This document shows positions 1 to 64,000 of a stretch of DNA of 64,000 nucleotides, piece after piece. The translations under genes and the position numbers were made by a program. The first letter of the stretch is position 1, and each line of letters opens with the position of its first letter. Source of the stretch: Pelagibius sp. CAU 1746 (GTDB lineage Bacteria; Pseudomonadota; Alphaproteobacteria; Kiloniellales; Kiloniellaceae); assembly GCF_039839785.1 (NCBI RefSeq), contig NZ_JBDOQT010000001.1:806001-870000 (forward strand). The letters are read 5' to 3'. The notes beneath the pieces were generated by a model. It saw only the letters and a list, made by a program, of their open reading frames with translations. It was not told where the DNA came from and made no database searches.

Positions 1-1
1 G

Positions 2-562
2 GCCGACGTGGCGACCATGATGCGCGCCGCGCTGGATACCTACGGACGTCTCGACGTGCTGGTCAACAACGCCGGCGTCGCCCACAAGAACAAACCGATG
101 ACCGAGGTGAGCGAGGAGGAATTCGACCTCATCTACGCCGTCAACGTGAAGGCCATCTACCTGGCGGCGCTGGAGGCCATTCCCCTGCTGCGCGCCCAGG
201 GCGGCGGCTGCATCATCAACACCAGCTCGACGGCCGCGCTGCGGCCGCGCCCCGGCCTTACGGTCTACAATTCCTCCAAGGGGGCGGTGAACGTGCTGAC
301 CAAGTCCATGGCGGTGGAACTGGCGCCCGACAATATCCGCGTCAACGCCATCTGTCCGGTGATCGGCGAGACCGCCTTGATGGAGACCTTCATGGGGGTG
401 CCGGACACGCCGGAGAACCGCAAGCGGTTCGAGGCCACCATTCCGCTGGGCCGGTTCTCCACGCCCAAGGACATCGCCCACGCCGCCGCCTTCCTGGCGT
501 CCGACGAAGCGGAGTTCCTCACCGGCGTCACTCTGGAAGTCGACGGCGGGCGCTGCATCTGA
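2..562 (+). CDS. SDR family oxidoreductase (5' end outside window)
   Basis: C-terminal about 187 residues of a short-chain dehydrogenase/reductase; the reading frame is open to the window edge, so the start and the N-terminal GxxxGxG nucleotide-binding loop are missing. Visible family marks are the LVNNAG segment, the catalytic Ser region INTSS, the YNSSK form of the YxxxK active site, and the C-terminal TGVTLEVDGG that closes nearly all classical SDRs. The substrate cannot be told from this part. The next gene is convergent on the other strand only 22 bases away. Confidence 0.93.
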   Translation, partial: ADVATMMRAALDTYGRLDVLVNNAGVAHKNKPMTEVSEEEFDLIYAVNVKAIYLAALEAIPLLRAQGGGCIINTSSTAALRPRPGLTVYNSSKGAVNVLTKSMAVELAPDNIRVNAICPVIGETALMETFMGVPDTPENRKRFEATIPLGRFSTPKDIAHAAAFLASDEAEFLTGVTLEVDGGRCI

Positions 563-584
563 CCGCGTCGGCTTCCTGGCGCCG

Positions 585-1469
585 CTAGAGGGTTTCGGCC
601 ACGGTCTTGCGCCGCTGCAGCAGAATCAGTCCCGCCGTGACGATCAGGGCGGCGCCGACCACCGTTGCCGGGCCGGGCAGGTCTCCGAAGGCCAGAAAGC
701 CGATGGCTGCCGATCCGACCAGCTCCAGATAGACCAGCGGCGAAAGCGTCGAGGCGTCGGCGAGCCGGAACGCGGCGATCGACAGGAAATGGCTGAACGC
801 GGAGAACAACCCCAGCCCGGCGAAGAACAGCAGGTCGGCCTGGCTGGGCAGCGTCCAGGTCAGCAGCGCCTGCGGGCTGAGCAGCACCATCCCCACGACG
901 CATTGGAAGGTCAGCGTCTTGATCGGATCGCTGGCCTGCGAAGCCTGCCGCGTGGCGATCATGTAGATCGCGAAGAACAGGCCGGCGCCGAGGGCAAGCA
1001 GGATGCCGGGCTCCAGGGTTCCGCCGGGGCGCAGGATGACCAGGGACCCCGCGAATCCCATGGCCAGGCTCAGGCCCTTGCGCCAGGTCATGCGTTCGCG
1101 CAGCACGGCGATGGACAGCGCCATGGCGATGATCGGCGCCACGAAGAAGGCGCTGATGGCCGTGGCAAGCTGGATCTCCGCGACGGCCAGGAAGTAGAGC
1201 GTCATCGCCGTCACCAGAAACACCGTCCGCAGCAGGTGGAAGACGCGCTGCTCCGCCGGAAATATCCGCGGGCCGTGGGCGCCCACCGCCACCGGCAGGA
1301 CGATGAGGCAGGCGACGGCATAGCGCGCCCAACTGATGAACAGCGGCGAATAGCCGGTGCTGAGATACTTCGCCAGGCCGTCGCAAACCGGGATCGACAG
1401 CATGGCCAGCGTCATCAGGGCGATGCCCTGGGTCGTGCGGGCGGGGGCAAGGGAGTGGGTGGGGGGCAA
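585..1469 (-). CDS. EamA/DMT family transporter
   Basis: 294-residue integral membrane protein with about ten hydrophobic helices arranged as two EamA repeats, the layout of drug/metabolite exporters (RhaT/YdcZ superfamily). It opens MPPTHSLAPARTTQG and enters the first membrane helix at about residue 16. The family exports metabolites or amino acids at the inner membrane; substrate is not predictable. A second, separate DMT gene lies at 9734-10669. It stands alone, downstream of and on the same strand as the Bax-inhibitor gene, which has its own terminator between them. Confidence 0.9.
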   Translation of the reverse strand: MPPTHSLAPARTTQGIALMTLAMLSIPVCDGLAKYLSTGYSPLFISWARYAVACLIVLPVAVGAHGPRIFPAEQRVFHLLRTVFLVTAMTLYFLAVAEIQLATAISAFFVAPIIAMALSIAVLRERMTWRKGLSLAMGFAGSLVILRPGGTLEPGILLALGAGLFFAIYMIATRQASQASDPIKTLTFQCVVGMVLLSPQALLTWTLPSQADLLFFAGLGLFSAFSHFLSIAAFRLADASTLSPLVYLELVGSAAIGFLAFGDLPGPATVVGAALIVTAGLILLQRRKTVAETL

Positions 1470-1544
1470 GGTTCGCTATCTCGGGCTGCGGCCGGGCCCG
1501 CCGCATCGGGTGGCCGCCATCTTTCTGTGGGCTTCGCAAAGCAG

Positions 1545-1571
1545 AAGGCCCGGGAGTATCTCCCGGGCCTT
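1545..1571 (-). terminator. Rho-independent terminator of the Bax-inhibitor-like gene
   Basis: Perfect 12-bp inverted repeat (aaggcccgggag / ctcccgggcctt) with a 3-base loop, 32 bases after the stop of the minus-strand gene at 1603-2322. The arms end in TT, followed by CTGCTTTG on the minus strand, so the U-tract is weak, but the stem is very stable. Confidence 0.75.
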
Positions 1572-1602
1572 CGTCTTCGTCCAGATCGCTGCTCGGCGGC
1601 GC

Positions 1603-2322
1603 TTAGTTGCGGTTGCCGAAGAGCTGCAGCAGGAAGAGGAACATGTTGAGGAAGTCGAGGTAGAGACGCAGGGCGCCCATGATCGACTTCTTGGTCGCGA
1701 CCTCGCCGCTGTCGGCGGCGTAGTACATGTTCTTGATCTGCTGGGTGTCATAGGCGGTCAGACCCGCGAAGACCAGCACGCCGACCACCGAGATGACCCA
1801 CATCATCGCCGGCGACTGCAGGAACAGGTTCACCAGCGAGGCGATGATGATGCCGATCAGGCCCATCATCAGGAAGCTGCCCATGCCGGACAGATCCTTC
1901 TTGGTGGTATAGCCGAACAGGCTGAGGCCCGCGAAGGCGCCGGCGGTGATGAAAAACATCCGCGCGACCGAGGCGCCGGTATAGGCAATGAAGATGTAAG
2001 CCAGCGACAGTCCCATCACGGCGGAGAATACCCAGAAGGTAAGCTGCGCGGCCGAGGCGGACATCTTGTGGACGCGCATCGACAGGAACAGCACGAAGCC
2101 GAGCGGCGCCAGCATGACGACCCATTGCAGCGGCGTGCCGTAGATCGCCTGCAGCAGCGCCGGGCTTTGGGCGGTCGCGAAGGCGACCAGGCCGGTGATG
2201 CCCATGGCGATGGCCATGTAGTTGTACACGCCCAGCATGTACTTGCGCAGGCCCTCATCGTATTCGCCGGCGCGCGTCTGCGCCTGGGTCTGCGACATGT
2301 ATCTGCGGTCACCGAGAGCCAT
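1603..2322 (-). CDS. Bax inhibitor-1/YccA family membrane protein
   Basis: 239 residues with seven predicted membrane helices after a soluble N-terminus of about 30 residues that contains MSQTQAQTRAGEYDEGLRKY. The helix pattern, the short GDRRY/DEGLRKYM entry and the C-terminal LYLDFLNMFLFLLQLFG segment are typical of alphaproteobacterial Bax inhibitor-1 (TMBIM/UPF0005) proteins. Family members are pH-sensitive calcium leak channels or interact with FtsH (YccA); the role here is inferred only from family. An ATG eight codons in (MSQTQAQ) is an alternative start. Single-gene transcript with terminator at 1545-1571. Confidence 0.92.
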   Translation of the reverse strand: MALGDRRYMSQTQAQTRAGEYDEGLRKYMLGVYNYMAIAMGITGLVAFATAQSPALLQAIYGTPLQWVVMLAPLGFVLFLSMRVHKMSASAAQLTFWVFSAVMGLSLAYIFIAYTGASVARMFFITAGAFAGLSLFGYTTKKDLSGMGSFLMMGLIGIIIASLVNLFLQSPAMMWVISVVGVLVFAGLTAYDTQQIKNMYYAADSGEVATKKSIMGALRLYLDFLNMFLFLLQLFGNRN

Positions 2323-2530
2323 CTGAAAAAACCCTTTCGTTCCAAGGCGCGGTCAACGGGCCACGCCAGCCCAGAGAACTCGTCCCTAATATTGGCAGGT
2401 GGGGAGGCCGAATCAACCGATTTTCGCATGGCTTGTGCGTAAATTTTGCTGCGAATTCAAGCCGCTGAACCACAGTTCCCATCTGTGGTTTCAGCTTTGC
2501 CGCTTCCGGCGCCGGCGCCCCGCCGCAAGG

Positions 2531-5131
2531 CTACTCGTTGCGCAGCAGGGGGGCGGCTTTCTGGCCCAGGGCGCGCCAAGTGCCGGCGAAGCCGAAACCG
2601 ACGGTAATCGCCGTGGCCAGCAGGGCGGTGGCGATCACCGCCCCGGGGAGGAAGACGAAGTCGGCGCGCATGACCTCGGTCAGCACCAGGAAGGCCGCCA
2701 GGGTACCGACGGCCGCGGCGATGGTGGCGGTGACCAGCCCCAGCAGGCCGTATTCCAGCAGGAAGGTCTGGGCGACGCCGCGCCGCGTCGCGCCCAGCAC
2801 CTTCAGCACCACGGCGTCGTAGACCCGCCGCTGGTGTCCGGCGGCGACGGCCCCGGCCAGCACCAGCACGCCGGCCACCAGGGCCACGGCGGCGATGGCG
2901 CGCACGGCGACGGCGATCTGGCCGATCAGCTCGCCGACCTGCTCCAGGGCCTCCTTGACGCGGATCGAGGAGACGTTGATGAAGCGGTCGGTGACGGCGA
3001 TTTCCAACGCATCCTCGGCGGCGGCCTCGGCCTTCACCGTGGCAATGTGGCTCTGCGGCGCCCGCTCCAGCAGGCCGGGCGAGAAGATCATCACGAAGTT
3101 CATCGACAGGCGCGCCCAATCGACCTCGCGCAGGTTGGCGATGGTCACCTCGACGTCGCGGCCCAGGATGTTGATGGTCAAGGTATCGCCGGGGCCGATG
3201 CCCAGCGCCCGGCCGACCTCGTCGTGCAGGGAGACGAGCGGCTTGCCGTCGTAATCGGGCGGCCACCATTCGCCGGCGGTGATCTTGTCGATCGCGCGCG
3301 GCGCGCGCATCCAGGTCAGGCCGCGGTCGCCCCGGAAGACCCATTTCACTTCGCCGGGGATCTGCAGCTCGGACGGCGGCACCCCGTTCACCGCGGCGAT
3401 GCGCCCGCGCAGCATGGGCATCCGCTCCACCTCCTTGACGCCGGGAAAACCGGTGACCAGCGCATTGAAGTCGTCCACCTGGTCGGGCTGGATGTCGATG
3501 AAGTAGAAGCCGGGGGCCTCTTCGGGCAGGCTCTGGCGCACCTGGCGCGAGAGATTGCCCTCGATCAGCGCGATGGCGACCAGCACGGTGAGCCCGAGGC
3601 CCAGCGACATGACGACGGAGCCGGTGGGCGCGCCGGGACGGTGCAGATTGGCGAGCGCCAGGCGCAGGCCGGGCCGGCGCGGGCGCGGCAGGCGGCGGGC
3701 CAGGGTCATGATGCCCAAGGCCGCCAGGCGGAACAGCAGCAGCGCGCCGACGGCGCCGATCACGAACCAGACCGCCAGAAAGCGGTCGGCGGCGGTGAGG
3801 ATGGCCAGGCCCGCCAGCAGGCCGCCGAAGACGGTCAGCGCCGCCAGCGTGCTGGCGGTGATCCGGGCCGAGGCCGGGGTCACCAGGTCGCGGAACAGGC
3901 TGGCGGCGGCGACGCTCTGCGCGCGCGCCAGCGGCCACAGCGAGAAGGTGACCGCGGTCAGCAGGCCGAACGCGGCGGCGGTCAAGAGCGGCAGCGGGTA
4001 GAGACCGAGCTCGGCTTCCCAGCCCAGGGCGTCGCCGACCACGCCGGCGGCGATATAGGTGGAGGCCGCGCCGAGGACCAGGCCGATGACGATGCCGATC
4101 AGGGCGAGGGCCAGGATCTGCGCCATGTAGACCTGGAAGATCAGGCGGCCGGGGGCGCCCAGGCATTTCAGCGTGGCGATGGTCGCGGTCTTGCCGTCCA
4201 GGTAGCTGCGCACCGCGTTGCCGACGCCGACGCCGCCGACCAGCAGCGCGGTGAGGCCGACCAGCGTCAGGAAGAGGGTCAGGCGGTTGATGAAGCGGCC
4301 GATGCCGGGGGCGGCCTCGGTGGTGTCGCGGATGCGCCAGCCGGCCTCCGGAAAGGCCTCGCCCAGGGCGGCGCGCATGGCGGCGGGACTCACCCCCTCA
4401 TCGAGGCGCAGGCGGTAGTGGTGCTGGATCAGGCTGCCGGGCTGCACCAGGCCGGTGTCGGCCAGGCTGTCATGGGCGACCATGAAGGTGGGCCCCAGGG
4501 TGAAGGCGCGCGAGGTGCGGTCGGGCTCGCGCTCCAGCACGGCGGCGATGCGGTAGTCGATGTCGCCGACCCGCACCAGGGCGCCGGGCGCGACCTCCAG
4601 GCGGCGCAGCAGGCTGCGGTCGATCGCCGCGCCCCAATGCTCCTTGCCGTCCGGACCGGCCCGTTTGGCCAGGGCCGCGCCGAGGTCGTCGGAAAAGCCC
4701 GGCGCCGGAGTCATCTCGACGGCGCCGAACAGCGGATAGAGGCTATCGACGGCGCGCAGTTCCACCAGTACGCGGCGCGAGTCCGCCGTTTGGCCGCGGG
4801 CCATGGCGCGCATCTCGGCGACGCGCGAGACGGCGGCGCGGCCGTTCAGGAAGGCCAGCTGCTCGGGGCCGGCCGCGACGTGGGTGAGGCGCAGGTCCAT
4901 GTCGCCGCCCAAGAGGATGCGTCCGTCGCGCTGCAGGCCCGCCAGCATGGATTCGGAAACCGAACCGACACCGGCAATGGCCGCGACGCCCAGGGTCAGG
5001 CAGGCGAGGAAGATGCGGAACCCCCTCAGGCCGCCGCGCAGCTCGCGCCGCGCCAGGCGCAGGGCCAGCGGCCAGGGGCCCTGACTTGGCGCGGCCGGAC
5101 CGGCGGCGCCGCGCTCGGCCGCGGCGCTCAC
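2531..5131 (-). CDS. ABC transporter permease, FtsX/MacB type (YbbP-like)
   Basis: 866 residues, read from a GTG start that overlaps the stop of the upstream ATPase gene in a GTGA arrangement. One N-terminal membrane helix (FRIFLACLTLGVAAIAG), a large periplasmic domain, then two FtsX-type blocks of four helices each with an extra periplasmic domain between them. This large ten-helix layout matches E. coli YbbP and related permeases, which act with a LolD-like ATPase in the inner membrane. With the ATPase and the divergent tesA-like gene it reproduces the ybbA-ybbP/tesA neighbourhood. Substrate is unknown; lipid or envelope cargo is a family-level guess. Confidence 0.9.
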   Translation of the reverse strand: MSAAAERGAAGPAAPSQGPWPLALRLARRELRGGLRGFRIFLACLTLGVAAIAGVGSVSESMLAGLQRDGRILLGGDMDLRLTHVAAGPEQLAFLNGRAAVSRVAEMRAMARGQTADSRRVLVELRAVDSLYPLFGAVEMTPAPGFSDDLGAALAKRAGPDGKEHWGAAIDRSLLRRLEVAPGALVRVGDIDYRIAAVLEREPDRTSRAFTLGPTFMVAHDSLADTGLVQPGSLIQHHYRLRLDEGVSPAAMRAALGEAFPEAGWRIRDTTEAAPGIGRFINRLTLFLTLVGLTALLVGGVGVGNAVRSYLDGKTATIATLKCLGAPGRLIFQVYMAQILALALIGIVIGLVLGAASTYIAAGVVGDALGWEAELGLYPLPLLTAAAFGLLTAVTFSLWPLARAQSVAAASLFRDLVTPASARITASTLAALTVFGGLLAGLAILTAADRFLAVWFVIGAVGALLLFRLAALGIMTLARRLPRPRRPGLRLALANLHRPGAPTGSVVMSLGLGLTVLVAIALIEGNLSRQVRQSLPEEAPGFYFIDIQPDQVDDFNALVTGFPGVKEVERMPMLRGRIAAVNGVPPSELQIPGEVKWVFRGDRGLTWMRAPRAIDKITAGEWWPPDYDGKPLVSLHDEVGRALGIGPGDTLTINILGRDVEVTIANLREVDWARLSMNFVMIFSPGLLERAPQSHIATVKAEAAAEDALEIAVTDRFINVSSIRVKEALEQVGELIGQIAVAVRAIAAVALVAGVLVLAGAVAAGHQRRVYDAVVLKVLGATRRGVAQTFLLEYGLLGLVTATIAAAVGTLAAFLVLTEVMRADFVFLPGAVIATALLATAITVGFGFAGTWRALGQKAAPLLRNE

Positions 5132-5886
5132 AGGGTTGCGCCGCCGTTGGTCTCGTCGCCGACGATGAGGCCGTCGAGCAGCTTCACCGAGCGCGCGCAA
5201 CGCCTGGCGAGCTGCGGGTCGTGGGTGATCAGCACCAGGGTGGTGCCGTGCTCGGCCTGCAGCCGGAACAGCAGCTCGATGATCTGCTGGCCGGTTTCGC
5301 CGTCCAGGTTGCCGGTGGGCTCGTCGGCCAGCAGCAGGTCCGGCCCCGCGGCGAAGGCGCGGGCCAGCGCCGTGCGCTGCTGCTCGCCGCCGGAGAGCTG
5401 GCCGGGATAGTGGGTCAGACGGTGGCCCAGGCCGACCGCCTCCAGGCATTGGGCGGCGCGGGCGAAGGCGTCGGCGCGGCCGGCGAACTCCAGGGGAATG
5501 GCGACGTTCTCCAGCGCCGTCATGGTCGGCACCAGGTGGAAGTCCTGGAACACGATGCCCACGGCGTCGCGGCGGAAGCGGGCCAGGGAATCCTCGTCCA
5601 GGCCGTTGAAGCGGGTGCCGGCGACCGCCACCTCGCCTTTGCTGGCGCGCTCCAGGCCGGCCATGATCATCATCATGGAGGACTTGCCGGAGCCCGAGGG
5701 GCCGACCACGCTCACCGTTTCGCCGCGCCCGACGCAGAGGTCGAGGCCGCGCAGGATGTGCACCGGACCGGCGGCCGAGGGCAGGGTGAGTTCGACCCCG
5801 GCCAGAACAATCATCGCGGTTTCGGGATCGGATCGCGGGGCCGGGGCGGCCGGTTGGGGGATGCTTGTGGAATCGCGCAGGCTCAT
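5128..5886 (-). CDS. ABC transporter ATP-binding protein (LolD/YbbA-like)
   Basis: 252-residue ATPase. Walker A is GPSGSGKSS, the signature is LSGGEQQRTA, Walker B is LLLADEPTGNLDGETG and the switch His lies in VLITHD; the NLDxxTG extension marks the LolD/MacB/FtsE class that partners with FtsX-type permeases. An ATG start at 5886 is chosen because the conserved domain begins about 30 residues later. The stop overlaps the GTG of the permease by four bases, so the two are translationally coupled. It shares a 229-bp divergent intergenic region with the esterase gene at 6116. Confidence 0.93.
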   Translation of the reverse strand: MSLRDSTSIPQPAAPAPRSDPETAMIVLAGVELTLPSAAGPVHILRGLDLCVGRGETVSVVGPSGSGKSSMMMIMAGLERASKGEVAVAGTRFNGLDEDSLARFRRDAVGIVFQDFHLVPTMTALENVAIPLEFAGRADAFARAAQCLEAVGLGHRLTHYPGQLSGGEQQRTALARAFAAGPDLLLADEPTGNLDGETGQQIIELLFRLQAEHGTTLVLITHDPQLARRCARSVKLLDGLIVGDETNGGATL

Positions 5887-6115
5887 GATCACTTCCGTTA
5901 GGCGGCCTTGATGCCATATGGCCCGATTGCCGGGAAATTCAACGTGTTGCGGTCCCCGCGCGGGGCTTTGGCGGCGGCCGGCGGTGGCGGCGCGAAGGGA
6001 GAAGGTGGCCGCCGGCCGCTTGATCCGCGGACGCTGAGGCCTTACCTCTTGAAAATCCAAGATTCCTCCAGCAAGGCCCCGCGGTGGGGCGCTCTCTCCG
6101 TGGCCAGAGTGTAGA

Positions 6116-6796
6116 ATGCGTTTCTCCCGACAGACCGCTTGCTTGCGAACGACGGGCCGGGCCCTCGCCCTGCTGGCGGCGCTGCTCGCGGGCAGCGCGG
6201 CCGCGGCGGCGGAGCCGGTGCGGCTCATGGCCTACGGCGACAGCCTGACCCACGGCTATGGCCTGCCCGCGGGCGAGACCTTCCCGGAGCAGCTCGAAGC
6301 TGCACTGCGGGCCGAGGGCCTGAACGTGGAGGTCATGAACGCCGGCAACTCCGGCGATACCACCGCCGGCGGTCTCGCCCGGCTCGACTGGGCGCTGGCC
6401 GACGACCCCGACGCGGTGATCCTGGAACTGGGTGCCAACGACGGCCTGCGCGGCCTCGACCCGCAAGCGACCTTCGACAACCTGGACGCCATCATGGCGC
6501 GCTTCACCGAGGAGGGGCTGCCGGTGCTCATTGCCGGGATGCTGGCGCCGCCCAACCTGGGCCGCGAGTACGGCGAAGCCTTCAACGCCGTTTACCCGCG
6601 CCTGGCCAAGAAGTACGACGCTCCCTTCTATCCCTTCTTCCTGGACGGCGTGGCGATGGACCCTTCCCTCAATCAGGCGGACGGCATCCACCCCAACGCC
6701 GAGGGCGTGGCGGAGATCGTCAAGCGCATCAAGCCGCACGTGGTCCGGCTGCTCGAGGCCCGCGATCTGGCCCAGCGCCCGGACGCCGGGAACTGA
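6116..6796 (+). CDS. tesA: arylesterase / acyl-CoA thioesterase I-like SGNH hydrolase
   Basis: 226 residues. An N-terminal signal peptide (RALALLAALLAGSAAAAA) is followed by the four SGNH blocks: GDSL at about 41-44 with the nucleophile Ser43, the Gly in NAGNSGDTT, the Asn in ELGANDGLRG, and the Asp/His pair in DGIHPNAEGV. This matches periplasmic TesA-type esterase/lysophospholipase enzymes, which cleave acyl esters and thioesters. It is divergent from the LolD/YbbP-like ABC pair, as tesA is in E. coli, which supports the assignment. Eleven bases separate it from the FIST gene, so the two probably share a transcript. Confidence 0.92.
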   Translation: MRFSRQTACLRTTGRALALLAALLAGSAAAAAEPVRLMAYGDSLTHGYGLPAGETFPEQLEAALRAEGLNVEVMNAGNSGDTTAGGLARLDWALADDPDAVILELGANDGLRGLDPQATFDNLDAIMARFTEEGLPVLIAGMLAPPNLGREYGEAFNAVYPRLAKKYDAPFYPFFLDGVAMDPSLNQADGIHPNAEGVAEIVKRIKPHVVRLLEARDLAQRPDAGN

Positions 6797-6806
6797 GGCG
6801 CCACGG

Positions 6807-8000
6807 ATGGCGGCATCCTCTCTCCTGGAAAGCGGGTCCCTGCGCGCGGGACGCTACAAGGCCGCCCACGCGGCGCTGGAGGAGTCCGAGGACGCCGCGC
6901 CCGACGCCTGGGGGCCGCTGGTCAAGGGCTGTCTGGAGGCCTTGGGCGAGCTGCCGGAAGGCGCCAACCTCGGCTTCGTCTATGCCACCGATTCGCTGTC
7001 GGAAAGTCTGGGCAGCATCGTCACCTTCCTGCGCGAGCGCAGCGGAATCCGGCACTGGGTCGGCACCGTCGGCGAGGGGGTGATGGCCAGCGGCGTGGAG
7101 TTCTACGACCGCCCGGCCCTCTCCCTGCTGGTCGCGGCGCTGCCGGAAGACGGCTTCCGCAGTTTCGCGACGGTCGCCGAGGCCCCGCGCGGCGGCCTGG
7201 AAGGCTTCTCCCGCGTTCACGGCGATTGGATCGACCGGCATCGGCCCATGCTGGGCGTGGTTCACGGCGACCCGCGCAATCCTGCCATCGCGGGGATCGT
7301 CGGAGATCTGGCCGAGGCCAGCTCCGCCTTTCTGGTCGGCGGGCTTACCGCCTCGGGCGACGGCTTCCCCCAGGTCGCCGGCGAGCTCTGCGAGGGCGGC
7401 GTCTCCGGCGTTCTCTTCAGCTCCCGGCAGATGGCGGTGACCGGCCTGTCCCAGGGCTGCGCCCCGATCGGCGGCAACCACGAGGTGACGTCGGTGGAGG
7501 GGCCCGGCATCGTCTCCGCCCTGGATGGCCGGCCGGCGCTCGACGTGCTGCGCGAGGACGTGGGCGAGCTGCTGGCGCGCGACCTGCGCCGCATCGGCGG
7601 CTATATCTTAGCCGCCCTGCCGATCCCGGGCAGCGATACCGGCGACTACCTGGTTCGTAACATTATCGGCCTCGACCTCGAACGCGGCTGGCTGCAGATC
7701 GGCGCCGAGGTGAGGCCGGGCGACCGCCTGGGCTTCTGCCGGCGCGACCACCAGACCGCGCGCGCCGACCTGAAGCGCATGCTGGAAGACCTGCGCGAAC
7801 GCGCCGGCGGCGCGCCGCGCGGGGCGCTCTACTTCTCCTGCGTGGCGCGCGGGCGCCATCTTTTCGGCCCGCACTCCGAAGAGCTGAGGTTGATCCGCGA
7901 GACGTTCGGGGATATGCCGCTCACCGGCTTCTTCGCCAACGGCGAGATCAGCAACAACCGGCTCTACGGCTACACTGGCGTGCTCACGCTGCTGCTTTAG
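6807..8000 (+). CDS. FIST domain-containing protein
   Basis: 397 residues with an N-terminal FIST domain (about 40-230, including the GANLGFVYAT and VGTVGEGVMASG segments) followed by a FIST C-terminal domain to about 390 (YLVRNIIGLDLERG, ARGRHLFGPHSEEL, TGFFANGEI). FIST domains are proposed intracellular sensors of small ligands, often linked to signal transduction; this copy stands alone without an attached kinase or receiver. ATG at 6807 follows the tesA-like stop by ten bases. A terminator follows at 8016-8057. Confidence 0.88.
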   Translation: MAASSLLESGSLRAGRYKAAHAALEESEDAAPDAWGPLVKGCLEALGELPEGANLGFVYATDSLSESLGSIVTFLRERSGIRHWVGTVGEGVMASGVEFYDRPALSLLVAALPEDGFRSFATVAEAPRGGLEGFSRVHGDWIDRHRPMLGVVHGDPRNPAIAGIVGDLAEASSAFLVGGLTASGDGFPQVAGELCEGGVSGVLFSSRQMAVTGLSQGCAPIGGNHEVTSVEGPGIVSALDGRPALDVLREDVGELLARDLRRIGGYILAALPIPGSDTGDYLVRNIIGLDLERGWLQIGAEVRPGDRLGFCRRDHQTARADLKRMLEDLRERAGGAPRGALYFSCVARGRHLFGPHSEELRLIRETFGDMPLTGFFANGEISNNRLYGYTGVLTLLL

Positions 8001-8015
8001 CGAAGTCTTCGATTC

Positions 8016-8057
8016 CAGCGCCGTCCTCGCGACGAGGCCTCGCGGCGCTGCTTTTTT
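8016..8057 (+). terminator. Rho-independent terminator after the FIST gene
   Basis: Arms cagcgccg (8016-8023) and cggcgctg (8043-8050), an inner GC-rich loop that can pair further, then six T residues (8052-8057). It lies 16 bases after the FIST stop and just before the Shine-Dalgarno (gaagggg) of the next gene. Confidence 0.8.
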
Positions 8058-8074
8058 GCCTGAAGGGGAACATC

Positions 8075-9118
8075 ATGGAATACCGTCCGCTCGGCCGCAC
8101 CGGCATCAAGGTCAGCGCCATCTGCCTGGGAAGCATGACCTGGGGCGTCCAGAACACGCAGGACGAAGGTTTTGAGCAGATGGACTACGCCCTCGACCAG
8201 GGCGTGAACTTCATCGACACCGCCGAGATGTATCCCGTCCCCACCAAGGAGGACAGCTACGGGCGCACCGAGGAGATCATCGGCAACTGGCTGGCCGCGC
8301 GCGGGAAGCGCGACAAGGTGACGATCGCCACCAAGATCGTCGGCCCCAACCCCAAGCGCTTCCACTACATCCGCGGCGGCGAGACGCGGTTCAACAGGAA
8401 GCACATCGCCGCCGCGGTGGAGACCAGCCTGAAGCGCCTCAAGACCGACTACATCGACCTCTATCAGCTGCACTGGCCCGACCGCGCGACCAACGACTTC
8501 AGCAGCCTGGCCTACACGCACGAGGACGGCGCCGAGGAGACGCCGGTCGAGGAAACCCTGGAGGCCCTGGACGCGGTGGTGAAGGCCGGCAAGGTGCGCC
8601 ATGTCGGCCTGTCCAACGAGAACCCCTGGGGCGCCATGCGCTTCCTTGCCGCGGCGGAGCAGGGCAAGGGGCCGCGCATGGCCTCGGTGCAGAACCCCTA
8701 CAGCTTCCTCAACCGCAGCTTCGAAACCCGCATGGCCGAGATCGCGATGCGCGAGGACCTCGGCCTCTTGGCCTATGCGCCGCTGGCCGCCGGCACGCTG
8801 ACCGGCAAGTACCTGGGCGGCCAGCGGCCGGAAGGCTCGCGCCGCCGGCTGTGGCCGGAGAACGTCCGCTACCAGGGCCCGCAGTCCGACGCCGCCACGG
8901 CGGCCTATGTGGAGCTGGCCAGGGAGCGGGGGCTCGACCCGGCGCAGCTGGCGCTGGCCTTCGTGCTGTCGCGGCCTTTCCTCACCTCGGCGATCATCGG
9001 CGCCACGAAAATGACGCAGTTGAAGACCAACATCGAGGCTGCCAAAGTGAGCCTCGACGAGGAGACGCTGGAAGCCATCGAGGCGATCCACAAGGTCTAC
9101 ACCTACCCCTGCCCCTGA
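8075..9118 (+). CDS. NAD(P)H-dependent aldo/keto reductase (Tas-like)
   Basis: 347-residue TIM-barrel aldo/keto reductase. The start MEYRPLGRTGIKVS, the catalytic Asp/Tyr region FIDTAEMYP, the Lys in IATKI, the His in YQLHWPD, and the C-terminal cofactor motif SAIIGATKMTQL are all present. The long insert after the third strand and the overall length resemble E. coli Tas. The family reduces aldehydes and ketones in the cytoplasm; the substrate is not predictable. A strong Shine-Dalgarno (gaagggg) lies about 8 bases before the ATG. Confidence 0.93.
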   Translation: MEYRPLGRTGIKVSAICLGSMTWGVQNTQDEGFEQMDYALDQGVNFIDTAEMYPVPTKEDSYGRTEEIIGNWLAARGKRDKVTIATKIVGPNPKRFHYIRGGETRFNRKHIAAAVETSLKRLKTDYIDLYQLHWPDRATNDFSSLAYTHEDGAEETPVEETLEALDAVVKAGKVRHVGLSNENPWGAMRFLAAAEQGKGPRMASVQNPYSFLNRSFETRMAEIAMREDLGLLAYAPLAAGTLTGKYLGGQRPEGSRRRLWPENVRYQGPQSDAATAAYVELARERGLDPAQLALAFVLSRPFLTSAIIGATKMTQLKTNIEAAKVSLDEETLEAIEAIHKVYTYPCP

Positions 9119-9196
9119 CGGCCCGGCCCGGGGTCGGCGTCCTGCCAATCGTTTTCGCTTTCTTGCGGCCCTTCTCGGCAACAGGTTCTTTCAGCC

Positions 9197-9730
9197 ATGC
9201 GACTCTTCGTAGCCCTCTCCCTGCCCGACGACCTGCGCGACAGACTCTCCGGTCTCGCCTGCGGGCTGCCGGGCGCGCGCTGGGTGGCGCCGGAGAACCT
9301 GCATCTCACCCTGCGCTTCATCGGCGAGGTGGACGGCGACGAGGCCGAGGACATCGACGCCGCGCTCTCCGGCATCCGCTGCCGGCGCTTCGCGCTGACC
9401 CTGGCGGGGGTCGGGGACTTCGGCGACGACCGGCGTCTGCGCTCGGTCTGGGTCGGGGTCGAGCCCAACGAGACGCTGGAGCGCCTGCAGTCCAAGGTCG
9501 AGCAGGCGGTGCGCCGCGCCGGCCAGCCGCCGGAAAAACGCAAGTTCAAGCCGCACGTCACCCTGGCGCGCTTCAGGTCGCACCCCGGCGAGAAGCTGAG
9601 GGATTATTTCTCGGAACGCTCGCTCTTCCGCGCGCCCCCTTTCGAGGTGACGGGCTTCACGCTCTATTCCAGCTACCTCTCCCACGAGGGCGCGATCTAC
9701 TCGCCCGAAGCGGTCTACCCGCTGGACTAG
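9197..9730 (+). CDS. thpR: RNA 2',3'-cyclic phosphodiesterase (LigT/ThpR)
   Basis: 177-residue member of the 2H phosphoesterase superfamily. Both catalytic HxT motifs are present, HLTLRFIGE near residue 35 and HVTLARF near 118, spaced as in ThpR. The opening MRLFVALSLPDDLRD is also typical. The enzyme opens 2',3'-cyclic phosphates at RNA ends. It converges with the DMT gene with only three bases between the stops. Confidence 0.93.
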   Translation: MRLFVALSLPDDLRDRLSGLACGLPGARWVAPENLHLTLRFIGEVDGDEAEDIDAALSGIRCRRFALTLAGVGDFGDDRRLRSVWVGVEPNETLERLQSKVEQAVRRAGQPPEKRKFKPHVTLARFRSHPGEKLRDYFSERSLFRAPPFEVTGFTLYSSYLSHEGAIYSPEAVYPLD

Positions 9731-9733
9731 CCC

Positions 9734-10669
9734 TCAGGACGTCGGGCCCAGGGGGCCGGCGGGCGGCTGCACCGGCTTGGGCTTGCGGGTCTCGCGGTGC
9801 AGGATGTAGAGGCCGCTGGCGACCAGGATGGCGGCGCCGGCCCAGACATTGGGCGCCGGGATGTCGCCCCATATGGCCCAGCCGAAGATCACGCCCCAAA
9901 CCAGCACCGTGTAGTCGAAGGGCGCGATGACCGCCGCCGGGGCGTGGCGGTAGCCCTGGGTGATGAGCGACATGCCGGCGGTGCCGATGATTCCCATCAG
10001 CAGGAAGACGCCGAAGTCCGGCAGGCCGGGGGTCTGCCACTGGGCCGGCATCATTACCGCCGTGACCAGGACGGCGGCGACGCTGGGCCAGAACATGATG
10101 GCGGCGGTGGAGAGGTCGCGGGTCAGCTTGCGCCCGACCAGCATGGAGAGGGCATAGGCCATGGCGGCGGAGAGCGGCAGCAAGGCCTCGACGCGGAAGC
10201 TGGTGGTGCCCGGCTGCACGACGACGAGGACACCCAGGAAGCCGATGGCGACTGCGGCCCAGCGGCGGAGGCCGACGTGCTCGCCCAGCACCGGCACCGA
10301 CAGTGCGGTGATGAACAGCGGCGCGGCAAAGACCACGGCGAAGGCGTCGGCCAGCGGCAGATAGCGCAGCCCGGTGAAGAACAGGAAGGCGGCGGCGATG
10401 TTCAAGAGGCTGCGCAGGGCCAAGAGTCCGGGCCGCCGGGGTGTCAGGCTGGACAGGCCGGCACCCGAGACGATCACGTAGGCGAAGACCGCCAGGGCTC
10501 CGATGCCGTTGCGCACCAGCACGATCTGACTGACGGCGTAGCCTTCGCCCAGGAACTTGGCGCAGGTGTCCATGATCGCCATGCCGAGCATGCCGATCAC
10601 GGCGCAGCCGATCCCGAGGCCGACCCGCTCGTCGGCGGCGGCGGTGCTGGAAGTGTTGGTCATCCTCAT
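9734..10669 (-). CDS. EamA/DMT family transporter
   Basis: 311 residues with ten predicted helices in two EamA repeats (GCAVIGMLGMAIMDTCAKFL at the first helix; the second repeat begins near AAMAYALSMLVGRKL). An exporter of unknown small-molecule substrate. Unlike the gene at 585-1469 it lies two bases downstream of the fructosamine-kinase-like gene and is probably the last gene of an operon with that gene and the tyrosine phosphatase. The C-terminal tail is Pro-rich and cytoplasmic. Confidence 0.9.
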   Translation of the reverse strand: MRMTNTSSTAAADERVGLGIGCAVIGMLGMAIMDTCAKFLGEGYAVSQIVLVRNGIGALAVFAYVIVSGAGLSSLTPRRPGLLALRSLLNIAAAFLFFTGLRYLPLADAFAVVFAAPLFITALSVPVLGEHVGLRRWAAVAIGFLGVLVVVQPGTTSFRVEALLPLSAAMAYALSMLVGRKLTRDLSTAAIMFWPSVAAVLVTAVMMPAQWQTPGLPDFGVFLLMGIIGTAGMSLITQGYRHAPAAVIAPFDYTVLVWGVIFGWAIWGDIPAPNVWAGAAILVASGLYILHRETRKPKPVQPPAGPLGPTS

Positions 10670-10671
10670 AC

Positions 10672-11538
10672 CTACCCGTAGCGGCTCAGGATGTCCTGCA
10701 CCATTTGCGCATAGGGGGGTCCACAGATCTCCGTGTGGACCAGCAGCGGGAAGAGGTTGTAGACGTCGCGCCGGCCTTCATCGTAGCCCGGCCGCAGGGG
10801 CCGCAGCTCGCGGTAGCGGCGGTGAAAGGCGGCGCCGAAGGTCGACAGCAGCTCGATGTAGGCGATCTCCACCTCCGGGTCGGCGTAGTAGATCGCCGGG
10901 TCGATGAAGGCGGCGACGCGGCCCCCGTCCTTTTCTGGGCCGAACAGCACGTTTCCGCTCCACACGTCGCCGTGCACCAGGCCGGGGGCCGGCGGCTGGT
11001 CGATGAAGTTCTCGAGCTGCAGGCAAAAACGCTCCAAGTGGCGGTGGGTCTCCGCCGGCAGACGCCCGGACTCCCGCGCGACCAGGCCCATCGTCAGCAG
11101 GCGCCGCTCGCGGTAGAAGTCGCACCAGTTCTCGGTCCAGGGATTGGGCTGCGGCAGGGCGCCGATCACCGTATCGCGCTCAAAGCCATACTCCCGCGCG
11201 GTGATGCCGTGCAGCGCGGCGAGGCGCTCGGCGGCGTCGACCTCGGCGGCTGTGCCGTGTCCGGGCCGGTGATCGATAAAATCCATGAGCAGCAGGTCTT
11301 CGCTGACATGGCGCGTCGCCGGCACCGGCAGGGCCGAGTGCTCCGCCAGGTAGTCGAGCATGAAGCCTTCGATGGCGAGGCCGCCACCGGCATCGTTGGG
11401 GGCGGCGACTTTGGCGACCAGGGGCGGACGGTCCGCGAAGTCCAGGCGGTAGACCTCGGCGATGCAGCCGCCGATCAGCGGCGTGGCGCGCAGCGGTTCC
11501 GCGCCGCAGGCCGCCGCCACCGCCGCGCCCAGAGTCAC
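10672..11538 (-). CDS. fructosamine kinase family protein
   Basis: 288 residues with the aminoglycoside-phosphotransferase-like kinase fold. Seen: the nucleotide-binding Lys in PLVAKVA, the catalytic loop VHGDVWSGNVLF, the metal-binding Asp in FIDPAIYYADPEVE, and a C-terminal YNLFPLLVHTEICG that is characteristic of the FN3K/YniA branch. Such kinases phosphorylate ketosamines on glycated proteins so that they break down. Its ATG overlaps the stop of the phosphatase gene (ATGA), so the kinase and a protein-tyrosine-phosphatase-fold enzyme are coupled. In other bacteria FN3K-like genes are also found beside low-molecular-weight phosphatases, which suggests repair of phosphorylated glycation products. 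Confidence 0.9.
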   Translation of the reverse strand: MTLGAAVAAACGAEPLRATPLIGGCIAEVYRLDFADRPPLVAKVAAPNDAGGGLAIEGFMLDYLAEHSALPVPATRHVSEDLLLMDFIDHRPGHGTAAEVDAAERLAALHGITAREYGFERDTVIGALPQPNPWTENWCDFYRERRLLTMGLVARESGRLPAETHRHLERFCLQLENFIDQPPAPGLVHGDVWSGNVLFGPEKDGGRVAAFIDPAIYYADPEVEIAYIELLSTFGAAFHRRYRELRPLRPGYDEGRRDVYNLFPLLVHTEICGPPYAQMVQDILSRYG

Positions 11539-12017
11539 GACCGTTCCAGCAGCTCTTCGCGGAGCCGGGCGACCCAGGCCGGCGCGGCGGCTTCGATGAC
11601 GTCCAGCATGGCGGCGTAATCGGCATCGCCGCCGTAGTAGGGGTCGGCCACGTCGATGCCGGCTTCCGGCAGCACTTCCAGGTAGAGATCGAGGCGGCTG
11701 GTCGAGCCCGGCGGCTGCAGGGCGGTGAGCTTGCGCAGGTGGCCGCGGTCCATGGCCAGGATCAGGTCGAAGGTGGTGAAGTCCTGTGGCGCCACTTCAC
11801 GCGCGCGCAGCGGCGAGAGGTCGTAGCCGCGCTTGGCCGCAAGGCGGACGGCCGGCTCGGAGGGCGGCTCGCCGACGTGGTAGTCGAAGGTGCCGGCGGA
11901 ATCGACCTCCACCGTCCCGCCCAGGCCGGCGGCGGCCAAGTGGTCGCGCAAGATGACTTCGGCCGAGGGCGAGCGGCAGATGTTGCCGGTGCAGACGGTG
12001 AGAATTCTGTAGGTCAC
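11535..12017 (-). CDS. low molecular weight protein-tyrosine-phosphatase
   Basis: 160 residues. The P-loop CTGNICRSPSAEVILR sits at residues 8-23 and contains the nucleophile Cys and the Cx5R motif; the general-acid Asp is in VADPYYGGDADY near residue 123. Length and motif order are those of LMW-PTPs. It is the first gene of a probable three-gene transcript with the FN3K-like kinase (ATGA overlap) and the DMT exporter. The divergent sirtuin gene starts 153 bases away on the other strand. Confidence 0.93.
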   Translation of the reverse strand: MTYRILTVCTGNICRSPSAEVILRDHLAAAGLGGTVEVDSAGTFDYHVGEPPSEPAVRLAAKRGYDLSPLRAREVAPQDFTTFDLILAMDRGHLRKLTALQPPGSTSRLDLYLEVLPEAGIDVADPYYGGDADYAAMLDVIEAAAPAWVARLREELLERS

Positions 12018-12170
12018 GCGCCCTCCAAAGCTGGCTGGCCGACGGCGAAACCGCCGGTCACGACGATGTGGCTGTATCCCGGACCGGGGTTTCGTCTATC
12101 ATCGCTCCTCGCGTCACGCAACCGCAGGCCGCCGCGCGGCGAACCCAGGGACCAAGACCGTCAGCCAGGT

Positions 12171-12896
12171 ATGGACAGCCGGCGTATCGTTATCCTGACA
12201 GGAGCGGGGATCTCCAAGGAATCCGGGCTCGACACCTTCCGCGATCCGGAGGGGCTCTGGGCGCGCGTGCGCATCGAGGACGTGGCGACGCCGGAGGCCT
12301 TCGCCCGCGACCCCGACAGGGTCCATGCCTTCTACAATCACCGCCGCGAGACCCTGTTGACGGCGGAGGTGCGGCCCAACGCCGCCCATGCCGCCCTGGC
12401 CCGCCTGGAGGCCGAGTGGCCGGGCGAGGTGCTGCTGGTCACCCAGAACATCGACGACCTGCACGAGCGCGCCGGTTCGAAGAACCTCATCCACATGCAC
12501 GGCGAGCTGTTGAAGGCGCGCTGCCTGGTCTGCGGAGAGGCCAGCCCCTGGCGCGAACCGATGTCCCGCGACAGCCGCTGCCCGGCCTGCGGGGCCCAGG
12601 GCGCGCTGCGCGTCGACGTGGTGTGGTTCGGCGAGATGCCCTTCGAGATGGACCGCATCTACGACGCCCTGGCGGCCTGCGACCTCTTCGTCTCCATCGG
12701 CACTTCCGGCAACGTCTATCCGGCCGCGGGATTCGTCGCCGAAGCGCGGGGCAATGGGCGGGCCCACACGGTGGAGGTGAATCTGGAGCCCTCGGAGGGC
12801 GCCTCCCTCTTCGCCGAGTGCCATCACGGTCCGGCCAGCCTGGAGGTGCCGGCCTTTGTCGACGAGATTTTGAGAAGCAGCGGCTCCCGTGCCTGA
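12171..12896 (+). CDS. cobB: NAD-dependent protein deacylase (sirtuin, CobB-like)
   Basis: 241 residues. The NAD-binding motif VILTGAGISKESGLDTFRD opens the protein; TQNIDDLHERAG and HMHGE follow with the catalytic His. Two CxxC pairs (CLVCGE, CPACG) form the structural Zn site and WFGEMP follows. Tyr55 and Arg58 in FYNHRR are the YxxR pair that lets class III sirtuins such as E. coli CobB and SIRT5 accept succinyl-lysine, so desuccinylase as well as deacetylase activity is expected. The ATG at 12171 directly precedes the conserved domain. The 3' end overlaps the next gene by eight bases. Confidence 0.94.
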   Translation: MDSRRIVILTGAGISKESGLDTFRDPEGLWARVRIEDVATPEAFARDPDRVHAFYNHRRETLLTAEVRPNAAHAALARLEAEWPGEVLLVTQNIDDLHERAGSKNLIHMHGELLKARCLVCGEASPWREPMSRDSRCPACGAQGALRVDVVWFGEMPFEMDRIYDALAACDLFVSIGTSGNVYPAAGFVAEARGNGRAHTVEVNLEPSEGASLFAECHHGPASLEVPAFVDEILRSSGSRA

Positions 12897-13491
12897 CAAG
12901 TCGCCCGAGCGGACGTTGGAAGAGATCGTCGCCGCGGCGCGCGCCTGCCGGGCCTGCGAAGAACACCTGCCGCTGGGCCCACGCCCGGTGGTGCGCGCGG
13001 CGCCCAGCGCACGGCTGCTCATCGTCGGTCAGGCGCCGGGCACACGCGTTCACGAGACGGGCATTCCCTGGAACGACCGTTCCGGCGAGCGGCTGCGCGA
13101 CTGGCTGCGGATCCCCGAGGAGGTCTTCTACGACGAGACCAGAGTGGCCATCGTGCCCATGGGGTTCTGCTATCCCGGCGTCGACGCCAAGGGCGGCGAC
13201 AAGCCGCCGCGCCCGGAGTGCGCGCCGCTGTGGCACGAGCCGCTGCGCGCCGGGCTGCGCAAGGTGGAGCTGACCTTGCTGGTGGGCATGTATGCGCAAA
13301 AACACTATCTCGGCAAACGCCGGCAGAAGACCCTGACCGAGACCGTGCGCCACTGGCGCGACGCCCTGCCGGATTTTCTGCCCCTGCCGCACCCGAGCTG
13401 GCGCAACACCGTCTGGCTGAAGAAGAACCCCTGGTTCGAGGAAGACCTGCTGCCGGAGTTGCGCAAGCGGGTGAAGCGCTTGGTGGCTTAG
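12889..13491 (+). CDS. uracil-DNA glycosylase family protein with probable Fe-S cluster
   Basis: 200 residues, GTG start inside the sirtuin gene. Motif 1 is GQAPGTRVHETGIPWND (GEAPG in family 4 UDGs, with Gln replacing Glu), motif 3 is PHPS near residue 163. Cys20, Cys23, Cys94 and Cys111 are spaced much as the four 4Fe-4S ligands of family 4 glycosylases, so a cluster is likely. The protein is assigned to the COG1573-like group; whether it removes uracil is not shown. The eight-base overlap with the sirtuin gene indicates coupled translation. Confidence 0.87.
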   Translation: MPDKSPERTLEEIVAAARACRACEEHLPLGPRPVVRAAPSARLLIVGQAPGTRVHETGIPWNDRSGERLRDWLRIPEEVFYDETRVAIVPMGFCYPGVDAKGGDKPPRPECAPLWHEPLRAGLRKVELTLLVGMYAQKHYLGKRRQKTLTETVRHWRDALPDFLPLPHPSWRNTVWLKKNPWFEEDLLPELRKRVKRLVA

Positions 13492-13512
13492 CTGGGCATT
13501 TGCCGCTTGCGC

Positions 13513-13624
13513 ACTTCACCCCCCTCCTAACTCCCCCCATCAAGGGGGGAGGGATGATCTGAAAGACATCGCAACAAACCGTTCCCTCCCCCTTGGATGG
13601 GGGAGGGTTAGGGTGGGGGTGACT
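13513..13624. repeat. intergenic palindromic repeat, family A, copy 1
   Basis: Two inverted arms (cacccccctcctaactcccc near 13518 and a gggagggttagggtggg-type arm near 13600) flank about 40 bases; each arm also holds its own short hairpin (cccccatcaaggggg; cccccttggatggggg). It lies between a plus-strand stop and a minus-strand stop, so it may serve as a bidirectional terminator. Related copies are at 17202-17300 and 18303-18410. Confidence 0.85.
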
Positions 13625-13663
13625 CCCCCTCCATTTAAAGCCAATGACCGGAAATAATCTGGC

Positions 13664-14329
13664 TCAGTCCTTGCGGGTCACCAGGTAGGCGCAGCGCCGC
13701 GCGCCGGCCAGGATGTGGTCGCTGCGCTCCACCTTGAAGCCGCGGCCCAGCGATTTGCGGAAGACCTCCAGCTCCATGTTGCAGAGGCCGGTGCAGGCCG
13801 CCGCGGCCGAGCAGACCGGGCAGTGGTTTTCGATCAGCAGGTAGCCGCCGTTCGCTTTCTGCACCTCGGCCATGTAGCCCTCGGCGGTGCGGATCTCGGC
13901 CAGCGCCTGCAGCTTCTTCGGCAGGCTCGGCTGCTTGTCCATGCGCGCGCGGTAGCTGGCGGTCTGCTCCTTGGCGCGCAGCTGCAGCAGCTTGTCCAGT
14001 CCTTCCGGGCCGAAGACCTGCTTCATGGAGTTGATCAGGCCGACGGTGAAGTCGGCATGGCCGTCGGGAAAGAAGCGGTCGGCGGCGGGGGTCAGCGCCC
14101 AGAGCTTGGCCGGGCGGCCGGTCTTCTTGGGACCGGCGGGCCGCGCCTCGGCCTCGTGGGTCACCAGGCCCTCGGCCTCCAGGTCGTAGAGGTGCTGGCG
14201 CACGGCCATGGCGGAGACGCCCAGGCGGCGGGCCAGGCTGGCGGCGTCCTGCGGGCCGTCCTGCTTCAGGCTGTCGATCAGGGCGCGGCGGCTGCGCTTT
14301 TCCGCCGGAACGGCGTTACGGTTGCTCAT
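13664..14329 (-). CDS. SufR-like iron-sulfur-type transcriptional regulator
   Basis: 221 residues. An N-terminal winged helix-turn-helix (LIDSLKQDGPQDAASLARRL then SAMAVRQHLYDLEAEGLV) is followed by GRPAKLWALT, the wing sequence of COG2345/SufR proteins. The C-terminal half carries NHCPVCSAAAACTGLC and a later RRCAYLV, the Cys array expected for a bound Fe-S cluster. SufR proteins repress Fe-S-related genes and lose DNA binding when the cluster changes. It is divergent from the Rieske protein gene with 91 bases between start codons, including palindromes, so control of that gene and of itself is the natural inference. Confidence 0.85.
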   Translation of the reverse strand: MSNRNAVPAEKRSRRALIDSLKQDGPQDAASLARRLGVSAMAVRQHLYDLEAEGLVTHEAEARPAGPKKTGRPAKLWALTPAADRFFPDGHADFTVGLINSMKQVFGPEGLDKLLQLRAKEQTASYRARMDKQPSLPKKLQALAEIRTAEGYMAEVQKANGGYLLIENHCPVCSAAAACTGLCNMELEVFRKSLGRGFKVERSDHILAGARRCAYLVTRKD

Positions 14330-14330
14330 G

Positions 14331-14369
14331 GAGTCTTTCTAAAGTTTTTTCTTGAGAAACACAAGACTC
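14331..14369. promoter_or_regulatory. inverted repeat at the start of the SufR-like gene
   Basis: Arms gagtctt (14331-14337) and aagactc (14363-14369) separated by 25 bases. The left arm begins two bases before the regulator start codon, where a bound protein would block its own transcription. Candidate operator; the spacing is wide, so chance is not excluded. Confidence 0.35.
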
Positions 14370-14378
14370 GGGCTTAGG

Positions 14379-14406
14379 GTATTTCGAAAGAAAATACTTT
14401 CGAAAG
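14379..14406. promoter_or_regulatory. paired palindromes upstream of the Rieske gene (candidate operator)
   Basis: tttcgaaag occurs twice, at 14382-14390 and 14398-14406, 16 bases apart; the second is part of the perfect palindrome ctttcgaaag (14397-14406). The same stretch holds gtattt/aaatac arms (14379-14384 and 14392-14397). It ends 14 bases before the Rieske ATG and directly before its Shine-Dalgarno, in an otherwise GC-rich window, and faces a SufR-like repressor. Proposed binding site for that repressor. Confidence 0.5.
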
Positions 14407-14420
14407 TAGGTGGAGGAGAT

Positions 14421-16037
14421 ATGTCCATGGCCCTGCCCCCCACGGCTGTAGCTGAGGAAAGCGCCTCGTCGCTGGTTCACGTCGCCCCGCTGGAAGAACT
14501 GCTGGAAAAGGGGCGCCACCTCTTCAAGGCCGAAGGCAAGCAGATCGCCGTCTTCGCCGGCGCGGCGGGTGTCTTCGCTTGCAACAACCGCTGCCCTCAC
14601 GAGGGCTATCCCCTGATGGAAGGCAGCCTTGATAAGGGCTGCATCCTCACCTGCAACTGGCACAACTGGAAATTCGACCTGGCCGGGGGCGAGACCCTGG
14701 TGGGCGGCGACAAGTTGCGCCGCTACCCGGTCGAGATCATCGACGGCGAGGTCTGGGTCGACATCGCCGATCCGCCGGCCGGGGAGGTGGCGGCCGCGGC
14801 GCTGAACAGCCTGCGCGATTCTTTCCGCCGCCACGAGTACGACCGCATGGCGCGCGAGATCTCCCGCCTGCAGAAGGCGGGCGCCGACCCGCTGGACGCC
14901 CTGCGCGCCGCCTTTTCCTGGACCGCCGAGCGCTTCGAGTTCGGCTGCAGTCACGCGCAGGCCGGCGCCGCCGACTGGCTGGCGATCCGCGACGACTACG
15001 CCGCCGGCGAGGCCGAGCGCCTGGTGCCCCTGGTGGAGATCGTCGGCCACCTGGCCTGGGACACGCTGCGCGAGCCGGCCTATCCCTACCCGCAGGAAAG
15101 CCTGCCCTACGATGCCGGGGCCTTCGTCGCCGCCATCGAGGCGGAGGACGAAGCCGCCGCCGTCGCGCGGCTGCGCGGCGCGCTGGGTGCGGGCCTGACC
15201 TTCCGCGACCTGGAGCCGGCCCTGGCCGAGGCGGCGCTGGCCCACTACCAGGACTTCGGCCATGCCGCCATCTACGTGCAGAAGACCGGCGAGCTTCTCG
15301 ACCGCCTGGGACCCGAGGCGGCCGAGCCGCTGCTGCTCAGCCTCGTGCGCTCCCTGGTTTATGCGACGCGCGAGGATTTGATCCCGGAGTTCCGCGCCTA
15401 TGGGCCCGCGCTGGCGGCCTGGGACGGGCAGGGAAAGCAAGCGATCGGGGCGAACGACCTGCTGGGCCTTTCGGTGCCCAAGGTGCTGGCGCGGGTGAAC
15501 GCCTCCTCCGGCGACCGGCGCGCGCTCTACGATGCGCTCCTCGGCGCGGCCTGCTGGCAGTTCCTGCATTTCGACATGGACATCATGTTCGCGAGCGACA
15601 AGCCGGTGTCGCTGAACGTGAGCTGGCTCGACTTCACCCACGCCCTCACCTTCGCCAACGCGGTGCGCACGCTCTGCGGCCGCCATCCGCAGTTCTGGCC
15701 GCAGGGCCTGCTGCAGATCGGCTGCTTCGTCGGCCGCAACGCCGGCTTCGTCGACAAGGCCCTCGACGAGTCGCCCTGGCGGGTGGAGGATCCGCAGGCC
15801 TTTCTCGATGGGTCTCTGAAGGGGGTGCTGGACCACGGCAGGTTCGAGTACATCGTCTCGATCCACCTGGTGAAGCTGCTCACTGCGGTGAAGGCCGAGG
15901 TGACGGCGGCGCCGGACGCGCCCTGGGTGCCGGCGATGCTGGCCGCGGTGAACCGCTTCCTCAACGAGCCGCTGAGGCGCAAGCACACGCTGCGCACCGC
16001 GAAACAGGCCCTGGGCTTCGTCGCCGCGGAAGGATGA
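14421..16037 (+). CDS. Rieske [2Fe-2S] protein with long helical C-terminal domain
   Basis: 538 residues. Residues about 18-112 form a Rieske domain with Cys58-x-His60 (CPHEGY) and Cys78-x2-His81 (CNWHNW), the four ligands of a 2Fe-2S cluster. The remaining 420 residues are Ala/Leu-rich and predicted helical, without a recognised catalytic motif; they are not the usual ring-hydroxylase alpha domain, as no 2-His-1-carboxylate motif is evident. A good ggagga Shine-Dalgarno precedes ATG 14421. Divergent SufR-like regulator and palindromes upstream suggest control by Fe-S or redox state. Function unknown; electron transfer or Fe-S sensing is possible. Confidence 0.82.
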   Translation: MSMALPPTAVAEESASSLVHVAPLEELLEKGRHLFKAEGKQIAVFAGAAGVFACNNRCPHEGYPLMEGSLDKGCILTCNWHNWKFDLAGGETLVGGDKLRRYPVEIIDGEVWVDIADPPAGEVAAAALNSLRDSFRRHEYDRMAREISRLQKAGADPLDALRAAFSWTAERFEFGCSHAQAGAADWLAIRDDYAAGEAERLVPLVEIVGHLAWDTLREPAYPYPQESLPYDAGAFVAAIEAEDEAAAVARLRGALGAGLTFRDLEPALAEAALAHYQDFGHAAIYVQKTGELLDRLGPEAAEPLLLSLVRSLVYATREDLIPEFRAYGPALAAWDGQGKQAIGANDLLGLSVPKVLARVNASSGDRRALYDALLGAACWQFLHFDMDIMFASDKPVSLNVSWLDFTHALTFANAVRTLCGRHPQFWPQGLLQIGCFVGRNAGFVDKALDESPWRVEDPQAFLDGSLKGVLDHGRFEYIVSIHLVKLLTAVKAEVTAAPDAPWVPAMLAAVNRFLNEPLRRKHTLRTAKQALGFVAAEG

Positions 16038-16042
16038 CCATC

Positions 16043-16153
16043 ATGTGCATGAAGATCTCCGCCGGGAACTTGCTCACGTTGCTGCTTTCCGGTTTCTGCC
16101 TGCGCCTGCTGCGCAGCCGTCATCTGTTTCGCCGAAGCTGCTGTCCGGCGTAG
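16043..16153 (+). CDS. possible 36-residue Cys-containing small protein
   Basis: ATG five bases after the Rieske stop, with gaagga suitably placed upstream (inside the end of the Rieske gene). The peptide starts MCMKISAGNLLTLLLSGFC, has one hydrophobic stretch, then a basic tail ending RRSCCPA; four Cys in 36 residues. Translational coupling to the Rieske gene is the only support. I do not recognise a family, and a chance frame is possible. Confidence 0.35.
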   Translation: MCMKISAGNLLTLLLSGFCLRLLRSRHLFRRSCCPA

Positions 16154-16191
16154 AGCAGGAACGGGCGCACTGACTTTGCCATACCTCCGAC

Positions 16192-16280
16192 TGTCATCCT
16201 CGCACTTGATGCGAGGATCCATTTGAGAGGTTTGCGCCGGGTGTCGCCCATGGACCCTCGGGTCAAGCCCGAGGGTGACC
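16192..16280. repeat. intergenic palindromic repeat, family B, copy 1
   Basis: Two outward-facing half-sites that are inverted copies of each other: tgtcatcctcgcacttgatg at the left, and ggaccctcgggtcaagcccg followed by agggtgac at the right. Each half is a hairpin by itself (cctcg...cgagg; ccctcgggt...gcccgaggg), so the whole can form a cruciform. Copies also at 39998-40099 and 59324-59419. Confidence 0.8.
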
Positions 16281-16312
16281 GTGGAGAAAACGGAGAAGGC
16301 GGTGTGTTCGTC

Positions 16313-16348
16313 CCAAAAGAAAACGGCCCGCCGGTGAGGGCGGGCCGT
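16313..16348 (-). terminator. Rho-independent terminator of the zincin gene
   Basis: On the minus strand a 10-bp stem (acggcccgcc / ggcgggccgt) is followed by TTTTCTTTT. It starts 27 bases after the stop of the minus-strand metallopeptidase gene. Confidence 0.85.
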
Positions 16349-16374
16349 GCGTCGTTCAGACTTCTGCGCTTCGT

Positions 16375-16788
16375 TCAGACCGTGCGCTCGATACGGTCCA
16401 TGTCGTCGTCGGAGAAACCGAAGTGGTGGCCGATCTCGTGCACCAGCACGTGCTTGACCACCTCGGCCAGATCCTCGCCGCTGTCGCACCAGTAGTCGAG
16501 GATCGGGCGGCGGTAGAGGTAGATCATGTCCAGATCGTCGGGCACGTCCAGCGACGACTTGTTCTGCAGGTCGACGCCGCGGTAGAGGCCCAGCAGATCG
16601 AAGGGCGACTCGCAGTCCATCTCCTCCAACGTGTCGTCGTCGGGGAAGTCGAGCACACGGATCACCACGTTGCCCAGCGCCTGGCGCAGCTCTTCCGGGA
16701 TTTCGGCATAAGCCTCCCGGGCCAGCGCTTCCAAGTGCTGGGTTTCTGGCGGTGTCGTGTAACGCCCGACATCGTGCATTTGTGCCAT
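16375..16788 (-). CDS. metallopeptidase family protein (small zincin)
   Basis: 137 residues. The zincin motif HEIGHHFG lies near the C-terminus, preceded by the acidic loop DIYLYRRPILDY-like segment (MIYLYRRPILDYW) that defines the small bacterial metallopeptidase family PF06262. A third ligand is probably Asp or Glu in GFSDDDMDRIE. ATG 16788 is chosen over a TTG four codons earlier, since gggaac precedes the ATG. Physiological substrate unknown. Own terminator at 16313-16348. Confidence 0.88.
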   Translation of the reverse strand: MAQMHDVGRYTTPPETQHLEALAREAYAEIPEELRQALGNVVIRVLDFPDDDTLEEMDCESPFDLLGLYRGVDLQNKSSLDVPDDLDMIYLYRRPILDYWCDSGEDLAEVVKHVLVHEIGHHFGFSDDDMDRIERTV

Positions 16789-16906
16789 AACCGTTCCCAA
16801 TTTCGCGTCCTGTTGAAGGTCACCCTAGCGCGGCTTGACCGGGAGTCCAAGCAGAGTCAACTTCGGTTAACCTTACTTGAGTGATTTCGTTTTTCTGGAG
16901 GTCTTG

Positions 16907-17197
16907 ATGGCGGAAAGGTTAAGCGGCGAGGCGCGCTCCGCCTTGCCGGAGGAGTTGCCCGGATGGGCGCTGGTGGAGGGCCGGGATGCCTTAAAAAAGA
17001 CATTTCGGTTCAAGACTTTCAGCCAGGCCTGGGGCTTCATGAACCGGGTCGCCTTGGCGGCCGAGAAGCTCAATCACCACCCGGAGTGGTTCAACGTCTA
17101 CAACCGGGTGGAGATCACCCTGACGACCCACGACTGCGACGGCCTTTCCGACCTCGACGTGAAGCTCGCCAAGCGCATCGACAAGTTCGCCGAGTGA
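16907..17197 (+). CDS. phhB: 4a-hydroxytetrahydrobiopterin dehydratase (PCD/DCoH)
   Basis: 96 residues, the normal family length. The active-site block [23 protein letters not shown] contains the HHP and catalytic His residues; the fold start [16 protein letters not shown] is typical. The enzyme dehydrates 4a-hydroxytetrahydropterin formed by aromatic amino-acid hydroxylases, and in bacteria may also act in molybdopterin metabolism. ATG 16907 has a strong ggagg Shine-Dalgarno seven bases upstream. No hydroxylase gene is nearby. Confidence 0.94.
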
Positions 17198-17201
17198 GGC
17201 C

Positions 17202-17300
17202 TTCACCCCCTCCCTAACCCTCCCCCGTCAAGGGGGAGGGGATAGCTGTGCTGCGACGACTTTCCCTCCCCCCTTGTGGGGGAGGGTTAGGGTGGGGGGG
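17202..17300. repeat. intergenic palindromic repeat, family A, copy 2
   Basis: Left arm begins caccccctccctaaccctcc and the right arm ends gagggttagggtggggggg, inverse complements around a core of about 30 bases. Sits between the phhB-type stop and the stop of the convergent TauD gene. Confidence 0.88.
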
Positions 17301-17332
17301 TATCGTTGCAGTCTGCGCTGCTCGTCCGCGAC

Positions 17333-18205
17333 CTACACCGGCCGGTCGCCCAGCGCCGTGGTCCGGTGCATGACGCGGATCCGGTTTTCGTCGTAGTCGC
17401 GCACGGCGTAGTGCATGGCCGCGCGGTTGTCCCACATGATCACGTCCTTCTGGCGCCAGCGGTGGCGGTAGACGTTCTCCGGCCGGGTCGCCTCGGCGGC
17501 CAGGAAGTCGAGCAGCGGGCGGCTCTCCTCCGCGGTCATGCCCTCGAAGCACTGGGTGAACCAGGGGTTGACGTAGAGCGCCAGCTTGCCGCTGCCCGGA
17601 TGGGTGCGCACCACCGGGTGTGAAACCGGGTCGGGCACCTGGGCGATGGCGTTGGCGTTGGTGTCGCCGGCGTTGTTGCGCGCGGCGAGGCCGGCGGCGG
17701 AATGCAGCGCGCGCAGGGGGCGCAGCACTTCCTGCAGCTTGGGGGAGAGGTTGGCGTAGGCGGCGATCATGTTGCAGAACATGGTGTCGCCGTAGCCCTC
17801 GGGCACCTGCAGGCCGTAGAGCACGGAGCCCAGCGGCGGCGTCTCGTCGAAGGAGATGTCGCTGTGCCAGATGTCGTTACGCGGGCCGCGGTTGCCGGGC
17901 TTGTTCACCAGCACCAGCACCTCCGGGTGCTCCGGCAGTCCGGGGCGCGATTTCAGGGGATGCTCCTCCACCGGGCCGAAGCGCGCGGTGAAGGCGACCT
18001 GCTGGCCCGGCGTCCAGTCCTGATCCGGGAAGACCAGCACGATGTGCTCGTGGAAGGCCGCCTCGATCTCGGCGAAAACCTCGTCGCTCAAGGGTTGAGA
18101 CAGGTCGATCCCGGCGATCTCGGCGCCCAGCGCGCCGCACAGCGGGCGCGGGGCGATGTGCTTGTAGATCGATGAACCGCTCTGCGGCGCGGCTTCGCCC
18201 GGCAT
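17333..18205 (-). CDS. TauD/TfdA family Fe(II)/2-oxoglutarate dioxygenase
   Basis: 290 residues. The facial triad is His114 and Asp116 in WHSDISF, with the distal His in WDNRAAMHYAVRDYD; the 2-oxoglutarate-binding Arg follows in the NRIRVMHRTT segment. The opening GALGAEIAGIDLSQPLSD is the conserved N-terminus of this family. Members hydroxylate taurine, aryloxyalkanoates, alkyl sulfates or related acids and release the cleaved group. ATG 18205 is chosen because a GGAGGA Shine-Dalgarno stands just before it. Flanked on both sides by family A repeats. Substrate not predictable. Confidence 0.92.
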   Translation of the reverse strand: MPGEAAPQSGSSIYKHIAPRPLCGALGAEIAGIDLSQPLSDEVFAEIEAAFHEHIVLVFPDQDWTPGQQVAFTARFGPVEEHPLKSRPGLPEHPEVLVLVNKPGNRGPRNDIWHSDISFDETPPLGSVLYGLQVPEGYGDTMFCNMIAAYANLSPKLQEVLRPLRALHSAAGLAARNNAGDTNANAIAQVPDPVSHPVVRTHPGSGKLALYVNPWFTQCFEGMTAEESRPLLDFLAAEATRPENVYRHRWRQKDVIMWDNRAAMHYAVRDYDENRIRVMHRTTALGDRPV

Positions 18206-18302
18206 GGCTTCCTCCAAGATGTTCTTCTTGCTTGGCGGAAGCTTAGCGTCTGAGGGGTGGGGCCGTGAAGCCCCCTGGAAACCACTATGTCAACACCGGG
18301 AG

Positions 18303-18410
18303 TCACCCCCACCCTGACCCTCCCCCATCAAGGGGGAGGGGATCATTTATGGAGGGGCTTCAATCAAATCCCTCCCCCCTTGATGGGGGGAGGTTAGGAG
18401 GGGGGTGGGG
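18303..18410. repeat. intergenic palindromic repeat, family A, copy 3
   Basis: Left arm cacccccaccctgaccctcc, right arm ending gggaggttaggaggggggtg, with internal hairpin-forming cccccatcaaggggg and ccccccttgatgggggg. It lies between the start of the TauD gene and the end of the SDR gene, both on the minus strand. Confidence 0.88.
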
Positions 18411-18432
18411 CGTCCGACGGGCGGCAGCGCCC

Positions 18433-19191
18433 CTACTGCATCCGCATGGCGCCGTCCAGGCGGATGGTGTCGGCGTTCAGCATGGTGTTGTCGCAGATGT
18501 GCAGGACCAGCTTGGCGTACTCGGCCGGGTGGCCGAAGCGGTGCGGGAAGGGCACTTGGCCGGCCAGGTTGTCCTGCACCTCCTGGGGCATGTTCAGCAG
18601 CAGCGGGGTGCCGATCAGGCCCGGGGCGATGGTCAGCACGCGCACGCCGTTCTTGGCGAATTCGCGGGCCGCCGGCAGCATCATGCCCATGATGCCGGCC
18701 TTGGAGGCGGCATAGGCGACCTGGCCCAACTGGCCCTCGACGGCGGCGATGGAGGCGGTGGAGATGACGACGCCGCGCTCGCCGTCGTCGTTCACCGGGT
18801 CGTTGCCCAGCATGTCGGCGGCGCAGAGGCGCAGCAGGTTGAAGCTGCCGATCAGGTTCACGCGGATGACCTGCTCGAAGTTCTCCAGCGGCATGGGGCC
18901 GTCGCGCCCGACGATGCGCTTGGCCGGGGCGATGCCGGCGCAGTTCACCAGCACGCGGCAGGGGCCGTGGGCGGCACGGGCCTCGGCAACCGCGGTCTCC
19001 GCCGCCTCGGCGCTGCCCACGTCGCAGGTCAGGCCCAGGCCGCCGATCTCCTTGGCCACCTCTTCGACGGCCTCGATGTTCACGTCCAGCACCGTCACCT
19101 TGGCCCCGGCCGCCGCCAGGTGCCGGGCGGTCTCCGCGCCCAGGCCCGACCCGCCGCCGGTCACGATCGCTGCAAGCCCCTTCACGTCCAT
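18433..19191 (-). CDS. SDR family 3-hydroxyacyl-CoA dehydrogenase-like protein
   Basis: 252 residues, a complete classical SDR: nucleotide loop VTGGGSGLGAETARHL, NCAG motif, catalytic Ser in ISTASIAAVEGQ, YAASKAG active site, and IRLDGAMRM at the end. The sequence follows the type II 3-hydroxyacyl-CoA dehydrogenase (HSD17B10-like) pattern, e.g. LTIAPGLIGTPLL and QVPFPHRFGHPAEYA. Such enzymes oxidise short-chain or branched 3-hydroxyacyl-CoA with NAD. It could serve the valine/propionate degradation suggested by mmsA elsewhere in the window, but it is not linked to it. Confidence 0.92.
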   Translation of the reverse strand: MDVKGLAAIVTGGGSGLGAETARHLAAAGAKVTVLDVNIEAVEEVAKEIGGLGLTCDVGSAEAAETAVAEARAAHGPCRVLVNCAGIAPAKRIVGRDGPMPLENFEQVIRVNLIGSFNLLRLCAADMLGNDPVNDDGERGVVISTASIAAVEGQLGQVAYAASKAGIMGMMLPAAREFAKNGVRVLTIAPGLIGTPLLLNMPQEVQDNLAGQVPFPHRFGHPAEYAKLVLHICDNTMLNADTIRLDGAMRMQ

Positions 19192-19277
19192 AACTGCGTT
19201 CCTCTCGTCTGTCTTGCCGCCCGCCCTATGCCGGGGGCGGCCCGTCCTGAAATTGCGGGGGCTCTATAGCAGAGCCG

Positions 19278-19300
19278 CCCCCTCTTGACGAGAGAGGGGG
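19278..19300 (-). terminator. hairpin upstream of the SDR gene, possibly terminating the DUF423 gene
   Basis: Arms ccccctct (19278-19285) and agaggggg (19293-19300). It is 26 bases past the stop of the minus-strand DUF423 gene and could end that transcript; no T-run follows. It looks like a degenerate half of a family A repeat. Confidence 0.4.
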
Positions 19301-19325
19301 AAGACGGGGGGCGGGAAAGGGCGCC

Positions 19326-19703
19326 TCAGCGCCGCAGCAGGCCGAGCCCGGCCCAGGCCAGCGCCAGCCAGCCGGCCATCAGCAGGCCGCCGCCCAGCGG
19401 CGCCGTGGGGTTGGTCAGCTCGGCGATGCCCAGGCCTTTCAGGTAGAGCGAGCCGCAGAACAGCGCCATGCCGGCCAGAAACAGCGTCCCGGCGATGCCG
19501 GCGCGGCGCGCCGCCGCCGGGTTCAGGCTGCCGATCAGGGCGGCCAGGCCGAGGGCCGGCAGGTGCGCCAGGTGATAGCGCAGCGCGACCTCGAAGACGC
19601 GCTGGCGGTCGGCGTCGGCAAAAGCGCTGCCGTGGCTGCCGTAGGCACCCAGCGCCACCGCGGCGAGGCCCAGCAGGCCGATCAGGATCCAGAGACTGCG
19701 CAT
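19326..19703 (-). CDS. DUF423 family membrane protein
   Basis: 125 residues with four membrane helices. The opening WILIGLLGLAAVALGAYGSHG and the ALRYHLAHLPALGLAAL segment are diagnostic for DUF423 (YgdD-like) proteins. It ends in a helix plus LGLLRR. Function unknown across the family; a small inner-membrane protein. Confidence 0.92.
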   Translation of the reverse strand: MRSLWILIGLLGLAAVALGAYGSHGSAFADADRQRVFEVALRYHLAHLPALGLAALIGSLNPAAARRAGIAGTLFLAGMALFCGSLYLKGLGIAELTNPTAPLGGGLLMAGWLALAWAGLGLLRR

Positions 19704-19777
19704 GGCCGGGAGCTTAGCGGCGGCGTTCCGCGCCGTCTGCGGTCAAGTTGTCGCGCCGGGCCTTTCGCGCAGGAGCC

Positions 19778-20182
19778 TTACTCCGGCTCCCCCGGCTCGT
19801 CGCTCCAGGCCAGGTCTTCGACACCGGGCTCGGCCTCCAGTGCCTGCCCCAGGGCCTCCATCAGCGGGGCCGCGTGCTCCGGCACCGCCTTCTTCTGGCC
19901 GAAGAGGCCCCGGCCCTTGGGCTCCAGGAAGCAGACCCAGCGCTCGTCGCTGTCCTCCTCGTTGCCGCAGCACAGCCAGTACTCCTCGCCCGCCTCGGTG
20001 ATGTATTCCAGGAACCAGCCCCAGTCCTCGAAGTTGGGGTAGGAGGTGACGACGCCGCGCCCTGCCAGCTCGCGCGACAGCCAGTAGGCCAGCTCGGCGC
20101 CGTAGCGCCCGGGATTGACCTGGCAGTCCTCGGGCAGGTAGGGGCGGAACCGCGCGGAGCGGAAGCTGACTTCCGTCTTCAT
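19778..20182 (-). CDS. conserved-looking hypothetical protein, acidic, Trp-rich
   Basis: 134 residues; no family recognised. It contains the run YPNFEDWGWFLEYI, then GEEYWLCCGNEE and RWVCFLEPKGRGLFG, and an acidic C-terminus. No signal peptide or membrane helix, so probably cytoplasmic. The aromatic WGW-F core with a CC pair resembles small immunity-like or SUKH-like folds only in a general way, and I do not assign it. On the same strand as its neighbours, with a 79-base gap to the next. Confidence 0.7.
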   Translation of the reverse strand: MKTEVSFRSARFRPYLPEDCQVNPGRYGAELAYWLSRELAGRGVVTSYPNFEDWGWFLEYITEAGEEYWLCCGNEEDSDERWVCFLEPKGRGLFGQKKAVPEHAAPLMEALGQALEAEPGVEDLAWSDEPGEPE

Positions 20183-20261
20183 GGGGCGGCCTCCTGGCGG
20201 ATTCGGTCGGGGCGGCCAGTCTAGCGCGGATCGGCGGCCCTCCGCGCCATCCTTTCCCGTG

Positions 20262-20729
20262 TCATTTCCAGTACTTCAGCGCTTCTTCGGCGATCTCGCC
20301 CAGCTCGCCCTCGCCGCGCAATGCCTCCAGGAAGGCCGCCACCGCCCGGCGCTGGGCGCTGTCGAAAAGGGCGAACTTGGAGGCCTGGAAGGCGTGCAGC
20401 GGGTCGCTTTGCGGGCCCGGATCGAAGGCGCGCAGGGTCGCCTCGGCCAGGTATTCCGGGCTCTCGGCGTTCTGCAGCGACCACACCATGAAGGCCGGCA
20501 GGTAATAGCGGAAGCCGGCGGCACTGAAGAAGGAGGGCGCGGCGTAGTTGCGCACCAGAAGGTCGCCCGGCAGGTCCTGCCAGCGCGGCGCGCCGTAGAA
20601 CTCGGCGATGTCGTTGTCGTCCCTGCAGCGCGGATGCAGCAGGGCACCGTCGCCCGGCGGCGTCAGATCGCCGAAGGCCGCCTCGATCTCGGCCACGGCG
20701 CTGGCGACGGTGGTGGGGTCGGGGGCCAT
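20262..20729 (-). CDS. hypothetical protein, DUF6714-like
   Basis: 155 residues from ATG 20729 (MAPDPTTV) with a ggag upstream. The core ALLHPRCRDDNDIAEFYG and the later SFFSAAGFRYYLPAFMVW are reminiscent of DUF6714 proteins, which have a conserved R(Y/F)YLPA(F/Y)M segment; the link is from memory and not certain. No membrane helices. The open frame extends further upstream, but the upstream part looks non-coding. Confidence 0.7.
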   Translation of the reverse strand: MAPDPTTVASAVAEIEAAFGDLTPPGDGALLHPRCRDDNDIAEFYGAPRWQDLPGDLLVRNYAAPSFFSAAGFRYYLPAFMVWSLQNAESPEYLAEATLRAFDPGPQSDPLHAFQASKFALFDSAQRRAVAAFLEALRGEGELGEIAEEALKYWK

Positions 20730-20871
20730 GGCAAGGCTCCGGGGGAGGGAGGGAATGATGACGAAACAACGAACTGCAAGCAGCCCGCCTGCGCTGAAGT
20801 TTCGGCGGACACGCCTTCGCCCAAGATGCGGCACCGGGTGGCTTGCCACCCGAAGCCCGCAGGGCGAAGGG

Positions 20872-20948
20872 TGGTGACCCCGGCAGGATTCGAACCTGCG
20901 ACCTACAGATTAGGAATCTGTCGCTCTATCCAACTGAGCTACGGGGCC
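20872..20948 (-). tRNA. tRNA-Arg (anticodon CCT)
   Basis: Cloverleaf on the minus strand: acceptor GGCCCCG pairs with CGGGGTC, D arm GCTC/GAGC, anticodon stem ACAGA/TCTGT with loop TTCCTAA (CCT), and T arm GCAGG-TTCGAAT-CCTGC. Discriminator A at 20875; the CCA end is encoded (20874-20872). It reads the rare AGG codon. Confidence 0.96.
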
Positions 20949-20952
20949 AGCC

Positions 20953-20993
20953 AAGCGGCGTTTTCCCGGCTTTCGGGCCGGAAAACGCCGCTT
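20953..20993. other. perfect 14-bp-arm hairpin beside the tRNA gene
   Basis: aagcggcgttttcc (20953-20966) and ggaaaacgccgctt (20980-20993) are exact inverse complements with a 13-base GC-rich loop. It stands immediately upstream of the tRNA on the tRNA strand. Without a T-run it may still end readthrough from the proline iminopeptidase gene, or act in processing of the tRNA 5' leader. Confidence 0.5.
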
Positions 20994-21051
20994 CTTGATA
21001 GGCCATAGCGCCGGATTAGGCAATGCGGGGCGGATCGTGGCGGCTTCCCCT

Positions 21052-21140
21052 GCTTCGAGACGCCCCTTCGGGGCTCCTCAGCATGAGGTTCTGCCTGGGC
21101 CTCACCCTGAGGAGCTTGCGCCAGCAAGCGTCTCGAAGGG
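21052..21140. repeat. intergenic palindromic repeat, family C
   Basis: Long imperfect inverted repeat: gcttcgagacgc... ctcctcagcatgagg on the left, cctcaccctgaggag ... gcgtctcgaag on the right. Only one copy is in this window, but the cttcgagacgc/gcgtctcgaag ends and ctcctcagcatgagg core are of the type dispersed in alphaproteobacterial genomes. It lies just after the stop of the iminopeptidase gene. Confidence 0.65.
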
Positions 21141-21151
21141 TCGCGGCGTCC

Positions 21152-22120
21152 CTATTCCACCGCCTTGTAGCGCTCGGTCGCGGCGACCAGGGCGCGGCGG
21201 ATGCCGGGCTCCATGGCCGAGTGGCCGGCGTCGGGGATGACCATGTAGTCGGCCTCGGGCCAGGCCTGGTGCAGGGCGTCGGCGGTGGTGATGGGGCAGA
21301 CGATGTCGTAGCGGCCCTGGATGATGGTCGCCGGGATGTTGCGGATGCGGTTGACGCCCTTGATCAGCGCGCCTTCCTCCAGGAAGACGCCGTGCTTGAA
21401 GTAGTGCGCCTCGATGCGCGCCAAGCCCAGGGCGTGGCGCTCCTCGCCGAAGGCGGCCACGGTCTGCGGGCTGGGCAGCAGGGTCGAGCAGCTGCCCTCG
21501 TAGACGCTCCAGGCGCGGGCGGCGGGCAGGTGGACCTTGGGGTTGGGGTCGTTCAGGCGCTTCTCGTAGGCGGCCATGAGGTCCTTGCGCTCGGACGGCG
21601 GGATGGAGGCGACGAAGTTGCGCCAGTGCTCCGGATAGATGCGGCCCATGCCGTAGAGGAACCAGTCGACCTCCGCCTTGCCGCCCAGGAAGATGCCGCG
21701 CAGGATCAGCGCCGAGGTGCGCTCCGGGTGGGTCTGGGCGTAGGCCAGCGCCAGGGTCGAGCCCCAGGAGCCGCCGAAGACGTGCCAGCGCATGATGCCC
21801 AGGTGGTTGCGCAGCCGCTCCATGTCGGCGATGAGGTCTTGGGTGGTGTTGTTCTCCAGGGAGCCCAGCGGCGTCGAGCGCCCGGCGCCGCGCTGGTCGA
21901 AGACCACGATCTTGTAGTGGCGCGGGTCGAAGAAGCGGCGGTGGTCCGGCCCGGCCCCGGCCCCCGGGCCGCCGTGCAGGAAGACCACCGGGCGGCCTTC
22001 CGGGTTGCCGGAAACCTCCCAGTACATGGTGTGGTGGCCGTCCAGGTCGATCCGGCCCTCGGCGAAGGGCTCGGTCGGCGGAAACAGGTCTTGTGCAAGC
22101 ATCGGGCGGGCTGGGTCCAT
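21152..22120 (-). CDS. pip: proline iminopeptidase
   Basis: 322 residues, alpha/beta hydrolase fold. The oxyanion-hole HGGPGAGAG, the FDQRGAGRS motif and nucleophile elbow GGSWGS are the standard marks of Xanthomonas-type proline iminopeptidase (peptidase S33); Asp and His follow in GRYDIVCP and PDAGHSAME. It removes N-terminal proline from peptides in the cytoplasm. A Met seven codons in (MLAQDLFPP) is an equally plausible start, since the family usually begins just before LYP/LFPP. Confidence 0.95.
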   Translation of the reverse strand: MDPARPMLAQDLFPPTEPFAEGRIDLDGHHTMYWEVSGNPEGRPVVFLHGGPGAGAGPDHRRFFDPRHYKIVVFDQRGAGRSTPLGSLENNTTQDLIADMERLRNHLGIMRWHVFGGSWGSTLALAYAQTHPERTSALILRGIFLGGKAEVDWFLYGMGRIYPEHWRNFVASIPPSERKDLMAAYEKRLNDPNPKVHLPAARAWSVYEGSCSTLLPSPQTVAAFGEERHALGLARIEAHYFKHGVFLEEGALIKGVNRIRNIPATIIQGRYDIVCPITTADALHQAWPEADYMVIPDAGHSAMEPGIRRALVAATERYKAVE

Positions 22121-22226
22121 GGGTTTTTCGGCTCCCCCTCTCTACCCTCATATCGCAGCGGCCCCGGCACTGCCAACTCTTCTTCCGGCTTAGCCCCGGC
22201 CGCGGCGCCCTGCTAAACTCGCCGCC

Positions 22227-23042
22227 ATGTCGCGTTTCGGTCCCGCCCTTCTGGCCATTCTGCTGCTGCTGCCGGCCCCGCTTTTCGCGGCTTTGCCGGC
22301 CCGCGCCGAGATGCCGGCGGCCTTTTTCAACGCCCTGGAACCGGCCGCGGGCGGCGACGTGGTCGATGTCGTCGACGGCGACACCCTGATCCTGCGGGAC
22401 GGCCGGGAAATCCGCCTGGTCGGCATCCAGGCGCCGAAGCTGCCGCTGGGGCGCGCCGGTTTCGAGGCCTGGCCGCTGTCGCCCGAGGCCCAGGCCTTCC
22501 TGGAGGACCTCACCCTGGGCAAGACGCTCTCGCTGGGCTTCGGCGGGCGGCGCGGCGACCGCCACGGCCGGGTTCTGGCCCATCTTTTCGACGCCGAGGG
22601 CCGCTGGATCCAGGGCGAGATCCTGAAGGCCGGCCTGGCGCGGGTCTACAGCTTTTCCGACAACCGGGCGCTGGTCGCCGAGATGCTGGCCCTGGAACGC
22701 GAGGCGCGGGCGGCGCGGCGCGGCATCTGGGCCGATCCCTACTATGCGGTGCGCAGCGCCGAGGAGGCGGGGCGCTGGCTCGGCGGCTTCGAGCTGGTCG
22801 AAGGCCGCGTGTCGGCGGTTGGACGCGGCGGGCGCAATACCTACCTGAACTTCGGCGCGGACTGGCGCAGCGACTTCACCATCGCTCTCGACCACCGCGC
22901 GCGGCGGGCGTTCGAGGAGGCGCGCATCGACCCCGAAGGCTACGAAGGCAAAAGGGTGCGCGTGCGCGGCTGGCTGAAGCAGCGCAACGGACCGATGATC
23001 GGCGTGACCCACCCGGAACAGATCGAAGAGCTGGAAGACTGA
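22227..23042 (+). CDS. thermonuclease (SNase-like) family protein, exported
   Basis: 271 residues. An N-terminal signal peptide (LLAILLLLPAPLFAALPARA) precedes an SNase domain from about 48 to 175: VDVVDGDTLILRDGREIRLVGIQAP is the first strand pair, in which the usual Asp ligand is kept in DGDT, but the canonical GIDAPE is GIQAPK here, so the second acidic ligand is changed. A further C-terminal domain (VEGRVSAVGRGGRNTYLNFG, VRGWLKQRNGPMIGV) resembles an OB-fold. It overlaps the M48 protease gene by one base (TGATG). Nuclease activity is uncertain given the substitution. Confidence 0.85.
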   Translation: MSRFGPALLAILLLLPAPLFAALPARAEMPAAFFNALEPAAGGDVVDVVDGDTLILRDGREIRLVGIQAPKLPLGRAGFEAWPLSPEAQAFLEDLTLGKTLSLGFGGRRGDRHGRVLAHLFDAEGRWIQGEILKAGLARVYSFSDNRALVAEMLALEREARAARRGIWADPYYAVRSAEEAGRWLGGFELVEGRVSAVGRGGRNTYLNFGADWRSDFTIALDHRARRAFEEARIDPEGYEGKRVRVRGWLKQRNGPMIGVTHPEQIEELED

Positions 23043-24580
23043 TGATCGCTTTGCTCCGCACCCTCTTTTCGCAAGCCGGTTTCTTGGGGCCCGGCTTCTT
23101 GATGTCCGGCTTCTTGATGTCCGGCTTCTCGAAGCTGGGCCGGCTGCGCGGCCTGATCGCCGCGCTGCTGCTGCTGCCGCTGCTGGCGGCCTGCGCCACC
23201 GCGCCGGGCACCGGGCGCACCATCTTCACCGGCGGCCTCTCCGAGGAGGGCGAGGCGGAGATGGGCCGCGAGCAGCACCCCAAGGTGGTCGCCGAGTACG
23301 GCGGCGCCTACGCCGATCCGGAACTGAACCGCTACGTGACCAGCGTCGGCGACTTTCTGGCCAAGACCTCCGAGCGCCCCGACCTCGACTTCACCTTCAC
23401 CATCCTCGACACCCCCATCGTCAATGCCTTCGCCCTGCCCGGCGGCTACGTCTACGTGACGCGCGGGCTGCTGGCCCTGGCCAACAGCGAGGCGGAGCTG
23501 GCCGGCGTGCTGGGTCACGAGATCGGCCACGTGACGGCGCGCCACACCGCAGAGCGCTACGGCCAGACCGTGGCCGCCAACATCGCCGGGGTCGGCCTGG
23601 GCGTGCTGCTGGGCGGCGAGGCCGCGCAGGCCGGCGGCGCCGTGGGCGCGCTGGTGCTGCGCAGCTATTCGCGCGACCAGGAGTTCGAGTCGGACATGCT
23701 GGGCGGGCGCTATCTGGCGCGCGCCGGCTACGACACCGCGGGCATGGCCGGCTTCCTCACGCAACTCCAGGCGCACAGCCGCCTGGAAGCGGAGCTCGCC
23801 GGCCAGCCGGAAAAGGCCGACGCCTTCAACATCATGCAGACCCATCCGCGCACCGCCGACCGCATCGAACGCGCCCTGGCGCAGTCCGGCGCGCAGCCGG
23901 TCGACGAACCGCTGGTGGCGCGGAACCTCTACTTCAGCAAGATCGACGGCATGATCTACGGCGACAAGGCGGACGAGGGCTACATCCGCGGCCGCAGCTT
24001 CGCCCATCCCAAGCTGAAGTTCGCCTTCGAGGTGCCGGCCGGCTTCCGCCTCTACAACCAGCCCCAGGCGGTCATCGCGCGCGACGGGGAAGGCAAGGCG
24101 GCGATCCAGTTCGACCGCGCGCCCAAGCCCTACAGCGGTTCGATGACCGACTATCTGACGCGGGTCTGGGGCGCCAAGGTGAGCCTCGGCGGCGTCGAGG
24201 CGCTCACCATCAACGGCATGCCGGCGGCGACCGGCACGCTCTCCGGCAACGGCAAGGATTACCGCCTGCTGGCGGTGCGCTACGACAGCCGCGTCATCTA
24301 CCGCTTCCTCTTCCTCTCCGCCTCCGACCGCACGGCGGCTCTGAACCGCCCGTTCCGCGAGACCACCTACAGCTTCCGCAAGCTCTCCGACGCCGAGGCC
24401 GCGGCCCTGAAGCCGCGGCGCCTCCGCATCTACCAGGTGCAGTCCGGCGATACGGCCTCGCGCATCGCCGCGCGCATGCCCTTCGGCGCGGAGAACCTGC
24501 AGCGCTTCCTGGTGCTCAACGGCCTCAGCCGGGACTCGGCGCTGCGGGCCGGGGACAAAGTCAAGATCGTGGTCGAATAG
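23042..24580 (+). CDS. M48 family metalloprotease with C-terminal LysM-like domain, lipoprotein
   Basis: 512 residues. The lipobox LLAAC places the lipidated Cys at residue 51, so the leader is unusually long; ATGs at 23102 and 23117 would give a normal 25-30 residue leader, although the first ATG is coupled to the nuclease gene (TGATG). The leader contains GFLMSGFLMSGF from a 15-bp tandem duplication. HEIGH at about 159-163 and EFESD near 213 give the zinc ligands. Residues 463-512 (YQVQSGDTASRIAARM ... LRAGDKVKIVV) match a LysM-like fold. Similar to BepA/LoiP-type periplasmic quality-control proteases. Confidence 0.9.
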   Translation: MIALLRTLFSQAGFLGPGFLMSGFLMSGFSKLGRLRGLIAALLLLPLLAACATAPGTGRTIFTGGLSEEGEAEMGREQHPKVVAEYGGAYADPELNRYVTSVGDFLAKTSERPDLDFTFTILDTPIVNAFALPGGYVYVTRGLLALANSEAELAGVLGHEIGHVTARHTAERYGQTVAANIAGVGLGVLLGGEAAQAGGAVGALVLRSYSRDQEFESDMLGGRYLARAGYDTAGMAGFLTQLQAHSRLEAELAGQPEKADAFNIMQTHPRTADRIERALAQSGAQPVDEPLVARNLYFSKIDGMIYGDKADEGYIRGRSFAHPKLKFAFEVPAGFRLYNQPQAVIARDGEGKAAIQFDRAPKPYSGSMTDYLTRVWGAKVSLGGVEALTINGMPAATGTLSGNGKDYRLLAVRYDSRVIYRFLFLSASDRTAALNRPFRETTYSFRKLSDAEAAALKPRRLRIYQVQSGDTASRIAARMPFGAENLQRFLVLNGLSRDSALRAGDKVKIVVE

Positions 24581-24590
24581 GCGCCCCTGC

Positions 24591-26504
24591 ATGACCGAAC
24601 CAGCATCCGGCGGCGGCGCGGCCAACCGCAGAGCGCGTGAAGCGGCGGCCTGCCGCGGCTGGCGGCCGACCATCGCCGGGGTGCTGATCTCCGGCTTCGG
24701 GCTGCTGGTGCTGGTGGCGGTCTCGGCGGTCCTGCTTGTCGCGCTCGGCACGGCACAGAAGAACACCGTCGCCCTGCTGCGCCAGACCGCCGATGCGGCG
24801 GTCGCCGGCCTTATCGACCGGATCGACATCCATCTGGGCGCGGCGCGCGACCAGTCGGAGTTTCTTGCCCGGATCATTGCGGAGGGCGACATCGATCCCG
24901 GCGACCGCGGCCAGTTGGGCGATGCCATGCTGGGGGCGCTGGCCGCCGCGCCGCAGGTCACCGGCATGGGGTTCTTCACGCAGGAGGGTTGGTCGCTGCG
25001 GGTCGGCCGCGACGCCGACGGCATCCTGCGCCTCTACGAGAAGTCGGAGAGCGACCCGGAGATCCGGCGGCTGGTCGCTGCGACCAGCAGCGAAACGCCC
25101 ACGCAGTGGGGCGGGGTTTTCTGGGTGCCTTCGCTGCAGCAGCCGCACTTGGCCGTGACCACGCCGGTCGTCCACCAGGGGCGCTACATCGGCGTCGTCT
25201 CCTCCGTGGTCTCGGTGCAGGCCCTGTCGATCTTCGTCGACAACTACGCCCTGCAGACCGGGGTCCATCCCTTCATCCTCTATGGGCGCGACAAGGTGCT
25301 GGCGGACCCCGCCCTGATCGACGGCGGCAAGGGACTGGGACTGGATTCCGACAAGCCGCTGCCGGGCCTGGACGAAATCGGCGACCCTCTGCTTGCGGCC
25401 TTGTGGAGCGACGACCGGCGGCCCTTGGACCTGCTGAAAGGTTTCAACGGCTCGCTGCTCGGCCATTGGCGTCCCCTGCCGGACGATGAGGTCTACTACC
25501 TCTACCGGGTCGTCGGCGGCTACGGCCCCCGGCAGCTCTATATGGGGGTCTACGTCCGCGGCAGCGAGATCGATTCCTCGGAGACCGACCGTCTGGTGCT
25601 GGCGAGCTGGGTCGGGCTGACCATCCTGGTGCTGTCCCTGCTTATCGCGGTGGTGCTGGGCCGCAAGATCGCGCGGCCGGTGCGCGACTTGGCGGAGGCG
25701 GCACGGGCGGTCAGCACCTTCGATTTCCGCAGCGTGCTTCCGGCCAAGGGCAGCGCCTTTCGCGAGCTCGACAGCGCCGCCGGGGCCTTCAACTCCATGC
25801 TCTCCGGCCTGCGCTGGTTCGAGACCTACGTGCCGCGCAGCCTGGTGCTGCGGCTTATCCAGCTTGGCGAGGGCGGCGTCGAGTCGGAGGAGCGGCAGGT
25901 CACGGTGATCTTCACCGACATCGTCGGCTTCACCGCCGCCAGCCAGGCGCTGACGCCGCGCGAGACGGCCGATTTCCTGAACCACCACTTCGCTTTGCTG
26001 GCCGCCGAGATCGAGGCCACCGGCGGCACCCTCGACAAGTACATCGGCGATTCCGTCATGGCCTTCTGGGGCGCGCCGGACGACCAGCCGGATCACGGCG
26101 AGCGTGCCTGCCGGGCGGCGCTGGCCATCGACGCGGCGCTGAAACGCGACAACCGCGCGCGGACGGCGGAGGGTCTGCCGCCGGTGCGTATCCGCATCGG
26201 CATCCACTCCGGCCCGGCCATCGTCGGCAACATCGGCGCGCCGGGACGGGTGAACTACACCTTGATCGGGGACACGGTGAACGTCGCCAACCGGCTGGAA
26301 GCCTTCGGCAAGGAGGCCGGGGCCGACGGGCAGGCGGCGACCATCCTGCTGTCGGAGGCGACGCGCGAACTGCTGGGCCCGGCCTGGCGGGTGGAGGATC
26401 TGGGGGCGCACCAGATGCGCGGGCGCGCCGGCAAGATCAGCGTCTTCCGGCTGCGCGGCGAAGGGGTGCCGCCCGCGCCTGGCGGCGGCGGTCCGCTCCC
26501 CTAG
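24591..26504 (+). CDS. membrane adenylate cyclase with Cache sensor and HAMP
   Basis: 637 residues. Membrane helix about 28-52, an extracytoplasmic Cache-like sensor (about 60-330), second helix about 334-356, HAMP linker, then a class III cyclase domain. FTDIVGFT (about 441-448) holds the first metal Asp, LDKYIGDSVMAFWG the adenine-selecting Lys and second Asp, and NVANRLE (about 563) the Asn/Arg pair of the transition state, so the catalytic set is complete and ATP is the likely substrate. It should make cAMP in response to a periplasmic ligand. Its TAG stop shares the palindrome CTAG with a stop on the other strand at the tail of rpoH. Confidence 0.92.
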   Translation: MTEPASGGGAANRRAREAAACRGWRPTIAGVLISGFGLLVLVAVSAVLLVALGTAQKNTVALLRQTADAAVAGLIDRIDIHLGAARDQSEFLARIIAEGDIDPGDRGQLGDAMLGALAAAPQVTGMGFFTQEGWSLRVGRDADGILRLYEKSESDPEIRRLVAATSSETPTQWGGVFWVPSLQQPHLAVTTPVVHQGRYIGVVSSVVSVQALSIFVDNYALQTGVHPFILYGRDKVLADPALIDGGKGLGLDSDKPLPGLDEIGDPLLAALWSDDRRPLDLLKGFNGSLLGHWRPLPDDEVYYLYRVVGGYGPRQLYMGVYVRGSEIDSSETDRLVLASWVGLTILVLSLLIAVVLGRKIARPVRDLAEAARAVSTFDFRSVLPAKGSAFRELDSAAGAFNSMLSGLRWFETYVPRSLVLRLIQLGEGGVESEERQVTVIFTDIVGFTAASQALTPRETADFLNHHFALLAAEIEATGGTLDKYIGDSVMAFWGAPDDQPDHGERACRAALAIDAALKRDNRARTAEGLPPVRIRIGIHSGPAIVGNIGAPGRVNYTLIGDTVNVANRLEAFGKEAGADGQAATILLSEATRELLGPAWRVEDLGAHQMRGRAGKISVFRLRGEGVPPAPGGGGPLP

Positions 26505-26505
26505 G

Positions 26506-26579
26506 ACTCCGCGAAGAGGTCCGTTCTCTCAGATTTCCGCGAACAAGTCCGATCTCTCAGACTTCCGCGAACAAGTCCG
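26506..26579 (-). repeat. 28-bp tandem array at the 3' end of rpoH, stop-tail repeat
   Basis: Three copies of a 28-bp unit at 26562-26579 (partial, inside rpoH), 26534-26561 and 26506-26533. On the minus strand each contains GAC TTG/CTC TTC GCG GAA/G xxx stop, that is DLFAE plus V, I or S and a stop. Because 28 is 3n+1, the three copies lie in three different reading frames. The true rpoH stop is at 26557-26559; the others are at 26529-26531 and 26501-26503. Confidence 0.9.
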
Positions 26580-27441
26580 CCGGGCGGCCGACCCGCTCCA
26601 GCAGCAGGCTCTTCATCTTCTGCAGCGCGCGCTGCTCGAGCTGGCGCACCCGCTCCTTGCTGACGCCGAGAGCCTGGCCCAACTCCTCCAGGGTCGCCGA
26701 GTCGTCGCTCAGGCGGCGGGCGCGGATGATGGCCTGCTCGCGCTGGCTCAGTTCCAGCAGGGCCTGCTCGATCCACTCGCTGCGGGTCAGGCCGTCGTGG
26801 ATGGAGATCACCAGGTCTTCCGGATTGGCGCGCTCGTCGGTCAATTGGTCCTGCCATTCGGTCTCGCCGTCCTCGCCGATGCGCACGTTCAGCGATTGGT
26901 CGGCAACGGCCAGGCGGCCTTCCATGTGGTTCACGTCGGCCAGCGGCACCGAGAGCTCCTCGGCGACGGCCTGACGGCCGTCGTCGTCGAAGGGGCGGCC
27001 CGAGGCTTCCTCGATGCGCGCGCGCAGGCGGCGGAAGTTGAAGAACAAGGTCTTCTGCGATGCCGTGGTGCCGGTGCGCACGATCGACCAGTTGCGCAGG
27101 ATGAAGTCCTGCATGGCCGAGCGGATCCACCAGGAGGCGTAGGTCGAAAAGCGGACGTTGCGCTCCGGCTCGAAGCGGCTGGCGGCCTGCAGCAGGCCCA
27201 GCGTGCCTTCCTGGATCAGGTCGCTCATCGGCAGGCCGTAGTTGCGGAACTTGGCGGCCAGGGAGACCACCAGGCGCGTGTAGGCGCGGATCAGCTCCTG
27301 CAGGGAATCCTCGTTGCCGTCTTCGCGCCAGGACCGGGCGAGGTGGTATTCCCTGTCGCGGGAAAGCAGGGGCTCGGCCATGGACTGCCGGATGAACCGG
27401 GCCTGGGCCCTCTGAGCCTGCGAGTCTTCGAATTGAGGCAT
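26557..27441 (-). CDS. rpoH: RNA polymerase sigma-32 factor (heat shock)
   Basis: 294 residues from ATG 27441 (gggaga upstream). Region 2 is NYGLPMSDLIQEGTLGLLQA and FSTYASWWIRSAMQDFILRN; the RpoH box QKTLFFNFRRLR follows directly and separates RpoH from housekeeping sigma. Region 4 ends SDDSATLEELGQALGVSKER then VRQLEQRAL. It directs transcription of heat-shock genes such as htpG, also in this window. The last codons and stop are repeated twice more downstream (26506-26579). It converges on the cyclase gene. Confidence 0.96.
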   Translation of the reverse strand: MPQFEDSQAQRAQARFIRQSMAEPLLSRDREYHLARSWREDGNEDSLQELIRAYTRLVVSLAAKFRNYGLPMSDLIQEGTLGLLQAASRFEPERNVRFSTYASWWIRSAMQDFILRNWSIVRTGTTASQKTLFFNFRRLRARIEEASGRPFDDDGRQAVAEELSVPLADVNHMEGRLAVADQSLNVRIGEDGETEWQDQLTDERANPEDLVISIHDGLTRSEWIEQALLELSQREQAIIRARRLSDDSATLEELGQALGVSKERVRQLEQRALQKMKSLLLERVGRPADLFAEV

Positions 27442-27654
27442 GCTTGCCGTCTCCCAAAGTGCTGCGCCCGGCGTGGCCCCCCGCGACGGGCCTCCCGGCA
27501 ATTACCCGACCATTACACTAGGGCATGCCTAGGCAACTTGGCTATGGATCACCACACGGCTCGCGATTTGTTGATTGCGAACTCCCGATTAAGTTGTGAA
27601 TCCGGGTGGCCGAATCGCGGTAGGGGTTGCGGGAAACGCACAGCTAACCTGCGA

Positions 27655-28497
27655 TTAGGCTTCGATCTGCTCGATCAGCTCGCCTTGCTCGGTGAAGCAG
27701 GCGGCCAGCAGCGGGCCGCCGAAGCCGCAGCCGGCGTCGACGGTGGCCGTGAAATCCCCCAGCTCCAGGCCGGGATGTTGCGGGCAGAAGCCGCGCACCA
27801 CCCGGCGGTAGCCGGCATAGGGGGTGGCGAGGCCGGAAAAACCGCTGCTGCCCCACCAGAAGCTGTCCTTCTGCGCCTCCAGCGGACGGTCGGGGTCCAG
27901 GCCGGCGTTGACGAACAGCAGGCCCTGGGGGGAGGGTCCGGACTCCTGGCCCGGCGGCGGGCTGTAGGCGGCGCGGCGCAGCCCGCCCAGCAGCTGCCAG
28001 TGGCCGGGGTGGTCCTGGATGCCCTGGCGCAGGGCGCTGGTCCAGCGGGTCAGCTGGCGTGGGCCGGCGGCGGCTTCGCGCAACCCCTCGGCCGGGCTGA
28101 AGCCGTAGGACTCCAGCGTGGCGGCGACGCCCTGGTCCAGCATCCACTGCAACACCGCCCGGGGGTCGGTGGCGAACTGCAACTGCAGCAGCTTCTGCCA
28201 CATCTCCTCCTGGCTGCCGCGCAGATGCACGACGTCGCAGGCAAAGGCGTCGGGCCGCGCCATGAAGAGGCTGCGGAACCGCAGCAGGGCGTCCAGCGTG
28301 GCGGTCACCGCCGGGCCGCGCCCGATCAGGTTGCCCAGATAGACCAGGCGGTCGCCGTAGCGCAGGCGCCCGGTCAGTTCGCGGTGCAGCCGGTTCAGCG
28401 CCTCGACCTCGCCGTGAATGGAGGAGACCGCCCAGACCCGGTGGGGAGCGCCACGCCGGATACTGCGCAGAATCGTGAACTTTTGCCGATCCCCCAT
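27655..28497 (-). CDS. metallophosphatase-fold protein with degenerate active site
   Basis: 280 residues from ATG 28497. The layout is that of PP2A/ApaH-like serine/threonine phosphatases, but every metal-binding block is altered: GDIHG is SSIHG (25-29), GDYVDRG is GNLIGRG (55-61), GNHE is GSQEE (94-98), the HAG block is VNAG (196-199) and no GHT remains. The fold-closing DAGCGFGGPLLA is kept. It is probably catalytically inactive and may bind proteins or nucleotides. The start is uncertain; an upstream TTG extends the frame by 26 codons without a good Shine-Dalgarno. Lies between carD and rpoH on the same strand. Confidence 0.82.
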   Translation of the reverse strand: MGDRQKFTILRSIRRGAPHRVWAVSSIHGEVEALNRLHRELTGRLRYGDRLVYLGNLIGRGPAVTATLDALLRFRSLFMARPDAFACDVVHLRGSQEEMWQKLLQLQFATDPRAVLQWMLDQGVAATLESYGFSPAEGLREAAAGPRQLTRWTSALRQGIQDHPGHWQLLGGLRRAAYSPPPGQESGPSPQGLLFVNAGLDPDRPLEAQKDSFWWGSSGFSGLATPYAGYRRVVRGFCPQHPGLELGDFTATVDAGCGFGGPLLAACFTEQGELIEQIEA

Positions 28498-28602
28498 AGT
28501 GGCGGCGCTCGATCCTCGGATGGTTGGTGACCCCGCCGGCAGAGTCTCACGATTCGCCGGTTTTGTCGGGGACAATTTGCTGTGAAGGAGGGGGCTGGCC
28601 CT

Positions 28603-28643
28603 AAAGAAACCGCCCTGCTCTCGCTTGCGAGAACAGGGCGGTT
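28603..28643 (-). terminator. Rho-independent terminator of carD
   Basis: On the minus strand AACCGCCCTG and CAGGGCGGTT enclose a further pairing CTCTCG/CGAGAG core, followed by TTTCTTT. It begins 23 bases after the carD stop. The stem also lies just upstream of the metallophosphatase gene, which therefore needs its own promoter. Confidence 0.85.
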
Positions 28644-28665
28644 GCCGAAGGTCGCGTGGTCGCGC

Positions 28666-29157
28666 TTAGGCGGCGAGCATCTTTTCCAGCTTCAGGGCCG
28701 CGGCGGTTTCGTCGATCTTCTCGACGGCGGCCAGCTCGCGGGCCAGGCGGTCGAGAGCCGCCTGATACATCTGGCGTTCGCTGTAGGACTGATCCGGCTG
28801 GTCGGCGCTGCGGTGCAGGTCGCGCACCACCTCGGCGATGGACACCGGATCGCCGGAATTGATCTTGGCTTCGTATTCCTGCGCGCGGCGGCTCCACATG
28901 GTGCGCTTGGCGCGGCTGCGCCCCTTCAGGGTGGTCAGCGCGGTGTCCATCATCTTGCGGCTGGACAGCTTGCGCAGGCCGGAATTCGCGGCCTTTTCCA
29001 CCGGCACCCGCAGGGTCATGCGGTCCTTTTCGAACTTGATGACGATCAGGTCGAGAGTAATGTCGCCGACTTCCTGCGTCTCGATCCCCAGCACACGGCC
29101 GACGCCGTGGGTCGGGTAAACTACGTAATCGCCTTCACCGTATTCGCTCTTTGCCAT
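28666..29157 (-). CDS. carD: CarD family transcriptional regulator
   Basis: 163 residues. The N-terminal RNA-polymerase interaction domain opens YGEGDYVVYPTHGVGRVLGI, followed by the helical DNA-contacting half (SSRKMMDTALTTLKGRSRAK, MWSRRAQEYEAKI, GDPVSIAEVVRDLHR). The family binds the beta subunit of RNA polymerase and stabilises open complexes, notably at rRNA promoters. ATG 29157 (MAKSEYG) is preferred, with ggag before it, over an upstream in-frame ATG six codons earlier. It has its own terminator. Confidence 0.95.
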   Translation of the reverse strand: MAKSEYGEGDYVVYPTHGVGRVLGIETQEVGDITLDLIVIKFEKDRMTLRVPVEKAANSGLRKLSSRKMMDTALTTLKGRSRAKRTMWSRRAQEYEAKINSGDPVSIAEVVRDLHRSADQPDQSYSERQMYQAALDRLARELAAVEKIDETAAALKLEKMLAA

Positions 29158-29671
29158 GCTCCGCTCTCTCTCCAATCGGCATCTGGTTCGCTCGAGGCAC
29201 CCCCTCTACGGAATGTCACGCCCGACCGAAAATATCCTCACCGCCTGTCCAGGACCGTCGCACAGCGCGATGCGCTCACTGCGCAATGCCAGGTCGCCGT
29301 CTTGGCCGCCAAGCCCCACCCGCGGGATGCCCGGAGGCCGCCACATCCTTTCCGTCCCCGCGCGGCCCCTTGGCGGTCCTTACGCAAGAACGGGAGACGA
29401 AACGAACAACCGCGCCATCGGCTTCCCGACGGCGCGCCGCTGTTGCTCAGGTTTTCATGTAACTAATTTATCACACAGGCTGTGGAAAAACAACTACCGC
29501 AGTTGCGAAAGGACGTTGTTTTTCTTGGAAACACTGGGACTCAGCGGCAGCAAGGGCCGCGGTGGTTAATACCGCGGCCCCCGGTGATTTGATCCACAGG
29601 AATTAACTAAAGACTTTAATCCCAGCGCTATTGCGGCCCGGCACCGGGTCTGCGGCGCTCTTCTGCCGCAT
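29158..29671. other. 514-bp intergenic region between carD and fdxA
   Basis: No convincing gene on either strand. It should contain the carD promoter (minus strand). It holds the hairpin at 29554-29580 and an A/T-rich patch around 29456-29500, unusual for this GC-rich window, with tgtggaaaa (29481-29489) and tgatccaca (29590-29598), each one mismatch from a DnaA box. I do not call an origin on this basis. Confidence 0.5.
29554..29580 (-). terminator. hairpin downstream of fdxA
   Basis: Perfect arms gggccgcggt (29554-29563) and accgcggccc (29571-29580) with a 7-base loop, 92 bases past the fdxA stop on the minus strand. No T-run; possible terminator or mRNA 3'-end stabiliser. Confidence 0.45.
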
Positions 29672-30016
29672 TCAGCCGTCGGTATTGCCGGGCTTGTCGG
29701 AGAAGTATTTCTTATACTTGTCGGCCTCGTCGCGGTGCGCGTCGGCGTCGGCCGGCGCCTCGCCCTTGCGGGTGATGTTCGGCCACTTGTTGTCCGAGTA
29801 GTCCCGGTTCAACTCCAGCCAGGTTTCCGCCTGAGGGTCGGTATCGGGCACGATGGCCTCGGGCGGGCACTCCGGCTCGCAGACGCCGCAGTCGATGCAC
29901 TCGTCGGGGTGGATCACAAGCATGTTCTCCCCCTCGTAGAAGCAGTCCACGGGGCAGACTTCGACACAATCCATGTACTTGCACTTGATGCAGGCTTCGG
30001 TGACGACATAGGTCAT
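29672..30016 (-). CDS. fdxA: ferredoxin FdxA (7Fe, 3Fe-4S/4Fe-4S)
   Basis: 114 residues. [20 protein letters not shown] carries the first Cys set and [16 protein letters not shown] the second, in the Azotobacter FdI arrangement (one 3Fe-4S plus one 4Fe-4S). The acidic/basic C-terminal extension ([19 protein letters not shown]) is standard for alphaproteobacterial FdxA. Low-potential electron carrier in the cytoplasm. ATG 30016 with ggagag upstream. fdxA next to carD, rpoH and the S4/helicase pair is a recurring alphaproteobacterial neighbourhood. Confidence 0.96.
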
Positions 30017-30108
30017 CGACTTCACTCTCCTCATGCGTCCGCCCGGCGGCGGCACTCCAGCAGTTGTCTTTCCAACGGCCCCGCGGCCCTTCGCCGGCCG
30101 CCGGCGGG

Positions 30109-30573
30109 TCAGTCCTCCAGGCCTAGCCGGGTCAGCACGCGCTTACGCGCCAGTCCGCTGTCGCGGTCGCTGACGTGCAGCAGACCGGCCAGGCGACGCA
30201 TCAGGTTCGCCTCGAGGTCGTGCAGCGCGCCGTCGGCGTAGGCGACTTCCCACAGCATTTCCATCATCTCGATCCGCTCTTCCGGCGAGAAGGCGTTCTT
30301 GATCTCACGAGTGAAGCCGAAGACCTCGACCGACTGCTGAACCTTGTCGCTGGCCGCCCGGACCAGCGCCCGGCTCTCCTCGGCGCTGAGGCCGAAGCGG
30401 CGCTCCACCAGTTCGGTGATCGTGGCCCGCTCCTCGGCACCGAAGTCGGCGTCCATCTCGGCGGCTTCGATCAGCAGCGCGGCGGTCGCCAGCTGCAGCT
30501 TGTCGGCGTGGCCGCCGGCCGCGTTGTCCGCGCCCGAACGTTCGCCCCATAAAGCTTTCAGTTTCTGAAGCAC
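30109..30573 (-). CDS. TerB-like (tellurite resistance B) domain protein
   Basis: 154 residues, all helical. The segment [20 protein letters not shown] is the conserved first metal-binding block of COG4103/TerB proteins, and [20 protein letters not shown] the second acidic block. Function unknown; family members are soluble and often associated with membrane stress. Start is uncertain: GTG 30573 gives [10 protein letters not shown], similar to other TerB-like proteins, but two GTGs 15-18 bases upstream are possible. Confidence 0.82.
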
Positions 30574-30689
30574 GGCACTGGTTATCACCACCCGCCAGGG
30601 CGTGCAACCCCAGGGAACTTGCGGTCTTTGGGCCTTGCCCGGACCCTGGGGCCCTGGCATAGCTAGCGTCTGATCGAAAGGCCCAGAGC

Positions 30690-31406
30690 ATGTCCGACAA
30701 CAGCGTTCCGCCCAGTGCGAAAACGCGTGGGAACCCGGCCGGGGAACCGGGCGGGATTTCCGGCGGCGGCCATCTGCACGCGCCCGCGACGCAGCGCAAC
30801 CGCGTGCCGATCGCGCAGGTCCTGGCCACATGGCTGCCGCCCGAGGTCCAGGCCGGCGGGCGGGTGCTGGAGGTGGCCAGCGGCAGCGGCGAGCACGCGC
30901 TCTACTTCGCGGGCCGCTTTCCCGGATTGATCTGGCTGCCCAGCGATCCGGAGCCGGCAAGCCGGGCCAGCATCGCCGCCTACCGCGACGACCATCTGGC
31001 GGCCGGCGGCCCCGGCAGCCTGGCGCCGCCGCTCGACCTCGACGCCACCCGGCCGGACTGGCTGGCGCCGGCCGGGCCGCTGGACGGGCCCGTCGACGCG
31101 GTGGTCTGCTGCAACATGATCCACATCGCGCCCTGGCCGGCGGCCGAGGGTCTGGTCGCCGGGGCGTCGCGGGTTCTGAACGCGGGCGGCGGCCTCTTCC
31201 TCTACGGGCCGTTCAAACGCGGCGGCGCCCATACCGCCCCCTCGAACGAGGCCTTCGACGCCTCACTGCGTGCCCGCAACCCGGCCTGGGGGGTGCGCGA
31301 CCTGGAGGCCGTGGCCGCACTGGCGGCCGGGGCCGGCTTCGCCGCGCCGCGGATCGCCGAGCTGCCCGCCAACAACCTGGCCGTCTGGTTCGTCAAGCAA
31401 AGCTAG
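30690..31406 (+). CDS. DUF938 family SAM-dependent methyltransferase-like protein
   Basis: 238 residues. LHAPATQRNRVPIAQVLATW is the DUF938 opening, the SAM-binding motif is VLEVASGSGEHALYFA, and VVCCNMIHIAPWPA and LYGPFKRGGAHTAPSNEAFD are also diagnostic. The methyl acceptor is unknown for the family. ATG 30690 follows a cagagc-type weak Shine-Dalgarno. 32 bases separate it from the next gene. Confidence 0.92.
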   Translation: MSDNSVPPSAKTRGNPAGEPGGISGGGHLHAPATQRNRVPIAQVLATWLPPEVQAGGRVLEVASGSGEHALYFAGRFPGLIWLPSDPEPASRASIAAYRDDHLAAGGPGSLAPPLDLDATRPDWLAPAGPLDGPVDAVVCCNMIHIAPWPAAEGLVAGASRVLNAGGGLFLYGPFKRGGAHTAPSNEAFDASLRARNPAWGVRDLEAVAALAAGAGFAAPRIAELPANNLAVWFVKQS

Positions 31407-31438
31407 AAGCGCCGGATGCCGAGAAAGCCGAATTGACC

Positions 31439-32734
31439 GTGAGCACGCCGCAGCCGATCCCGCCCTATCCCCGCTCCTACTACGTGGCCACCGCCAGGGA
31501 GCTGCACACCGCCCCGCCGCTGGAGGGCGAGGTCGCCTGCGACGTCTGCGTCGTCGGTGGCGGCTTTACCGGCATCGCCACGGCTCTCCACCTGGCCGAG
31601 CGCGGCTACAAGGTGGTGGTGCTGGAGGCCCAGCGCGTCGGCTGGGGCGCCTCCGGGCGCAACGGCGGACAGCTTTCCGGCGGCCAGCGCGTCGATCCGG
31701 AAAGCATGGAAAAGATCGTCGGCAAGGACCGCGCGCGCCTGCTGTGGGAACTGGGCGAGGAGTCGAAGGCGCTGGTGAAACAGCGCATCGCCCGCCACGG
31801 CATCGCCTGCGACCTGAAACCGGGCATCATTCACGCCGGCATCAAGCCGTCGCACGCCAAGGAGATGCAGGACCACGCGCGATCCCTGCGCGACGACTAC
31901 GGCTACCAGCACATCCGCGCGCTCAGCCGCGAGGAACTGCGCGAGCTGGTCGCCTGCGACGGCTACCACGGCGGCGCGCTGGACACGGACGCCGGGCACC
32001 TGCATCCGCTGAACTACGTCCTCGGGCTCGCCCGGGCGGCGCGGCAGGCGGGGGCGGCGATCCACGAAATGTCGCCGGCGCTGGAGATCGTCCGGCGGGA
32101 CGGCAAGCCGGCGGTGCGCACGGCCGCGGGCCGGGTGTCGGCCGGCTTTCTGGTGCTGGCCTGCAACGGCCACCTGGACAAGCTGGCGCCGCCGATCACC
32201 TCCACCATCATGCCGATCAACAATTTCGTCATCGCGACGGAACCGCTGGGCGAGACCCGCGCCCGTACCCTCATCGCCAACGACGCGGCGGTGGCCGACA
32301 GCAAATACGTGATCGACTATTACCGCTTCTCCGCCGACCACCGCCTGCTGTTCGGCGGCGGCGAGAGCTATCGCATGAACTATCCGCGGGATATCGCCGG
32401 GCTGGTGCGCAAATGCATGCTGCGCGTCTTTCCGCAACTGGCCGACGTCGCCGTCGACTATGCCTGGGGCGGCAAGGTGGCCATCACCATGAACCGCCTT
32501 CCGGCCTTCGGGCGTCTGGAGAAGGACGTTTTCTATGCCCAGGGCTTCTCGGGGCAGGGCGTGGCCCTGACCACGCTGGCGGGCAAGGTCATCGCGGAAG
32601 CCATCGCCGGCCAGGCCGAGCGTTTCGACGTCTTCGCCGAGATCCCGACGCCGCGCTTTCCCGGCGGCGCCTTGCTGCGCTGGCCCAGCCTCGTCGTCGG
32701 CATGCTGTACTACTCGCTGCGCGACAAGCTTTAG
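31439..32734 (+). CDS. FAD-dependent oxidoreductase (PuuB/DAO-like amine oxidase)
   Basis: 431 residues. FAD-binding VCVVGGGFTGIATALHLAER opens the DAO domain; GWGASGRNGGQLSGGQR and the C-terminal YAQGFSGQGVALTTLAGK match gamma-glutamylputrescine oxidase (PuuB/OrdL) and relatives. N-terminal PYPRSYYVATA is the usual lead. The enzyme would oxidise an amine or N-substituted amino acid, giving an aldehyde and hydrogen peroxide. GTG 31439 chosen; a TTG two codons upstream is possible. No putrescine or glycine-betaine genes nearby confirm the substrate. Confidence 0.9.
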   Translation: MSTPQPIPPYPRSYYVATARELHTAPPLEGEVACDVCVVGGGFTGIATALHLAERGYKVVVLEAQRVGWGASGRNGGQLSGGQRVDPESMEKIVGKDRARLLWELGEESKALVKQRIARHGIACDLKPGIIHAGIKPSHAKEMQDHARSLRDDYGYQHIRALSREELRELVACDGYHGGALDTDAGHLHPLNYVLGLARAARQAGAAIHEMSPALEIVRRDGKPAVRTAAGRVSAGFLVLACNGHLDKLAPPITSTIMPINNFVIATEPLGETRARTLIANDAAVADSKYVIDYYRFSADHRLLFGGGESYRMNYPRDIAGLVRKCMLRVFPQLADVAVDYAWGGKVAITMNRLPAFGRLEKDVFYAQGFSGQGVALTTLAGKVIAEAIAGQAERFDVFAEIPTPRFPGGALLRWPSLVVGMLYYSLRDKL

Positions 32735-32763
32735 GCCTCAGCAAAGGGTCTGGCGCGCCAGCC

Positions 32764-33504
32764 TCACAGCGCGCGGGCGATGATGTAGGCGCCGAGCAGC
32801 AGCAGCGCGGCGAAGAAGACCTTGCGGAACAGCGGCTCCGGCAGGCGCCGGCGCAGCCTCTGGCCCAGCGCCATGCCGATCAGGGCCGGCGCCAGAGCCG
32901 CGGCGGACAGCAGGCCCAGTTCGGCGTTCAGCAGGTCGTTGCCGCCCAGCGCCAGGCCCAGCGCCAGGGTGGAGGTGAGGAACAGCATGCCCATGGCCTG
33001 GATCAGCTGGTCGCGGGGCAGGCCGATGCCCTGCAGGTAGAGCACGCCAGGCACTACGTAGGATCCCGTCATGCCGGTCAGCACGCCGTTCACCGCGCCG
33101 ATCAGGGGGCCGGCCCAGCGGGCCTGCCTGGCGGTGAGGCGCAAGTGCAGCCCGGCGAGACTGACCGCTGCGTAGACGATCAGCACGGCGCCCAGCAGGG
33201 CGGAGAGCCAGCGCAGGTCGACGCGCGTCAGCGCCAGGGCGCCCAGAAAGATGAAGAGGCCGGCGGCCAGCAGAAAGGGCCAGATGCGGCGCAGCACCTG
33301 AACCGCGCCGCCGCCGGCGACCGACTGCCAGATATTGGAGACGAAAGCCGGCGCCAGCATCAGGGCCATGGCCTGCGGCACGCCGAACGCGACGGCCAGC
33401 AGCGCCAGGGCGACGGTGGGCAGGCCGAAGCCGACCACCCCCTTCACCGTGCCGGCGAGCAGGAAGACGGCGGCGATGGCGGCAAGGGCGGCGGCGTCGG
33501 GCAT
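32764..33504 (-). CDS. sulfite exporter TauE/SafE family protein
   Basis: 246 residues with about eight helices in two repeats (TSUP family). FLLAGTVKGVVGFGLPTVAL is the conserved first-repeat motif, and LIGAVNGVLTGMTGSYVVPG the second. Transports sulfite, sulfoacetate or other organosulfur anions in characterised members; substrate here unknown. It converges with the FAD oxidase gene, 29 bases apart. Confidence 0.92.
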   Translation of the reverse strand: MPDAAALAAIAAVFLLAGTVKGVVGFGLPTVALALLAVAFGVPQAMALMLAPAFVSNIWQSVAGGGAVQVLRRIWPFLLAAGLFIFLGALALTRVDLRWLSALLGAVLIVYAAVSLAGLHLRLTARQARWAGPLIGAVNGVLTGMTGSYVVPGVLYLQGIGLPRDQLIQAMGMLFLTSTLALGLALGGNDLLNAELGLLSAAALAPALIGMALGQRLRRRLPEPLFRKVFFAALLLLGAYIIARAL

Positions 33505-33546
33505 GCGCCATCTTAGGAGAGCCCCCAGCGGCGGGGAAGCGCGGCT

Positions 33547-33614
33547 TCAGTCTTCCTTGCGCAAACGCGCCCTATTCCGTATCGCGCAAGCGCACTCTAT
33601 TCGTTGTCGCGCAG
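33547..33614 (-). repeat. 25-bp tandem array at the 3' end of the S4 gene, stop-tail repeat
   Basis: On the minus strand three successive units read CTGCGCGACAACGAATAG, TTGCGCGATACGGAATAG and TTGCGCAAGGAAGACTGA, that is LRDNE, LRDTE and LRKED each followed by a stop, 25 bases apart. The stops are at 33597-33599 (true S4 stop), 33572-33574 and 33547-33549. As 25 is 3n+1, they are in three different frames, the same design as at rpoH. Confidence 0.88.
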
Positions 33615-34030
33615 CTTCTCCAAGGCGCGGCGGTCGCGCTTGGTGGGGCGGCCGCTCCCCGGCTCGCGTTGCGCCGTAGCGAGGGCGTCGGGCGTGCCCT
33701 TGGGCAGGCGGCTTTCGGCTTCCGGCGGCTTCAGGTCTTCGTAGAGCGCCTGCGCTTCGCTGGCCGGGCCGCGGCGGGTGCCGAGCGCCAGCACCTTGAT
33801 GACGCGGATGTGGCGCGCCTGGGGAAAGGTCAGGACGTCGCCCACCTTCACCTTGGTGTGGGCCTTGATCACGCCCTGGCCGGAGAGGCGCAGCTTGCCG
33901 GCCTGACAGATCTGGGTGGCGAGGCTGCGGCTCTTGAAGAAGCGGGCGAACCACAGCCACTTGTCGGCGCGCAGGCTGGCTTGATCGGGGCTCGCCGGGT
34001 TGGCGCTGTCCTGAGGGCTGCCGGCGTCGC

Positions 34031-34034
<4 letters not shown>
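33597..34034 (-). CDS. RNA-binding S4 domain protein (HslR-like)
   Basis: 145 residues. The S4 domain spans about 20-85: LRADKWLWFARFFKSRSLAT, then AGKLRLSGQGVIKAHTKVKV. The C-terminal basic tail (SGRPTKRDRRALEKLRDNE) is typical of E. coli HslR/Hsp15, which binds stalled 50S subunits carrying nascent chains. Its ATG overlaps the helicase stop in an ATGA arrangement, so the two are coupled. The 3' end is repeated in tandem (33547-33614). Confidence 0.93.
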
Positions 34035-36982
<2,948 letters not shown>

Positions 36983-37081
36983 AATACCTCAGAGAATCGG
37001 GGCTTTATCGCCCCATTGCAAGTGTTCCCTTGGGAATTCCTATGGCAGAAGCGTGACGATTTCGGGTCGGTTCTTGGGGGC

Positions 37082-37819
37082 TTAGTCCTCGCCCCCATTC
37101 TCCTCCCGGGCGGCGTCTTCGGGCGGCGTGATCAACGGCACGAAGGCGACCGGCAGGACGACTTGCTTCGTCACGCTGCCGTCCCCGGCCTTCTCGATGC
37201 GCAGAAGGTCCTGGGTGGAGGTGAAGCGGATGGCGCCGTCGGGCGGCCCCAGCGGGATGATCATGCGCCCGCCGTGCTTCAACTGGTCGATCAGGGCCGG
37301 CGGGATGGCGGTGGCCGCGGCGGTCACCAGAATGGCGTCGAAGGGCGCCGCCTCCGGCCAGCCCTTGGCGCCGTCGCCCCGGCGGCAGTGCACCTTGCCG
37401 TAGCCCAGCTCCTTCAGGCGCTTTGCGGCCGCCTCGGCCAGCTCCGGCACCGTCTCGATGGACCAGACCTCGCAGCCCAGTTCGGCCAGCACCGCCGCCT
37501 GGTAGCCGGAGCCGGTGCCGACCTCCAGCACCCGGCTGCCCGGCCCGATATTCGCCTGGTCGGTCATGATGGCGACGATATAGGGCTGGGAGATGGTCTG
37601 GCCCAGGCCGATGGGCAGCGGCTGGTTCTCGTAGGCATAGGCCTCTTCCATGCGCGGGACGAAGGCGTGGCGCGGGGTGCGGGCCAGGGCCTCGCGGACC
37701 CGCGGGTCCAGCTTGTCCTTGCCCAGCCAGTGCGCGGTCTCGGCGACCTCCGCGTCGATGAGGCGCAGCATCTCCGCGCGCTCTTTCGCCCGCTCCGCCG
37801 TCTTGCGCTCTTCCGCCAT
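37082..37819 (-). CDS. pcm: protein-L-isoaspartate O-methyltransferase
   Basis: 245 residues from ATG 37819 with gggggag upstream. VPRMEEAYAYENQPLPIGLG and QTISQPYIVAIMTDQ are the family-specific substrate-side motifs; VLEVGTGSGYQAAVLAELG binds SAM. The enzyme repairs isomerised Asp/Asn residues. An acidic tail of about 20 residues (EDAAREENGGED) is added. Divergent from htpG, fitting a protein-repair setting. Confidence 0.95.
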   Translation of the reverse strand: MAEERKTAERAKERAEMLRLIDAEVAETAHWLGKDKLDPRVREALARTPRHAFVPRMEEAYAYENQPLPIGLGQTISQPYIVAIMTDQANIGPGSRVLEVGTGSGYQAAVLAELGCEVWSIETVPELAEAAAKRLKELGYGKVHCRRGDGAKGWPEAAPFDAILVTAAATAIPPALIDQLKHGGRMIIPLGPPDGAIRFTSTQDLLRIEKAGDGSVTKQVVLPVAFVPLITPPEDAAREENGGED

Positions 37820-37873
37820 GGCGTCCGCTCCCCCTTCCGGCTCCCTGCGTGCCCCGTCCGGGCGGCCAAGAGA

Positions 37874-37903
37874 CTTGCAGTCAACATGGATTGCGCACAT
37901 ATG
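37874..37903 (+). promoter_or_regulatory. candidate RpoH-type promoter of htpG
   Basis: cttgca (37874-37879), 18 bases, catatg (37898-37903), resembling the alphaproteobacterial heat-shock consensus CTTG-N17-18-C(C/T)TAT. It is 120 bases before the htpG ATG; rpoH itself is 10 kb away. Weak -10 match. Confidence 0.4.
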
Positions 37904-38022
37904 TCACGCGGTCGCGGCCCCGATACCCCTGGACAGCAAGGGATCGCCGGAGACCGCGCCCCCTGGAAACCCAGCCGCGCCAGGGGGATACAGAAGGACA
38001 GCAAGAGACGGACGGAAAGGTA

Positions 38023-39909
38023 ATGGCGGAAGAACATCTTAGCTTTCAGGCCGAGGTCAGCAGGCTTCTCGACATCGTCGCCCACTCGCTTTACTCGGAG
38101 AAGGAGATCTTCCTCCGGGAGCTGATCTCCAACGCCTCCGACGCCTGCGACCGGCTGCGCCACGCGGCGCTCACGCAATCGGACCTCTTGGGTGACGACA
38201 CCTCCTTCAAGATCCGCCTCAAGGCCGACCCCGCCGCCAAGACCCTGACAGTCGCCGACAACGGCATCGGCATGAACCGCGAGGAGCTGATCGAGAATCT
38301 CGGCACCATCGCGCGCTCCGGCACCGCCGCCTTCGTCCAGCAGCTGGAGAGCAAGGCCGAGGGCGCCAACCTGATCGGCCAGTTCGGCGTCGGCTTCTAC
38401 TCGGCCTTCATGGTGGCCGAGAAGGTCGAGGTCTCGACCCGCCGCGCCGGCGAGGACAAGGGCTGGAAGTGGAGCTCCGACGGCAAGGGCGAATTCACCG
38501 TCGCCGAGGAGGCCGACGCCCCGGCACGCGGCACCCGCATCGTCCTGCACCTGCGCGAGGCGGATACGGAGTATCTCGACCCCGCGCGCCTGCGCCGGAT
38601 CGTCGCCACCTACTCCGACCACATCGCCGTGCCGGTGGTGCTGGAGTCGAGGAAGGAAGACGAGGCCGACGAGACCCTGAACGCCGCCTCGGCGCTGTGG
38701 ACCCGGCCCAAGAGCGAGATCACCGAGGAGCAATACAAGGAGTTCTATCACCACGTCGGCCACACCTTCGACGACCCCTGGCTGCGCCTGCACTTCAAGG
38801 CCGAGGGCGTGATGGAATACACCGGCCTGCTGTTCATTCCCTCGCAGAAGCCCTTCGACCTCTTCCACCCCGACCGCAAGGCCGGCGTGCGCCTCTACGT
38901 GAAGCGCGTCTTCATCACCGACGACTGCTCGGAGTTGCTGCCGCCCTATCTGCGTTTCCTGCGCGGCATCGTCGATACCGAGGACCTGCCACTGAACGTC
39001 AGCCGCGAGCTGCTGCAGAACAATCCGCGCCTCGCCAAGATCCGCCAGGCGATCTGCAAGAAGGTGCTGGGCGAACTGAAGAAGAAGGCGGAGAAGGCGC
39101 CCGAGGACTATGCCACCTTCTGGAACGCCTTCGGCGCGGTGCTGAAGGAAGGCCTCTACGAGGACGGCCAGCAGCGCGAGAATCTGCTGGAGCTGGCGCG
39201 TTTCCGCTCCACCACCCGCGACGGACTGGTGAGCCTCGCCGACTACGTGAAGGAGATGAAGCCGGGCCAGGAGGCGATCTTCACCATCACCGGCGACGAC
39301 CCCGAGGCGCTGGCGAAGAGTCCGCAGCTCGAAGGTTTCGCCGCCAAGGGCGTCGAAGTGCTGCTCCTGAGCGACCCGGTCGACGACTTCTGGCTCTCCA
39401 CCGTGCCCGGCTACGACGGCAAGCCCTTCAAGTCGGTGACCCGCGGCGGCGTCGACCTGGAGAAGATCGGCGACGAGGGCGAAAAGAAAGAGGGCGAAGA
39501 GGACAAGAAGGAAGCGGCCGACCCGGCGATCGATTCCCTCATCGCCTTCGTGAAGCTGACGCTGAAAGACGCGGTGAAGGACGTGCGCGCCTCCAAGCGC
39601 CTGACCTCCAGCCCGGTCTGCCTGGTCGCCGACGACGGCGACCTCGACATGCATCTCGAACGGATGCTGAAAGCGCAGCACCAACTCGACACGACGTCCT
39701 CGCGCATCCTGGAGGTCAATCCCGGCCACGCGCTGGTCAAGGCGCTGGCCGGGCAGGTCGGCAAGGACGGCGCGGGCCAGACGGTGGAGGACGCGGCTTG
39801 GCTGCTGCTCGATCAGGCGCGCATCATCGAGGGCGAGCCGCTGCCCGATGCGGCGGCCTTCTCGCAACGTCTCTCCAAGCTGGTGGAAAAGGGACTGCTG
39901 GCGGGTTAG
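38023..39909 (+). CDS. htpG: molecular chaperone HtpG (Hsp90)
   Basis: 628 residues, the usual length. The ATPase domain shows HSLYSEKEIFLRELISNASD, ADNGIGMNREELIENLG, GQFGVGFYSAFMV and GTRIVLHL. The middle domain has LLFIPSQKPFDLF and SRELLQNNPRLAKIR with the ATP-contacting Arg. An acidic/lysine linker (EKKEGEEDKKE) precedes the dimerisation domain. Cytoplasmic chaperone. ATG 38023 with a ggaaagg Shine-Dalgarno. The stop is followed by a 20-bp tandem array. Confidence 0.97.
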   Translation: MAEEHLSFQAEVSRLLDIVAHSLYSEKEIFLRELISNASDACDRLRHAALTQSDLLGDDTSFKIRLKADPAAKTLTVADNGIGMNREELIENLGTIARSGTAAFVQQLESKAEGANLIGQFGVGFYSAFMVAEKVEVSTRRAGEDKGWKWSSDGKGEFTVAEEADAPARGTRIVLHLREADTEYLDPARLRRIVATYSDHIAVPVVLESRKEDEADETLNAASALWTRPKSEITEEQYKEFYHHVGHTFDDPWLRLHFKAEGVMEYTGLLFIPSQKPFDLFHPDRKAGVRLYVKRVFITDDCSELLPPYLRFLRGIVDTEDLPLNVSRELLQNNPRLAKIRQAICKKVLGELKKKAEKAPEDYATFWNAFGAVLKEGLYEDGQQRENLLELARFRSTTRDGLVSLADYVKEMKPGQEAIFTITGDDPEALAKSPQLEGFAAKGVEVLLLSDPVDDFWLSTVPGYDGKPFKSVTRGGVDLEKIGDEGEKKEGEEDKKEAADPAIDSLIAFVKLTLKDAVKDVRASKRLTSSPVCLVADDGDLDMHLERMLKAQHQLDTTSSRILEVNPGHALVKALAGQVGKDGAGQTVEDAAWLLLDQARIIEGEPLPDAAAFSQRLSKLVEKGLLAG

Positions 39910-39920
39910 CGCGCGCCTCT

Positions 39921-39995
39921 CCTTAGTCCACTCAGCCTCCCCTTAGTCCACTCAGCCTCCCCTTAGTCCACTCAGCCTCCCCTTAGTCCACTCAG
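39921..39995. repeat. 20-bp tandem repeat downstream of htpG
   Basis: ttagtccactcagcctcccc repeated with starts at 39923, 39943, 39963 and 39983 (last copy truncated after cactcag). All copies are identical. Each supplies a TAG; as 20 is 3n+2, successive TAGs are in different frames. No spacers, so not CRISPR. Confidence 0.95.
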
Positions 39996-39997
39996 GA

Positions 39998-40099
39998 TGT
40001 CATCCCGGCCAAGCGGGCAGCAGCGAGCGCGAGCCAGGATCCAGGGGCAGGTGACGGAGCGCTTGCCCTGGACCCTCGGGTTACGCCCGAGGGTGACGA
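39998..40099. repeat. intergenic palindromic repeat, family B, copy 2
   Basis: Left half tgtcatcccggccaagcggg, right half ggaccctcgggttacgcccg followed by agggtgac, enclosing ggatccaggggcagg ... cttgccctgga which also pair. It begins directly after the 20-bp tandem array and precedes the stop of the DUF1223 gene. Confidence 0.8.
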
Positions 40100-40177
40100 T
40101 TGGAGTGGGCAGGGCAAACTTAGAGTGTGTAGGGCAGGTGTTCGGCCGGTCATGGGTGTCGGCGCTTGCGCGCGGCA

Positions 40178-41020
40178 CTATCCCTCCGCGCCGTCCAGGT
40201 CGATCATCGCGGCGCCGATGATCGGTCCGCCGCGGCCCTGCTGCACGATGACGGCACAGCCGCCGCGGCCCTCGGCGCGGGCGGCGGCCAGGTCCAGCGG
40301 GAAGCTCTTTTCTTCGCCGGCCCAACTCCCCAGGGCCGTCAGCTCGCGCACCACGTTGCTGTTGGTCAGCGCGCGGCCGCTGTTCTCGCCACGCGCCACG
40401 TCGGTACGGTGGCTGTCGTCGAAGGTGACCAGCCACACCGTGGCGCCGCCGGCCGGCGCGGTTCCGGCGGAGAGCAGCACCCGGCCGCCGTCGCTCTCGT
40501 CCAGGGTCACGGTCACGGCCGCCGCGCTCTTGGCGGAGTCCTCGATGGCGCGGGCGACGGCGCGGCGCTTGCTGCCCACCACGTCGTGACGCCCGTCCAC
40601 CACGATCTGCGGCGTGTAGATGTAGCGCAGGCCCAGCTTGGCGGCGTAGTCGCGCTGGCGCTCGGTGTACTGCGCGGCGGCGAAGGGATCTTTCCAGCCG
40701 ATGTAGTCCCAGTAGTCGACGTGGAACGACAAGGCCAGGACGCCCGGTTGCGCCGCCAGCTCGCCCAGCAGCTCGTCGGCCGGCGGGCAGGAGCTGCAGC
40801 CCTGGGAGGTATAGAGCTCCACCACCACGGGGCGCTTGGCGCCCGTGCCCTCGGCCAGTTGCAGCGGCTGGTTGTCCTCGGCGGCGGCTTGGCTCTCGCG
40901 GGCCGGTTCCGCCACCCAGAGGGCGAGGCCCGCCGCGGCGGCCAGGGCCAGGGCGCTCAAGACGCTGAGCGCGGGGTTTCGGCGTGAGGAGGATCGCGGC
41001 GTAAAGGGTCGTGGGTTCAT
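40178..41020 (-). CDS. DUF1223 family thioredoxin-fold protein, membrane-anchored
   Basis: 280 residues. An N-terminal hydrophobic segment (LSVLSALALAAAAGLALWVA) anchors or exports the protein. The thioredoxin-like core starts VVELYTSQGCSSCPPADELL, with a CSSC redox pair at the end of the first strand, then HVDYWDYIGWKDPFA and YTPQIVVDGRHDVVGS, diagnostic for DUF1223. Envelope-located disulfide chemistry is likely; the partner is unknown. Confidence 0.9.
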   Translation of the reverse strand: MNPRPFTPRSSSRRNPALSVLSALALAAAAGLALWVAEPARESQAAAEDNQPLQLAEGTGAKRPVVVELYTSQGCSSCPPADELLGELAAQPGVLALSFHVDYWDYIGWKDPFAAAQYTERQRDYAAKLGLRYIYTPQIVVDGRHDVVGSKRRAVARAIEDSAKSAAAVTVTLDESDGGRVLLSAGTAPAGGATVWLVTFDDSHRTDVARGENSGRALTNSNVVRELTALGSWAGEEKSFPLDLAAARAEGRGGCAVIVQQGRGGPIIGAAMIDLDGAEG

Positions 41021-41120
41021 GGGGAAGAACGTTACGGAGTTCCACGCTCACGGGCCAGTCACGTTCGGGTGACGGTCCGGTCAGGATATTGCCTTGATCG
41101 CGGACGGAATTCCTGCGGCC

Positions 41121-42032
41121 TTAGCCGCCGCGGACCACGCGGACCTCGACGTCCATGTCGATGAAATCTTCGGCGGTGCCGTAGTAGGTACCCTGCAGGG
41201 GCACCGCCTGGAAGGGTTCGCGCGCCACGGCGACGCGGATCAGGTTGGCGCCGCCGACCAGGCCGTTGGTCGGATCGAACTCCACCCAGCCGGCGCCGGG
41301 CAGGTAGACCTGCACCCAGGCGTGGGTGTCGCCGGCGCCGCGGATCGGATCGTCCGGCTTTGCGTCCTGGACCGCGCCGCCGGGCAGGGTCTCGTCCAGC
41401 GCCGGATCGTAGAGGTAGCCGGAGACGAAGCGCGCCGCCAGGCCCAGGGCGCGCACCGCGCCCATCATGAACATCGCCAGATCGCGGCAGGTGCCGGCGC
41501 CCTTCTCCAGGGTCTCCACGGGCGTCTGGGTCCCCAGGGAATAGCGCCGGGAGTAGCTGAACCCTTCGTGGATCGCCTTGGTGATGTTGACCAGCAAATC
41601 CTGGGTGCCGACCTGTCCGCCGCCGTTGAGAAACCCCTTCGCCCAGGCGTCGATCTTGCGCTCCGGGTCCGGGTAGTCCCGCTCCACGGAACGCCCCAGG
41701 TCCGCAATCTCCTCGGCCGGATAGCTGAAGGGGTAGGTCTGGGCGTAGGGCTCGATGACGAAATCCGGGTTCTCCAGGCCGAAGTGCTCGATGACGATGC
41801 GGCTCTCGAAGCGCAGTTCCTCGGCCGCCTCCTCGAAGGAGGCGATGGCGATGGAGTTGGAGAAGACGTCGTGCATCCAGCGCACCTCCGCCGCCGGCGA
41901 GATGGTCAGGGCCGATTCGGCCAGGCGCAGGTCGTGGCTGTCGCGCGGGCGGAACATCAGGCGGTGCTCGCCGAAGCGTACCGGCCTGCGGTAGCGGTAG
42001 ACCGTCGTATGCGTGACCGTCAGGAGAGTCAT
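41121..42032 (-). CDS. transglutaminase-like family protein
   Basis: 303 residues. The N-terminal transglut_N domain starts LTVTHTTVYRYRRPVRFGEH; the catalytic triad is Cys in GAGTCRDLAMFM, His in DTHAWVQVYLPG and Asp in WVEFDPTNG. This is the cytoplasmic papain-fold COG1305 type, often thought to be a peptidase or peptide-bond-forming enzyme; substrate unknown. The YGTAEDFIDMDVEVRVV C-terminus is standard. Confidence 0.93.
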   Translation of the reverse strand: MTLLTVTHTTVYRYRRPVRFGEHRLMFRPRDSHDLRLAESALTISPAAEVRWMHDVFSNSIAIASFEEAAEELRFESRIVIEHFGLENPDFVIEPYAQTYPFSYPAEEIADLGRSVERDYPDPERKIDAWAKGFLNGGGQVGTQDLLVNITKAIHEGFSYSRRYSLGTQTPVETLEKGAGTCRDLAMFMMGAVRALGLAARFVSGYLYDPALDETLPGGAVQDAKPDDPIRGAGDTHAWVQVYLPGAGWVEFDPTNGLVGGANLIRVAVAREPFQAVPLQGTYYGTAEDFIDMDVEVRVVRGG

Positions 42033-42298
42033 AGCGGCAGCGGAGCCATAGCCTCGTTCGTTGGGGTGCCGCGCGCGGCCGCAAGGTGCGGCCCCCGGAG
42101 AACGGCGCGGCGATCCTAACGGAAAGCTGCAAGTTCCCTCAAGATGTTGTAGGACATGGCCGGGATGCCACTGGCAATTGGTTTGACGCCCCTTGCGACG
42201 CGCGGAGCGCGTGGGGGGTGCGGCCGCCCGTGCCGGACTCCTTCTTCCTTAGGGCTTCTTCAGCGCTCCTTCAGGGCCTCTTCATCAGGATTCTCGCG

Positions 42299-42904
42299 AT
42301 GATCTATCTCCTGCGGCACGGCGAAACCGAATGGAACCGCGAGGGGCGGCTGCAGGGCCACCGTGATTCGCCCTTGACCGAACGCGGCCTTTCCCAGGCG
42401 GTGGCCATGGGCGGGGCGCTGCGCCGGGCGGCCGGCGAGGCGTCCGGGTTCACCCTGGTCTCCAGTCCCCTGGGCCGGACGCTGGCCACGGCGCGCTGCG
42501 TCGCCGCGGTCATCGGCAGCGACCCGGCGGAGATCGTCGAGGAGCCGCGCCTCATGGAGCACGGTTTCGGCTCCTGGGAGGGTGAGATTTTCGCTGAGGT
42601 CGAGGACCTCCATCCCGACGAGTGGCGGGCCCGCGAGGCCGACAAGTGGAACTATCGGGTGCCCGGCGGCGAGAGCTACGCGCTGGTGGCCGAACGGGTC
42701 GGCGCCTGGCTTGCCGAGCAACCGGAAGACGCGCGGCTCATCGTCGTCAGCCACGGCCTCGCCGGGCGCGTCCTGCGCGCGCTCTACAGCGGTGCGCCCA
42801 GCGGGGATGTCTTCAAGATGGCCGAACCCCAGGACGCGCTGTTCCGGCTCAGCGGCGGGACGATCGAGAGCCTGCCGGCATCGCTCGGCGCGCTGGCCGG
42901 ATAG
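42299..42904 (+). CDS. histidine phosphatase family protein (phosphoglycerate mutase-like)
   Basis: 201 residues. LLRHGETEWNREGRLQGHRD is the phosphohistidine motif, with the second His in VVSHGLAGR and Arg/Glu in SSPLGRT and MEHGFGSWEG. Broad-specificity phosphatase or cofactor-dependent mutase; the substrate is open. ATG 42299 with agga upstream. The next gene starts 185 bases later. Confidence 0.92.
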   Translation: MIYLLRHGETEWNREGRLQGHRDSPLTERGLSQAVAMGGALRRAAGEASGFTLVSSPLGRTLATARCVAAVIGSDPAEIVEEPRLMEHGFGSWEGEIFAEVEDLHPDEWRAREADKWNYRVPGGESYALVAERVGAWLAEQPEDARLIVVSHGLAGRVLRALYSGAPSGDVFKMAEPQDALFRLSGGTIESLPASLGALAG

Positions 42905-43089
42905 TCCGCCTTGGGTGAGCCGCGGCGGAGCCCGGCCCTATCCTTTGGCGGTAGCCCCCTTGCGGGGTTTCCCCGAAAGAGCGCTGTTGTATGCTTGAGG
43001 CGGGACGGTCGCCGGCGGATTCGCCTTTGCGGCCCGGGGGAGAGGATCTTCCAAGGAGAGGACCTCCCAAAAGGTGGGGAAGAAGGCCG

Positions 43090-43452
43090 ATGGAAGCGGC
43101 CGCGGATCTGACATTGTGGGAGTTCCTGGCGCTTTACGCCGGGGAGCACGGCCTCGCCGGTTGCATCGGCGCCGGGGGGCATCAGGTGCTCTATTGGGGC
43201 AACCGCCTGCGCAGTTCGGGAAGCCTCCGGTTCAGGGTGTTGGTTTACTCCGTCCTCTACACCGTCACCGGCAGCGGCGTCGGCCACTTCGTGGGCAGCG
43301 ACGGCGGCAGCACACTGCTGGCGCTGGGCGCCGGGTTCGGCTGGCCCGCCTTCATTCAGTCGATCAACGCGGCCAAGCAGATCAGCCAGCGTTTCTTCGG
43401 CGGCGAGGGGGGCGATAGCCCTGCCGGGGCCGCCGGCGCGGGGGGGAGCTGA
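43090..43452 (+). CDS. uncharacterised small membrane protein
   Basis: 120 residues from ATG 43090 with gaagaagg upstream; a longer version from ATG 42991 (153 residues) has no Shine-Dalgarno and a Pro/Arg-rich lead. It shows two or three hydrophobic segments: LRFRVLVYSVLYTVTGSGVG and STLLALGAGFGWPAFIQSI, both Gly-rich. The GxGxGWPA turn and size are holin-like in a general way, without a family match. Separated by three bases from the next gene, so the pair is co-translated. Confidence 0.7.
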   Translation: MEAAADLTLWEFLALYAGEHGLAGCIGAGGHQVLYWGNRLRSSGSLRFRVLVYSVLYTVTGSGVGHFVGSDGGSTLLALGAGFGWPAFIQSINAAKQISQRFFGGEGGDSPAGAAGAGGS

Positions 43453-43455
43453 GCC

Positions 43456-44298
43456 ATGGTCTTCCTGGTCATGACCCTGCTGCTCATTCTCTTCCTCGCC
43501 TTCGCCGTGGATTTCCTGTTGACCGAGGAAGAGGTGAGCAAGTGGCGCAAGGCGACCAAGGAACTCCGCGGCCGCTTCAGGGAGCTCGACGTCTTCGCCG
43601 CGACCGAAGCGTCCAATCAATGGTTCCTCGGCCTCTTCAAGGCAATCTACGGGGCGCGCTTCTTCTCGCGCCGCCGCCTGGTGGCCTCGTTTCTTTCCAC
43701 CCTGCTGGCCATGGTGCTGGTCGCCTACGTGCTGCAGATCTTCGCCGAGCCCGGCTTCCATATTCTGCTGCGCGGCATGGCCAGCGGAATGGTGGTCCTG
43801 ACGGTCATCAACCTCATCGCCGACTTCCTTTCTCTGCAGGAAACCTTCTGGATCATGCGGTGGAGCCAGGGGCGCGGCTTCCTGGGAATCCTCTTCCTGT
43901 CGCTGTTGGATTTGCTGCTCACCACCCTGATCTACGCCCTGACCGTCGGCGTCATCTTCAGCTTCGCCGAGAGCCATGGGGATATCTTCGAGCCGCTGCT
44001 CGATCTGCTGGGCGAACCGGATTTCACGCCGGTCGACGACCTGATGGGGATCGGCGGATTCCTGGTCATCCTGGGGGTTTCGACCTACGTCACGTCGTTC
44101 CTGTGGATTTGCTTCGTCGGTTCGGCCTTCCTCCTGCGCATCCTGCAACTCGCTTCGCCGGCCCTGCAGCGCCTGATCAGCATCATCGGTGCCTCCGAAC
44201 GCCCGGCCTTTGCCGTCGCCGGCTTCCTCTGCGCCCTGGTGTCGATGACCTATGGCGCCTCGCAGGCGGTTCTCTGGGCCAGCGATCGCTTGCTTTAG
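43456..44298 (+). CDS. uncharacterised integral membrane protein
   Basis: 280 residues. An N-terminal helix (VFLVMTLLLILFLAFAVDFL) is followed by a charged cytoplasmic stretch (EEEVSKWRKATKELRGRFRE), then about five more helices including LVASFLSTLLAMVLVAYVLQ, FLGILFLSLLDLLLTTLIYA and FLVILGVSTYVTSFLWICFV, and a last one near the C-terminus. No family recognised and no catalytic motif. Three bases downstream of the small membrane protein gene; 188 bases upstream of the SpoIIE-type operon on the same strand. Confidence 0.8.
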   Translation: MVFLVMTLLLILFLAFAVDFLLTEEEVSKWRKATKELRGRFRELDVFAATEASNQWFLGLFKAIYGARFFSRRRLVASFLSTLLAMVLVAYVLQIFAEPGFHILLRGMASGMVVLTVINLIADFLSLQETFWIMRWSQGRGFLGILFLSLLDLLLTTLIYALTVGVIFSFAESHGDIFEPLLDLLGEPDFTPVDDLMGIGGFLVILGVSTYVTSFLWICFVGSAFLLRILQLASPALQRLISIIGASERPAFAVAGFLCALVSMTYGASQAVLWASDRLL

Positions 44299-44486
44299 CG
44301 CGCGCCGGGCAAGTCTCCGCGGCAGCTTCTCCCGAAACTACGCTCTAAAGTTGTATTTTCCGCGACGTCCTTGCCGAGGAGGCGGGCCCAAAGGGAAGGT
44401 TAACCTCTGGAAAGTAAAATCGCCGGCGCAGCACGCCTGCAGCACGCATGCCTGCCGCACGAGGGTCAGCAGTACGCGCCGGGGCA

Positions 44487-45497
44487 ATGTCGGAACAGCG
44501 AAACGTCGAGGCCGCCGGGCAGTCCGGTGAAGGCCTCTCCGGACAATTGGAGTTTCTGGGCGATCTGAGCAGACGCCTGGCGGCGGCGGGCGATCCCGCC
44601 GCCCTGCTGGATGCCGCCCTGGCGGCGTCGCCGCAGCCGGGCGGCAAGGCCTTTGACCGGGCGCTGCGCGGGATCTCCGAGCTCGCCCTGGCCAATGCCG
44701 CGCTGCGCGAACGCCTTGCCGAGCAGAGGCAGCTCAGCGGCAGCCTGGAGATGGCGGCGGATCTGCAGCAGAGCCTGCAGCCGCAATGCACCGCCGGGCA
44801 CCAGCCGATCTGGGGCGTCAACCTGCCGGCGCGCAAGCTGTCCGGGGACTTCTTCGATTTCTACCGCCTCGACGAGGCGCGCATCGCCTTCGCCTTGGGC
44901 GACGTCTCCGGCAAGGGCCTGAACGCCGCCCTGTTGATGGCCAAGACCATCAGCCTCTTCCGCTGCCTGGGCAAGCGCATCGACGCCCCGGGCGACCTGC
45001 TGGAAGCCATCAACGCCGAGCTTTTCGAGACCGCCTCGCGCGGCATGTTCGTGACCATGGTCGCCGGCCACTACTGGCTCGCCAACGGCAAGGTCTGCCT
45101 GGCCAACGCCGGGCACCAGCCCCCGCTGCTGCGCCGCCGCGACCGCAGCTACGCTTCCTTCGAGGCCTCGATGCCGCCGCTCGGCATGTTGCCGTCCAAC
45201 CGGCCGCGCGAGGAGCATATCGACCTCGACGGCGGCGAGCTCTACGTCTTCTCCGACGGCCTCACCGAATACCGCTACGAGAGCGGCGAGGAACTGGGCG
45301 TCGACGGCTTGGTCCTGCTCATCGAGTCCCTGGCCGAGGCGCCGCTCGCCCAGCGCCTGGAAGCGCTGCTGGCGACCCTGGATCAGGACGGCGGCTGGGA
45401 AGCCCGCGACGACCTGACGGTGCTGGCCATCGACGATTCCTGGGTCTCCGCGGAGGCCGGCCTCGAGGCGCCCGCCCGGCGGCAGGAGGCGCCATGA
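44487..45497 (+). CDS. SpoIIE/RsbU-type PP2C serine phosphatase
   Basis: 336 residues from ATG 44487. Residues 1-100 are helical with no recognised sensor (a coiled stretch ends ALRERLAEQRQLSGSLEMAA). The phosphatase domain has all metal motifs: GDFFD (Asp121, Asp124), GDVSGKG (Asp139), FSDGLTEY (Asp257) and DDLTVLAI (Asp308, Asp309). Such enzymes dephosphorylate STAS anti-anti-sigma-type proteins. Its stop overlaps the ATG of the RsbW-type kinase (ATGA), which overlaps the STAS gene in turn, so the target protein is probably encoded two genes downstream. First gene of the Mla operon. Confidence 0.9.
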   Translation: MSEQRNVEAAGQSGEGLSGQLEFLGDLSRRLAAAGDPAALLDAALAASPQPGGKAFDRALRGISELALANAALRERLAEQRQLSGSLEMAADLQQSLQPQCTAGHQPIWGVNLPARKLSGDFFDFYRLDEARIAFALGDVSGKGLNAALLMAKTISLFRCLGKRIDAPGDLLEAINAELFETASRGMFVTMVAGHYWLANGKVCLANAGHQPPLLRRRDRSYASFEASMPPLGMLPSNRPREEHIDLDGGELYVFSDGLTEYRYESGEELGVDGLVLLIESLAEAPLAQRLEALLATLDQDGGWEARDDLTVLAIDDSWVSAEAGLEAPARRQEAP

Positions 45498-45943
45498 CCG
45501 CGGTGGCCGTCACCACGCCCGAGGCGGAATACCTGCTGGAGCTGCGCATTCCGGCGCGCAGCGACCGCATGGTCATGGTGCGCGACCTGGTGCGCAGCGC
45601 CGCGCGTTTCTGCGGCTTCGACGAGGCGGGCGCCCACGACATCGTGCTGGCGGTGGGCGAGGCCTGCCAGAACGTCATCCTGCATGCCTACGAGGGCCGC
45701 GGCGACGGTCCCATCCTGCTCGACATCCTGCAGAACGCGGACAGCATCATCCTGCGCGTCACCGACTTCGGCCCGGCCGTCGCGCCCGCGGCGGTCCAGC
45801 CGCGCGCGCTGCGCGACCTCCGGCCAGGCGGCCTCGGCACCTACTTCATCCAGAACCTGATGGACACCACGGACTTCGGGCGCTCGCCCAGCGGAGTCGG
45901 CAACGTGCTGCAGATGTCCAAGAAAAAGGATCCCTCCAAATGA
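45494..45943 (+). CDS. RsbW/SpoIIAB-type serine kinase (anti-sigma-factor-like ATP-binding protein)
   Basis: 149 residues, GHKL/HATPase_c_2 fold. The N box is VGEACQNVILHAYEG with Glu56 (catalytic base position) and Asn60; the G1 box is VTDFGP (Asp91, Gly93) and the G2 box GGLGTYFIQNLMD. These are the features of partner-switching kinases that phosphorylate a STAS protein and bind a partner in the unphosphorylated state. No sigma factor gene is nearby, so the partner here may be the Mla transporter or the STAS protein itself. ATGA overlaps at both ends. Confidence 0.9.
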   Translation: MTAVAVTTPEAEYLLELRIPARSDRMVMVRDLVRSAARFCGFDEAGAHDIVLAVGEACQNVILHAYEGRGDGPILLDILQNADSIILRVTDFGPAVAPAAVQPRALRDLRPGGLGTYFIQNLMDTTDFGRSPSGVGNVLQMSKKKDPSK

Positions 45944-46272
45944 GCGAAGCGGTCCGTGAAGTGAACGGCAATCTGGTGGTGAGCCTCACCGGAGAGATCG
46001 ACCTGGACCGGGCGCCGGAGGCGCGGCGCCTGCTGCTCGACTGCGTGAAGCGCAGCAAGGACGTCCTCGTCGACCTCTCGGCGGTGACCTACATCGACAG
46101 CTCCGGAATCGCCAGCCTGGTCGAGGCCCTGCAGTGGGCCAAGCAGCGCGGCACCGGCCTCTGCCTCGTGGCGGTCAGTCCCCAGGCCTTGCGCGTCTTC
46201 GAGCTGGCGCGCCTCGACACGGTCTTCGCGATCCATCCGGACCTCGCCACCGCCCTGGCGGGCGAAGCCTAG
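45940..46272 (+). CDS. STAS domain protein (anti-sigma-factor antagonist / MlaB-like)
   Basis: 110 residues, a single STAS domain. YIDSSGIASLVEAL holds the phospho-acceptor position (Ser55 by alignment to SpoIIAA Ser58) with Asp53. The start VREVNGNLVVSLTGEIDLDR is standard for SpoIIAA-type antagonists. In E. coli a STAS protein (MlaB) is a subunit of the MlaFEDB lipid transporter; here the STAS gene lies nine bases before mlaE, where mlaB would be expected, but it is also coupled to a cognate phosphatase and kinase. Confidence 0.9.
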   Translation: MSEAVREVNGNLVVSLTGEIDLDRAPEARRLLLDCVKRSKDVLVDLSAVTYIDSSGIASLVEALQWAKQRGTGLCLVAVSPQALRVFELARLDTVFAIHPDLATALAGEA

Positions 46273-46281
46273 GAGCCGGCA

Positions 46282-47073
46282 ATGCAGCGGGTCGCGGAAG
46301 GTATCGGCAAGGGCGTCGCGCGCGGCGCGGAGGAAGTCGGCTTCGCCGGCGCGCTTTTTTTGGAAGCCGTGCTCTGGGCCGTGCTCGGCCCGGCGCGCCG
46401 CCAGCCGGTGCGCCTTGCCGCGGTGGTCGCGCAGATGATGCAGATCGGCGTCGAGGCCCTGCCCATCGCCACCGTCCTGGCAGCGACCATCGGCATGATG
46501 CTGGCGATCCAGAGCCTCTACAGCCTGGGGCTCTTCGGCGCCGAGTCCTTCGCCACGGTGGGCATCGCGCTCTCGGTGGTGCGGGAGTTCGCGCCGCTGA
46601 TCGTCGGCATCCTCGTCGCCGGGCGTTCGGGCTCGGCGCTGGCGGCGCGCTTCAGCACCATGATGATCAACCAGGAGGTCGACGCCCTGCGCGTCATCGG
46701 CGTCTCGCCGGTGCGCTTCCTCGTGGCGCCGGCGCTCTTCGCCATGATGATCGTGGTGCCCTGCCTGACCATGTGGGCGAACATCGTCGCGCTCGGCGCC
46801 GCCGGTCTCTTCGTCACCGCGGAGCTGGACATCAGCCTCGCCGCCTACGCCGCCGACGTGGTGGCCTCGCTCTCCGTCAACGACCTGGCGCACGGCTTGG
46901 GCAAGAGCGTGCTCTTCGCCGCGCTGGTGGCGCTGGTCTCGGCGGTCAACGGCGCCCTGGCCGACGGCGGTGCCGAAGGCGTCGGCCGGCGCACCACCCG
47001 CGCCGTGGTGCAGTCCATCGCCGCGATCATCGTGGTCGACATGATCTTCGCCTTCGTCGTGACCGCGGGGTAG
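46282..47073 (+). CDS. mlaE: MlaE family ABC lipid transporter permease
   Basis: 263 residues with five or six helices. EFAPLIVGILVAGRSGSA is the conserved coupling segment of MlaE/DUF140 permeases; the FSTMMINQEVDALRVIGVSP that follows is the interface that meets the ATPase. The N-terminal amphipathic stretch has no STAS fusion, unlike some alphaproteobacterial MlaE proteins, which agrees with a separate STAS subunit. Spacing to mlaF is four bases. Confidence 0.93.
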   Translation: MQRVAEGIGKGVARGAEEVGFAGALFLEAVLWAVLGPARRQPVRLAAVVAQMMQIGVEALPIATVLAATIGMMLAIQSLYSLGLFGAESFATVGIALSVVREFAPLIVGILVAGRSGSALAARFSTMMINQEVDALRVIGVSPVRFLVAPALFAMMIVVPCLTMWANIVALGAAGLFVTAELDISLAAYAADVVASLSVNDLAHGLGKSVLFAALVALVSAVNGALADGGAEGVGRRTTRAVVQSIAAIIVVDMIFAFVVTAG

Positions 47074-47077
47074 GCCC

Positions 47078-47977
47078 ATGGCAGCCGTCGCTCAGGAAAC
47101 CCCGCTGCTGGAGACGACCCGGGACGCGGTCGTCCGGGTCCAGGGCCTGCAGGCGCACTACGGCGCCCGGCAGGTGCTGCACGATATCGATCTGACGGTG
47201 GCACCGGGCGAGATCATGGTGATCATGGGCGGCAGCGGCTCCGGCAAGTCGACCCTGCTGCGCCATCTGGTCGGCCTCATGCGCCCGACCGCCGGCCGCG
47301 TCGAGCTGCTGGGCACGGACATCGCCGGCGCCCCGGTCAGGGAGCTGCAGCGCCTGCGCCGGCGCATCGGCGTCGCCTTTCAGGGCGGCGCGCTGTTCAG
47401 CTCCATGAACGTGCTCGACAACATCATGCTGCCGCTGCGCGAGCACACGCGGCTGGACCGCAAGACCATGGAGATCATGGCCCGCCTGAAGCTGGAGGTG
47501 GTGAACCTCGCCGGGGCCGGGGCGCTGATGCCGGCCGAGCTGTCCGGCGGCATGGTCAAGCGCGCGGCCGTGGCGCGGGCCATCGTCATGGACCCGGCGC
47601 TGCTGTTCTTCGACGAGCCTTCGGCCGGCCTGGATCCGGCCGTTTCCTCGGCGCTGGATGACCTCATCCTGAAGCTGCGCGAGGCCATGAACATGTCCAT
47701 CGTCGTGGTGACTCACGAACTGGAAAGCGCCTTCAAGATCGCCGACCGCATCACGGTGCTGGACCAGGGGCGCATCCTCCTGGTCGACGACGTCGCGGGT
47801 ATCCGGCGCTCCGGCAACCCGCGTATCCAGAACCTTCTCAACCGCCGTGCGGAAAGCGCCGAGGTGGATGCAGAGGCCTACCTCCGGCGGCTCACCGGCG
47901 AGGCGGGGCCTGCGGACGGCCTCCATCCGCCTGTCGCCGGATCGGGCGGCAAGAACCAAGACGCGGGAGCGGTATAG
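47078..47977 (+). CDS. mlaF: MlaF family ABC transporter ATP-binding protein
   Basis: 299 residues. Walker A GGSGSGKST, Q-loop FQGGALFSSMNV (the GALF form is typical for MlaF), signature LSGGMVKRAAVARA, Walker B LLFFDEPSAGLDP and switch VVTHE. The C-terminal 50 residues form an extension beyond the ATPase core. Drives MCE-type phospholipid transport across the inner membrane to MlaD. Confidence 0.94.
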   Translation: MAAVAQETPLLETTRDAVVRVQGLQAHYGARQVLHDIDLTVAPGEIMVIMGGSGSGKSTLLRHLVGLMRPTAGRVELLGTDIAGAPVRELQRLRRRIGVAFQGGALFSSMNVLDNIMLPLREHTRLDRKTMEIMARLKLEVVNLAGAGALMPAELSGGMVKRAAVARAIVMDPALLFFDEPSAGLDPAVSSALDDLILKLREAMNMSIVVVTHELESAFKIADRITVLDQGRILLVDDVAGIRRSGNPRIQNLLNRRAESAEVDAEAYLRRLTGEAGPADGLHPPVAGSGGKNQDAGAV

Positions 47978-47981
47978 AATC

Positions 47982-49028
47982 ATGCGGCATCAGGGATTGA
48001 ACTACGCCGCCGTCGGCGGTTTCGTCACCGCCATGGTGGCGGCGGCCATCGGCGCGACGGTGCTGCTCAGCGGCGGCACGGGCCCGCGCGACAGCTACTC
48101 CCTCGTCTTCGACAATGTCGCCGACGTGAAGTTCGGCACCCAGGTGCGCTACGAGGGCTTTCCCGTCGGCCAGGTCGAGTCCATCGAGCCCATCGTCGAG
48201 GACGGCGCCACGGTCTTCCTGCTCGAGGTCTCGGTCGAGGAGGGCTTCGTCATCCCCGCCGACAGCGTGGCGCGGATCCATAGCTCCCAGTTCCTCGGCG
48301 CCAAGACGGTGGAGATCCAGCGCGGCAGCGCCGCCACCGCGCTGCAGCCGGGCGCCCGCATGGCTTCGGCCCCGGCCGCCGACATGTTCGCCGCCATGGC
48401 CAGCGTCGCCGGCCAGGTGAACGAGCTGTCGCGCGAGGGCCTGAAGCCGCTGCTCGACAGGCTGACCGCCTTGGTCGACAACGCCAACCACCTGCTCGAC
48501 GACGGCGTGGCGCCGATGATCGGTTCGCTCAACGCCGTGGCCGAGGACACCCGCGGGCGGGTGCCGGAGATCACCGGCGAGCTGCAGGCCTTCCTGCGGG
48601 AGCTGAACGTCACCCTCGCCTCGGTGCAGCAGCTCCTTTCGGAGCGCAACGTGGCGGAGGTGCAGCAGACGGTGGAGAACGTGAATACGGTCTCCCAGGA
48701 TCTGGTCGCCATCACCCAGACGGTGCGGGGGACGCTGGTCCAGCTCGACGGCATCGTGACCGCGCTGGAGGACGTCGTCGACAACAACCAGGGCAACGTC
48801 AACGCCGCCCTCGACGACACCCGCTACATCCTGCGCTCCATCGCCCAGAACATCGACAGCATCAATCACAACCTGGCGGGCACGTCCCGCAATATGAACG
48901 AATTCAGCCGGCTGATCCGGCAGAACCCGAGCCTGCTGCTGGGCGGCTCGGCGCCCGAGGAAGTGCGCGTCGAGACGCCGTCTGCCAATTCCCGGGCCAC
49001 CAGCTCCCGGTCACGGGGGGACAACTGA
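47982..49028 (+). CDS. mlaD: MlaD/MCE family substrate-binding protein
   Basis: 348 residues. One N-terminal membrane helix (YAAVGGFVTAMVAAAIGATV), one MCE domain (about 38-118: YSLVFDNVADVKFGTQVRYE and GFPVGQVESIEP), then a long helical C-terminal region (about 130-330) with heptad-like Leu/Val spacing that could form a periplasmic tunnel or needle. Such longer alphaproteobacterial MlaD proteins are usually paired with a PqiC-type lipoprotein, as here. ATG 47982 lies just after the mlaF stop. Confidence 0.93.
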   Translation: MRHQGLNYAAVGGFVTAMVAAAIGATVLLSGGTGPRDSYSLVFDNVADVKFGTQVRYEGFPVGQVESIEPIVEDGATVFLLEVSVEEGFVIPADSVARIHSSQFLGAKTVEIQRGSAATALQPGARMASAPAADMFAAMASVAGQVNELSREGLKPLLDRLTALVDNANHLLDDGVAPMIGSLNAVAEDTRGRVPEITGELQAFLRELNVTLASVQQLLSERNVAEVQQTVENVNTVSQDLVAITQTVRGTLVQLDGIVTALEDVVDNNQGNVNAALDDTRYILRSIAQNIDSINHNLAGTSRNMNEFSRLIRQNPSLLLGGSAPEEVRVETPSANSRATSSRSRGDN

Positions 49029-49687
49029 TGAAGCGCCTGATCCTTCTCGCCTGCGCCGCGCCGCTCCTGGCCGGCTGCCTCGGCTCGGCGCCGCCGGTGC
49101 CGCGCGACCACTACTACCGCCTGCTGGTGCCGACTCCCGAGCAGGGCGCCGCCGGGGTGCCGTTGGCCGGGATCATGACGGTGGAGCTGCTGCAGGCCGA
49201 CGGCCTGCTGCGCGAACGCCCGCTGCTGTACAGCGAGAGCGGCGAATCCTACGAGCTGCAGCAGCACAGCTACCACTATTGGAACGACGCGCCGCCGCGC
49301 ATGCTTCAGGACCAGATGGTGACCTACCTGCGGCGCAGCGGCATCTGCAGCCAGGTGGTCACGCCCGACGTGCGCATCCGCGCCGACTACCAGGTCAGCG
49401 GCAAGGTGCGGCGGCTTGAGCGGCTGCTCGGCGGCGGGCCGCCCAGGGTTTTCGTGGAGATCGAGTTGGCCCTGCTGCGGCTGACCGACGACCGGGTGCT
49501 GGTGGTGGAGACCTTCAGCGCCGAGGAGCCGGCGGAGGACGGGTCGGTGGAAGCCTCCATCGTCGCCCTGAACCGCGCCACCGCGCAGGTCTTCGACCGC
49601 TTCCTCTCGCAGGTCCGCCGCGCCGCCGCCCAGGCCACTGCTCAAGTCCCTGCCCAGGGCTTTGCCCAAGACCCTGTGAAGCGTTAG
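49028..49687 (+). CDS. PqiC/ABC-transport auxiliary lipoprotein
   Basis: 219 residues. Signal with lipobox LLAGC (Cys17). VPRDHYYRLLVP opens the ABC_trans_aux domain (PF03886), continuing RPLLYSESGESYELQQHSYH YWND-type strands, and ends with a short AQVPAQGFAQDP degenerate repeat. It overlaps the mlaD stop by one base (TGATG). Probably an outer-membrane lipoprotein docking the MlaD assembly. No MlaC-type carrier is present in the operon. Confidence 0.9.
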   Translation: MKRLILLACAAPLLAGCLGSAPPVPRDHYYRLLVPTPEQGAAGVPLAGIMTVELLQADGLLRERPLLYSESGESYELQQHSYHYWNDAPPRMLQDQMVTYLRRSGICSQVVTPDVRIRADYQVSGKVRRLERLLGGGPPRVFVEIELALLRLTDDRVLVVETFSAEEPAEDGSVEASIVALNRATAQVFDRFLSQVRRAAAQATAQVPAQGFAQDPVKR

Positions 49688-49890
49688 CGGCTTCGGCCGC
49701 GAAGCGTCAGTCCCGTATTTCCCGGCACAAAAAAGAAGCACACCGGCCGCCGCCGGCGGTCTTTGCGCGTTTCAGTGCTTCCCTTAACGATTCATTAACC
49801 CTAACCTACGTAAGCAGGCCGCATCCGCCATCACCGGCAATGTTCAGACCACTCCCGCATTTCACCGGGATCACATTTGGGGAAAAGAGT

Positions 49891-50253
49891 ATGACAGTGA
49901 CGAAGACGCAACTGGCCGACGCCTACGCCAAGGCTTTGACCAAGGCACTCGGCGATCAGTGGGGCGAGTTCAGCCGCCGGGACGCCAGCAAGCTCCTCGA
50001 TGCGCTCTGGCCGGTCATGTCGGATCTTGCGCTGAAGGACACCAAGAAGACCGTGCCGGGCAGCGTGCCGATGGGCCACCTCGGGCGTCTCAAGATGCGC
50101 TTTAAGCCGGCGACCAAGGCGCGCAAGGGCACCAACCCCTTCACCGGCGAGGCCATGACCTTCAAGGCCAAGCCCGCGACCCTGCAGCCGCGCTTCACCG
50201 CCGGCAAGGCGCTGAAGGACGAGGCCGCCAAGCATTCCAAGAAGCTGAAGTAA
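49891..50253 (+). CDS. HU/IHF-family-like DNA-binding protein
   Basis: 120 residues from ATG 49891 with a ggggaaaag Shine-Dalgarno. The C-terminal half RKGTNPFTGEAMTFKAKPAT followed by FTAGKALKDEA matches the beta-arm and last helix of HU (GxNPxTGE, then PxFxxGKALK). The N-terminal half (TKTQLADAYAKALTKALGD) is a helical dimerisation part, but longer and less basic than in HU, with 30 residues more than the normal 90. Nucleoid-associated or a specialised HU variant. Confidence 0.82.
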   Translation: MTVTKTQLADAYAKALTKALGDQWGEFSRRDASKLLDALWPVMSDLALKDTKKTVPGSVPMGHLGRLKMRFKPATKARKGTNPFTGEAMTFKAKPATLQPRFTAGKALKDEAAKHSKKLK

Positions 50254-50290
50254 GCTGCTTCAGGCTTCCGGAGCCTTCTTGGCTCCAATG

Positions 50291-50323
50291 AAAAAGGCCC
50301 CTGCCGTCGGCAGGGGCCTTTCT
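50291..50323. terminator. bidirectional Rho-independent terminator
   Basis: 13-bp stem aaaggcccctgcc / ggcaggggccttt (50293-50305 and 50309-50321) with a 3-base loop; A-run before and T-rich sequence (tttctcgtttt) after. It serves the plus-strand HU-like gene and the minus-strand aconitase gene. Confidence 0.9.
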
Positions 50324-50366
50324 CGTTTTGGGCGCCCGTTTTGTAGCGGGCCTGTGAAGGCCCGGC

Positions 50367-53051
<2,685 letters not shown>

Positions 53052-53249
53052 GAGCATCTCTCCTTCGGTTGCGTTGGGCCGCCGGAAAACCTTCCTACCG
53101 TCTCTGCCGGTTTGGCAGTTGCGGCAGGCTGGGGTACCGGCGTGCCCCGCGACCGGTTGCGACCGTCTCGCGGGAGCTCACGTTTGGGAATATGGGCGAT
53201 AAAATACTCGCCGCCAGCGACTTGTCCATGCCGTTTTACGGGGATCAGA

Positions 53250-53278
53250 CCCCCCGGAAAGTCGCGGCTTCCGGGGGG
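53250..53278 (-). terminator. hairpin upstream of acnA, downstream of the alpha/beta hydrolase gene
   Basis: Perfect 10-bp arms ccccccggaa (53250-53259) and ttccgggggg (53269-53278) with a 9-base loop. It lies 46 bases after the stop of the minus-strand hydrolase. No clear T-run, so a Rho-dependent or pause-type terminator. Confidence 0.5.
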
Positions 53279-53323
53279 TGAGGCCCCGTCGGTTCCAGGG
53301 CCGGGCGGTCAGCCCCCTTTGAC

Positions 53324-54169
53324 TCAGATAGCCCGGGCCAGGAAGGCGCCGGCGGCTTCCAGCACCGCCGGGCGCTGCTCCAGGTGGGGCTGGTGGCCGC
53401 AAGCGGGCAGGAAGACGGTCTCCACCGGACCGGCGGCCCCGGCGGCCCCAGCGGTCCCAGCGGCGATGAGGGCGATCTGGTCGGCGCTGCCGTAGGCGTC
53501 GTCCTCGCCCTGGATCGCCAGGACGGGGCAGGCGATGCGGGGCAGATCGGCGCGCATCTCGCAGGCGTCGAAGCCCGGGCGCAGCCAGGTTTCGGTCCAG
53601 GCGCGCCACAGGTCCTCGGCGCCGTCGCCGTGATAGCGGGCGAGGCGGCGGCGGATCTCCGGGGCCCGCGGGTCGGCCTCGGCGGCGCGGATGCCGGCCA
53701 GGGTCACCTCCTCGACCGTCACATGCGGGGCCAGCACGATGCAGGCGGCCACCTGCTCCGGAAAGGCGGCGGCGCACATCAGGGCGATAGTGGCTCCGTC
53801 GCTGTGGCCGAAGAGGACTGGATGCTCGATGCCGCTTGCGGCCAGCACCGCGGGCAGCACCACCTCGGCCTCGTGGCGCAGGTAGTCGCCCGGGCGCGGC
53901 AGGGTGAGCGGCGCGGAGCGGCCGTGGCCCTGGCGCTCGTAGACCAGCGCCGGCAGGCCGCTGGCGGCGGCCAGGTCTTCGGGAAATCCCTTCCACTGGC
54001 CGATGGAGCCCAGCGCCTCGTGCAGGAACACCAGGGTCGGACCCCGGCCGGCATCGCCGATGCGCCGGGCGGATAGGCGCAGCTCGCCGTTCGGCAGGGA
54101 GAGATCGAGGAAGAGATTCTCGCGGGCGGAGGAGGCGACGGTTTCCGAGGGCATGGCTTCTGAGGGCAT
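53324..54169 (-). CDS. alpha/beta hydrolase
   Basis: 281 residues. Oxyanion/turn motif FLHEALGSIGQWKGFPEDLA, YERQGHGRS, nucleophile elbow GHSDGAT, then acid QGEDDAYG and His in PACGHQPHLE. Resembles the carboxylesterase/lactonase branch of the fold; substrate unknown. The N-terminus contains MPSEAMPSE from a 15-bp tandem duplication, so two start codons (54169, 54154) exist in frame, and neither has a strong Shine-Dalgarno. Confidence 0.88.
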   Translation of the reverse strand: MPSEAMPSETVASSARENLFLDLSLPNGELRLSARRIGDAGRGPTLVFLHEALGSIGQWKGFPEDLAAASGLPALVYERQGHGRSAPLTLPRPGDYLRHEAEVVLPAVLAASGIEHPVLFGHSDGATIALMCAAAFPEQVAACIVLAPHVTVEEVTLAGIRAAEADPRAPEIRRRLARYHGDGAEDLWRAWTETWLRPGFDACEMRADLPRIACPVLAIQGEDDAYGSADQIALIAAGTAGAAGAAGPVETVFLPACGHQPHLEQRPAVLEAAGAFLARAI

Positions 54170-54194
54170 CGCGGGAGCTAAGGTAACGGGACGA

Positions 54195-55076
54195 CTAGAA
54201 GATATCCTTGTTCTCGCGCACCTCGTCCTTGATGAAGTCGATGGTCTCGCGGATGCGGCGCAGGGCGGCGGTGTTCTCGTGGGAGACGATCCAGAAGGTG
54301 CGGGTCAGGGAGAAGGTCTTGCGCAGCACCGGCTGCAGACCGCTCTGCTGGCCCGCCAGGAAGTCGGGCAGGATGCAGATGCCGGCGCCGGCCAGGGTGG
54401 CGTAGAGCTGGGCGATGAGGTTGGAGCTGGAAATCTGCGGCACCACCTTGCGCCCGAAGTTGGGCATGTAGTCCAGCTTGGGATCGAAGATCAGGTCCGG
54501 GATGTAACCGATCATAGCGTGGTGGGACAGATCCTCCAGGCCGCGGATCGGCGGGTTCTCCTTCAGGTAGTCGGGCGCCGCGTAGAGCCGCAGCTGATAG
54601 TCGGTGAGCTTGGCGGCCAGCAGGCGCCCGGAGGTCGGCCGGGTGACCGCGATGGTCAGGTCGGCCTCGCGCTTGGCCAGGCTGAAGATTCGCGGCATGG
54701 CCACAAGCTGCAGCTCCAGCTTGGGATGGCGCCGCGCCAGCTTGTGAATGCGCGGGGCCAGGAAGAAGCTGCCGAAGCCGTCGGGAGCGCCCAGGCGCAC
54801 CACGCCCTCCAGCGACTCGTCGCGGCCCTGCACCTGGGCCTGGGCCTGCAGGGTGGTGACCTCCATGGCCTCGGCCGAGGGCAGCAGGCGCTGGCCCATG
54901 TCGGTCAGGCTGTAGCCCTTTGGATTGCGGTCGAAAAGCTGGGCGTCCAGGTCGGTCTCCAGGGCGCGGATGCGCCGCGCCACGGTGGCGTTGTCGACCT
55001 TCAGGCCCTTGGCGGCGGTGGTCAGCTGCCCGGTCCGCGCCACCGCGAGAAAGAACTTCAAGTCGTCCCAGCGCAT
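54195..55076 (-). CDS. LysR family transcriptional regulator
   Basis: 293 residues from ATG 55076. Winged HTH WDDLKFFLAVARTGQLTTAA with AATVARRIRALE-like DNVTVARRI; the effector domain begins about residue 90 (VRLGAPDGFGSFFLAPRIHK). The family usually activates a divergent operon, here mmsA, whose start lies 362 bases away with a palindrome between them. The effector could be a valine or propionate metabolite. Confidence 0.9.
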   Translation of the reverse strand: MRWDDLKFFLAVARTGQLTTAAKGLKVDNATVARRIRALETDLDAQLFDRNPKGYSLTDMGQRLLPSAEAMEVTTLQAQAQVQGRDESLEGVVRLGAPDGFGSFFLAPRIHKLARRHPKLELQLVAMPRIFSLAKREADLTIAVTRPTSGRLLAAKLTDYQLRLYAAPDYLKENPPIRGLEDLSHHAMIGYIPDLIFDPKLDYMPNFGRKVVPQISSSNLIAQLYATLAGAGICILPDFLAGQQSGLQPVLRKTFSLTRTFWIVSHENTAALRRIRETIDFIKDEVRENKDIF

Positions 55077-55223
55077 CGTCTCGCCTTCTGCCGGATCGGG
55101 CCTCAGCCTGGCGGCGCCGGCCGCCGGTTCCATCGGGCTGGGTAACTCCGGTCTACTGCAATCGTCGGGAGCAGGTTCACGGGGCCGAAGGGTCGCCCGC
55201 GGCGATTTCAGCCGGCCCCGATC

Positions 55224-55232
55224 TGCTATAAT
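55224..55232 (+). promoter_or_regulatory. extended -10 promoter candidate for mmsA
   Basis: tgctataat is a perfect extended -10 element (TGnTATAAT). No good -35 hexamer is seen, as is usual for extended -10 or activator-dependent promoters. It would give a leader of about 200 bases before the mmsA GTG. Confidence 0.45.
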
Positions 55233-55266
55233 CTTTGCGTTCTTGCGATCTATGCTCGCCGCATTG

Positions 55267-55280
55267 TTGCAGAAATGCAA
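55267..55280. promoter_or_regulatory. palindrome in the LysR-mmsA intergenic region
   Basis: ttgcagaaatgcaa, a perfect palindrome with 5-base arms and a 4-base centre, in an A/T-rich stretch (further aaaatg repeats at 55279-55300). Candidate binding site of the LysR-type regulator; it is downstream of the suggested start, which fits repression better than activation. Confidence 0.4.
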
Positions 55281-55438
55281 AATGAAAATGACAAAATGGC
55301 GGTTTAGGCGCATAGAAGAATGTACTACGCAAGACAGCCGCTGTTTTGGCGGATCGAGAGATCGCAGGTGAATTGAAGCCGGGCGCGCCGGGCAGGCGCG
55401 GCGCAAACGGTCGCAGCGCAGTCGGGAGGACAGCCAAG

Positions 55439-56938
55439 GTGCAGGAACTCACACACTTCATTGGCGGCAAGCACGTCAAGGGGACGAGCGGACGTACGGC
55501 CGAGGTTTTCAATCCTGCGACCGGCGAGGCCGAGAAGCTGGTGCCGCTGGCCAGCGAAGAGGAGATGGCCGCCGCCGTCGCCAACGCCAAGGAAGCCCAG
55601 CCGGCCTGGGCCGCGGTGAACCCGCAGCGCCGCGCGCGGGTGCTGATGAAGTTCGTCGAGCTGCTGCACCGCGACATGGACAAGCTGGCCGAGGCGCTGT
55701 CGCGCGAGCACGGCAAGACCTTCCCCGACGCCAAGGGCGACGTGATCCGCGGCCTCGAGGTCGCCGAGTTCTGTTTCGGCGTCCCGCACCACCTGAAGGG
55801 CGAGTACACCGGCAACGCCGGCCCCGGCATCGACATCTACTCGGTGCGCCAGCCGTTGGGCGTGGTGGCGGGCATCACGCCGTTCAACTTTCCGGCGATG
55901 ATCCCGATGTGGAAGTTCTGCCCGGCCATCGCCGCGGGCAACGCCTTCATCCTGAAGCCTTCGGAGCGCGATCCCTCGGTGCCGCTGATGCTGGCCGAGC
56001 TGATGATGGAGGCGGGCCTGCCCGCCGGCATCCTCAACGTCGTCAACGGCGACAAGGGGGCGGTGGACGCGATCCTCGACCATCCGGACATCATGGCCGT
56101 CGGCTTCGTCGGCTCGACGCCGATCGCCGAGTACGTCTATACCCGCGGCTGCGCCAACGGAAAGCGCGTGCAGTGTTTCGGCGGCGCCAAGAACCACATG
56201 ATCGTCATGCCCGACGCCGACCTGGACCAGACGGTCGACGCTCTGATCGGCGCCGGCTACGGCGCGGCGGGCGAGCGTTGCATGGCCATCTCCGTGGCCG
56301 TGCCGGTCGGCGAGAAAACCGCCGACGCCCTGATGGAACGTCTCATCCCGCGGGTCGAGAGCCTGAAGATCGGCCCCTACACCGCCGGCGACGACGTCGA
56401 CATGGGCCCGCTGGTCACCGCCGCGGCGCGCGACCGCGTCAAGGGGCTGGTCGACAGCGGCGTGGCCCAGGGCGCCGAGCTGGCCGTCGACGGCCGCGGT
56501 TTCTCCATGCAGGGCTACGAGAACGGCTTCTTCATTGGCGGATGCCTCTTCGACAAGGTGACCACCGACATGGACATCTACAAGGAAGAGATCTTCGGCC
56601 CGGTGCTCTCGGTGGTGCGCGCCAAGGCTTACGACGATGCCCTCGACCTGACGATGAACAACCCTTATGGCAACGGCACGGCGATCTTCACGCGCGACGG
56701 CGACACGGCGCGGGATTTCTGCGATCGCATCAACGTCGGCATGGTCGGCGTCAATGTGCCGATCCCGGTGCCGCTGGCCTACTACACCTTCGGCGGCTGG
56801 AAGGCCTCCGGCTTCGGCGACCTGAACCAGCACGGCCCCGACGGCTTCCGCTTCTACACGCGGACCAAAACGGTGACCTCGCGCTGGCCCTCCGGCGTCA
56901 AGGAAGGTGCGGAGTTCTCGATCCCCACCATGAAGTAG
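55439..56938 (+). CDS. mmsA: CoA-acylating methylmalonate-semialdehyde dehydrogenase
   Basis: 499 residues from GTG 55439, with gggagga upstream; this gives the family length. VAGITPFNFPAMIPMWKFCP, FVGSTPIAEYVYTRG and the active-site Cys in GAAGERCMAIS are the MMSDH/IolA hallmarks, and the general-base Glu of other ALDHs is absent as expected. Converts methylmalonate semialdehyde (valine, myo-inositol) to propionyl-CoA with CoA and NAD. Divergent from a LysR regulator. Confidence 0.95.
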   Translation: MQELTHFIGGKHVKGTSGRTAEVFNPATGEAEKLVPLASEEEMAAAVANAKEAQPAWAAVNPQRRARVLMKFVELLHRDMDKLAEALSREHGKTFPDAKGDVIRGLEVAEFCFGVPHHLKGEYTGNAGPGIDIYSVRQPLGVVAGITPFNFPAMIPMWKFCPAIAAGNAFILKPSERDPSVPLMLAELMMEAGLPAGILNVVNGDKGAVDAILDHPDIMAVGFVGSTPIAEYVYTRGCANGKRVQCFGGAKNHMIVMPDADLDQTVDALIGAGYGAAGERCMAISVAVPVGEKTADALMERLIPRVESLKIGPYTAGDDVDMGPLVTAAARDRVKGLVDSGVAQGAELAVDGRGFSMQGYENGFFIGGCLFDKVTTDMDIYKEEIFGPVLSVVRAKAYDDALDLTMNNPYGNGTAIFTRDGDTARDFCDRINVGMVGVNVPIPVPLAYYTFGGWKASGFGDLNQHGPDGFRFYTRTKTVTSRWPSGVKEGAEFSIPTMK

Positions 56939-57281
56939 GGCCCATCTCTGGAAATTGGGCTGCGGGCGAGGAGCGAAGGAGACAGTTACAAGAGGGGAGG
57001 TTATCTCGGGAGCTTAGGACCCCCGCGCGTTCTGGGAGGACGCGCCGGCAACCCAGCCCTAGAGTATTGATTTTTCGGTCAAAGACCGCATAGGCTTTTA
57101 CAGCTTTCCGGGCGGGAAAACCCGCAACAAAACGAACGAAAAACGGAAAGCAACAAGGGAGGCTCGGCTACGTGATGGTGCAACCATCGGAGCTGTGCGC
57201 GAAACTGGCGCCCCGCCGGGGCGCCGAAGCGGCGTCTGCGCAGCGCCGCAACGGATCGTCGGCCCGACGGAGCGTCAGGCC
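56939..57281. other. intergenic region between mmsA and the acyl-CoA synthetase gene
   Basis: A weak -35/-10-like pair (ttgatt at about 57067, ataggc 17 bases later) and A-rich leader (acgaacgaaaaacggaaagca) precede aagggagg, a strong Shine-Dalgarno near 57155. Apart from the short open frame at 57175-57285 I see nothing else. Confidence 0.4.
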
Positions 57282-57285
57282 ATGA
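57175..57285 (+). CDS. possible 36-residue leader open frame overlapping the synthetase start
   Basis: ATG at 57175 (or GTG 57172), about 9-12 bases after aagggagg, runs in a different frame from the synthetase and ends in TGA at 57283-57285, overlapping the synthetase ATG in the ATGA form. The product is basic (MVQPSELCAKLAPRRGAEAA start). This would couple translation of the synthetase to a leader. Alternatively the synthetase starts at GTG 57195 and this frame is chance. Confidence 0.3.
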   Translation: MVQPSELCAKLAPRRGAEAASAQRRNGSSARRSVRP

Positions 57286-59264
57286 GCGCGGCGCCCAGGA
57301 CCGAGGGGATGCCGCCGCCGGACATCGACACTTTTCCCAAGCTGCTGGAGTATCAGCGCAAGACGCGGCCCGGCGCGCCGTCGATCCGCGAAAAGGACTT
57401 CGGCATCTGGCAGACCTACACCTGGGGCCGGGTCGCCGAAGAGATTCGCGATCTCGCCGCGGGACTGTTCAATTTGGGCGTTCAGCGCGGCGACAAGGTT
57501 GCCATCGTCGGCGACAACCGTCCGCGTCTCTACTGGACCATGACCGCAGTGCAGGCCATCGGCGCGGTGCCGGTGCCGCTGTACCAGGACTCCGTGGCCG
57601 AGGAGATGACCTACGTGATGGAGCACGCCGAGGCGCGCTTTGCCGTGGTCGAGGACCAGGAGCAGGTCGACAAGCTGCTGGAAGTGAAGGAGCGCTGTCC
57701 ACGGCTGGAACAGATCGTCTACGATGAGCCGCGCGGCATGCGCCACTACACGCAGCCCTTTCTGCATCACTTCGACGCGGTGCAGTCCGATGGGCGCGAC
57801 TACAACAAGATCCACGGCGAATTCTACGACCGGGAGATCGCCAAGAGCAAAGGCGCCGACACGGCGATCATCCTCTATACCTCCGGCACCACCGGCAAGC
57901 CGAAGGGCGTGATCCTCAGCTTCGACAACGTCATCAAGACGGCGGCCAACGGCGTGAGGCTGGAGCATCTGACGGCCGCCGAGGAGACCATGGCCTATCT
58001 GCCCATGGCCTGGGTCGGCGATCATATCTTTTCCTACGGCCAGAGTTACGTCGCCGGCTTCTGCGTCGCCTGCCCGGAATCCAGCGCCACGGTGATGCAG
58101 GATCTGCGCGAGCTGGGGCCGACCTATTTCTTCGCGCCGCCGCGGATTTTCGAGAACATCCTGACCACGGTGATGATCCGCATGGAGGACGCCGGCTGGC
58201 TGAAGCGCCGGATGTTCCGCTATTTCATGGAGGTCGCCCGGCGCTGCGGCACGCGCATTCTGGACAAGAAACCGGTGAGCGCCGGCGACCGCCTGCTCTA
58301 TGCCCTCGGCAACCTGCTGGTCTACGGCCCCCTGAAGAATACCCTGGGCTTCACCCGCATCCGCCTGGCCTACACGGCGGGCGAGGCCATCGGCCCCGAC
58401 ATCTTCGACTTCTACCGCGCGCTGGGCGTGAACTTGAAGCAGCTCTACGGCTCGACCGAGGCGAGTGTCTTCATCACCATCCAGCCCGACGGCGAGATCG
58501 CCGCCGACACCGTCGGCAAGCCGGCCATCGACGTGGAGATCAAGATCGCCGAAAGCGGCGAGGTGATGTTCCGCAGCCCCGGCGTCTTCGTCGAGTACTT
58601 CAAGAACCCGGAAGCCACGGCCGAGACCAAGACGCCCGACGGCTGGGTGCTCACCGGCGACGCCGGCTTCTTCGACGACAACGGCCACCTCAAGATCATC
58701 GACCGCGCCAAGGATGTCGGGCGCCTCAACGACGGCGGGCTCTTCGCGCCGAAGTACGTGGAGAACAAGCTGAAGTTCTTCCCCGACATCAAGGAAGCGG
58801 TGGCTTTCGGCCACGAGCGTGACTTCTGCGCCGCCTTCATCAACATCGACCTGGTGGCGGTCGGCAGTTGGGCGGAACGCAACAACGTGCCCTATGCCAG
58901 CTACCAGGAGCTGGCAGAGCACCCGCAGGTCATCCAGACCATCAAAGCTCACATCGAGCGGGTTAACCGCGACCTGGCCGCGGACCCGCGGCTGGCGAGC
59001 AGCCAGATCCGCCGCTTCCTGGTGCTGCACAAGGAGCTGGATGCCGACGACGGCGAGCTGACGCGCACCCGCAAGGTGCGCCGCGGCTTCATCGCCGAGC
59101 GCTACCAGCCGCTGATCGAAGCACTCTATTCCGGCGCCGACAGCGCCTACATCGAGACCGAGGTCACCTTCGAGGATGGCCGCAAGGGCATGATCAAGGC
59201 CGACCTGCGGATCGTCGACGTCGAAACCGCGCCCGTGAGCCCGGCCATGCAGAAAGCGAGCTGA
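57282..59264 (+). CDS. AMP-dependent acyl-CoA synthetase (long-chain type)
   Basis: 660 residues from ATG 57282. The P-loop motif is TAIILYTSGTTGKPKGVILS, the adenine motif is LYGSTEASVF, and the hinge GWVLTGDAGFFDDNGHLKII followed by DRAKDVGRLNDGG. The N-terminal half and FAPPRIFENI are typical of bacterial long-chain acyl-CoA ligases of FAA1/FadD15 type. It begins a transcript with the liv-type ABC transporter genes, so an imported carboxylate is probably activated to a CoA ester. A family B repeat separates it from the next gene. Confidence 0.92.
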   Translation: MSAAPRTEGMPPPDIDTFPKLLEYQRKTRPGAPSIREKDFGIWQTYTWGRVAEEIRDLAAGLFNLGVQRGDKVAIVGDNRPRLYWTMTAVQAIGAVPVPLYQDSVAEEMTYVMEHAEARFAVVEDQEQVDKLLEVKERCPRLEQIVYDEPRGMRHYTQPFLHHFDAVQSDGRDYNKIHGEFYDREIAKSKGADTAIILYTSGTTGKPKGVILSFDNVIKTAANGVRLEHLTAAEETMAYLPMAWVGDHIFSYGQSYVAGFCVACPESSATVMQDLRELGPTYFFAPPRIFENILTTVMIRMEDAGWLKRRMFRYFMEVARRCGTRILDKKPVSAGDRLLYALGNLLVYGPLKNTLGFTRIRLAYTAGEAIGPDIFDFYRALGVNLKQLYGSTEASVFITIQPDGEIAADTVGKPAIDVEIKIAESGEVMFRSPGVFVEYFKNPEATAETKTPDGWVLTGDAGFFDDNGHLKIIDRAKDVGRLNDGGLFAPKYVENKLKFFPDIKEAVAFGHERDFCAAFINIDLVAVGSWAERNNVPYASYQELAEHPQVIQTIKAHIERVNRDLAADPRLASSQIRRFLVLHKELDADDGELTRTRKVRRGFIAERYQPLIEALYSGADSAYIETEVTFEDGRKGMIKADLRIVDVETAPVSPAMQKAS

Positions 59265-59323
59265 CGGTGATGGTGCTTCTCTCCATTTCCGCCCGGCATC
59301 GCAAGACGCCTGCCTTTCCACGG

Positions 59324-59419
59324 CTGTCACCCTCGGGCTTGACCCGAGGGTCCATGGTGCCCTCCGCACGGAGGGGTGAAGCGTCGGGATGGATGCTCGG
59401 GTCAAGCCCGAGCATGACA
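59324..59419. repeat. intergenic palindromic repeat, family B, copy 3
   Basis: Left half tgtcaccctcgggcttgacc followed by cgagggtcca, right half atgctcgggtcaagcccgag then catgaca; the halves are inverse copies and each is a hairpin. It sits inside the putative operon between the synthetase and livG-type gene. The centre ccctccgcacggaggg is a third small hairpin. Confidence 0.88.
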
Positions 59420-59448
59420 AGCGGTGTGTTGAGCAGGGGGCGTGGCGT

Positions 59449-60240
<792 letters not shown>

Positions 60241-60252
60241 GGAGATGCCGGG

Positions 60253-61269
60253 ATGAATGCTTCAGCCATGCGTGTCGGGGCTTGGGTGCTGCTGGTGCCG
60301 CTGCTGATCGCCGCCATCGGTCTCGGCCTGCAGGGAATGGCAATGCTGAGCAGTTCCCTGTTCTTCGATTGGGCGTTTTACCTGGAGGTCCTGACCGCCG
60401 GCCTGCTGCAGGGCGTGCTCTACTCCCTGGTGGCGCTGGGCTTCGTGCTGATCTTCAAGGCCTCGGGTGTCTTCAACTTCGCCCAGGGCTCCATGGTGCT
60501 CTTCGCCGCGCTGACCATGGTTGGTTTCATCGAGATGGGCCTGCACTGGACCCTGGCCTTCATCCTGGCCGCCGCGGCCATGGTGGTGCTGGCCATCGTT
60601 ATTGAGAAGGCGGTGCTGCGGCCCATGGTGAACCAGCCGCACATCATCCTCTTCATGGCCACCATCGGCATCTTCTACTTCCTCGACGGCTTCGGGCAGT
60701 TGTTGTGGGGCTCCGACGTGAAGGTCCTGGACATCGGCATTCCGAAGGACGGGATAACGATCCTCACCGGCGTCTTCGAATACGGCATTCAGATAAACTC
60801 CTTCGACCTTGTGGCCGCCTTGGTGGGCGCCGCCCTGGTCGCGGTGCTGGCGGTTTTCTTTCAGTACACCCGGGTCGGCCGCGCCCTGCGCGCGGTGGCC
60901 GACGACCATCAGGCGGCACTTTCGGTCGGCATTCCGCTAAAGACCATCTGGGCCATCGTCTGGTCGGTGGCCGGCATCGTCGCGCTGGTCGCCGGCATCA
61001 TGTGGGGCTCCAAGGCGGGCGTGCAGTTCTCCCTGGCGCTGATCGCGCTGAAGGCGTTGCCGGTGCTGATCCTCGGCGGCTTCACTTCGATCCCCGGGGC
61101 CATCGTCGGCGGCCTCATCATCGGCGCCGGCGAGCAGGTGGCGGAGGTCTTCCTCGGCCCGCTGGTCGGCGGGGCGGTGCAGGACTGGTTCGCCTACATG
61201 CTGGCGCTGGGCTTCCTGCTGTTCCGGCCGCAGGGCCTGTTCGGCGAAAAGATCATAGAGCGGATCTAG
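60253..61269 (+). CDS. livH: LivH-type ABC transporter permease
   Basis: 338 residues with eight or nine helices. GLLQGVLYSLVALGFVLIFK and FNFAQGSMVLFAALTMVGF are LivH motifs, and the EAA-like loop IIGAGEQVAEVFLGPLVGG follows. Inner-membrane channel half of the importer. Five bases separate it from livM. Confidence 0.93.
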   Translation: MNASAMRVGAWVLLVPLLIAAIGLGLQGMAMLSSSLFFDWAFYLEVLTAGLLQGVLYSLVALGFVLIFKASGVFNFAQGSMVLFAALTMVGFIEMGLHWTLAFILAAAAMVVLAIVIEKAVLRPMVNQPHIILFMATIGIFYFLDGFGQLLWGSDVKVLDIGIPKDGITILTGVFEYGIQINSFDLVAALVGAALVAVLAVFFQYTRVGRALRAVADDHQAALSVGIPLKTIWAIVWSVAGIVALVAGIMWGSKAGVQFSLALIALKALPVLILGGFTSIPGAIVGGLIIGAGEQVAEVFLGPLVGGAVQDWFAYMLALGFLLFRPQGLFGEKIIERI

Positions 61270-61274
61270 ACACC

Positions 61275-62354
61275 ATGTTTTATCGCGAAGCCGGACAGTT
61301 CAAGACCAGCTACGGCGCCGACCAGGCGATCTTTCCCATCCGCCAGGACCGCCTCGGCCTGCTGCTGCTCGGTCTCGTCGCGCTCTTCGCGGTGCCGGCG
61401 CTGGCCAACGACTACTTCCTCACCACCATCTTCGTCCCCTTCCTGGTCTTCGCCATGGCGGCCCTGGGGCTGAACCTGCTGACCGGCTACTGCGGCCAGC
61501 TCTCGCTGGGCACCGGCGGCTTCATGGCCTGCGGCGCCTTCTTTTCCTACAAGCTGGCCACGGCCTTTCCCGAACTGCACGTGGTCGTGGTCTTCCTCTT
61601 GGCGGGGCTCGGCACCGCCGGCGTCGGCGTGCTCTTCGGCCTGCCCTCCCTGCGCATCAAGGGCTTCTATCTGGCCGTCGCCACCCTGGCCGCGCAGTTC
61701 TTCCTGGTGTGGGTGTTCAACAAGTTTCCCTGGTGGACGAACTACAGCCCTTCCGGGGTCATCTCGGCGCCGCCGCTGGAAGTGCTCCCGGGTTACTTCG
61801 TCACCGGAAACGAGGCCAGCCCGGCCACCAAGTACGTCTTCCTGCTGGTCTTCGTCGCCGTTCTGGCGCTGGTCGCCAAGAACCTGGTGCGCAGCCGCAC
61901 CGGGCGGTCCTGGATGGCGATCCGCGACATGGACATCGCCGCGGAGATCATCGGCATCCGGCCGCTCTGGGCCAAGCTCTCGGCCTTCGCAATCAGCTCC
62001 TTCTACATCGGCATCTCAGGCGCGCTCTGGGCCTTCGTCTACACCGGCTCGGTGGAGGCGCTGGCCTTCCAGATCGACCGCTCCTTCCAGGTGCTCTTCA
62101 TGGTCATCATCGGGGGGCTGGGCTCGATCCTCGGCTCCTTCCTGGGCGCGGCCTTCATCGTGCTGCTGCCGATCCTCTTGAATAACGCGCCGGCGGCCCT
62201 CGGCCTGCACATCTCGGTCGAGCTGGTCTCGCATCTGGAGTTCATGATTTTCGGCGCGCTCATCATCTTCTTCCTCATCGTCGAACCGCACGGCCTGGCC
62301 CGGCTGTGGCAGATCGGCAAGGAGAAGCTGCGGCTCTGGCCGTTCCCCTATTGA
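61275..62354 (+). CDS. livM: LivM-type ABC transporter permease
   Basis: 359 residues. A soluble N-terminus of about 30 residues, then about nine helices with GLNLLTGYCGQLSLGTGGFM and the EAA loop FYIGISGALWAFVYTGSVEA, SFQVLFMVIIGGLGSILGSFL. These are the standard LivM segments. Pairs with LivH. A small hairpin (62369-62384) follows the stop before the substrate-binding protein gene. Confidence 0.93.
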   Translation: MFYREAGQFKTSYGADQAIFPIRQDRLGLLLLGLVALFAVPALANDYFLTTIFVPFLVFAMAALGLNLLTGYCGQLSLGTGGFMACGAFFSYKLATAFPELHVVVVFLLAGLGTAGVGVLFGLPSLRIKGFYLAVATLAAQFFLVWVFNKFPWWTNYSPSGVISAPPLEVLPGYFVTGNEASPATKYVFLLVFVAVLALVAKNLVRSRTGRSWMAIRDMDIAAEIIGIRPLWAKLSAFAISSFYIGISGALWAFVYTGSVEALAFQIDRSFQVLFMVIIGGLGSILGSFLGAAFIVLLPILLNNAPAALGLHISVELVSHLEFMIFGALIIFFLIVEPHGLARLWQIGKEKLRLWPFPY

Positions 62355-62368
62355 TCTGTCTTCGCGCC

Positions 62369-62384
62369 GCCGCTGGCCAGCGGC
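62369..62384 (+). other. intercistronic hairpin between livM and the substrate-binding protein gene
   Basis: gccgctggccagcggc, 6-bp arms with a 4-base loop, 17 bases after the livM stop. Could be a 3'-stabilising or partial terminator structure; too short to be sure. Confidence 0.35.
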
Positions 62385-62456
62385 AGGGGGCGATGTTAGC
62401 CTAGGATCGAATAACCAAGCCCTTGGAAAGGGCGAAAAAACCGGGAGGAACTTAGG

Positions 62457-63770
62457 ATGAGTTTTAAGAAGTTTGGCCTCGCTACCCTCGGCGCGGCGAT
62501 GCTGGCGGGCTCCCTTGCCCTGCCGGGACTGGCGGCCGCACAGGAACAGTTCGTGCCGCTGCTGGTCTATCGCACCGGCCCCTATGCGCCGAACGGCATT
62601 CCCATCGCCGACGGCTTCAACGACTATATGCAGCTCGTCAACACGCGCGACGGCGGCATCAACGGCGTCAAGTATTCCTGGGAAGAGTGCGAGACCCAGT
62701 ACAACAACGACCGCGGCGTGGAATGCTACGAGCGCCTGAAGGGCAACGGCCCGACCGGCGCCAGTGTCGTCAATCCCTACTCGACCGGCATCACCTATGC
62801 GCTGATCGACCGTGCCACCAACGACAAGGTTCCGGTTCTCTCCATGGGTTACGGCCGCGCCGACGCTTCCGACGGCACGGTCTTCCCCTACGTCTTCACC
62901 ATGCCGATCACCTATTGGGCCGGCGCCGACGTGATGGTGCAGTACGCCAAGAAGGAGTCCGGCGGCAGCCTGAAGGGCAAGAAGATCGCCCTGGTCTATC
63001 ACGACTCCGCCTACGGCAAGGAGCCGATCGCGACCCTGGAGCGTCTCTCCAAGGAAGAGGGCTTCCAGTTCTCGGCCTATCCGGTCGCCCATCCCGGCCT
63101 GGAGCAGAAGGCGACCTGGCTGCAGATCGGCCGTCAGCTGCGTCCGGACTGGGTCTTCATGTGGGGCTGGGGCGTGATGAACTCCACGGCCATCAAGGAA
63201 GCGGCCGCCGTCGGCTTTCCGATGGAGAAATTCGTCGGAGTCTGGTGGTCCGGGGCCGAGGCGGATGTGACCCCCGCCGGCGATTCGGCCAAGGGCTACA
63301 AGTCGCTGAACATCACCGGCGTCGGCACCTCGGCGCCGGTCTTCAAGGACATCGAGAAGATGCATGCCGACGGCAAGGGCGTCGCCGACAAGGCCAACAT
63401 CGGCACGGTGCTCTACAACCGCGCCCTGGTGAATGCCTTCTTCTACACCGAGGCGATCCGCATCGCCCAGAGCGAGTTCGGGGTGAAGCCGCTGACCGGC
63501 GAGCAGATCCAATGGGGCATGGAGCATCTCGACATCACCCAGGAGGCGATCGACGCGGCCGGAATGTCCGGCCTGCTCGGTCCGGTGAAGATCACCTGCG
63601 CCGACCACGAGGGCGGCGGCTCCGCCCTGGTGCAGCAGTGGGACGGCTCCAAGTGGCAAGCGATCACGGACTTTATCTCTCCGAATCGCGACGCCCTGCG
63701 TCCGGCCTACGAGGCATCGGCGGCCCAGTACGCCAAGGAGAAGGGCATCACGCCGCGCAGCTGCAGCTGA
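62457..63770 (+). CDS. ABC transporter substrate-binding protein (branched-chain amino acid type)
   Basis: 437 residues. Signal peptide with AMLAGSLALPGLAAAQ at about 14-29, cleavage after AAA. The mature part is a type I periplasmic-binding fold: EQFVPLLVYRTGPYAPNGIP, the ligand loop SYSTGITYAL-like NPYSTGITYA, and Cys pairs C77/C91-type (WEECETQYNNDRGVECYE) that could form a disulfide. Longer than LivK (about 345), in the size range of aromatic- or fatty-acid-linked binding proteins. gggaggaac Shine-Dalgarno is strong. The adjacent acyl-CoA synthetase suggests a carboxylate ligand. Confidence 0.9.
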   Translation: MSFKKFGLATLGAAMLAGSLALPGLAAAQEQFVPLLVYRTGPYAPNGIPIADGFNDYMQLVNTRDGGINGVKYSWEECETQYNNDRGVECYERLKGNGPTGASVVNPYSTGITYALIDRATNDKVPVLSMGYGRADASDGTVFPYVFTMPITYWAGADVMVQYAKKESGGSLKGKKIALVYHDSAYGKEPIATLERLSKEEGFQFSAYPVAHPGLEQKATWLQIGRQLRPDWVFMWGWGVMNSTAIKEAAAVGFPMEKFVGVWWSGAEADVTPAGDSAKGYKSLNITGVGTSAPVFKDIEKMHADGKGVADKANIGTVLYNRALVNAFFYTEAIRIAQSEFGVKPLTGEQIQWGMEHLDITQEAIDAAGMSGLLGPVKITCADHEGGGSALVQQWDGSKWQAITDFISPNRDALRPAYEASAAQYAKEKGITPRSCS

Positions 63771-63823
63771 TACGGCGTGCGTTTTCCGCACCCCCGAAGC
63801 CGTTTGGGGGACCTTCGAGGCAA

Positions 63824-63848
63824 GGGGGCGGTCCAGCGGACCGCCCCC
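63824..63848 (+). other. strong intercistronic hairpin between the binding protein and livF-type genes
   Basis: 11-bp perfect arms gggggcggtcc and ggaccgccccc with a 3-base loop, 53 bases after the stop. No T-run. Such structures usually raise the level of the binding-protein mRNA over the downstream ATPase. Confidence 0.6.
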
Positions 63849-63898
63849 GCGCCCCCAAGCCCCGGGAACCTCTCACTCTCTAGCGATTGCCAGATGCC

Positions 63899-64000
63899 AT
63901 GAGCGACGCCGCCAGTCTGACCCAGCCCGCCCCGGACAGCGCCCCCGGCGCGCCGATTCTCTCGGTGAACAACATCGAGGTGATCTACGACCACGTCATC
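63899..64000 (+). CDS. livF: LivF-type ABC transporter ATP-binding protein (3' end outside window)
   Basis: First 34 codons only. After a flexible 19-residue lead (SDAASLTQPAPDSAPGAP) the sequence ILSVNNIEVIYDHVI is the first strand of LivF-type ATPases. Position after livG-H-M and the binding protein completes the importer. Frame is open to the window edge. Confidence 0.85.
   Translation, partial: MSDAASLTQPAPDSAPGAPILSVNNIEVIYDHVI

Follow-up and report, generated by a model that had tools for sequence, protein, structure and literature searches.

The 64,000-nucleotide stretch of the Pelagibius sp. CAU 1746 genome that was analysed (the window) carries, at positions 44487-49687, intact genes for a SpoIIE phosphatase, an RsbW-type kinase and a STAS protein, followed by mlaE, mlaF, mlaD and a gene for a PqiC-type lipoprotein, all on the plus strand. 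The first gene (44487..45497) encodes a SpoIIE/RsbU-type PPM serine phosphatase of 336 aa (PF07228, E 3e-39); a further in-frame ATG is present at 44448, and the alignment with the P. marinus protein begins at the 44487 start. The second and third encode an RsbW/SpoIIAB-type GHKL serine kinase (HATPase_c_2) of 149 aa (45494..45943; PF13581, E 1e-25) and an RsbV-like STAS protein of 110 aa (45940..46272; PF01740, E 6e-22), the candidate switched subunit of the transporter. The transporter genes encode the MlaE permease (46282..47073; 263 aa; PF02405, E 1e-61), the MlaF ATPase (47078..47977; 299 aa; PF00005, E 4e-31), MlaD with one MCE domain and a long C-terminal part (47982..49028; 348 aa; PF02470, E 9e-13) and the PqiC-type ABC_trans_aux lipoprotein (49028..49687; 219 aa; PF03886, E 3e-14), in which a lipobox-like LAGC was found by eye. 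ATGA stop/start overlaps join phosphatase to kinase (45494..45497) and kinase to STAS (45940..45943). These overlaps, the 9-, 4- and 4-base gaps and the one-base overlap further downstream had been described in the original prediction and were all found in the sequence, and its observation as a whole, that switch genes lie inside an Mla/MCE operon, was confirmed. Pfam searches placed MlaE, MlaF and an MCE-domain MlaD together in the operon, which with its free STAS protein resembles E. coli MlaFEDB. Unlike the E. coli system, no match to the periplasmic shuttle MlaC was found by Pfam among the operon genes, which instead include those for the PqiC-type lipoprotein and the long MlaD. According to the part of PMC7790496 available to us, 'true Mla' systems are set apart by MlaC, MlaA and a limit of ~50 residues, among other things.

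In alignments of 18 of 20 loci, Asp121, 124, 139, 257, 308 and 309 of the phosphatase, which include the metal-binding Asp residues of SpoIIE/PPM phosphatases, were invariant, as were Glu56, Asn60, Asp91, Gly112 and Gly115 of the kinase, which has the N box and G box of GHKL serine kinases. The catalytic residues were thus intact as originally claimed, although Asp124 varied in a 42-row phosphatase alignment in which the remaining positions (Asp121, 139, 257, 308 and 309) were still invariant. The three proteins belong to the same classes as RsbU-RsbW-RsbV and SpoIIE-SpoIIAB-SpoIIAA, which act on sigma-B and sigma-F, and share with them adjacent genes, catalytic residues, the DSSG motif and an RsbV-like fold. 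They differ in that the operon contains no sigma gene and is joined to an MCE transporter. The presence of kinase, phosphatase and STAS genes in a transporter operon suggests that the transporter is under phosphorylation control, whereas such switches usually act on gene expression.

Conservation of the SpoIIE-HATPase_c_2-STAS-Mla order had been set beforehand as a refutation test, and it did not refute the proposal: the order recurred in many loci titled Rhodospirillales, Kiloniellaceae and their kin, with a few outside the class. It was kept in 19 of 19 strong relative loci fetched (L054-L072; L059 and L062 are cut by contig ends). In the named loci (L082-L161), which are the best 80 of 211 confirmed by kinase similarity, MlaE followed STAS in 77 of the 79 that were readable, one of the 80 being cut and two being exceptions. 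Named, relative and class loci (L192-L206) share genomes, and their counts overlap. Since the order recurred so consistently in the relative and named loci, a chance neighbourhood was rejected. In a sample of 385 genomes of the class, 16 had a kinase scoring 115 bits or more, and in 14 of these MlaE followed STAS; it did so in none of three at 93-113 bits and in none of the 22 examined among 89 kinase matches below 75 bits. However, one genome outside these 22 low-scoring loci (G268) has a kinase of 55 bits and yet carries the switch beside the Mla operon, tail to tail with it, so a low kinase score does not exclude linkage. Conversely, an MlaF of the operon's subfamily (>300 bits) was found in 14 genomes, and 13 of these carry the switch, 10 of them in the same operon. 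In G330 and G115 the kinase, STAS and MlaE genes share a contig, with MlaF lying wholly or in part on a second one, and G367, which has the subfamily MlaF, is cut inside MlaE. No kinase match was found in two of seven other genomes of the same genus (G002, G004), and MlaE was absent from three weaker relative loci fetched (L079-L081). The two exceptions among the named loci have phosphatase, kinase and STAS genes without MlaE, the next gene encoding an ABC ATPase (L091) or a glutathione S-transferase (L096). An MlaF of the operon's subfamily was not found in their genomes (G168, which is 81% complete, and G397) at E 1e-75 with six candidates scored per genome, and the switch may thus also occur where this transporter is absent.

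The genome of Pelagibius contains one high-scoring RsbW-type kinase, that of the operon, which scores 90 bits; none of the other 14 HATPase_c_2 matches exceeds 29 bits, and all of them are in frames longer than 400 aa. One convincing SpoIIE was found, a second match fitting PP2C better. Of five STAS domains only that of the operon is free; three belong to SulP proteins and one shares its ORF with an MlaE paralogue. No sigma factor of the SigB/F/G class scored above the curated cut-off in this genome (best 133 of 234 bits), and sigma clients of other kinds are possible. With one RsbW-type kinase, one SpoIIE, one free STAS and no SigB/F/G, no other client was evident. The statement that no sigma gene is nearby is true for the operon, but an RpoH-like sigma ORF lies within the window at ~26605-27306 on the minus strand, ~17 kb from the operon. 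A switch acting on this sigma gene was rejected, since the ORF is far below the SigBFG cut-off and no relative of it was found around the 80 named loci, where the flanking sequence searched reached at most 10 kb and was often shorter. The same sigma search recovered the RpoH-like ORF and two paralogues in this genome as a positive control. A broader alternative is that the switch acts on an unlinked sigma factor, regulator or enzyme and shares only a transcript with the transporter. The RsbV-like STAS protein and the two named loci with a switch but without MlaE would fit such a client, and operon context by itself is no proof of contact. We nevertheless consider it unlikely in view of the census, the flanks of the 80 loci, the MlaF tail motif described below and the linkage, which persists even in two rearranged forms (L250 and L340).

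The DSSG site of the STAS protein was intact as claimed and was found in 80 of 80 named loci. The phosphorylation site had been placed at Ser55, which was wrong, as the residue equivalent to MlaB Thr52 is the first Ser of D53-S54-S55-G56. Ser54 (codon AGC, 46099..46101) is the predicted phosphorylation site and is also equivalent to SpoIIAA Ser58 and RsbV Ser56. In the structural model it is the first residue of helix alpha-2, and the protein has the form expected of a partner-switch substrate, a free STAS in which the Ser of D-S-[ST]-G begins this helix. Profile comparison gave 48-73 bits against SpoIIAA, RsbV and TM1442 and only 25 against MlaB, and the model fitted RsbV with a TM of 0.84, SpoIIAA with up to 0.88 and MlaB with 0.60-0.65. 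While E. coli MlaB is a minimal four-stranded STAS without a fifth strand or C-terminal helix, the model of the 110 aa Pelagibius protein has both (E97-99 and H102-108) and is thus not of the minimal MlaB type; E. coli MlaFEDB also differs in that the Pelagibius system has its own kinase and phosphatase. The proposal of an MlaB-like switched subunit gained support with respect to switching, from the MlaF tail motif and from the genome census, in which neither a second free STAS nor a further high-scoring RsbW-type kinase nor a SigB/F/G was found, but not with respect to type, since the domain is full-length and of the RsbV/SpoIIAA kind.

A STAS domain directly before MlaE, with Ser or Thr in the same place, is also found in an alphaproteobacterial type in which both are in one ORF, such as the paralogue in this genome (L074) and the Liberibacter Lin system as described in the part of PMC3688454 available to us. 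In contrast to the operon, the STAS there is fused, no second high-scoring RsbW-type kinase is present in this genome, and the MlaF tail lacks the motif in the paralogue and in seven others. Twenty MlaE loci were taken as STAS-fused by ORF length, although five of the 20 showed no STAS. Judged by eye, the Ser54 position was Ser or Thr in all 16 STAS domains read that share an ORF with MlaE (14 Thr, 2 Ser), so conservation alone is no proof of phosphorylation. These fused domains would also suit a constitutive structural subunit in which Ser54 matters for structure or catalysis, as has been discussed for MlaB Thr52, and the kinase is an assembly factor without regulatory phosphorylation. The E. 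coli T52A mutant, which cannot be phosphorylated, points in the same direction, as this MlaB still bound while ATPase activity was abolished, a result that the authors found hard to square with simple phosphoregulation (PMC7367683, in the part available to us). On the other hand, the invariance of kinase Glu56 and Asn60 and of the phosphatase metal Asp residues in the 18 loci, Asp124 being the exception in the 42 rows, fits active opposing enzymes, and we regard a purely constitutive role as distinctly improbable. In favor of the switch, binding to MlaF was lowered in the E. coli MlaB T52E mutant, as far as the part of the source available to us reports.

The MlaF C-terminal extension contains YLRRL (47879..47893), with the Tyr-x3-Leu of E. 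coli MlaF, and is the proposed STAS contact. The corresponding residues of the E. coli tail, Tyr261, Leu265 and Leu266, lie between MlaB and MlaF; judged from sequence, the Pelagibius tail resembles this part of E. coli MlaF, which packs against MlaB. Of the 80 named loci, 11 are cut or lack MlaF; the remaining 69 have a complete MlaF, in every case with the pattern Y[LMI]xxL in its tail. The pattern was also present in 8 of 11 class loci and in 3 of 3 phylum loci, and in none of 20 comparator MlaFs or of two paralogues in this genome. This tail is thus lineage-specific, although those of L204, L205, L206, G367 and G268 deviate. Because the pattern was chosen after the tails had been inspected, these counts describe a difference and are no blind test; 7 of the comparators came from loci with an observed STAS fusion, and in the source loci of the other 13 an upstream STAS is possible. 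Two earlier patterns were dropped, a looser one matching 10 of the 20 comparators and a stricter one missing real tails. A helix signature of the STAS protein was analyzed as well. Residues A58, E62, Q65, L89 and R91 were found in 72 of 72 STAS proteins of the Mla group and in 0, 0, 0, 0 and 1, respectively, of 17 others. However, the first four also occurred, with Lys at 91, in 8 of 9 STAS proteins of an out-of-class family, presumed to be Zetaproteobacteria, for which an MlaF was not detected, and the signature was present in L091 and L096; it was therefore rejected as proof of MlaF binding.

We propose that the first three genes form a complete RsbU-RsbW-RsbV-type partner switch whose client would be the MCE transporter of the next four genes and not a sigma factor. 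Unphosphorylated STAS would occupy the position that MlaB holds in the E. coli complex and would bind MlaF with its helical subdomain and by way of the YLRRL tail of MlaF, thereby allowing MlaF to assemble or to hydrolyse ATP. The kinase would bind STAS and phosphorylate Ser54; since this residue opens helix alpha-2 and lies centrally in the predicted contact surface, phosphorylation would release MlaF or leave it inactive, and the SpoIIE phosphatase would restore transport by removing the phosphate. We assign a probability of roughly 0.6 to this reading, in which unphosphorylated STAS activates MlaF, the kinase disables STAS and the phosphatase restores it. The wider statement that an ABC lipid transporter is gated by a serine kinase and a phosphatase of its own, with the STAS subunit alternating between kinase and MlaF, is in our judgement evenly balanced.

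A GAF domain is present ahead of the phosphatase in most relatives scanned and is there the probable signal input. It is lost from the phosphatase of this strain, whose N-terminus is helical and without the GAF core, so the idea that the phosphatase N-terminus reads a signal suits the relatives better than Pelagibius, in which the signal would arrive by another route. The original interpretation was accordingly supported in part, the switched subunit gaining support, Ser55 and the MlaB-like type being corrected and the N-terminal signal being less apt for this strain. The need for another input would also suit a reverse flow, in which MlaF titrates STAS or the kinase and transport status is the input to an output elsewhere; the same linkage and motif data agree with it. 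The genome census, which covered the RsbW, SpoIIE, STAS and SigB/F/G families, gave no downstream client, and we consider such a flow very unlikely.

It had been stated that no phosphorylation control of MlaB is established; phosphorylation was already hypothesised in two eLife papers, which name no enzyme in the parts available to us (PMC5016091 and PMC7367683). A published description of such an operon was not found in the literature searched, which leaves out most subscription journals and all bioRxiv preprints and was in part available to us. As kinase and phosphatase are encoded in an operon conserved across many bacteria, namely this marine alphaproteobacterium and many relatives, the question of whether envelope lipid transport is controlled post-translationally can be tested directly. 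If the proposal is true, partner switching would extend from transcription to membrane transport, an ABC transporter would be under partner-switch control, and the question of phospho-regulation of MlaB-type STAS subunits would have a natural answer. In 49 of the 80 named loci SpoIIE and RsbW share one reading frame, as do the RsbU-RsbW domains of Rv1364c (PDB 3ke6). Rv1364c was also among the fold matches of the Pelagibius phosphatase model, but here the genes are in a transporter operon and the two Pelagibius proteins are separate.

The operon at 44487-49687 lies in a genome of 4.66 Mb, and the nearest named record among the matches listed, from which near-identical records may be absent, was Pelagibius marinus NBU2595, with a kinase identity of 94%. 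When the window sequence was re-checked, the seven genes (SpoIIE phosphatase, RsbW-type kinase, STAS, mlaE, mlaF, mlaD and PqiC-type lipoprotein) were found with the overlaps and gaps of the original prediction. The catalytic residues it had called intact were likewise confirmed, as the metal-binding Asp residues of the phosphatase and the N and G boxes of the kinase were intact in the window and invariant in 18 aligned loci. Among 42 phosphatases, Asp124 was not invariant and every other metal-binding Asp remained so.

A kinase search of 58 genomes of relatives gave matches in 23, 19 of them strong (20 hits). Genes for phosphatase, kinase, STAS and MlaE stood in this order in all 19 strong loci fetched, the window's own excluded; 17 continued through MlaF, MlaD and the lipoprotein, while L059 and L062 end at contig ends. 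MlaE was absent from three fetched loci with weaker matches (L079-L081), and two of seven other genomes of the genus had no kinase match. Scanning the species collection gave 211 confirmed loci, the best 80 of which are called the named loci. Record titles of these 80 included 40 Rhodospirillales/Rhodospirillaceae, 11 Pelagibius or Kiloniellaceae/Kiloniellales, Paramagnetospirillum, Terasakiella, Magnetovibrio, unplaced Alphaproteobacteria and Proteobacteria and, as titled, five Marinimicrobia and one Gammaproteobacteria. In the same best 80 of 211, the kinase was followed by STAS in 80 and STAS by MlaE in 77, and the whole series up to the lipoprotein was visible in 65; together with the strong relatives, this bears out that the gene order is conserved outside the strain. 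The sequence of L109 ends directly after STAS. L091 and L096 are true exceptions, having phosphatase, kinase and STAS genes without MlaE, and the gene next after STAS encodes an ABC ATPase in L091 and a glutathione S-transferase in L096. SpoIIE was present in 79 of the 80 (not in L144), and in 49 loci a single reading frame encoded it together with the kinase. Two tandem STAS genes, each with DSSG, lay between kinase and MlaE in two class loci (L197 and L198).

Outside the class, one locus (L249) had the same gene order and another (L248), whose contig begins at the kinase, had it from the kinase onward. A third (L250) was arranged kinase-STAS-MlaF-MlaE-MlaD with SpoIIE further along, and a kinase match was found in one of five genomes of its family. 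In a family presumed to be Zetaproteobacteria, a kinase-STAS pair lay downstream of MlaE and MlaD genes (L253, L254, L255 and L258), MlaF was undetected in these four stretches, and the STAS group has most of the helix signature (A58, E62, Q65, L89 and R91).

The class sample comprised 385 genomes. A kinase match was present in 84 (108 matches) and reached at least 115 bits in 16. MlaE followed STAS in 14 of these 16, and the other two, G168 and G397, are those in which L091 and L096 lie. The Mla type at L205 and L206 was more divergent, without SpoIIE. No SpoIIE, STAS or Mla gene was found in the 12 kb fetched at L207, L208 and L209 (kinase 93-113 bits, genomes of 1.2-1.3 Mb), genome G154 gave no MlaE match, and none of 22 loci (L210-L231) from the 89 matches below 75 bits had MlaE in the stretch fetched, some stretches being short. 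When the same sample was searched with an MlaF alignment, 14 genomes exceeded 300 bits; the switch was present in 13 of them and belonged to the same operon in ten. In G268, whose kinase scores only 55 bits, the genes for STAS, SpoIIE and kinase share a strand and converge, tail to tail, on an MlaE-MlaF-MlaD-lipoprotein operon (L340); in G330 and G115 one contig carries kinase, STAS and MlaE, with MlaF wholly or partly on another. The contig of the remaining genome, G367, begins inside MlaE.

The C-terminal extension of E. coli MlaF sets Tyr261, Leu265 and Leu266, which we checked in the sequence, between MlaB and MlaF, according to the portion of PMC7367683 available. A matching Y[LMI]xxL motif ends the MlaF of the switch-linked family (YLRRL in the window). 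This pattern, chosen after the tails had been seen, occurred in 69/69 complete MlaFs of the named loci (best 80 of 211; 11 loci cut or without MlaF), in the window, in 8 of 11 class loci (4 of 15 being cut) and in 3/3 phylum loci. The tails of L204, L205 and L206 and, outside that count, of G367 and L340 did not match it. Both other MlaFs of the genome lacked it, as did all 20 comparators from other loci (seven with a fused STAS seen, 13 not verified as lacking an upstream one), whose tails were of two other kinds.

The window STAS scored 73 bits against the TM1442 profile, 54 against RsbV, 48 against SpoIIAA and 25 against MlaB. Its model (pLDDT 91.8; alignment of the window with 71 of the 80 named loci) has a fifth strand and a C-terminal helix, whereas MlaB has neither, and RsbV and SpoIIAA fit it better than MlaB. 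On these scores and model features the protein was not classed as MlaB and, as judged from profile and model, is an RsbV-type STAS in its place. Of the MlaB-like subunit originally predicted, the position in an Mla operon stands and the type does not.

The STAS site reads Y51-I-D53-S54-S55-G56, and in the model helix alpha-2 starts at Ser54. We take SpoIIAA Ser58 and RsbV Ser56 to be counterparts of the first Ser of DSSG. The same Ser corresponds to MlaB Thr52, as numbered in the accessible parts of PMC5016091 and PMC7367683. Because of these equivalences the predicted site is Ser54, and not Ser55 as originally proposed. DSSG was present in all 80 named loci (best 80 of 211). By eye, a Ser/Thr also occupied the site in 16/16 STAS domains sharing one ORF with MlaE, so the conserved residue alone is little proof.

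Of the five STAS domains found in the genome, three are terminal domains of SulP permeases, one belongs to the ORF of an MlaE paralogue and one, that of the operon, is free. Of 15 HATPase_c_2 matches the operon kinase scored 90 bits and the others at most 29, all in frames of more than 400 aa; SpoIIE gave two matches, the second of which is a better fit to PP2C. No sigma factor in the genome came up to the SigBFG cut-off. This census indicates that the STAS of the Mla operon is the single free one with which the kinase can pair in this genome. An RpoH-like sigma-70 ORF lies in the window at 26605-27306 on the minus strand, about 17 kb from the operon, with 85.9 bits to TIGR02980, under its cut-off.

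The linkage, intact enzymes, closed partner set and MlaF tail speak for an MCE transporter switched by phosphorylation, a prediction from sequence to which we give a probability of roughly 60%. Against it stand the unlinked exceptions L091 and L096, the RsbV-like STAS and a result from E. coli, where, in the part of PMC7367683 seen, T52A MlaB was still bound and ATPase activity was abolished; a phosphosite acting as a simple on/off switch is hard to square with this. The same part reports weaker MlaF binding by T52E and does not settle whether MlaB is phosphorylated; PMC5016091, as far as available, hypothesised that it may be, by analogy with SpoIIAA. The accessible text of PMC3688454 remarks that a STAS is fused to a permease and speculates about regulation, and a switch of this kind does not appear in the available portions of PMC10094684, PMC7790496 and PMC13066512. 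Within the partial literature covered, no paper joined partner-switch proteins with an Mla, MCE or ABC transporter.

As to the signal input of the phosphatase, a GAF match at E 0.01 was obtained in seven of eight phosphatases scanned, six exceeding the cut-off of a GAF family; the one without was that of P. marinus. In a second set, with starts set too far in, four of five gave a match at E 0.1. The window phosphatase gave no GAF match, the GAF core is missing from the Pelagibius rows of the phosphatase alignment, and the window model has only helices ahead of the phosphatase domain.
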